DNA of 32,187 nucleotides from Clostridiales bacterium (GTDB lineage Bacteria; Bacillota; Clostridia; Christensenellales; UBA1242), in NCBI GenBank assembly GCA_015055535.1, contig SVIA01000012.1, positions 1 to 32,187 of the forward strand, written 5' to 3'. This document shows positions 1 to 32,187 of this stretch, piece by piece. The notes beneath the pieces are model-generated. The model searched no databases, was not told where the DNA came from, and worked only from the letters and a program-made list of their open reading frames with translations. The position numbers and the translations under genes are program-made. Positions within the stretch are counted from its first letter, which is position 1, and every line of letters begins with the position of its first letter.

Positions 1-37
1 CTTTTATTAAAAATTTTGTAAATTAAATTATATTTGT

Positions 38-49
38 TATAATAAAAAT
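38..49 (+). promoter_or_regulatory. Extended -10 promoter (TGTTATAAT, -10 hexamer 38-43) ending 6 nt before the yraN ATG
   Basis: TG-N-TATAAT read directly; 6 nt to ATG at 50; no SD. Confidence 0.7.
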
Positions 50-397
50 ATGAATAATCATGTAGTTGGAATTTTAGGTGAAAAATTAGCCGTAAAATAT
101 TTAAAAAAGAATGGTTATAAAATATTAGAAAATAATTATAAAAATAAAATTGGCGAAATAGATATAATTTGTTTGGATAAAATTTCAAAAGAAACAGTTT
201 TTATAGAAGTTAAATCAAGAGAAACGTTAGCTTATGGATTGCCTAGCGAAGCAGTGGATTTTAAAAAACAAAAGAAAATTAGAGATGTTGCAAGTTTATA
301 TTTATTAATTAACAAAAAATATGATGATAAAGTTAGGTTTGATGTTTTAGAAATTGTTGATAAAAAAATTTATAATCATATAAAATATGCATTTTAG
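50..397 (+). CDS. yraN: YraN/UPF0102 family endonuclease-like protein
   Basis: GxxGExxAxxYLxxxGYxILExNyxxxxGEIDiI...vFIEVKsR motif pattern. Confidence 0.9.
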   Translation: MNNHVVGILGEKLAVKYLKKNGYKILENNYKNKIGEIDIICLDKISKETVFIEVKSRETLAYGLPSEAVDFKKQKKIRDVASLYLLINKKYDDKVRFDVLEIVDKKIYNHIKYAF

Positions 398-497
398 TAA
401 AAATTACACTTTATTAATTATAAATTTCAATTTATATAAATTTTTATAATATTATTGTAAAATAAAGTGCTTAATGCACACATAAGGAGATACAGTT

Positions 498-1364
498 ATT
501 TTAGGAGTAGTTACAAAAACAAATAATAATACTTTTGTTGTTTATAGTAATAAAGAGTACTATAATTGTTTTTCTCAAAAAAAAGTTAAAAACAAATCGG
601 TGGTTTTTGTTGGTGATAATGTAGAGTTTGAAAAAGTACAAAACGAATATTTAATTACAAAAATTATGCCTAGAAAAAACAAATTAATTAGGCCGTTCGT
701 AACAAATGTAACTCAAATTTTTATTTTGCTTTCTATTATTCCTGAACCTGATTTGGTATTAATAGATAAATTAATTATCAATGCTAAACAAAACAATATT
801 ATTCCAGTTTTATTAGTAAGTAAATGCGACTTAGGAATAGAATTTTTTAATAAAATAAAAGAAGAATATGAAAAATCAAATATAGAAGTTATTAATGTTT
901 CAGTAAAAGATAATATTAATTTAAATTTAGTAAAAGAAAAATTAAATAACAATATTACAGTTTTAGCTGGTCAAAGTGCAACTGGAAAAACTAGTTTGTT
1001 AAATAGTATTTGTAACACTAATAACAAGGTAAATTCGGTTAGTGAAAAAACTCAGAGAGGTAAAAATACAACAACTAATGCCGAACTTTTGGTTATAGAT
1101 AGTTCATCGTTTTTATTAGATACCGCTGGGTTTTCTAGACTTGAATTTTCTAGTTTAAATCCTGATGAAATTAAAAATTATTATGATGAATTTTCTGATA
1201 ATAACTGTACCTATAAAAATTGTAATCATGTTTTTGAGGGTAATAAGTGTGGAATTATAAAAAATCTTAATAGTAAAAACAGTCAAATTGATAAAAATAG
1301 ATATGATAGATATAAGCAAATTTATTTAGAATGTTTAGAATTTTGGAGAAGAAGATATGATTAA
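498..1364 (+). CDS. rsgA: Ribosome small subunit-dependent GTPase A; true start probably ATT at 498, not the GTG at 600
   Basis: GQSATGKTSLLN, circularly permuted GTPase and CxxxxCxH zinc region; N-terminal OB-fold (ILGVVTKTNNNTFVVYSNKEYYNCFSQKKVKNKSVVFVGDNVEFE) continues in frame upstream of 600 with SD AAGGAG at 484-489. Confidence 0.9.
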   Translation: MLGVVTKTNNNTFVVYSNKEYYNCFSQKKVKNKSVVFVGDNVEFEKVQNEYLITKIMPRKNKLIRPFVTNVTQIFILLSIIPEPDLVLIDKLIINAKQNNIIPVLLVSKCDLGIEFFNKIKEEYEKSNIEVINVSVKDNINLNLVKEKLNNNITVLAGQSATGKTSLLNSICNTNNKVNSVSEKTQRGKNTTTNAELLVIDSSSFLLDTAGFSRLEFSSLNPDEIKNYYDEFSDNNCTYKNCNHVFEGNKCGIIKNLNSKNSQIDKNRYDRYKQIYLECLEFWRRRYD

Positions 1365-1995
1365 AGTGTCAGTTTCAAGCTTAATTTATAATGATAATAT
1401 TTTAGAAATGTTAAATACAATTATAGACAGTGGTGCTGATTTTTTACATTTAGATATAATGGATGGAAGTTTAACTGAAAATAAAACTTTTTTAGCAGAT
1501 ACTGTTAAACAAATCAATAAAAATTCAACGTTCTTTTTAGATTGTCATTTAATGATAAATGAACCTAAGGATATAGTAAAAGATTATGTAAAAGCTGGAG
1601 CTAATATTGTAACTGTTCATTTTGAAGCTTTTGAAAATAAGCAAGATTTATTGGAAACTTTACAATATTTAAAAAACAAAAATGTAATAGTGGGTTTAAG
1701 TATATATCCAACAACAAAAATAGAAGATATAATATTGTTTGAAAATTATTTTGATTTGCTTTTAATTATGAGTGTTGAAATAGGAAAATACGGTCAAAAT
1801 TTTATCAATTCAACATTAGACAAAATTATTGAGGCAAAAACAAAACTTAAATATAAACTAATTGAGGTTGATGGGGGAATAAATTTAAACAACATAGAAT
1901 TAATTAAAAATGCTGGGGCAGATATTGTTGTAGTTGGTTCTAGTTTTAAAAATGCTGAAGAAAAAAATGAATTTATAACCAATTTAAAAAAATAA
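1357..1995 (+). CDS. rpe: Ribulose-phosphate 3-epimerase
   Basis: SxLixx...DFLHLDIMDG, DxHLMI, VTVHFEA, DGGIN, GADIVVVGSSF motifs; overlaps the rsgA 3' end. Confidence 0.93.
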   Translation: MIKVSVSSLIYNDNILEMLNTIIDSGADFLHLDIMDGSLTENKTFLADTVKQINKNSTFFLDCHLMINEPKDIVKDYVKAGANIVTVHFEAFENKQDLLETLQYLKNKNVIVGLSIYPTTKIEDIILFENYFDLLLIMSVEIGKYGQNFINSTLDKIIEAKTKLKYKLIEVDGGINLNNIELIKNAGADIVVVGSSFKNAEEKNEFITNLKK

Positions 1996-2022
1996 TCATA
2001 TAATAAAACAAAGGAGAAAGTT

Positions 2023-2103
2023 ATGATTATTTGCATTAAAGCACCAAAGTTATTATCGCCATTACTTAAATTAATATTTCGTTCTAAGTTAAATAAAGAC
2101 TAA
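2023..2103 (+). CDS. spoVM: SpoVM, 26-aa amphipathic spore coat anchor peptide (MIICIKAPKLLSPLLKLIFRSKLNKD)
   Basis: Same length as B. subtilis SpoVM (MKFYTIKLPKFLGGIVRAMLGSFRKD), shared IKxPKxL core, SD AAGGAG at 2011-2016, and rsgA-rpe-spoVM-rpmB synteny. Confidence 0.92.
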   Translation: MIICIKAPKLLSPLLKLIFRSKLNKD

Positions 2104-2105
2104 TT

Positions 2106-2171
2106 ATGAATATTCCTTTTTTATTAACTAGTTTATTTCTTGTGGCGGGGATGATTATTATAGCAATTTAA
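2106..2171 (+). CDS. Putative 21-aa hydrophobic peptide (MNIPFLLTSLFLVAGMIIIAI)
   Basis: ORF starts 2 nt after the spoVM stop and ends at the terminator; no strong SD, so coupled translation would be needed. Confidence 0.4.
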   Translation: MNIPFLLTSLFLVAGMIIIAI

Positions 2172-2206
2172 AAAAAAACACGAATTATGTTTTCGTGTTT
2201 TTTTTG
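2171..2206 (+). terminator. Rho-independent terminator after spoVM
   Basis: AAAACACGAA-TTATGT-TTTCGTGTTTTTTTT. Confidence 0.85.
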
Positions 2207-2234
2207 TATAGTTATTAATTTTATAATTAAAAAA

Positions 2235-2250
2235 GCGGAAATTTCCGCTT
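2235..2250 (-). terminator. Terminator of rpmB (minus), possibly bidirectional
   Basis: AAAGCGGAAATTTCCGCTTT inverted repeat flanked by A/T tracts. Confidence 0.65.
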
Positions 2251-2253
2251 TAA

Positions 2254-2433
2254 TTAACCTTTAATTGTTTTTAAACATTTAGTACAAACGTATGCATTTT
2301 TGCTAGTTCCGTTATCATCAATTTTAACTTTTTGAACATTAGCGTTATAATGTTTATTTGTTTTGATGTTGCTGTGGCTAACAAGATTGCCTTTCATTTT
2401 ACCTTTTCCACAAATACTACAAACTCTGCTCAT
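2254..2433 (-). CDS. rpmB: Ribosomal protein bL28, zinc-finger form (59 aa)
   Basis: Reverse-strand translation MSRVCSICGKGKMKGNLVSHSNIKTNKHYNANVQKVKIDDNGTSKNAYVCTKCLKTIKG; CxxC pairs; below the ORF-track length cutoff. Confidence 0.95.
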   Translation of the reverse strand: MSRVCSICGKGKMKGNLVSHSNIKTNKHYNANVQKVKIDDNGTSKNAYVCTKCLKTIKG

Positions 2434-2641
2434 ATATAAACTCCTTTAATAGATTTATCAAAATTAACTTTGTAATTTTATCATATATAAAAACTTTTTG
2501 CAAGTGTTTTTTATAAAATAACTTTTTTTTTAATTTTTTTTAAAATTTGCTAAAAATCATTGATTTTAAATTAAAAATTGTGTAATATATTTATATTAAT
2601 AAAAAGTCTTTTTTTATTAATGAAAAAAAGAAGGAGTATTT

Positions 2642-2992
2642 ATGTCTGTAAACACATCAAATTCTTACGGTAAAATTTCTATAACAGATGAAGCATTAGA
2701 GAGCGTTTGCGCAAAAATTGCTTTAGAATGTTATGGCGTAATAGATTTGGTCGCTAAAAAATTTAGCGATAATTTACACGAACTTTTTAAAAAGAAAAGT
2801 GTAAATAAGGGCGTAAAAGTGCTTACTGTAGATAATAAAATATATATTGACTTATATGTTATATTAAAATATGGCGTATCTATAAATGCTGTAGCTGAAT
2901 CTTTAAAAAGCTCAATTAAATATTCTGTAGAGAAATTTACAGGTATGATTGTTGACACTGTTAACGTTAATGTGCTTGGAGTAAGGGTTTAG
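2642..2992 (+). CDS. Asp23/Gls24 (DUF322, YloU-like) family protein
   Basis: GKISITDEALESVCAKIALECYGV...VNVNVLGVRV pattern; syntenic next to FakA-like gene. Confidence 0.9.
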   Translation: MSVNTSNSYGKISITDEALESVCAKIALECYGVIDLVAKKFSDNLHELFKKKSVNKGVKVLTVDNKIYIDLYVILKYGVSINAVAESLKSSIKYSVEKFTGMIVDTVNVNVLGVRV

Positions 2993-3027
2993 TCTTTTTT
3001 GTTTTATAAAATTTAGGGGGATAATTT

Positions 3028-4665
3028 TTGCATATGCAAAAGAATATAAATGGTGCTACCTTTAGAAAAATGATTTTAGCGGGTGGCAAAATACTAGAAG
3101 ATAATAGAAACTATGTTGATAGTTTAAATGTTTTTCCGGTACCAGATGGTGATACTGGAACTAATATGAGTTTAACACTTAATAGCGCTTGTAAAGAAGT
3201 AAGCGCTTGTCCTAATAATAATTTAGATAGTCTTTGTGAAGCGGTTCAAAAAGGTGCCTTAAGGGGTGCTAGAGGTAATAGTGGTGTAATACTTTCTCAA
3301 ATTTTAAAAGGAATGTGTACAGTACTATCTACTGAAAAAGAAATTAATGTTAAAAACTTTGCTAAAGCCATTAATAGTGGGGCAGAAGTTGCTTATAATG
3401 CTGTTACAAAACCAAAAGAAGGAACTATTTTAACTGTTATTAGAATGATGAGTGAAGCAGCTACAAAACTTAGTAAAAAGAATTTAAGTTTTGAAGATTT
3501 CTTTAAAGGAGTATTAGCTGAAGGGGAACAAGCTTTACAAATGACACCAGAACTACTACCAGTACTTAAAAAAGCTGGAGTTGTTGATAGTGGTGGACAA
3601 GGTTTAATGCTTATTTTTAACGGCTTTTATAAATTGGTTATTGGTGATGAAAGCGTGGATATAAAACTAGAAGAAAATCCTACACCTGTAATTAAAAGTA
3701 ATGCTGAAATCAATTTAATGGACTTAGAAGATATTGAATTTGCTTATTGTACTGAATTTATGGTTATTCAAATGCATAAAAAGACAACACTTAGTGATAT
3801 TGACAGATTAAGAGAAAAATTAATGCAAATTGGTGATTCTGTTATTTGTATTGGAGACTTAAGTTTAGTTAAAGTTCATGTTCATACAAATGAACCTAAT
3901 AAAGCCTTGGCTTATGGATTAGAGCTTGGCGAACTTTTCAATTTGAAAATTGAAAATATGTTAGAAGAAAATAGAGAACTTAAAAAACAAAAAATGCTTG
4001 AAGAAATGAAAGAATATGGCTTAATATCTGTTTGTGCTGGTACTGGTCTTGTTTCTATATTTAAAGATGTAGGTGTAGACTATGTTCTAGAGGGTGGTCA
4101 AACAATGAATCCAAGTGCTGACGATATTTTAAAAGCGGTAGATAGTGTAAATGCTAAAAACATATTTATACTTCCTAACAATAAGAATATAATATTAGCA
4201 TGTGAACAAGCTAAACAATTAACAAATAAAAATTTAATAGTTATTCCATCTAAAAATATTCCAGAAGGTATGAGTGCATGTTTGGCATTTAATCCAGAAG
4301 CAGGAATAGAAGATAATGAAGAAACAATGACTGATAGTCTTCAAGCAGTTTATTCAGCAAGTGTAACATATGCGGTAAGAAACACAAATGTAGATGGTTT
4401 ACAACTTTCTAAAGGTGATATTATTGGTTTAACTGATAGTAGCATTTTAGCAAAAGGAAGTAGTGTAGATGAAACTGTTGTAAGTTTATTAGATAAAATA
4501 GTAACCGAAGACATTATTAATATTTCATTATTTTATGGAAACGATTTAACCGAAGAAGAGGCTGTTAAACTTCAAGAAAAACTTCAAGAAATTTATCCAG
4601 ATAAAGAAATTAGTTGTTTATTTGGTGGTCAACCAGTTTATTACTACTTAATTTCATTAGAATAA
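3028..4665 (+). CDS. fakA: DAK2 + DegV-like fatty acid kinase catalytic subunit (YloV/FakA-like); start may be ATG 3034
   Basis: VDSLNVFPVPDGDTGTNMSLTL, GARGNSGVILSQ, VDSGGQGL motifs; position after the Asp23 gene. Confidence 0.9.
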   Translation: MHMQKNINGATFRKMILAGGKILEDNRNYVDSLNVFPVPDGDTGTNMSLTLNSACKEVSACPNNNLDSLCEAVQKGALRGARGNSGVILSQILKGMCTVLSTEKEINVKNFAKAINSGAEVAYNAVTKPKEGTILTVIRMMSEAATKLSKKNLSFEDFFKGVLAEGEQALQMTPELLPVLKKAGVVDSGGQGLMLIFNGFYKLVIGDESVDIKLEENPTPVIKSNAEINLMDLEDIEFAYCTEFMVIQMHKKTTLSDIDRLREKLMQIGDSVICIGDLSLVKVHVHTNEPNKALAYGLELGELFNLKIENMLEENRELKKQKMLEEMKEYGLISVCAGTGLVSIFKDVGVDYVLEGGQTMNPSADDILKAVDSVNAKNIFILPNNKNIILACEQAKQLTNKNLIVIPSKNIPEGMSACLAFNPEAGIEDNEETMTDSLQAVYSASVTYAVRNTNVDGLQLSKGDIIGLTDSSILAKGSSVDETVVSLLDKIVTEDIINISLFYGNDLTEEEAVKLQEKLQEIYPDKEISCLFGGQPVYYYLISLE

Positions 4666-4723
4666 AATTTATAAAATAAAAAACAGAAAATAATTAATTT
4701 TTCAGCTATTTTTAGTATTTTAG

Positions 4724-4752
4724 TTGACAAATTAATTATTTTTTTATATAAT
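4724..4752 (+). promoter_or_regulatory. Consensus sigma-A promoter of rpsU
   Basis: TTGACA (4724-4729) -17 bp- TATAAT (4747-4752). Confidence 0.85.
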
Positions 4753-4778
4753 AAGGAAGATTTGTAAACAAAAGGCGG

Positions 4779-4964
4779 GTGAATAAGTTGTCAGTAGTTA
4801 AAGTTGGTGAAAACGAAAGCGTAGAAAGCGCTATTAAAAGATTTAAAAGAAAATGCCAAAAAGACGGTATTATTGGTGATTTAAGAAAAAAAGAATTCTA
4901 TGAAAAACCAAGCGTTAAAAGAAAAAAGAAAGCTGAAAATGCTAGAAAAAGAAATGTTAAATAA
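4779..4964 (+). CDS. rpsU: Ribosomal protein bS21
   Basis: [25 protein letters not shown]...[19 protein letters not shown]. Confidence 0.96.
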
Positions 4965-5009
4965 TTAAAATTTAGTTTTTATAAATTTTTAAACTAGTAT
5001 ATTTTTTAA

Positions 5010-5046
5010 AACATTTATATTTGTTGCAAATATAAATGTTTTTTTG
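5010..5046 (+). terminator. Strong terminator after rpsU
   Basis: AACATTTATATTTG-TTG-CAAATATAAATGTTTTTTT, perfect 14-bp stem plus T tract. Confidence 0.9.
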
Positions 5047-5061
5047 TTATTATATTTCTAT

Positions 5062-5772
5062 ATGAAAACTAATAGAATAGAATTTATAAAAAATTTAATT
5101 ATCATATTTGCTACAATATTAATTTCATTTGTTTTAGGAATAATATTTAATGATTATATTTGGGGTTCGCTAACCTTAATATTTGGCTTTTTAAACGCCT
5201 ATTATATGGCAATTGGTAAGTGGCAAAATTACATTTTTGGAATTTTATTTACTTTAACTTATACATACATATGTACAATAAATGGACTTTATGGATGGTT
5301 GATTTTTAGTTTTATTTTTTATTTACCTGTTCAAATTTATGGAATAATAAATTGGTTTAAAAATACGATTAATAAAGAAGTAGAAACCAAAGGTTTTACT
5401 TTAAAAAATTCTATTATTATATGTTCATCAATAATTATAGGTAGTACTGTTTTGGGATTTTTATTATCTTTAATTCCTAATCAAAACTTAGCTTTTTTAG
5501 ATAGTACAAGTCAAATTATTAATATTTGCGGGGTAATTCTTATTTCTATAAGATTTAAAGAATGTTGGTATGTTTGGCTTGCTAATAATGTAATTGATCT
5601 TATTATTTGGATTATTAATGTAATTAGGGGAACAATTAATTCTGAAATGGCATTAATTGTATCTGTTATGTATCTTATTATGAATATAATTGGTTTAATA
5701 GAGTGGATTAAAATAGAAAAAAGACAAAAAAGTATTAATATTATTAATAAAAGTGAAACTCTAAACAATTAG
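5062..5772 (+). CDS. pnuC: PnuC-like nicotinamide mononucleotide transporter
   Basis: Multi-TM; GKWQNYIFGI...YGLYGW...YLPVQIYGIINW...W.WLANNVIDLIIW pattern; ATG at 5062 preferred over TTG at 5044. Confidence 0.85.
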   Translation: MKTNRIEFIKNLIIIFATILISFVLGIIFNDYIWGSLTLIFGFLNAYYMAIGKWQNYIFGILFTLTYTYICTINGLYGWLIFSFIFYLPVQIYGIINWFKNTINKEVETKGFTLKNSIIICSSIIIGSTVLGFLLSLIPNQNLAFLDSTSQIINICGVILISIRFKECWYVWLANNVIDLIIWIINVIRGTINSEMALIVSVMYLIMNIIGLIEWIKIEKRQKSINIINKSETLNN

Positions 5773-5790
5773 TTGTTTTTATCACTTTAT
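5750..5790 (+). terminator. Hairpin overlapping the pnuC stop codon
   Basis: AAGTGA...AAACAA-TTAG-TTGTTT...TCACTTTATT nested stems. Confidence 0.6.
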
Positions 5791-5841
5791 TAATTTAATA
5801 ATAACAAATAACTATATTAATAATAATTTTACTTAAAAAAT

Positions 5842-5890
5842 AAGAAACGATGCTTGTGATAATACACACATATTTCGTTTCTTTTATTTT
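5842..5890 (+). terminator. Second hairpin with T-rich tail between pnuC and the LMW-PTP gene
   Basis: AAGAAACGA (5842-5850) / TCGTTTCTT (5875-5883) with inner TGTG/CACA, then TTATTTTTT. Confidence 0.65.
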
Positions 5891-5950
5891 TTATATTCTT
5901 TTTATTTTTATTTATTTGTGTTTTTTATTTTAATGATGTATAATTTAAAT

Positions 5951-6406
5951 ATGAAAAAAATATTATTTGTCTGTAATGCTAACACTTGTCGTTCGCCAAT
6001 GGCAGTAAGCATTTTAAAAAGTAGAATAAATAAAACAAATTTAAAAAATAAATTAATAATTCATTCTGCTGGAATTAGTGCAAAAAATAATATGCCAATG
6101 AATGACAATGCAATAAAAGCATTAAAAACTTTTTCTGTGCCCGTTTCAAAACATTCTTCTATGCTTTTAGATGAAAAAAGTATTGTGGAATCTGATATTG
6201 TTATAACAATGACTAATGAGCAAAAAGAATTTTTATCTAATTATAAAAATGTATATTCAATTAAAGAATTGACAGGTGTTGAGGATATTTTAGATCCATT
6301 TGGAGAAGGATTTGAAGTATATTTAAAAGTTTGTAAAAATTTAATAAAAAGTATGGATATTTTAACAAATAAAATGGTGGAAAAAGATGATATATATAGC
6401 AAGTGA
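5951..6406 (+). CDS. Low-molecular-weight protein tyrosine phosphatase family protein
   Basis: MKKILFVCNANTCRSPMA (CX5R loop) and DPFG near C-terminus; ATG at 5951 follows TATAAT by 6 nt. Confidence 0.92.
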   Translation: MKKILFVCNANTCRSPMAVSILKSRINKTNLKNKLIIHSAGISAKNNMPMNDNAIKALKTFSVPVSKHSSMLLDEKSIVESDIVITMTNEQKEFLSNYKNVYSIKELTGVEDILDPFGEGFEVYLKVCKNLIKSMDILTNKMVEKDDIYSK

Positions 6407-6806
6407 TCATGGTGGATATAAAATAAAAGAAAAAATAAAAAAATATTTAACCAGAAAAAGTTTGGATTTTGTAGATTTAGGCACAAACTCAACAAATAGT
6501 GTAAGTTATGTAAATTTTGCAAAATTGCTTTGCAAAAATGTATTAGAAAACCCTGAAAATAAGGGCATTTTAATATGTAAAAGTGGCATTGGAATGAGTA
6601 TTGTGGCAAATAGACACAAAGGCATTAGAGCTGGGCTATGCTATAATAAAAAAGCAAGTATCATGTGTAGAAAACATAACGATTGTAATGTTTTAGTACT
6701 AAATGGAAAAACAATAAACTATAAAGCTATTGTAAAAAGTTTTTTAACCACTTCTTTTGAAGGTGGTAGACATTTAGATAGAATTAATTCTATAGATGCT
6801 GAGTAA
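6387..6806 (+). CDS. rpiB: Ribose-5-phosphate isomerase B (RpiB/LacAB)
   Basis: IASDHGGYKIKEKI, CKSGIGMSIVANRHKGIRAGLC, NVLVLNGKTI; overlaps the preceding ORF. Confidence 0.92.
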   Translation: MIYIASDHGGYKIKEKIKKYLTRKSLDFVDLGTNSTNSVSYVNFAKLLCKNVLENPENKGILICKSGIGMSIVANRHKGIRAGLCYNKKASIMCRKHNDCNVLVLNGKTINYKAIVKSFLTTSFEGGRHLDRINSIDAE

Positions 6807-6819
6807 TTTAAAAAAGTAT

Positions 6820-6853
6820 TAAGATTATATTAATAAAATATAATCTTTTTTAT
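6820..6853 (+). terminator. Terminator after rpiB
   Basis: AAGATTATATT-AATAA-AATATAATCTTTTTT. Confidence 0.85.
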
Positions 6854-6905
6854 TAATTTTAAAAAATCTATTTAAAAAAATTGCATAATGTGATATAATA
6901 AAATT

Positions 6906-8114
6906 ATGGAAAAAATTGAACTTTTGTCACCAGCGGGTGATATGGAAAAATTAAAAACAGCCTTATATTTTGGGGCAGATGCTTGTTATTTAGCTGGAAA
7001 AAATTTTGGGCTAAGGGCTTTTTCAAGCAATTTTACTCAAGAAGAACTAATAGAAGCAGTAACACTAGCTCACGAAAAAGGCAAAAAAATTTATGTTACG
7101 CTAAATATTTTAGCTCATAACATAGATTTTGAAGGCTTAGAAGAATATGTAAAATTTTTAGATAAAATAAAAATTGATGCGGTTATAATTTCTGATATCG
7201 GCATTTTAAGTGTGGTTAAAAAAGCAGCACCAAATTTAGAAATACATATTTCTACTCAAGCTAGTATTACAAACAAATATTCTGCATTAGAGTATGTTAA
7301 AATGGGCGCTAAAAGATTAGTTTTAGCTCGTGAATTAAGTTTAGAAGAAATTAAAGAAATAAGAGATTATTTGCCAGAAGATATTGTTTTAGAAACATTT
7401 ATTCATGGGGCTATGTGTATTTCTTATTCTGGTAGATGTTTGCTTTCAAATTATTTAACAAATAGGGATAGTAATCGTGGAGCATGTGTTCAAGCTTGTC
7501 GTTGGGAATATTGTATTAGAGAAAAAAATCGTGAAGACTACTACGAAATACAAGAAGATAATAGGGGAACTTATATTTTAAACTCTAAAGATTTAAATAT
7601 GATTGAATATATAAAAGAGTTATATAACGCTGGTGTTACCAGTTTTAAAATAGAAGGAAGAATGAAAAGTCCTTACTATGTTGCGACAGTTACAAATGCA
7701 TATAGACGAGCTATTGATGATTTTTATGATAATAGGGAATTGAATAAATCTTTATTAGAAGAATTAGATAAAACTAGTCACAGAAAATATACAACAGGCT
7801 TTTATCATAAAAATAATAATAAAGAAAACTTAGAAAGCTCAAACCCAACTCAAACACACGAATTTATAGCAAAAGTTAAAGAAGATAGCAAAAACGGTTA
7901 TGTATTAATTGAGCAACGAAATCGTTTTAAAGTAGGAGACACTTTAGAAGTTCTAAGCCCAAATGATAACTTTAATAAACAAATTGTTGTAGAAGAATTG
8001 TTAAACACAGAAGGGGCACAAGTTTTAGATGCTAATCGCGTACAACAACCACTTTATTTAAAAACTAATTTAAATTTAAAAGCAAATGATATTTTAAGAA
8101 AAAAGGTTGACTAA
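6906..8114 (+). CDS. Peptidase U32 family protein
   Basis: IELLSPAGDMEKLKTALYFGADACYLAG...FIHGAMCISYSGRCLLSNYLTNRDSNRGACVQACRW...EGRMKSPYYVA. Confidence 0.95.
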   Translation: MEKIELLSPAGDMEKLKTALYFGADACYLAGKNFGLRAFSSNFTQEELIEAVTLAHEKGKKIYVTLNILAHNIDFEGLEEYVKFLDKIKIDAVIISDIGILSVVKKAAPNLEIHISTQASITNKYSALEYVKMGAKRLVLARELSLEEIKEIRDYLPEDIVLETFIHGAMCISYSGRCLLSNYLTNRDSNRGACVQACRWEYCIREKNREDYYEIQEDNRGTYILNSKDLNMIEYIKELYNAGVTSFKIEGRMKSPYYVATVTNAYRRAIDDFYDNRELNKSLLEELDKTSHRKYTTGFYHKNNNKENLESSNPTQTHEFIAKVKEDSKNGYVLIEQRNRFKVGDTLEVLSPNDNFNKQIVVEELLNTEGAQVLDANRVQQPLYLKTNLNLKANDILRKKVD

Positions 8115-8253
8115 TCAATCTTTTTTTGTTTTAAAATTTATTTTTTAATGTAAAACAATGTTATGTTTTGTCAAAAATTGTTGAATTTTGTACAAAATTA
8201 AATTTTTATTTAAAAAAATGGGATTTTTTTCCAAAAAACGCTTGATTTTTTTA

Positions 8254-8291
8254 TAGATCCTGTTGTATAATTTGATAGTAACAATTGTTAC
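8254..8291 (+). promoter_or_regulatory. Candidate promoter (TGTTGTATAAT) followed by the perfect palindrome GTAACAATTGTTAC (8278-8291)
   Basis: -10 TATAAT upstream of the palindrome; TTGATT about 18 bp upstream; palindrome read directly. Confidence 0.55.
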
Positions 8292-8315
8292 AAAAATATA
8301 AAAAAGGTTAAATTA

Positions 8316-8338
8316 ACAGTGGAATTCCACTGTTTTTT
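8316..8338 (+). terminator. Strong terminator closing a roughly 60-nt ORF-less transcript
   Basis: ACAGTGGAATTCCACTGTTTTTT, 9-bp arms plus T tract. Confidence 0.8.
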
Positions 8339-8374
8339 ATTTAAAAATTAATTTAATTATGTTATAATTTAAAC

Positions 8375-9502
8375 ATGAAAGAATTAAGTTTATATATTCA
8401 TATACCTTTTTGTGAAAGTAAATGTCATTATTGTAATTTTGTTTCAGTAAAAGGTAAAAACAGTGAAAAAGAAAAATATATTAGTGCGTTAATTAAAGAA
8501 ATAGAACTTAATAAAAATAATACAGACATTGTAAAAACAATTTTTATTGGTGGGGGAACGCCAAGTTCATTAAATGATGGTGACATTTTAAAAATTAGTA
8601 ATGCCATTTATGATAACTTTATTGTCAATGAAAATGTAGAATTTTCAATAGAAGTTAACCCTAATTCTTTTACTTTAAATAAAGCAAAAGAATACAAAAA
8701 AGCAAAAGTTAATAGAATAAGTTTTGGGCTTCAAAGTGGTAGTGATAAAATTTTAAAATCAATTAACCGAATTCACAATAAAAATGATTTTATAAACAGT
8801 ATAAAAATAGCAAAACAAGAGGGCTTTACAAACTTAAATACAGATATTTTAATTGGTCTTCCTAGTCAAAAATTAAAAGATGTAAAAAGTACATTAAAAT
8901 TACTTTTAAAATTAAAAATTCCGCATATTTCTTGTTACAGTTTAATTTTAGAAGAAAATACGCCTTTATATAAGTTAATAAATTCTAAAAAATTAAAATT
9001 ACCTAGTGAAGAAACAACTTTAAAAATGTATGATTTTGTGGTAAAAAAACTAAATAAAAATAAAATTTTTAGATACGAAGTATCTAATTTTGCCAAATTA
9101 AATAGTGAGTGTAAACATAATTTAACTTATTGGAATTTAAAAAATTATTTAGGTTTAGGACTAAATAGTCATAGTAAAATTGACGATGTTAGACTAGAAA
9201 ATTATTCAGATTTTGCTAGTTACTATAATTCTTTAGAAAATAATAAAAAACCAATTAAAGAAGTTATTAAATTAAGTAAGCAAGATAATAAAGAAGAATA
9301 TGTAATGTTAAAATTAAGAACAAGGGAAGGAATAAACTTAAGCGAATATAAAACACTTTTTAATGAAAATTTAGAAATAGTTAAAGCAAAAGAAATTAAT
9401 TTTTTATTAAAAAATGGTTTTGTTAAAATTACAAATTCACATTTATCTGCTACTAATTTAGGGTTTTCTGTTTTAAATTCAATTATTATAAAATTAATTT
9501 AA
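8375..9502 (+). CDS. hemW: HemW-like coproporphyrinogen III oxidase/heme chaperone, radical SAM
   Basis: LYIHIPFCESKCHYCNF, FIGGGTPSSL, SIEVNPNS, RISFGLQSG, CYSLILEENTPLY, YEVSNFAK. Confidence 0.94.
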   Translation: MKELSLYIHIPFCESKCHYCNFVSVKGKNSEKEKYISALIKEIELNKNNTDIVKTIFIGGGTPSSLNDGDILKISNAIYDNFIVNENVEFSIEVNPNSFTLNKAKEYKKAKVNRISFGLQSGSDKILKSINRIHNKNDFINSIKIAKQEGFTNLNTDILIGLPSQKLKDVKSTLKLLLKLKIPHISCYSLILEENTPLYKLINSKKLKLPSEETTLKMYDFVVKKLNKNKIFRYEVSNFAKLNSECKHNLTYWNLKNYLGLGLNSHSKIDDVRLENYSDFASYYNSLENNKKPIKEVIKLSKQDNKEEYVMLKLRTREGINLSEYKTLFNENLEIVKAKEINFLLKNGFVKITNSHLSATNLGFSVLNSIIIKLI

Positions 9503-9514
9503 ATTTTTTATCAT

Positions 9515-9552
9515 AAACTGATAAATTTTATAAAACTTTATCAGTTTTTTTA
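9515..9552 (+). terminator. Terminator after hemW
   Basis: AAACTGATAAA...TTTATCAGTTTTTTT. Confidence 0.85.
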
Positions 9553-9743
9553 TTAAAATTAAGTATTAAAGATTATTATTAATATTTTTTTTGTTTTTTA
9601 AATTAAAAACAATTTTTTAAAATTAATATACAAAATTAATAATAATTTAATATATTTTTTTCTAATTTTGCTATTATAACTTATGTTGTCTTAAAATAAT
9701 TTATACTCTTTAAAAATATAAACAAAATTAAGGAGAAAAAATT

Positions 9744-10142
9744 ATGAAAAAGAAAAACAAGAGTGTATTAAAAGAATTAATTATGAGCGCTAAAGAGAGG
9801 TTAAAACACCGAGATTACGGAAGTGCTACATATAATAGAGAGAGTAAAAAACAAGACAAAATTAAAACAAATCAGGTTTTAAGATTTTTAGCAAATGCTG
9901 AGTACAAACAAGCAGATATTACTTTTAAAAATTTATCTACCATTGAAGATGAAAAATTAAACAAAAGAGTAATTGAACTACTTGATAATAACCCTAACAC
10001 TATAACACCTATTGCTGATATTATAGATATTGAAAAATATAAAACACTTAATGATATAGAAAAACAAAATTATATTTTAAACATTAGTGAAAAATTTTGT
10101 AAAATTAAAGAAGAATATTATAAAAAGCAAACTTCTATATAA
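9744..10142 (+). CDS. Hypothetical protein, 132 aa, lysine-rich
   Basis: Full ORF with SD (AAGGAG) and its own terminator downstream; no family recognised. Confidence 0.7.
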   Translation: MKKKNKSVLKELIMSAKERLKHRDYGSATYNRESKKQDKIKTNQVLRFLANAEYKQADITFKNLSTIEDEKLNKRVIELLDNNPNTITPIADIIDIEKYKTLNDIEKQNYILNISEKFCKIKEEYYKKQTSI

Positions 10143-10147
10143 ACAAA

Positions 10148-10176
10148 AAAAGATTTGAATTTTCAAATCTTTTTTT
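10148..10176 (+). terminator. Bidirectional-looking terminator
   Basis: AAAAAAGATTTGAA-TT-TTCAAATCTTTTTTT. Confidence 0.85.
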
Positions 10177-10178
10177 AA

Positions 10179-10378
10179 TTAATCTTTTAAACTAAGTAAA
10201 ATATCAGCACTAACATATAAAGCATGACATAATGCTTTTAAATTATCATAACCAGGTTTACTTTTTCCGCTTAACTATTTACTAACTTGACTTTGTTTTA
10301 TACCACACAGTTTTGCTAAACTACTTTGTTTAAATTTCTTTCTATCATCAAATCTTTTAATATTTCGTTAAATTCCAT
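10179..10378 (-). pseudogene. Decayed XRE/Cro-type HTH regulator
   Basis: Minus strand reads MEFNEILKDL (frameshift) DDRKKFKQSSLAKLCGIKQSQVSK[TAG]LSGKSKPGYDNLKALCHALYVSADILLSLKD; TAG sits where Trp is typical in HTH_3 (SKW). Confidence 0.85.
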
Positions 10379-10388
10379 ATAATTATTT

Positions 10389-10433
10389 TATAGAAAAATC
10401 TATAATTATACTCGACATATAGAAAATTCTATA
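10389..10433. promoter_or_regulatory. Two 16-bp operator-like dyads upstream of the XRE pseudogene
   Basis: TATAGAAAAATCTATA (10389-10404) and TATAGAAAATTCTATA (10418-10433), centres 29 bp apart. Confidence 0.7.
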
Positions 10434-10558
10434 CCAATATTTAAATATTATGAATAGTAAAAAGTTTATTTTAAAAAGAGATGAAGAATTTTTTAGTAAT
10501 TTTTAATTTATCTATTCTTTTGTTTGAAGAAAAAACTTTATTATGATATAATAAAGAA

Positions 10559-12763
10559 ATGGAAAATTTTGTTGGATTTAATTTAAATGATGTGCAAAAA
10601 AGAGCAGTTTTAAGCGATAGTAAAAATATATTAGTTACAGCGGGTGCGGGTAGCGGAAAAACAAGAGTTTTAACTGAAAGAATATTAAATTTAATTAATT
10701 GTAAATTTGTTAATCCTAACAATATTTTAGCAATTACTTTTACTAATAAAGCAAGTAATGTTATGAAAGAAAGATTAACCGAAAAAGGTTTATATACTTT
10801 TAATATGTGGATAAGCAATTTTCATAGTATTTGTGTTAGAATTTTAAGAGAAAATGCAAGATTTTTAGAGGGTTACAATTCTAATTTTACGATTTACGAT
10901 GAAAGTGATAAAAATAAACTTATTGCTGATATTTTAAAGGAAAATGATAATAGCGAAGATGGTTTTAAGAAAAAATTATCTTTTCATATATCTAAATTTA
11001 AAAATAAAATGCAAAGTCTAGAAAAATATGAAGAAGATAATTTTTTTGATGCCGATATTGAAGATATTGTAAAGTATATTAAAATTTATGAAGAAAAAAT
11101 GAAAAATAATAACGCTTTTGACTTTGACGATTTACTACAAAAAACATTAGTTTTACTAACTAATAATCCAAAAGTTTTAGAATATTATCAAAACAAATTT
11201 AAACATATTTTAGTTGATGAATTTCAAGATACAAACGAAATTCAATATGATTTAGTAACTTTGCTTGCAGGTAGTGATAATAGCGTTTTTGTTGTTGGTG
11301 ACGAAGACCAATGTATCTATTCTTGGAGAGGAGCAAACTATCAAAACATTTCAAACTTTATTAGAGATTTTAACAATGTTGAAGTTATAAAGTTAGAGCA
11401 AAATTATAGAAGTAGTAAAAAAATAATTTCAGCTGCTAACAAAATAATTTCGAAAAACGTACAAAGAATTGATAAAAAACTTTGGACAGATAATGATGAG
11501 GGAGTTAAAATTGATTATAAAAAATGTTACGACGAACAAGAAGAAGCGGACTATATTGCAAGCACTATTTATAGTTTAAACGCTTATAGTGGCTATAGTT
11601 ATAAAGATATTGCAGTTTTAGTTAGAGTAAACTCACTTACTAGAAATATTGAAGAAAAACTATTAAATTATGGCATAAATTACAAAGTTTATGGCGGTAT
11701 GAAATTCTATGATAGACTTGAGATAAAAAGTTTTTTAGCATATTTAAAAGTTTTAAGTAACGTAAAAGATGATGTTAGTTTTTCTAAAATTGCCAACTGG
11801 CCAAAGCGTGGAATAGGTGACGCTAGTTTGGAAAAATTAAAAAGCATAAATTATGCCAATTCAATGCTTGAAAATTTATTGGTTCTTGATAAAAATTCGG
11901 GTTTAACTAGTGCAACTTTTAATAAACTTTTGGGTTTAAAAACTTTATTTACAGAACTAATAAGTAAAAAAGATGAATTAGATTTAGTTGAATTTGTACA
12001 TTTAGTTGTTGATAAATTAAATTTAAAAGAAACTTTAAATATTGAAGAGGAAGATAAAAACCGATTACTTAACATTGAACAATTAGTGTTGTCTATAGAA
12101 GAATTTGCAAAAAATAACGAAAATGCAACGCTAAACGATTATCTTCAAAGTGTAACACTTGTTAGTGACATTGATAGTTACAATGAGGAAAATGATTGCG
12201 TAACAATAGCAACAGTGCATGCAAGCAAAGGGCTAGAATTTAAATGTGTATTTGTAATTGGTTTAGAAGAAGGAATTTTTCCATTAATTAGACAAAGTGA
12301 AGACTGCGATTATGAAGAAGAACGAAGACTTATGTATGTAGCAGTAACTAGAGCTATGGAAAGACTTTATTTGACAAGTGCAAAATCTAGATTTTTGTAT
12401 GGATATCGTAGACCGCAAGTAATTTCTACTTATGTTAAAGATTTAGATTTTGAAAAACCAATTGTTAGAAATGATAGTTTTACAAGCAGATATTCTGCAA
12501 GTTATAGTAATAGCTTTAATAGTGGGCATAATTATTCTAGCGAAGAGTATACGCCATCGTCAAATACTTTTGTTAAATCGGCTACTCAAATAAATACAAT
12601 TAAAGTTAGTGATAGTGACTATAATGTAGGTGATAGAGTAAATCATACAAAATATGGTGAAGGTGTAATTGTTTCAATTAATGGAGATGTGGGCAAAATT
12701 GCATTTAAAGGAGTGGGCGTTAAAGAATTAATGTTAAATTTAGCTCCAATAAAGAAAATTTAG
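10559..12763 (+). CDS. pcrA: ATP-dependent DNA helicase PcrA/UvrD family
   Basis: LNDVQKRAV...TAGAGSGKTRVLTERI, DEFQDTN, GDEDQCIYSWRGA, TVHASKGLEF, RLMYVAVTRAMERLYL. Confidence 0.95.
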   Translation: MENFVGFNLNDVQKRAVLSDSKNILVTAGAGSGKTRVLTERILNLINCKFVNPNNILAITFTNKASNVMKERLTEKGLYTFNMWISNFHSICVRILRENARFLEGYNSNFTIYDESDKNKLIADILKENDNSEDGFKKKLSFHISKFKNKMQSLEKYEEDNFFDADIEDIVKYIKIYEEKMKNNNAFDFDDLLQKTLVLLTNNPKVLEYYQNKFKHILVDEFQDTNEIQYDLVTLLAGSDNSVFVVGDEDQCIYSWRGANYQNISNFIRDFNNVEVIKLEQNYRSSKKIISAANKIISKNVQRIDKKLWTDNDEGVKIDYKKCYDEQEEADYIASTIYSLNAYSGYSYKDIAVLVRVNSLTRNIEEKLLNYGINYKVYGGMKFYDRLEIKSFLAYLKVLSNVKDDVSFSKIANWPKRGIGDASLEKLKSINYANSMLENLLVLDKNSGLTSATFNKLLGLKTLFTELISKKDELDLVEFVHLVVDKLNLKETLNIEEEDKNRLLNIEQLVLSIEEFAKNNENATLNDYLQSVTLVSDIDSYNEENDCVTIATVHASKGLEFKCVFVIGLEEGIFPLIRQSEDCDYEEERRLMYVAVTRAMERLYLTSAKSRFLYGYRRPQVISTYVKDLDFEKPIVRNDSFTSRYSASYSNSFNSGHNYSSEEYTPSSNTFVKSATQINTIKVSDSDYNVGDRVNHTKYGEGVIVSINGDVGKIAFKGVGVKELMLNLAPIKKI

Positions 12764-12770
12764 AGGTTTT

Positions 12771-14729
12771 ATGGATAGAATGACTGAACTTGTTGAGAAA
12801 CTCAACAATTATAACTACAATTATTATGTTTTAGATAATCCTATTATTAGTGATAAAGAGTGGGATAAGCTTTATGATGAACTTTTGAAATTAGAAAAAG
12901 AAACTGGTATAATACTTGAAAATTCTCCTAGTCAAAAAGTGGGAGGAGAAGTTCTATCTAAATTTAATAAAGTTACACACAAAGTGCAATTATATAGCTT
13001 AGAAAAAGTTAACGATTATAAAGATTTAGAAAAATGGGTTAGTGATATTAAAAGCAAGGTTAAAAATGCAAGTTTCTCTTTAGATTATAAATATGATGGT
13101 TTAACAGTTGTTTTAACTTATAAAAATGGAATTTTAACTAGTGCAGCTACGCGTGGCAACGGACAAGTAGGAGAGGAAATTTTAGCACAAGTTAAAACAA
13201 TTAGAACAGTTCCATTAACAATAGATTATAAAGGTGAAGTTATCATTCAAGGTGAATGTATAATGAAGTTAAGTGAGTTAGAAAAATATAATAAAAAAGC
13301 AGATGAACCACTTAAAAATGCTCGAAATGCAGCAGCTGGAGCTTTAAGAAACTTAGATCCAAAAGTAACAAAAAGTCGTAATTTAGATGTAATAGGTTAT
13401 AACGTTTGTTACATTGAGGGTAAAGAATTTAAAACACAAATGGAAATGCAAGAGTTTTTAATAAAAAACAAATTTTATGTTGTTAATAATTTTGCAATTC
13501 AAACCGAGTTTAAAAATATAGAAGATGTTTTTAAAAATATTGATGTAAATCGTAAAAACTTAGATTTTTTAATTGATGGAGCAGTTTTAAAATTAAATAA
13601 TGTAGATAAAAGAGACGAAATTGGCTATACAATTAAATTTCCAAAATGGGCAATAGCTTTCAAATTTGAAGCAGAAGAAACCTCAACTACATTACTTGAT
13701 ATTATATGGACGGTTGGTAGAACTGGTAAAATTACTCCAGGAGCGGTTTTAGAGCCAGTTGAACTTTGTGGAGCAACAATAACTAGAGCAACTCTTAATA
13801 ATTATGAAGACATTTTAAGAAAAAAAGTAATGTTAAATTCAAGAGTGTTTTTAAGAAGAAGTAATGAAGTTATTCCTGAAATTTTAGGTTTGGCTGAAAA
13901 GTATGAAAACAGTAAAAAAGTTGAAAAAATAGAATATTGTCCTAGTTGTAATAGCAAATTAGTAGATATTGGACCAAATTTATTTTGTTTAAACACTTAT
14001 AATTGTCCTGAGCAAATTAAAGAGAGAATAATTCATTATGCTAGTCGTGATGCAATGAATATTGACGGAATTAGTGATAAAACAATTGATTTATTTTATG
14101 AAAAATTAAATTTAAGAAGTGTTGCTGATCTTTACGACTTAACATATGATGACTTATTCAATTTAGAAGGGTTTAAAAATAAAAAGACAGAAAATATGTT
14201 AAAAGCAATAGAAAATAGCAAAAATGTAAGTTTGGCAAAATTTATTTATGCTATTGGTATTTTAAATGTTGGCAAAAAAACGGCCTTAGATTTAAGTAAA
14301 AAATTTAAAAACTTAAATAATTTAATTAATGCTAGCATGGAAGATTTAATTAATATTAAAGATGTTGGTGAAATTGTAGCAAATTCTATTATAGATTATT
14401 TTAAAAATGAAAAAAATATAGATTTAATTAACTTAATTTTACAAAAAGGTGTTAAAATTATTGATAGTGAAGAAGTTGAGATAAAAGATAACTTTTTTAA
14501 AGATAAAAAAGTGGTTTTAACAGGAAGTTTAATAAATTATAAAAGAGATAAATTATCTGAAATTTTACAAAATTTAGGTGCTGAAGTTGTTAGTAGTGTT
14601 AGTAAAAACACAGACTTAGTAATTGTTGGTAGCGATGCCGGTAGTAAATTAGATAAAGCAACAAAACTTGGAATTAAGATTATGAATGAAGAAGAACTTA
14701 TAAAAACACTAGATAATTGTTTGGAATAA
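12771..14729 (+). CDS. ligA: NAD-dependent DNA ligase
   Basis: YDGLTV (SLDYKYDGL), TRGNGQVGE, C4 zinc finger (CPSC...CLNTYNCPEQ), HhH and BRCT domains. Confidence 0.96.
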   Translation: MDRMTELVEKLNNYNYNYYVLDNPIISDKEWDKLYDELLKLEKETGIILENSPSQKVGGEVLSKFNKVTHKVQLYSLEKVNDYKDLEKWVSDIKSKVKNASFSLDYKYDGLTVVLTYKNGILTSAATRGNGQVGEEILAQVKTIRTVPLTIDYKGEVIIQGECIMKLSELEKYNKKADEPLKNARNAAAGALRNLDPKVTKSRNLDVIGYNVCYIEGKEFKTQMEMQEFLIKNKFYVVNNFAIQTEFKNIEDVFKNIDVNRKNLDFLIDGAVLKLNNVDKRDEIGYTIKFPKWAIAFKFEAEETSTTLLDIIWTVGRTGKITPGAVLEPVELCGATITRATLNNYEDILRKKVMLNSRVFLRRSNEVIPEILGLAEKYENSKKVEKIEYCPSCNSKLVDIGPNLFCLNTYNCPEQIKERIIHYASRDAMNIDGISDKTIDLFYEKLNLRSVADLYDLTYDDLFNLEGFKNKKTENMLKAIENSKNVSLAKFIYAIGILNVGKKTALDLSKKFKNLNNLINASMEDLINIKDVGEIVANSIIDYFKNEKNIDLINLILQKGVKIIDSEEVEIKDNFFKDKKVVLTGSLINYKRDKLSEILQNLGAEVVSSVSKNTDLVIVGSDAGSKLDKATKLGIKIMNEEELIKTLDNCLE

Positions 14730-14766
14730 TATTTAAAAAATGTTACAATAAAAGTTAGGAGAAATT

Positions 14767-15051
14767 ATGGAAATTACAATAGACTTAGTAAAACACTTGG
14801 CTAATCTTTCAAGATTAAATTTTAGTGATGATGAATTAGAAAATTTTAAAAATGAATTTGTACAAACTTTAAATCAAATAGATGAATTACAATCTGTAGA
14901 TACTGATAATGTGGTTCCTTATAGTAATTTAATTGATGCAGAAGATTTACGAGAAGATACTATAAAACCAAGTTTATCTAATGAAGAAGTGTTAAAAAAT
15001 GCACCAAAGAAAAGTCGCGGAGCAATTGTTGTTCCAAAGGTGGTGGAATAA
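14767..15051 (+). CDS. gatC: Asp-tRNA(Asn)/Glu-tRNA(Gln) amidotransferase subunit C
   Basis: VKHLANLSRLNFSDDELENF...NQIDELQSVDTDNVVPYSN...LREDTI. Confidence 0.95.
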   Translation: MEITIDLVKHLANLSRLNFSDDELENFKNEFVQTLNQIDELQSVDTDNVVPYSNLIDAEDLREDTIKPSLSNEEVLKNAPKKSRGAIVVPKVVE

Positions 15052-16490
15052 TGAATTATACAGAGTTAAGTTTATATGAAGTAAGCAAATTGCTTAAAGA
15101 AAGAAAAGTTACGAGTGTAGAATTAACAAAACAATGTTTAGAAAACATTAAGAAAAATAGTCACTTAAACGCTGTTTTAAGTGTGAGAGAAGAAGAGGCA
15201 TTACTTGATGCTGAAAAAGCTGATAAAATTTTAGATGAGGGCAACGGTACATATCTTACTGGTGTTCCAATTTTAATTAAAGATAATATTAATATGTTAG
15301 GAACAATTACTACATGTGCTAGTCGTTTTTTAGAAAATTATGAAAGCGTTTACGACGCTTGCGTTGTAGAAAAATTAAAAAGTGAAAATGCAGTAATAAT
15401 TGGAAAAACCAACATGGATGAATTTGCTATGGGTAGTTCTAACGAAAATAGTGCATTTGGCACTTGTTTAAATCCGATTGATAATACCAGAGTTCCTGGT
15501 GGTTCTAGTGGTGGTAGTGCATGCTCTGTTAAAGCAAATTTATGTTTTGCTTCTTTAGGTAGCGATACTGGTGGAAGTATTCGTCAACCAGCTTCATTTT
15601 GTGGTGTGGTTGGAATGAAACCAACTTATGGTTTAGTTTCTCGTTATGGATTAATTGCTTATGCATCAAGTTTAGACCAAATTGGACCACTTACTAAAAC
15701 TGTAAAAGATAGTATGATAATGCTTACAAGTATAATGGGGCATGATGATAGAGAATTTACAAGTGAAAAAATAGAAAAAATAGATTATTTAAACAATTTA
15801 AATTCTTCTGTTTTAGGCGTAAAAATTGGTGTTCCTACTAACTTTTTTGCAATGGGAATGGATAAGAACGTTAAAAAAGCAATAGATAGTGCTATTGAAT
15901 TTTTTAAAGCTAATGGGGCTGAAATTGTTGAAATTAAATTAGATAAAATAGATAAATCGATACCTACTTATTATACTTTAGCTTGTGCTGAAGCTAGTAG
16001 TAATTTGGGTAGATTTGATGGTATACGTTACGGAAAAAGGGCAGAAAAATTTACTGATTTAGTAGATTTATATTATAAAAGTCGTACTGAAGGTTTTGGA
16101 AAAGAAGTTAAAAGAAGAATTATGCTAGGTAATTTTGTTTTATCTAGTGGTTATTATGATGCTTACTATAAAAAAGCTAAAAAGGTTCAACAAATTATAA
16201 AAAATGAATTTAATAAAGCTTTTAGTAAAGTAGATGTTATTTTAACACCAACTTCACCGTTTACAGCTTTTAAAATTGGCGAAAAAGTAAATGATCACAT
16301 AAAAATGTATTTAAGTGATATTTTTACTGTGCCAGTAAATATTGCATCACTTCCAGCAATTAATATTCCTTGCGGAAAAGATGAAAACAAAATGCCAATT
16401 GGTATGCAATTAATTGGTAATAAATTTTCTGAACAAACTTTATTTAATGTTGCAGACTTTTTTGAAACTAACAAAGGGGGCGAAAATTAA
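15051..16490 (+). CDS. gatA: Asp-tRNA(Asn)/Glu-tRNA(Gln) amidotransferase subunit A
   Basis: Amidase signature GGSSGGSACSVKANLCFASLGSDTGGSIRQPASFCGVVGMKPTYG. Confidence 0.96.
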   Translation: MNYTELSLYEVSKLLKERKVTSVELTKQCLENIKKNSHLNAVLSVREEEALLDAEKADKILDEGNGTYLTGVPILIKDNINMLGTITTCASRFLENYESVYDACVVEKLKSENAVIIGKTNMDEFAMGSSNENSAFGTCLNPIDNTRVPGGSSGGSACSVKANLCFASLGSDTGGSIRQPASFCGVVGMKPTYGLVSRYGLIAYASSLDQIGPLTKTVKDSMIMLTSIMGHDDREFTSEKIEKIDYLNNLNSSVLGVKIGVPTNFFAMGMDKNVKKAIDSAIEFFKANGAEIVEIKLDKIDKSIPTYYTLACAEASSNLGRFDGIRYGKRAEKFTDLVDLYYKSRTEGFGKEVKRRIMLGNFVLSSGYYDAYYKKAKKVQQIIKNEFNKAFSKVDVILTPTSPFTAFKIGEKVNDHIKMYLSDIFTVPVNIASLPAINIPCGKDENKMPIGMQLIGNKFSEQTLFNVADFFETNKGGEN

Positions 16491-17920
16491 TGGAATTTGA
16501 AGCAGTTATAGGACTTGAGATTCATTGTGAATTAAAAACAAAAACAAAAAATTTTTGTAGTTGTAAAAATGAGTTCGGTTTTAATATGAATACTAATGTT
16601 TGCCCAGTTTGTTTGGGGCTTCCTGGGGCACTTCCTGTTCCTAATAAAACCGCGTTTGAATATTGTATTAAAGCAGGATTAAGTTTTGGGTGTGATATAA
16701 ACGATATAGCAATTTTTGAAAGAAAAAATTATTTTTATCCAGATCTTCCTAAAGCTTACCAAATAAGTCAATTGGAAAAACCTATTTGTTTAAATGGATG
16801 TGTTGAATTTGAAGAAGAAGGTTTAGAAAAATCAATTAGATTAAACCGAATTCATTTAGAAGAAGATGCTGGTAAATCTATTCATGATAATTTAACTAAC
16901 TCTAGTTTAATAGATTTAAATCGATCTAGTGTTCCTTTAATTGAAATTGTAACAGAGCCTGATATTAGAAGTAGTAGTGAAGCTGTTAAAGTTTTGGAGA
17001 CTATTAAAGAAACTTTAAAATATATTGATGTATCTGATTGTAAAATGCAAGAAGGTAGTCTTCGTTGCGATGTTAATGTTTCAATTCGAGAAAAAGGTAC
17101 AGATAAACTAAATACTCGAACTGAAATGAAAAATTTATCTAGTTTTAAAGCTGTTCAAAGAGCAATAGATTTCGAAATTCAAAGACAAATTGAAATGTTT
17201 AAAAATGGAGAAAAATTAACACAAGAAACATTAAGATGGGATGACGAAAAAGGGGTTAATTATAGTTTAAGAAGCAAAGAAGAAAGTAATGATTATAAAT
17301 ATTTTCCAGACCCAGATTTGTTGCCTATTAAAATTGAAAGAGATTATGTAAGTAAAATTAAAAACAATCTACCAAGACTTCCAAAAACAAGAAGAAAACA
17401 GTATATTGAAGAGTTTAATCTTCCTGAATATGATGCAAAAGTTTTAACTAACGATAAACAAATCTCAGATTTTTTTGAAGAAACTTTAAAACAATTTAAT
17501 AATCCTAAACAAGTTAGTAATTTAATAATGAGTGATATTTTAAGATTGATTAAACAAAATGAATTAAATTTAGAAGAAAAATTGCCTTTTTCTATTGACA
17601 ATTTTGTAAAATTGCTTAAAATGTTAGATAGTAAAGAAATTACTAGAACATCTTGTACTACAATATTAGAAAATATCTTTATTACTAATGAAGATGCTAT
17701 TAAATGTGCTGAAAGATTGAATTTAAAAGTTAACGATAATGAAGACGAAATTTTACAAATTGTATTAGAAGTTATTAAAAATAATCCAAATGCGGTACAA
17801 GATTATAAAAATGGTAACGAAAGAACTTTAACATTCTTTATGGGACAAGTTATGAAAGCAAGTAGAGGAAGAGCTAAACCAGATACCGTTACAAAATTAA
17901 TTAAAGAAAATTTAAAATAG
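16490..17920 (+). CDS. gatB: Asp-tRNA(Asn)/Glu-tRNA(Gln) amidotransferase subunit B
   Basis: EAVIGLEIHCELKTKTKNFCSC, CPVCLGLPGALPVPN, LEEDAGKSIH, DLNRSSVPLIEIVTEPDIRS. Confidence 0.97.
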   Translation: MEFEAVIGLEIHCELKTKTKNFCSCKNEFGFNMNTNVCPVCLGLPGALPVPNKTAFEYCIKAGLSFGCDINDIAIFERKNYFYPDLPKAYQISQLEKPICLNGCVEFEEEGLEKSIRLNRIHLEEDAGKSIHDNLTNSSLIDLNRSSVPLIEIVTEPDIRSSSEAVKVLETIKETLKYIDVSDCKMQEGSLRCDVNVSIREKGTDKLNTRTEMKNLSSFKAVQRAIDFEIQRQIEMFKNGEKLTQETLRWDDEKGVNYSLRSKEESNDYKYFPDPDLLPIKIERDYVSKIKNNLPRLPKTRRKQYIEEFNLPEYDAKVLTNDKQISDFFEETLKQFNNPKQVSNLIMSDILRLIKQNELNLEEKLPFSIDNFVKLLKMLDSKEITRTSCTTILENIFITNEDAIKCAERLNLKVNDNEDEILQIVLEVIKNNPNAVQDYKNGNERTLTFFMGQVMKASRGRAKPDTVTKLIKENLK

Positions 17921-17933
17921 TAAGGAGTAATTT

Positions 17934-18125
17934 ATGTTATTAGAACCACCTGTAGAAGAATTAGTTGATATTGTAGGAAATAAATACAAATTATCAAATT
18001 TAGTTGCAAGAAGAGCAAATGATATTCAAAAGAAAAATTTATTAGATAGTACTGAATGTAAAGATAACGAAATTTCAATTGCTGCTAAAGAAGTTTATGA
18101 AGGAAAAATTGTTTCAACTAACTAA
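17934..18125 (+). CDS. rpoZ: DNA-directed RNA polymerase subunit omega
   Basis: EPPVEELVDIVGNKYKLSNLVARRANDIQ; immediately upstream of priA. Confidence 0.85.
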   Translation: MLLEPPVEELVDIVGNKYKLSNLVARRANDIQKKNLLDSTECKDNEISIAAKEVYEGKIVSTN

Positions 18126-18127
18126 TT

Positions 18128-20311
18128 ATGTTTTGTGAAGTAATTGTAGATATATTAAACTCGCAAGTTGATAAAATTTTTGATTATATTTTGCCAGAAG
18201 AGCTAAAACTAAAAGTTGGACAAAGAGTTTTAGTTCCTTTTGCTAATAGAAAAATTGAAGGTTATATTTTAAAAATAAAAGAAGCAAGCGAACTAGATTC
18301 ATCTAAACTAAAAAGTGTGATATGTAGTTTAGATGATTTTTCATATTTAAATGATGAAACCATTAATTTGATGGAGTTTTTAATTAAAACATATAACTTA
18401 CGTTATGCTGATTGTTTGCGTCTTTTCGTTCCAAATGTAATTAGAAAAAATGTAAAAGAAAAATTTATTAAGTTAGTTTCATTAAATCCCGAAATTGAAA
18501 ACTTAAGTTTAAAATTTAATGAAAAACAAAAAGAAATTATAGATTTTTTAAAAATAACTAATGTTATTGGTTTAAGTGAATTAAATGATAAATTTTCTCA
18601 AAGTTCAATAAAAACTTTAATAAATAAGAATGCTCTAAAAGTTTTTGAACAAAAAGAAAATAGAAAACCATATAATATAAAATTAGAAAATAAGCAAATT
18701 ACATTAACAAGTCAACAACAAAATGCAATAAAAATTATAAAAGAAAATACTCCTAATAAATTTTTACTTTTTGGAGTTACCGCTAGTGGTAAAACTGAAG
18801 TTTATATTCAAGTTATAAAAGATGTTTTAAATCAAGGTAAAACTGCAATTTTACTTGTGCCTGAAATTGGTTTAACGCCACAACTTTTTAAGCGTTTTTC
18901 AAGTGTTTTTGGAGATAATATTGCAATATTACACAGTGGCTTAAGTCAAGGTGAGAAACTTGATGAATGGCTAAAAATAAAACGCGGCAAAAGCAGAGTT
19001 GTAATTGGTGCGAGAAGTGCTATTTTTGCGCCATTAGAGAATATTGGTGTAATAATATTAGATGAAGAACACGATACAAGTTATTATTCGGAAACAAATC
19101 CTAGATATTATGCTAAAGAAGTTGCTGAATTTAGAGCAAAATTTAACAAAGCAAATTTAATACTTGGAAGTGCTACGCCTAGTATAGAAACTTATTATAA
19201 TGCTAAAAATAAAGACTATATTTTAATTGAAATGAAACAAAGGGCTTTAGCTCAAAAACTTCCAGAAGTTTTTATTGTAGATATGCTTAGTGAAATTCGA
19301 AGAGGTAATGCTAGCATGTTTTCAAAGCTTCTTCAAATGAAACTTATTGAATGTATAAACAGAAAAGAACAAGCATTAATATTTTTAAATAGACGCGGTT
19401 TTTCTTCATTTATTCGTTGTTTAGATTGTGGTTATATTCCAAAGTGTGAAGATTGTGATGTAAGTTTAGTTTATCATAAAGAAGACGAAAAACTAAAATG
19501 TCATTATTGCGGAAATCGATATAAAGTTATAAATAAATGTCCAGTTTGTGCTAGTAACAATATAAAACTAGGTGCAATTGGAACAGAACAAGTTGTTGAA
19601 AAATTAAAAGAAATTCTTCCGAATATTCCAGTTTTTAGAATGGATAATGATACTACAACAAATAAAAATTCTCACATAAAAATTATTGAAGATTTTAATA
19701 ATACAAAACCAGCAATACTCGTTGGAACTCAAATGATAGCTAAAGGTCATAATTTTAATAATGTTAGTTTAGTTGGAATTATTGATGCTGATTTAAGTTT
19801 GCATTATTCTGATTTTAGAGCAACAGATAGAGCATTTAATTTGTTAACTCAAGTATCTGGTAGAGCAGGTAGAACTAATTTAGAGGGTGAAGTAGTACTT
19901 CAAACATACACGCCTAAACATTTTGCTTATAATTGTGTTAGTACATATGATTATGAAAAGTTTTATGCAAAAGAAATTAATTTAAGAAAAGTTACATCAT
20001 TTCCACCATTTAGTAAAATTGTAAGAGTGCTAGCAAGCAGTGAAGAAGAACTTGCAGTTAGGGAATTTATAACCGAGTTTTATAAAAAAGTTTTAGAATT
20101 AAAAACTGAAAATTACACCGACTTTATTTATTTAGATGTTATGAAAAGTCCAGTAAAACGCGCCAAAAAACAATATCGCTACCAAATTTTAATGAGGTTA
20201 AACTTAAACACAAGCGAAAAAACAATAGAGAAACTTTTTGAAATTAGTAGAGAATTAAACAATAAATTAGTTCAATGTTTCGTTGAAATCGACCCACAAA
20301 ATTTGTCGTAA
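18128..20311 (+). CDS. priA: Primosomal protein N' (PriA) helicase
   Basis: LFGVTASGKTEVY, LDEEHDTSYYSETNPRY, FLNRRGFSSFIRCLDCGYIPKCEDCD zinc motifs, SGRAGR. Confidence 0.96.
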   Translation: MFCEVIVDILNSQVDKIFDYILPEELKLKVGQRVLVPFANRKIEGYILKIKEASELDSSKLKSVICSLDDFSYLNDETINLMEFLIKTYNLRYADCLRLFVPNVIRKNVKEKFIKLVSLNPEIENLSLKFNEKQKEIIDFLKITNVIGLSELNDKFSQSSIKTLINKNALKVFEQKENRKPYNIKLENKQITLTSQQQNAIKIIKENTPNKFLLFGVTASGKTEVYIQVIKDVLNQGKTAILLVPEIGLTPQLFKRFSSVFGDNIAILHSGLSQGEKLDEWLKIKRGKSRVVIGARSAIFAPLENIGVIILDEEHDTSYYSETNPRYYAKEVAEFRAKFNKANLILGSATPSIETYYNAKNKDYILIEMKQRALAQKLPEVFIVDMLSEIRRGNASMFSKLLQMKLIECINRKEQALIFLNRRGFSSFIRCLDCGYIPKCEDCDVSLVYHKEDEKLKCHYCGNRYKVINKCPVCASNNIKLGAIGTEQVVEKLKEILPNIPVFRMDNDTTTNKNSHIKIIEDFNNTKPAILVGTQMIAKGHNFNNVSLVGIIDADLSLHYSDFRATDRAFNLLTQVSGRAGRTNLEGEVVLQTYTPKHFAYNCVSTYDYEKFYAKEINLRKVTSFPPFSKIVRVLASSEEELAVREFITEFYKKVLELKTENYTDFIYLDVMKSPVKRAKKQYRYQILMRLNLNTSEKTIEKLFEISRELNNKLVQCFVEIDPQNLS

Positions 20312-20347
20312 AACATATAACAATTAAAATGTTTTAAAATTAATATA

Positions 20348-20380
20348 AAACAAACCAAATCTTAACCGGTTTGGTTTATT
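20348..20380 (+). terminator. Terminator after priA
   Basis: AAACCAAATCTTAACCGGTTTGGTTTATTT. Confidence 0.65.
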
Positions 20381-20451
20381 TCTTTAAATATTTTGCTTTT
20401 TATTTATTTTATTATATAATTTATTTAAGAAGCACAAATAAGGAGTACAAA

Positions 20452-20781
20452 ATGGTAGGAAAATATAAAGTAATAACACTTTGTGGTAGTACGAAATTTA
20501 AAGATGATTTTTTAAAAGAACAAAAAAGATTGAGTTTAGAAGGTAATATTGTTATATCCGTTGGTCTGTTTGGTCATAGCGGTGATAGTGAAGTATGGGA
20601 AGGGATGGATGAAAATACACTTACTAAAACAAAATTAATGCTTGATGATATGCATAAAAGAAAAATAGATATGGCTGATGAAATTTTTGTTATAAATAAA
20701 AATGGTTATATTGGTGAAAGTACAAAATCAGAAATAGAATATGCAATAAAAACAAATAAAAAAGTTAATTATTTAGAGTAA
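20452..20781 (+). CDS. Nucleoside 2-deoxyribosyltransferase-like protein
   Basis: ITLCGSTKF...KRKIDMADEIFVINKNGYIGESTKSEIEYA; ATG 20452 with SD AGGAG preferred over upstream TTG 20371. Confidence 0.65.
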   Translation: MVGKYKVITLCGSTKFKDDFLKEQKRLSLEGNIVISVGLFGHSGDSEVWEGMDENTLTKTKLMLDDMHKRKIDMADEIFVINKNGYIGESTKSEIEYAIKTNKKVNYLE

Positions 20782-20807
20782 ATAAAATAAACACAATTAA
20801 TTTCAAC

Positions 20808-20836
20808 TTGACTAATTTATTATAAAATAATATAAT
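20808..20836 (+). promoter_or_regulatory. Sigma-A promoter, TTGACT-N17-TATAAT, 6 nt before ATG
   Basis: -35 at 20808-20813, -10 at 20831-20836; ATG at 20843. Confidence 0.8.
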
Positions 20837-20842
20837 ATTATT

Positions 20843-21424
20843 ATGAGTGATAATTTAATTTTAAAGAAAAATGCAAAAATTGAAGAATGTAAAGCGTATT
20901 ATCTTTTAAAAGATATATTATTTTTTGATAAAATAGTTGTTGTTGGAGATGATATTTCAAAAAATTTACCCGATGTTTATACAAAAGATTTATCAATTGG
21001 GGTTGAAGTTACAAGTTGTGAACATATTTCTCAGTTTTTAGTTGAAAATTATAATAAAACAAATAATAAAACTGCTCAGTTTATAATTGATGAGTATGAA
21101 AAATTAAGCTTGAAAGATAAAAATCTTTTATTTATGGAAGAATTTGAAAAGGTTTTAGAGAAAAAAATTAAAAAAATTCCGAATTATAAAAGTTGCGAGA
21201 GTTTAAATTTAATTATTGTATCAGATAATGAAAATAAAAATTATTTAAGACGAGATAGTTTGGCTGAAATTTATGAAAATTTAAGTAAAAAGCATAATAA
21301 AAAATATAATAATTTATTTTTGTATTATAATGATACGTTATATGTAGAAATAAATTATACTTTTGTAAAATTAAAAAAAGTAAAATTAGATAAATTAAAA
21401 TTTGATAAAAGTAGGTGTTTATAA
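20843..21424 (+). CDS. Hypothetical protein, 193 aa; possible PD-(D/E)xK-like core
   Basis: ORF with good promoter; LPDVYTKDLSIGVEVTSC resembles PD...ExT; stop overlaps the def ATG (TAATG). Confidence 0.7.
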   Translation: MSDNLILKKNAKIEECKAYYLLKDILFFDKIVVVGDDISKNLPDVYTKDLSIGVEVTSCEHISQFLVENYNKTNNKTAQFIIDEYEKLSLKDKNLLFMEEFEKVLEKKIKKIPNYKSCESLNLIIVSDNENKNYLRRDSLAEIYENLSKKHNKKYNNLFLYYNDTLYVEINYTFVKLKKVKLDKLKFDKSRCL

Positions 21425-21873
21425 TGGCATTAAGAAATATTGTTTATAGCAGTGAACCTTTAATTAGAAAAAAAAGTAAAGTGATTACAGATTTTGATGA
21501 AAGACTTGATATCCTTTTAGAAGATATGAAAGAAACAATGCGTAAAAATGAGGGTGTAGGTCTTGCTGCGGTTCAAGTTGGTGTATTAAAAAGAGCTGTT
21601 GTTATAGAGGCTTGTGGTCAATACTTTGAATTAATAAATCCAGTAATATTAAATAGTGAAGGCACTCAAACTGGTCCAGAGGGTTGTTTAAGTGTTAAAA
21701 ATGTTTCTGGTGATGTTGTTAGACCATACAAAGTTACCATTAACGCTCAAACACGTTATGGGGATAACATGGTTTTAACATTAGAAGGTATGCTTGCGGT
21801 AGTTGCTTGTCATGAAATTGACCATTTAGATGGGATATTGTTTATTGATAAAATGATTGAAAAGAGAGATTAA
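21424..21873 (+). CDS. def: Peptide deformylase
   Basis: EGVGLAAVQVG, EGCLSV, ACHEIDHLDGILFIDK. Confidence 0.96.
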   Translation: MALRNIVYSSEPLIRKKSKVITDFDERLDILLEDMKETMRKNEGVGLAAVQVGVLKRAVVIEACGQYFELINPVILNSEGTQTGPEGCLSVKNVSGDVVRPYKVTINAQTRYGDNMVLTLEGMLAVVACHEIDHLDGILFIDKMIEKRD

Positions 21874-22798
21874 AATGAATATAGTTTATTTCGGTACACC
21901 TGATTTTTCAGCAAAAGTTTTAGCCAGTTTAATAAATTCAGAACATAAAGTTGTAGCTGTTGTCACTCAAACTGATAAAAAGGTCGGTAGAAAACAAATT
22001 TTAACAGAATGTCCTGTTAAAATTTTAGCTAAACAATATAATATACCAGTTTTTCAATTTGAAAAAATTAGAAAAGAAGGTTTTGAACCATTATCTAAAT
22101 TAAATGCTGACGTTTTTATTACATGTGCTTATGGACAAATTATAAGTAAAGAAATTTTAGAAATTTCAAAATTTGGTACTATTAATATTCATTTTTCTTT
22201 ACTTCCAAATTATCGTGGCGCATCACCTGTTCAATGGGCATTAATAAATGGTGAAAAAGAGATTGGTGTAACCATTATGAGAACCGACGAAGGTATAGAT
22301 ACTGGTGATATTATTTTGAGCGATAGCATAAAAGTAGAAAATGAAGATAACGCTGAAACTATGCTAAATAAACTTGCAGATTTATCTGTTCCACTAGTTT
22401 TAAAAGTTTTTAAACAATTAGAAGATAATACGATAAAATATATAAAACAAGGGGATAATTTTACATATTATCCTATGTTAAAAAAAGAAGATGGAAAAAT
22501 AGATTTTAATAAAACAAGTCGTGATATTGTTGGTTTAATTAAAGGTTTATATTTGTGGCCAAATGCATATTTTTATTTTAATGACAAACAAGTTAAAGTT
22601 TTTAAAGCAGAAAGTGTAGATTTTATCGGTGGAAACATTAATGGAGAAGTCGTTTGTGCTAATAAAACTGGGTTAATTATAAAATGTGGCGTTGGTTACT
22701 TAAAAGTTTTAGAACTTCAAATAGAGGGCGGAAAAAGGCTTGATTATAAAAGTTTTTTAAATGGAAATAAAATAGAAATTGGAAAGGTTTTAGTTTAA
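21857..22798 (+). CDS. fmt: Methionyl-tRNA formyltransferase; ATG at about 21875 is a likelier start
   Basis: IVYFGTPDFSAKVL, NIHFSLLPNYRGASPVQWALINGEKEIGVTIMRTDEGIDTGDI. Confidence 0.96.
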   Translation: MKREIKMNIVYFGTPDFSAKVLASLINSEHKVVAVVTQTDKKVGRKQILTECPVKILAKQYNIPVFQFEKIRKEGFEPLSKLNADVFITCAYGQIISKEILEISKFGTINIHFSLLPNYRGASPVQWALINGEKEIGVTIMRTDEGIDTGDIILSDSIKVENEDNAETMLNKLADLSVPLVLKVFKQLEDNTIKYIKQGDNFTYYPMLKKEDGKIDFNKTSRDIVGLIKGLYLWPNAYFYFNDKQVKVFKAESVDFIGGNINGEVVCANKTGLIIKCGVGYLKVLELQIEGGKRLDYKSFLNGNKIEIGKVLV

Positions 22799-23872
22799 AT
22801 GGAAACATTATTAAATTATAGTTTAGAAGAAATTGAAAATTTAATAGCAAAACAAAATGAACCAAAATTTAGAGCGGAGCAAATTTATAATGGACTATAT
22901 TTAGGTAAAAGTTTTAATGAAATAACAACCATTAGCCAAAATTTAAAAATTTATTTACAACAAAATTTTACAAGTCAACCTTTATCTATTATAGATACAA
23001 AAATTTCAAAAGACGGCACAATTAAGTTTATTTTTAAACTTTTAGATAACAATGTTATTGAAAGTGTTTTAATGAAATATGAATATGGATATTCAATTTG
23101 TGTATCTAGTCAGGTTGGCTGTAACATGCGTTGTAAGTTTTGTGCAAGCGGCCTTGACGGTTTAGTGAGAAATTTATCTAGTGGAGAAATTTTAGCTCAA
23201 ATAATACTAGCTAATAAGTTTTTAGATGGTAAACTTGGTGAAAAAAGAAAAATTACAAATATTGTTATAATGGGTAGTGGTGAACCACTTGATAATTATG
23301 ATAATGTTACTAAATTTTTAAAGTTAGTAAGTCACCCAAAAGGTTTTAATATAAGTGAGAGAAATATATCTTTATCTACTTGCGGACTTGTTGATAAAAT
23401 TTATAAGTTGGCAGATGATGGATTTAAAGTAACGCTTACAATAAGTTTGCATGCTACTAATGATCAAACAAGAAAATCTTTTATGCCAATAGCCAGAAGA
23501 TATACAATTAAAGATATTTTATCTGCTTGTGAATATTACTATTTAAAAACAAAAAGACGAGTTGTGTTTGAATATACTTTAATTAAAGATGTTAACGATA
23601 GTTTAAACGAGGGAAATATAATTAAAAATTTATTTAAACGTTATAACATGAGCTATCACTTTAATATTATTGTTTTAAACGAAAATAGCGGTATATCTGG
23701 CTTAAAATCAACGGGTAGGGAGTTTGCTCGCAAATTTGTAAATAACTTAAATAAAAACGGAATTAGTGCCACGGTTAGAAGAACAATGGGGCAAGATATT
23801 GAAGGTGCGTGCGGAATGCTTAGAAAACGTTTTTTAGAAAATGAAAGTGATTATCGCAATGATGAAGAATAA
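22799..23872 (+). CDS. rlmN: 23S rRNA (adenine2503-C2)-methyltransferase, radical SAM
   Basis: FRAEQIYNGLY, SSQVGCNMRCKFCASGLDGLVRNL, MGSGEPLDNYDN, SLHATNDQTR, GACGML. Confidence 0.95.
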   Translation: METLLNYSLEEIENLIAKQNEPKFRAEQIYNGLYLGKSFNEITTISQNLKIYLQQNFTSQPLSIIDTKISKDGTIKFIFKLLDNNVIESVLMKYEYGYSICVSSQVGCNMRCKFCASGLDGLVRNLSSGEILAQIILANKFLDGKLGEKRKITNIVIMGSGEPLDNYDNVTKFLKLVSHPKGFNISERNISLSTCGLVDKIYKLADDGFKVTLTISLHATNDQTRKSFMPIARRYTIKDILSACEYYYLKTKRRVVFEYTLIKDVNDSLNEGNIIKNLFKRYNMSYHFNIIVLNENSGISGLKSTGREFARKFVNNLNKNGISATVRRTMGQDIEGACGMLRKRFLENESDYRNDEE

Positions 23873-23889
23873 CTTTTTTATTTTAAATA

Positions 23890-23918
23890 TTGACATTGTA
23901 AAGTGTTTATTATATAAT
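23890..23918 (+). promoter_or_regulatory. Consensus sigma-A promoter
   Basis: TTGACA (23890-23895) -17 bp- TATAAT (23913-23918). Confidence 0.85.
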
Positions 23919-23946
23919 AAAAGAAATAAATGTTTTTGGAGGAATT

Positions 23947-24393
23947 ATGGAAATAACTGTTAAAAATGAAAATGATTTATTAAATTATAATATTAACGAA
24001 GTAACTTATATGATTGTGGCTAAAAATAAAAATAATGAGTATTGTATTAAAGTTGGTTTAAATAATTTTGAATTACCTTTAGAATTAAATGCAAGCAGTT
24101 GTGATACTGAATTTGTGGTTTTAAATAATTTTGCTTATTTTGAAAATTTTTTTGATAAAGGTTTTATGCCAAATAGATATGATAAAAATGTAATTATTAA
24201 TTTTAAAAATGTTGAAGATTTATATTTAGATTTTAAAGAAGCAAATGGTGTTAAAAAATATTCTATGGAAGTAGAGTTTAAAAATGGTACTAAATTACAC
24301 TTTACACCAGTAAAAGATCCTAAAAAATATATAAAGTATATTGAAGAGTTCAAAAATTATAATAAAATAGAAGATAAAGAATTAGTTAAATAA
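23947..24393 (+). CDS. Hypothetical protein, 148 aa
   Basis: ORF with SD (GGAGG) and consensus promoter; no family recognised. Confidence 0.7.
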   Translation: MEITVKNENDLLNYNINEVTYMIVAKNKNNEYCIKVGLNNFELPLELNASSCDTEFVVLNNFAYFENFFDKGFMPNRYDKNVIINFKNVEDLYLDFKEANGVKKYSMEVEFKNGTKLHFTPVKDPKKYIKYIEEFKNYNKIEDKELVK

Positions 24394-24463
24394 ATTTAAT
24401 ATAAAAAAATATTTAACAAAATAATTAAAAAATTAAATATTGTTTAAACGGTTAAATATAAAT

Positions 24464-24510
24464 AAAAAACTTCTAAGTTTAGTCACTGCATTTTGAAACT
24501 AGTGTAATAA
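24464..24510. repeat. Left member of an imperfect inverted repeat pair flanking the 24.5-27.1 kb locus
   Basis: AAAAAACTTCTAAG...TTTGAAACTAGTGTAATAA matches the reverse complement of 27139-27184. Confidence 0.75.
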
Positions 24511-24513
24511 TTA

Positions 24514-24547
24514 AGAGAATTAGAAAAATATCTAGTTCTCTTTTTTC
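24514..24547 (+). terminator. Terminator
   Basis: GAGAATTAGA-AAAATA-TCTAGTTCTCTTTTTT. Confidence 0.75.
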
Positions 24548-24549
24548 TT

Positions 24550-24727
24550 GGCTACTTTATGCCGTGAAAGGTATTTGACAAGAGAAGAAATGAAAACGCA
24601 ATATAAAAAGGCAGAGAAACGAAAAAGGCAAAGCCATAAGCATAATTTTAGTTTCTCTGTCTTAACCAGCAAAAAGAAAAACTCATTTCAGAGACTCTTG
24701 TCAAGTACACCATGGAATAAATTAGCC
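24550..24727. repeat. Long imperfect hairpin (about 178 nt); ncRNA or MITE-like
   Basis: GGCTAcTTTATgCCgTG / CATGGAATAAATTAGCC; TTGACAAGAG (24575-24584) / CTCTTGTCAA (24695-24704); GCAGAGAAAC (24611-24620) / GTTTCTCTGT (24651-24660). Confidence 0.75.
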
Positions 24728-24741
24728 ATTATATATGACAG

Positions 24742-24786
24742 CAAAAAGCGAAAGTGTGTTACGTTCACCTACACTTTCGCTTTTTG
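24742..24786. repeat. Second strong hairpin, 16-bp perfect arms
   Basis: CAAAAAGCGAAAGTGT (24742-24757) / ACACTTTCGCTTTTTG (24771-24786). Confidence 0.85.
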
Positions 24787-24805
24787 TCTGATTTAATTTA
24801 GTTAA

Positions 24806-24868
24806 TAGACGTGTGCTTGTATGTCGGAGCGAAGCGACGACACTTGTATCTAGACAAGCACACGTCTA
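24806..24868. repeat. Third hairpin, 15-bp perfect inverted repeat with nested GC-rich stem
   Basis: TAGACGTGTGCTTGT (24806-24820) / ACAAGCACACGTCTA (24854-24868); inner TGTCG/CGACA around GAGCGAAGCGA. Confidence 0.85.
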
Positions 24869-24951
24869 AGTGCCAATTTTTTTGAAATTTTATATGAAAA
24901 GATTTAAATTTATAAAAAATATGTTATAATGGTTGCTAGGAGAAATACAAA

Positions 24952-27099
24952 ATGATATTATGTGATGTAAATAATTTTAGGTTAACTGACCCAATAAACA
25001 ATGCTGAAAAAAAACACTTTAAACAAGGAATAAACATATCAAAATTAAAACTGCAACATAATAAATTTATTAAAGTGTTGCATAAAAATAATATTAATCC
25101 AATAATTATAAAAAGTGATGCCAATTGCCCAGAACAAGTTTTTGTTAGGGATGTTGCATTTAAGATAGATAAAACTTGGTGTATTTGCAATATGGCAACC
25201 AAAATAAGAGAGCCAGAAATTAATCAATTTATTAATTATTTAAAAGCAAATAACAAAAGTTTTTATCAGTTTAAATCACATATTGAAGGTGGAGATGTTT
25301 TAATTTGGAATCAAACAATTTTTGTTGGTATTAGTAACCGAACCAATATTGATTCAGTTGAAGAAATTACTACTCTATTTCCAAATTATGATGTTGTTCC
25401 AATAAAATTATCACAAAACATATTGCATTTGGATTGTGTGTTAGGAATTATAGATAATACTGCTATTGTTTATAAGAAAGGCATGGATAAGGATTCTTAT
25501 AATATATTAAATAAATTGTTTAATTTGATTGAAATAACATCCGAAGAACAAGAAAATTTGGCAACAAATTTTATTAAATTAGGAGATATTGTTTTTTGTG
25601 AAAAGAGTAATAAGCGGGTAAATTTATTAATTAAAAAACTAGGAGTAACAATTAAAGCGATAGAATTTCAAGAATTTCATAAATTGGGCGGTTCTTTAAG
25701 ATGTTGCTGTTTAGATTATAGTATAAATGATTATGCATACAAAAAGTATCTGCATTATGAAAACAACCAACTATTTTATAAAGATATAAATCTTCATTCT
25801 CTGGTCTCAAAATATGGATGTCCGATAAAAGTGGGATATCCTGAAATGATTAAGGAAAAGATTAGATATTTAAAAAATATTTTTAATAAATATATCAAGA
25901 TTTCAAATTATAATGGAAAGTATTTCTATGCAAACGCAAACAAAGCTTCTTATTATGCCGAAAATGTGATAACTGCGGGTAAATATGCGGATTTTTATGA
26001 AGTATCAAGTGTATCTGATTTGGCTATTGTTGAAAGAGTATTATCGAAAAAGATAGTTGAAAAAAAGAAAATAATTTGCAATGGAATTAAAGACAAAGAG
26101 TATCTTTCATTAATTTATAAACTTGTCGATAAAGGGTATAACATTTTAAACATTATAGACAGCATAGAAGAATTTAAAAACATTCTTAATTATCCTTTTA
26201 AACAGAATATTGAACTTGGAATTAGAGTAAAAGTTGAAGATATTTATAATAATAATCCTAAGTTTGCTAAATATAACAGATTTGGGTTATATCCAAATGA
26301 AGTGGATTATATTATTGAAACGTACAAAAACAACCCAAAATTAAAATTAACTACAATTCATTATCATCAAAGAGGTTCTACATTTAATAAAGAAAATTTT
26401 TTGGAAAATCTTTCTTCTGCCTTGGAACAATATGCAAAAGCTGTAAAAAAAGATAAAAATATTACATACTTTGATATAGGTGGAGGTTGTCCATATGATA
26501 AAATAGGAGAATATGATTATACTCAGTTTGTTAAAATGACGATAGATACAATAAAACAATTATCACTAAAATATAAAATTCCTGAACCTAACATTATACA
26601 GGAAAATGGTAGATATACAGTTTCAGATGCTTGTTTTAATATTTATAAAATAAATTGTGTTAAAAATGATGACAAGTTTTGGTATGTTGTTGATGATAGT
26701 TTTATGACAAGTTTACCTAATACTTGGGCTTTACAAGAAGATTTTCTTATTTTACCAATTAATTTAATTGAAAACAAAATGATACCTGTTAGATTAGCAG
26801 GAAATTCTTGTGATGGAGATGATGTTTATTACTATCAGTCAAAATCAGAGTTTATGCTACCAGAAATAAAAGAAGGACAAACTTTATATATTGGAATTTT
26901 TGGTATGGGCGCATATCAAGAAATTTTGTCTGGCATAGGAGGTATTCATCATTGTTTAAATAGAGAAGAACATGATTTAATTATATATAAAAAGAAAAAT
27001 AAAAATTGTTTTTATTATGTTAGACCAGCTCAAACCCTTAAATATTTATTTAAAAGATTATTATATAAAAATAAAAGAACTATGAAAAAATTTAAATAA
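24952..27099 (+). CDS. Fusion protein: N-terminal DDAH/arginine-deiminase-like amidinohydrolase + C-terminal fold-III PLP (arginine/ornithine/diaminopimelate-type) decarboxylase
   Basis: N-term: QVFVRDVAFKI, HIEGGDVLIW, LHLDCVLGII, GGSLRCCC. C-term: YFYANANKA, DFYEVSSVSDL, RFGLYPNE, TIHYHQRGS, DIGGGCPYD, ENGRYTVSDA, GNSCDGDDVYY, GMGAYQEIL. Confidence 0.8.
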   Translation: MILCDVNNFRLTDPINNAEKKHFKQGINISKLKLQHNKFIKVLHKNNINPIIIKSDANCPEQVFVRDVAFKIDKTWCICNMATKIREPEINQFINYLKANNKSFYQFKSHIEGGDVLIWNQTIFVGISNRTNIDSVEEITTLFPNYDVVPIKLSQNILHLDCVLGIIDNTAIVYKKGMDKDSYNILNKLFNLIEITSEEQENLATNFIKLGDIVFCEKSNKRVNLLIKKLGVTIKAIEFQEFHKLGGSLRCCCLDYSINDYAYKKYLHYENNQLFYKDINLHSLVSKYGCPIKVGYPEMIKEKIRYLKNIFNKYIKISNYNGKYFYANANKASYYAENVITAGKYADFYEVSSVSDLAIVERVLSKKIVEKKKIICNGIKDKEYLSLIYKLVDKGYNILNIIDSIEEFKNILNYPFKQNIELGIRVKVEDIYNNNPKFAKYNRFGLYPNEVDYIIETYKNNPKLKLTTIHYHQRGSTFNKENFLENLSSALEQYAKAVKKDKNITYFDIGGGCPYDKIGEYDYTQFVKMTIDTIKQLSLKYKIPEPNIIQENGRYTVSDACFNIYKINCVKNDDKFWYVVDDSFMTSLPNTWALQEDFLILPINLIENKMIPVRLAGNSCDGDDVYYYQSKSEFMLPEIKEGQTLYIGIFGMGAYQEILSGIGGIHHCLNREEHDLIIYKKKNKNCFYYVRPAQTLKYLFKRLLYKNKRTMKKFK

Positions 27100-27106
27100 T
27101 ATTAAA

Positions 27107-27140
27107 AAAGAACTTTGTCAAAACTGATAAAGTTCTTTTT
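27107..27140 (+). terminator. Terminator after the fusion gene
   Basis: AAAAAAGAACTTTGTC-AAAACT-GATAAAGTTCTTTTT. Confidence 0.85.
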
Positions 27141-27184
27141 ATTACGCTAGTTTCAAATTACCTAGACCTTAGAAGTTTTTTTTT
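27139..27184. repeat. Right member of the inverted repeat pair
   Basis: ATTACGCTAGTTTCAAA (27141-27157)...CTTAGAAGTTTTTT (27168-27181). Confidence 0.75.
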
Positions 27185-27381
27185 ATTTTATGTATAGTTT
27201 TTATAACAATTAATTAATATTCCATTTTAGCTCCTTAAATTTATAAAAATTATAACTTATATTTTTTTATATCAATATTAAATTTTTTTAAATTTTGTAC
27301 AATTTACAATAAAGGCAATTTATAAACAAATTATCTTTTTTTTCTTTTATTTTATTATTGTAAAATATTTTCGGGTTTAAA

Positions 27382-28239
27382 ATGATTGTTTACATAGAGC
27401 AAATTTTAATAGACAATTTTATAATTAATTTTTTTATACTATTATCGCTTCAAAGCATTTTTAAAGTAAAACTAAAAAAGTTAAATTTAGTATTATCTAG
27501 TTTGCTTGGAAGTATAGTTGCCGTTATTTTACCAATATTTAATTTCAGTTTTATTTTTAGCAGTATAATTAAAATTTTACTTAGTTTAACTATGGTGGCA
27601 ATTATAAAAAAATATAAAAAAATTAAAGAGTTTTTCCTTTATTATTTATCATTTTTATTTTTAACCTTTATGTTTGGTGGCGCATGTATTTTTCTTCTTA
27701 TGCTGTTCGATTCTAGCTTTAATGTAAACAATTATTACTCTTATAATTTGCCAATAGGGGCAATTGTTTTAATTATTTTCTTTCTATTTGTTATTCTAAA
27801 AAATATTTTTAAAAATATTTATTCACGAAAAACTGTTAACAATTTTGTTTTTAAAATTAAATTGTTTAATAAAAATAAAAGTGATGAACTTTTAGGATTT
27901 TTAGATAGTGGAAATTTTTTAATAGATAGTTTAACAAATAAACCAATTACAATAGTAGATTACAATAGTTTAAAAAACCTTTTAAGTAACATTAGCATAA
28001 CCGATATTTTGTTAAATCGTACTGAGAAACTTAATAGTGAATTTAATAATGTACATATGCAAAATGTGTCTAGTATAAACAAAGGTAATAAAGTTATAGC
28101 GTTAGAAATTGAAAAATTGGTAATATATTTAGAAAACGAAAATAATATAATTATTAATAATGCAATTATTGGACTAACTATAAAAAGTTTTATAAATGAT
28201 CTTGGATATAATGCATTGTTAAATCCGAGTTTGTTTTAG
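27382..28239 (+). CDS. spoIIGA: SpoIIGA-like sigma-E processing peptidase
   Basis: VYIEQILIDNFIINFFILL N-terminus, five or so TMs, LLGFLDSGNFLIDSLTNKPI aspartyl protease-like motif, directly upstream of sigE. Confidence 0.93.
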   Translation: MIVYIEQILIDNFIINFFILLSLQSIFKVKLKKLNLVLSSLLGSIVAVILPIFNFSFIFSSIIKILLSLTMVAIIKKYKKIKEFFLYYLSFLFLTFMFGGACIFLLMLFDSSFNVNNYYSYNLPIGAIVLIIFFLFVILKNIFKNIYSRKTVNNFVFKIKLFNKNKSDELLGFLDSGNFLIDSLTNKPITIVDYNSLKNLLSNISITDILLNRTEKLNSEFNNVHMQNVSSINKGNKVIALEIEKLVIYLENENNIIINNAIIGLTIKSFINDLGYNALLNPSLF

Positions 28240-28247
28240 GAGTAAAT

Positions 28248-28982
28248 ATGAAAGTTCCATTTTTATTAAAAAAAATATTAAGTAAAATATTTGATTTTTC
28301 TTTAGATAGTGAACTAATTTACTATCTTTGTACTAGTGAGGCACTTCCTTCGCCACTTTCACTTGAGGATGAAGAATTTTATGCCAGAGAACTTTTGTTA
28401 ATAGGTAATGAGTTTGAACAAAGGCGTGAAAATGCAAAAACTAAACTTATTGAACATAATTTAAGACTTGTTGTATACATTTCTAAAAAGTTTGAAAATA
28501 CTGGTGAAAGTATTGAAGATTTAATTTCGGTAGGCTCTATTGGTTTAATTAAAGCTATTAATAATTTTAATATTGATAAAAATATAAAACTTGCAACATT
28601 TGCAAGCCGTTGTATAGAAAATGAAATTTTAATGCATTTAAGAAAAACTGTAAAAATAAAAAACGAAATAAGTTTAGATGAACCACTAAATATAGATAGT
28701 GATGGAAATGAATTAGTTTTAGCTGATGTTATTAGCATGGATAATGATAGTGTTACAAAAAATTTAGAAACTTCTTGTGAACAAAAAATTTTATTAGAAC
28801 TTGTAAACAAATTAAATAAAAGAGAACAAGAAATTATAAATTTAAGATTTGGTTTAAATAATCAAGATGAAAAAACTCAAAAAGAAGTGGCAGATATGCT
28901 TGGAATTAGTCAAAGTTATATTTCTAGAATAGAAAAAAAGATAATTTCTAAATTAAAAAAGGAAATCATAAAAGTTATTTAA
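28248..28982 (+). CDS. sigE: RNA polymerase sporulation sigma factor SigE
   Basis: LPSPLSLEDEEFYARELL, LIEHNLRLVVYISKKFENTGESIEDLISVGSIGLIKAINNF; region 4 HTH. Confidence 0.95.
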   Translation: MKVPFLLKKILSKIFDFSLDSELIYYLCTSEALPSPLSLEDEEFYARELLLIGNEFEQRRENAKTKLIEHNLRLVVYISKKFENTGESIEDLISVGSIGLIKAINNFNIDKNIKLATFASRCIENEILMHLRKTVKIKNEISLDEPLNIDSDGNELVLADVISMDNDSVTKNLETSCEQKILLELVNKLNKREQEIINLRFGLNNQDEKTQKEVADMLGISQSYISRIEKKIISKLKKEIIKVI

Positions 28983-28992
28983 GTTGTAAATA

Positions 28993-29027
28993 ATAAAAAA
29001 GCCAAATTAATTAGGCTTTTTTATTGT
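28993..29027. terminator. Bidirectional terminator between convergent genes
   Basis: AAAAAAGCC-AAATTAATTA-GGCTTTTTT. Confidence 0.85.
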
Positions 29028-29637
29028 TTTTACTTTTTTTTATTAAATTACGCAAGGAATTATCTTTATAAAAATTTTTTAAATTGTTTTCACATTCGTT
29101 AAGTACTTTTTCTAAATTGTTTACTTGAATTTTATAGTGTTTAACAAGTGAATAAAGTATATTGTTTAATTTGAACGAGAAAAACAAATTTTCTTTTTCA
29201 AAATTTATAAAAACTTTATAAATTTCGCCGGCAAAACCGCATTCATATGTCGCATAAATATTAAGAGAATTATACGAGTATTCTTTATTATTCAATAAAT
29301 CTTTTAATCCATTTTTAGTAAATTTAAAATCAATGTTATTAGCATAAAAAATATAATCTTCTTCTTTAAAATTATAGATTATTAAATTATCAAAATTTTT
29401 TTTGCTATATTTATTTTTAAAATATTTAATATCTAATTTTCTGACAATTGGGAAATAAATACAAAGAATTGTAAGAAAAATTACAACTAATGAAACATAT
29501 AAGATAAAGTATATTAAGTAAAATCCTTCTAGTTTTTCACAAAAAAACAAAGGTATTGTTGCTAAAAATGAAAAGACTAAATATAATAAAATAAATATAT
29601 CATATTTTCTTTTAGCTGGTGACATATTATTATTCAT
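29011..29637 (-). CDS. Hypothetical membrane protein, 208 aa
   Basis: Two N-terminal TM-like hydrophobic segments; SD AGGAG upstream on the minus strand; no family recognised. Confidence 0.7.
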   Translation of the reverse strand: MNNNMSPAKRKYDIFILLYLVFSFLATIPLFFCEKLEGFYLIYFILYVSLVVIFLTILCIYFPIVRKLDIKYFKNKYSKKNFDNLIIYNFKEEDYIFYANNIDFKFTKNGLKDLLNNKEYSYNSLNIYATYECGFAGEIYKVFINFEKENLFFSFKLNNILYSLVKHYKIQVNNLEKVLNECENNLKNFYKDNSLRNLIKKSKNNKKA

Positions 29638-29728
29638 AACAAACTCCTATTTAATTAGTGTATCATAAATAAATTAAATGAGTATAGTATTTTTAAAATA
29701 AAATTGAAACGATTACGAAAATCTAATC

Positions 29729-29757
29729 TTGACAAAGTTTAATATACATAATATAAT
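29729..29757 (+). promoter_or_regulatory. Consensus sigma-A promoter
   Basis: TTGACA (29729-29734) -17 bp- TATAAT (29752-29757). Confidence 0.8.
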
Positions 29758-29796
29758 TAATCTAGATATTTAATCTGGGTTATTTTTTGGAGTTAT

Positions 29797-31272
29797 ATGA
29801 AAAACGAACTTGATATAATTAAAAAACTATGGGGAGAAAATTTTGCACATTTTTGTAGAAGTGTTTTTCCAACTGTTTTAGAAAAAGAAGGACTACTTTT
29901 AAGTTTAATAGAAGATAGTTTTGCACCATCTAAATTTTTATATGAAGATTTGAAAAAAAACAATTGCTTAGACAAATTTCAAACTTTTATTTATAGCTTT
30001 TTAGGTAAAGAACATCATAGAAAAAGAATTAAATATACACCAGAAGAACTTTTTGACAAGGCTGGTTATATTTTATATAAATGTGAAACCAATAAAGAAG
30101 TGCAAGCATTTAAAAAGTTTTATGAAAAGAAAGAAGAACTTTGCACCTTTCTTGATCCAAATAGGATAAGAACACATACAATATTTTTTGCAGTAAAGAA
30201 AAATGTTGATGAAATAAAAAGAGAAAACTTTATAAAACCAGAAAGACAAGATGAATATGGTACTAGTGTAATTAGTCTTCAATTTTCAAAAGGAGAACAA
30301 AGCATATTATCTATAAAAAACAGATATAACCATGCAGTTTTAAATCCTGATGCTACTTTTTCAAACGATTTAGAAAAAATTCATGAAGGTTTAACTCGTA
30401 GTTTTGAACAATATTATGGAATTAAATTATCTCTTGGAAAATATGGTTTTGAAATTCCAGGTTATGCAATTGGAAATGATGGTAAATTTTATAAATATAA
30501 CTATGAAATTCATAATACTTATTTTTGTACTGATAATATTATTATTAAAAATGGAAAAGTTTATAAATTAGATAAGTCTAGATATGAAGTTTTAGATTAT
30601 TTTGTTTTAGATAAAATAGAAAAAAATTTAACTCATTTTATGCCTAATATTACTACTATTGGTGATACGGTAGTTAATGATTTTGTTAATATTAAAAAAA
30701 TTGATATAAAGAAAGATGAAAATAAAAATCGAATTTTTACTTTTATAACAAACGATGATAAAGAGTTTTATTTGGTAGTTAATAAGTATAATCAGATAAT
30801 AGAATATGCTAATGATTTGGTAACACAGGTAGATGATAATTATTTGTATTATAATAGTTATATTAAAAAATTATCTTTAAATAATTTAAAGACAGCAAAA
30901 GATAGTTTTTTATGTTTAAATAATAGTATAAAAGAAATTAATGTTCCTAATTTAGTTTCTATAGATAGATACTTTTTATATTATAACAATTCTTTAAAAT
31001 TTGTTGATTTTCCGTCTTTAATAAAAGCTGGTGAAGGTTTTTTTAGATACAATACTTCAATTGTACGAGGGAAATTTTCTAAACTGGAAAATTTAGGAGA
31101 TAATAGTTTTCAATATAACGAAAACTTAAATCTTGGATATTTTCCAGTGTTAAAATATAGAGGTAGAGAAACTTTAAATGAACAAGAAAAAGAAAATAAA
31201 AACGAATTTACTTTAACTGATAACTATTTTGAAAGTTCTAGGTATAAATCAATTTACGATTTTATTAAATAA
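29797..31272 (+). CDS. Uncharacterised protein, 491 aa, with C-terminal 22-residue leucine-rich-like repeats
   Basis: In-phase units from 30841: YLYYNSYIKKLSLNNLKTAKDS / FLCLNNSIKEINVPNLVSIDRY / FLYYNNSLKFVDFPSLIKAGEG / FFRYNTSIVRGKFSKLENLGDN / SFQYNENLNLGYFPVLKYRG. Confidence 0.75.
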   Translation: MKNELDIIKKLWGENFAHFCRSVFPTVLEKEGLLLSLIEDSFAPSKFLYEDLKKNNCLDKFQTFIYSFLGKEHHRKRIKYTPEELFDKAGYILYKCETNKEVQAFKKFYEKKEELCTFLDPNRIRTHTIFFAVKKNVDEIKRENFIKPERQDEYGTSVISLQFSKGEQSILSIKNRYNHAVLNPDATFSNDLEKIHEGLTRSFEQYYGIKLSLGKYGFEIPGYAIGNDGKFYKYNYEIHNTYFCTDNIIIKNGKVYKLDKSRYEVLDYFVLDKIEKNLTHFMPNITTIGDTVVNDFVNIKKIDIKKDENKNRIFTFITNDDKEFYLVVNKYNQIIEYANDLVTQVDDNYLYYNSYIKKLSLNNLKTAKDSFLCLNNSIKEINVPNLVSIDRYFLYYNNSLKFVDFPSLIKAGEGFFRYNTSIVRGKFSKLENLGDNSFQYNENLNLGYFPVLKYRGRETLNEQEKENKNEFTLTDNYFESSRYKSIYDFIK

Positions 31273-31315
31273 TTAAAATTGTTAAATTTTGGTATATTTT
31301 ATTTTTGTTAGGAAA

Positions 31316-31346
31316 CCATAATTTAAACCTTTTGGTTTAGTTATGG
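31316..31346 (+). promoter_or_regulatory. Leader hairpin overlapping the sigG Shine-Dalgarno
   Basis: CCATAATTTAAACC-TTTT-GGTTTAGTTATGG; its last GG are the first bases of SD GGAGG (31345-31349). Confidence 0.75.
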
Positions 31347-31353
31347 AGGAATT

Positions 31354-32124
31354 ATGGCAAATAAAGTCGAAATTTGTGGGCTTGATACTAGTAAATTACC
31401 AAAGCTTAAGAATAGTGAAATGGATGAACTAATGCTTAAAATTAAGCAGGGCGATGAAAATGCAAAGGAATTATTTGTTAGAGCAAATTTAAGATTAGTG
31501 TTATCGGTTGTTCACAGATTTGGAATGAGAAAAGAAAGTCCGGACGATTTATTTCAGGTGGGTGTAATAGGTTTAATTAAAGCAATTAATAACTTTGATA
31601 CAACTTTAAATGTGCGTTTTTCTACCTATGCGGTTCCGATGATAATAGGAGAAATTCGAAGATTTTTGCGTGATAACAATGCTGTTAGAGTAAGTAGAAG
31701 CATTCGTGATACAGCTTATCAAATTTTACAAAGTAGAGAAAAACTTACATTATTAAACAATGAAGAGCCTAGTTTAGAAGAAATAGCAAAAGATTTAGAT
31801 TTAAAGGTAAGAGAAGTAGCGTTTGCGTTAGATAGTATAACCGAACCTGTTAGTTTATATGACCCAATTTATGCTGATGGAAATGAAACGGTTAGAGTTA
31901 TGGATCAAATTGGCGATAGTAAAAATAATCAAGATGAATGGGTAGAGAACTTTGCACTAAAAGATGCTTTAAAAAAATTAAATAAAAGAGAAAAACAAAT
32001 TTTACTGCTAAGGTATTATCTTGGTAAAACTCAAATGGAAGTTAGTAACGAAGTTGGAATTAGTCAAGCTCAAGTTAGTAGATTAGAAAAAAATGCTATA
32101 GAAAGCATGAGAAAAAATGTTTAA
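31354..32124 (+). CDS. sigG: RNA polymerase sporulation sigma factor SigG
   Basis: NKVEICGLDTSKLPKL N-terminus; LRLVLSVVHRFGMRKESPDDLFQVGVIGLIKAINNFDTTLNVRFSTYAVPMIIGEIRRFLRDNNAVRVSRSIRD. Confidence 0.96.
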   Translation: MANKVEICGLDTSKLPKLKNSEMDELMLKIKQGDENAKELFVRANLRLVLSVVHRFGMRKESPDDLFQVGVIGLIKAINNFDTTLNVRFSTYAVPMIIGEIRRFLRDNNAVRVSRSIRDTAYQILQSREKLTLLNNEEPSLEEIAKDLDLKVREVAFALDSITEPVSLYDPIYADGNETVRVMDQIGDSKNNQDEWVENFALKDALKKLNKREKQILLLRYYLGKTQMEVSNEVGISQAQVSRLEKNAIESMRKNV

Positions 32125-32187
32125 AAGACAGTTTTTTAATAATATTATTTTTAATAGATAAAAACAAGTTAAAATATAACAATATTT

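Follow-up and report, generated by a model that had tools for sequence, protein, structure and literature searches.

What would a single protein with a deiminase-like half and a decarboxylase-like half do in a bacterium with a tiny genome? The window analysed here, a whole contig of 32,187 nucleotides, comes from a gut-type bacterium represented by a MAG of 0.94 Mb that is 95% complete. An earlier note, made from the letters of this DNA, had read one gene as a fusion of a deiminase-like domain with a PLP decarboxylase and had proposed a one-polypeptide route from arginine to N-carbamoylputrescine, a polyamine precursor. Several questions are raised by this proposal. Is the fusion real? To which enzyme families do its halves belong? 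Which substrates would suit them, and would they act in turn? Where would the product go?

The gene is a single open reading frame of 715 aa, free of internal stops, and a deiminase-like and a decarboxylase-like half are joined in one polypeptide, as had been claimed. Both domains score above the Pfam gathering thresholds, but the scores against the SpeA, LysA and DDAH models lie under the equivalog cut-offs; thus the fusion is genuine, and no named enzyme family has either half as a canonical member. As judged from alignments, all catalytic residues of the respective families are present in both halves. The gene is laid out as follows.

24903..24930, + strand: promoter-like TTTAAA-16-TATAAT with TG, a consensus match only, of a kind not enriched over shuffles here
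24938..24942, + strand: ribosome-binding-like AGGAG, 9 bases 5′ of the ATG, read from the sequence
24952..27099, + strand: fusion gene of 715 aa, apparently a single-gene transcription unit (open reading frame, Pfam and NCBIfam)
24952..25716, + strand: DDAH/ADI-type guanidine-modifying domain, residues 1-255 (profile matches, alignments)
25717..25737, + strand: short linker, residues 256-262, separating the two domains; similarity to standalone decarboxylases begins around residue 263
25738..27096, + strand: short SpeA-like PLP decarboxylase domain, residues 263-715 (Pfam, NCBIfam, alignment, Foldseek)

The flanking genes are of the housekeeping type: translations read as priA, def, fmt, rlmN and sigma factors, and rsgA, rpe, ligA and others are named by NCBIfam. 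At 27382-28982 and 31354-32124 of the window, the translations resemble SpoIIGA and two sporulation-type sigma factors, which would not be expected of a genome of 0.94 Mb. A dispersed repeat of ~391 bp lies a short way upstream of the fusion gene, at 24480-24870, with two more near-full copies (91% and 84%) and about ten fragments in the genome. It contains two very stable hairpins (z = -7.5) and has no match in Rfam; its last ~60 bp, a long hairpin, recur in other genera of the family and in one other family of the order. This repeat may represent a structured RNA or a mobile element of the non-autonomous kind.

The N-terminal half matches the Pfam families DDAH_eukar (4.8e-22, residues 17-253, 79 bits against a gathering cut-off of 23) and ADI (7.6e-14, residues 60-180, 52 bits against 22.8). 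On these profiles it is a member of the guanidine-modifying (ADI/DDAH) superfamily. The fusion protein does not reach the equivalog models of ArcA (TIGR01078, 50.6 against 489.1 bits) or DDAH (NF045658, NF045659 and NF045660; 60.6, 69.7 and 74.6 against 450, 300 and 340 bits), and no model of agmatine deiminase (AguA, PAD_porph) in Pfam or NCBIfam matches it up to E = 1. Enzymes of this superfamily use a Cys as the nucleophile together with a catalytic His, the Glu of a GGD motif and a guanidinium-binding Asp, and in ADI and DDAH arginines hold the α-carboxylate. An alignment of the N-domain with its nearest clostridial homologues, with DDAH-type proteins and with genuine ArcA sequences of related loci places its putative active-site residues as follows.

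25150..25152, + strand: D67 of VFVRD, at the position of the guanidinium-binding Asp of ADI (FTRD) (alignment)
25207..25209, + strand: R86, first putative α-carboxylate arginine (alignment)
25285..25287, + strand: E112 of IEGGD (alignment)
25339..25341, + strand: R130 of SNRTN, second putative α-carboxylate arginine, equivalent to the Arg of SARTN (DDAH) and SQRTS (ArcA) (alignment)
25426..25434, + strand: H159-L160-D161, catalytic His and Asp; HLD as in ADI, HLK in DDAH (alignment)
25702..25704, + strand: C251, nucleophilic Cys, the first one in RCCC and invariant throughout the N-domain alignment

The N-domain shares its superfamily and catalytic residues with ArcA and DDAH; HLD and RD come from the ADI side, whereas DDAH has HLK and ED, and the overall similarity is to DDAH, but both sets of equivalogs are far out of reach. 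Because the arginines that hold the α-carboxylate in DDAH and ADI appear to be kept, R86 and R130 point to arginine rather than agmatine as the substrate. The closest relatives of the domain are uncharacterised clostridial and Bacillus DDAH-family proteins with 30-37% identity. The clostridial ones (L054-L058) have an HLDC motif, the best four being 30-37% identical to the N-domain, and a DDAH-family protein of Bacillus velezensis shows similar identity. E. coli AstB gave no reliable alignment. The fusion is the only ADI-family gene in its genome. In another small genome of the same family (G006), L004:1483-2340 encodes a standalone ADI-family protein of 285 aa with FTRD, HLD and GGGFRC, and no decarboxylase.

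The C-terminal half had been taken for a decarboxylase of the alanine-racemase (AR) fold. It matches Orn_Arg_deC_N (9.6e-14) and Orn_DAP_Arg_deC (6.9e-7) in Pfam, the spans of the two domains of AR-fold basic amino acid decarboxylases being residues 360-557 and 555-647. The SpeA equivalogs TIGR01273 and PRK05354 are not reached (136 and 145 bits against 624 and 369). A role as LysA was rejected, as the score against TIGR01048 is 98 against 298 bits and the domain lies outside the LysA clade (100/100). The following positions are assigned.

25942..25944, + strand: K331, PLP Schiff-base lysine (alignment with E. coli SpeA and LysA)
26365..26367, + strand: H472 of HYHQRG, position of the PLP-stacking His (alignment)
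26479..26487, + strand: G510-G512, PLP phosphate-binding GGG (alignment)
26602..26604, + strand: E551 of QENGR, position of the pyridine-N Glu (EPGR in LysA) (alignment)
26698..26745, + strand: specificity-helix region SFMTSLPNTWALQEDF, residues 583-598 (family alignment)
26809..26823, + strand: CDGDD, residues 620-624, the C-D motif given to the active site of the partner subunit (alignment)
26914..26916, + strand: Y655 of GAYQE (alignment)

In the alignment, K331, H472, G510-G512, E551, C620-D621, D624 and Y655 have counterparts in E. coli SpeA and LysA; at the position of D621, LysA has Glu. With this motif set complete in the alignment, the C-domain is an AR-fold PLP decarboxylase, and the Pfam matches, the PLP motifs and SpeA structures among the PDB matches all bear out the earlier assignment of the fold. 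The PLP-lysine region is not atypical as had been thought, since YANANK had been compared with YAxKAN in a register shifted by two residues. The family alignment places FYANANKASYY, ungapped, over FLVYPIKVNQH of E. coli SpeA and VVRFAQKACSN of LysA, and therefore K331 is taken as the Schiff-base lysine; sister proteins have NANKAN, YATKAN or YAIKAN with the same lysine. The motifs on which the earlier note had relied, LHLD (H159-D161), GGSLRCCC (catalytic-type C251), SCDGDD (C620-D624) and GAYQEI (Y655), were confirmed, and no catalytic residue was found to be lost in the alignment of either domain.

A predicted model of the full-length protein is modest (mean pLDDT 68.9, pTM 0.55) and poor around residues 201-263, including the catalytic Cys. 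It was built from an alignment in which standalone N-domains mostly align, mixed full-length alignments having misplaced them. In the PDB, Foldseek matches it best to SpeA of C. jejuni and V. vulnificus; the E. coli enzyme is also among the first ten. Because the alignment passes over the interdomain insertion of SpeA (around residues 350-466 of 3n2o), the C-domain is regarded as a short SpeA-like enzyme. It is nearest to SpeA, sharing the fold, the K, H, GGG, E, CD and GAYQE motifs and a P..W specificity helix in which the SpeA-type Trp is kept, but it lacks both the insertion of ~110 aa and the C-terminal extension and falls in a separate clade.

Short "arginine decarboxylases" of Cytophagales (Persicobacter WP_338398940 and Bernardetia WP_338791011; ~466 aa) are 31-33% identical across the whole C-domain, and their specificity helix is nearly the same: SFMTSLPNTWAL of the fusion is close to SFMTTLPDVWAI of the Persicobacter protein, which is annotated as arginine decarboxylase. 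These proteins differ in being unfused and in lacking some motif residues, for example having HFFIN where the fusion has HYHQR; in Persicobacter, agmatinase and speD are ~4-5 kb away. The Asp of GIDQ in SpeA is replaced by Gln in the fusion, by Lys in its sister proteins and by Ser in the Persicobacter enzyme; as this position does not discriminate, substrate readings from the specificity helix alone were dropped. Sister proteins with 57% identity to the C-domain occur in two genomes (G125 and G118) from which an ADI-family protein and OTC are absent, so that citrulline or ornithine made by known routes would be unlikely there and arginine would be the simplest substrate. The relatives and the helix together point to arginine rather than citrulline as the substrate of the C-domain.

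How widespread is this arrangement? A search of 310 genomes of the family gave matches to the fusion protein in nine genera and no second deiminase fusion, and 396 genomes of the order add none. A GTDB contig scan found 16 loci with a related decarboxylase, and standalone genes are present at L034, L035, L042, L043, L046 and L048. In a maximum-likelihood tree, LysA (100/100), SpeA (100/99) and the short enzymes (93/93) form separate clades; the fusion groups with L034 and L035 (100/99), and together they are sister to the arc-operon and other standalone genes (96/91). Placed by this tree, the decarboxylase half is a member of a small clade beside SpeA.

Other members of this clade have other partners. 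Four proteins of 674-700 aa (L036:4350-6374, L038:4305-6377, L040:4284-6386 and L041:4311-6389) resemble the fusion in having an N-terminal partner of similar size, but it is GNAT-like and no deiminase is present. The GNAT assignment derives from an AlphaFold model (pTM 0.71) for which GNAT acetyltransferases rank first in the PDB; by sequence profile, one weak match to a diamine acetyltransferase entry was obtained (E 0.2). An acetylated amine is possibly made in one protein by these fusions. In a protein of 774 aa (L047:534-2858), a decarboxylase of the same clade precedes a C-terminal radical SAM domain (Pfam 4.9e-10); its gene faces a convergent gene whose translation resembles a PEP-utilising enzyme.

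In three Bacilli-type genomes the decarboxylase is a standalone fourth gene in an arcA-OTC-arcC-decarboxylase operon (L037:1906-6296, L039:1846-6308 and L044:1822-6284), directly following the other three with gaps of ~2-10 bases; no arcD was seen within these clusters. All three OTC proteins score above TIGR00658. At L037, ArcA (484 bits) is just below its cut-off of 489 and above that of PRK01388, and ArcC (300 bits) is below TIGR00746 and above PRK12352. A putrescine carbamoyltransferase role of these OTC proteins was rejected (261-274 against 500 bits; the ornithine model passes). Spermine-synthase matches in the relatives fall on proteins that read as RsmD-like and other SAM methyltransferases, not on SpeE. 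The operons therefore link the decarboxylase clade with arginine deimination independently of the fusion.

The fusion probably strips both a nitrogen and a carbon from arginine. From the fusion itself, the two folds, the catalytic residues and the arc link, we tentatively infer a bifunctional arginine-degrading enzyme that would take consecutive steps from L-arginine to N-carbamoylputrescine. The N-terminal domain would hydrolyse the guanidino group at a Cys-His-Glu/Asp site to release ammonia, the C-terminal PLP domain would remove the α-carboxylate as CO2, and the two would act in turn on one carbon skeleton. The intermediate would be citrulline or agmatine depending on the order, the net product of either order being N-carbamoylputrescine. 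Several points stand against this reading. Each domain alone looks suited to L-arginine, which would result in competition rather than hand-over; as both halves alone look arginine-specific, consecutive steps would require a shift in one of them. In addition, no gene using N-carbamoylputrescine and no APC-type antiporter for arginine or polyamines was found in the genome, and the fusion is known from one MAG.

The known consumers of N-carbamoylputrescine are AguB, putrescine transcarbamylase and AguY (PMC12283126). The fusion's genome, at 95% completeness, is devoid of CN_hydrolase (AguB-type nitrilase), OTCase_N (OTC/PTC), arginase/agmatinase and the spermine/spermidine synthase family. The N-carbamoylputrescine amidase sought elsewhere in it was not found: the sole protein with an amidase signature is GatA, encoded inside the window and so named because a GatB-sized gene follows it. 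A search for AA_permease_2 proteins, the family of the APC-type antiporters, found none in this genome. Thus, of the route proposed in the earlier note, the one-polypeptide part is strengthened by two complete-looking domains and by the deiminase-decarboxylase link in three arc operons, but the role as a polyamine precursor is unsupported, because AguB, putrescine transcarbamylase and AguY are absent from this genome. A better fit would be excretion of the product at the end of arginine breakdown, with ammonia and CO2 released, or a simple ammonia-releasing arginine sink.

A more specific form of the consecutive route, which we regard as doubtful, is a dedicated arginine → citrulline → N-carbamoylputrescine enzyme: a bacterial L-citrulline decarboxylase with its own deiminase, whose product would be excreted at the end of a minimal pathway of arginine degradation; the same decarboxylase scaffold would be combined with GNAT and radical SAM domains to give other modified amines. 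Citrulline decarboxylase activity of the fusion is possible; among the Pfam and NCBIfam matches there is no reference family for such an enzyme, and the literature matches are mostly plant reviews.

Alternatively, the halves may work in parallel, the PLP half as an arginine decarboxylase that yields agmatine and the other as an arginine or methylarginine deiminase that yields citrulline, in one alkali-producing arginine-catabolic unit without channelling. Features of arginine-specific enzymes in both halves agree with this, and at the three arc loci ADI and the decarboxylase are accompanied by OTC, so that the decarboxylase need not use citrulline there. However, fusions usually join consecutive steps, and competitors for one substrate would gain little; we consider this arrangement somewhat unlikely. 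It is improbable that the decarboxylase half acts on arginine or another basic amino acid while the deiminase half is only regulatory or has as its substrate some modified or unrelated guanidino compound. This could be in keeping with L054-L058 and the Bacillus "dimethylarginine dimethylaminohydrolase family protein", for which neither an assigned function nor informative neighbours were found, but the catalytic residues are all intact and the deiminase-decarboxylase link recurs in the arc operons.

Still less probable is an N-domain that acts as a dihydrolase (arginine → ornithine) followed by an ornithine decarboxylase, giving putrescine from arginine with no need of a downstream enzyme. ArgZ/AgrE (arginine dihydrolase-ornithine cyclodeaminase) likewise have a guanidine-modifying domain on the N-terminal side of another enzyme of arginine catabolism, the profile matches include ArgZ and AgrE structures, and such a route would account for the absence of N-carbamoylputrescine-consuming genes. 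However, the second domain of the fusion is an unrelated PLP decarboxylase, nearest to SpeA and with the SpeA-type Trp, and the dihydrolase equivalog-domain model NF052232 is far from reached (39 against 450 bits). Moreover, D67 would argue for deiminase over dihydrolase chemistry, as it appears to stand where dihydrolases carry Asn; by alignment offsets, the equivalent residue would be N71. An assembly chimera of two genes is very unlikely, although the fusion is known from one MAG, since the gene lies inside a 32-kb contig with its reading frame unbroken across the junction, G+C is equal in the halves (0.251 and 0.249) with similar codon use, and homology of the C-domain begins exactly where standalone proteins begin, right after the short linker.

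In the openly licensed literature to which the search was limited, no paper on a deiminase-decarboxylase fusion or on a bacterial citrulline decarboxylase gene was found, and among the sequences and papers searched, a guanidine deiminase joined to an AR-fold decarboxylase is a new domain combination of known enzyme families. It adds to the picture of a modular clade of decarboxylases next to SpeA whose members have various partners. If the consecutive catalysis is true, the fusion would provide a one-protein route from arginine to N-carbamoylputrescine, possibly with a bacterial citrulline decarboxylase, and a source of N-carbamoylputrescine that needs neither AguA nor polyamine synthesis. Why does a bacterium of 0.94 Mb keep such an enzyme without any known polyamine pathway? 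The fusion makes this question testable.
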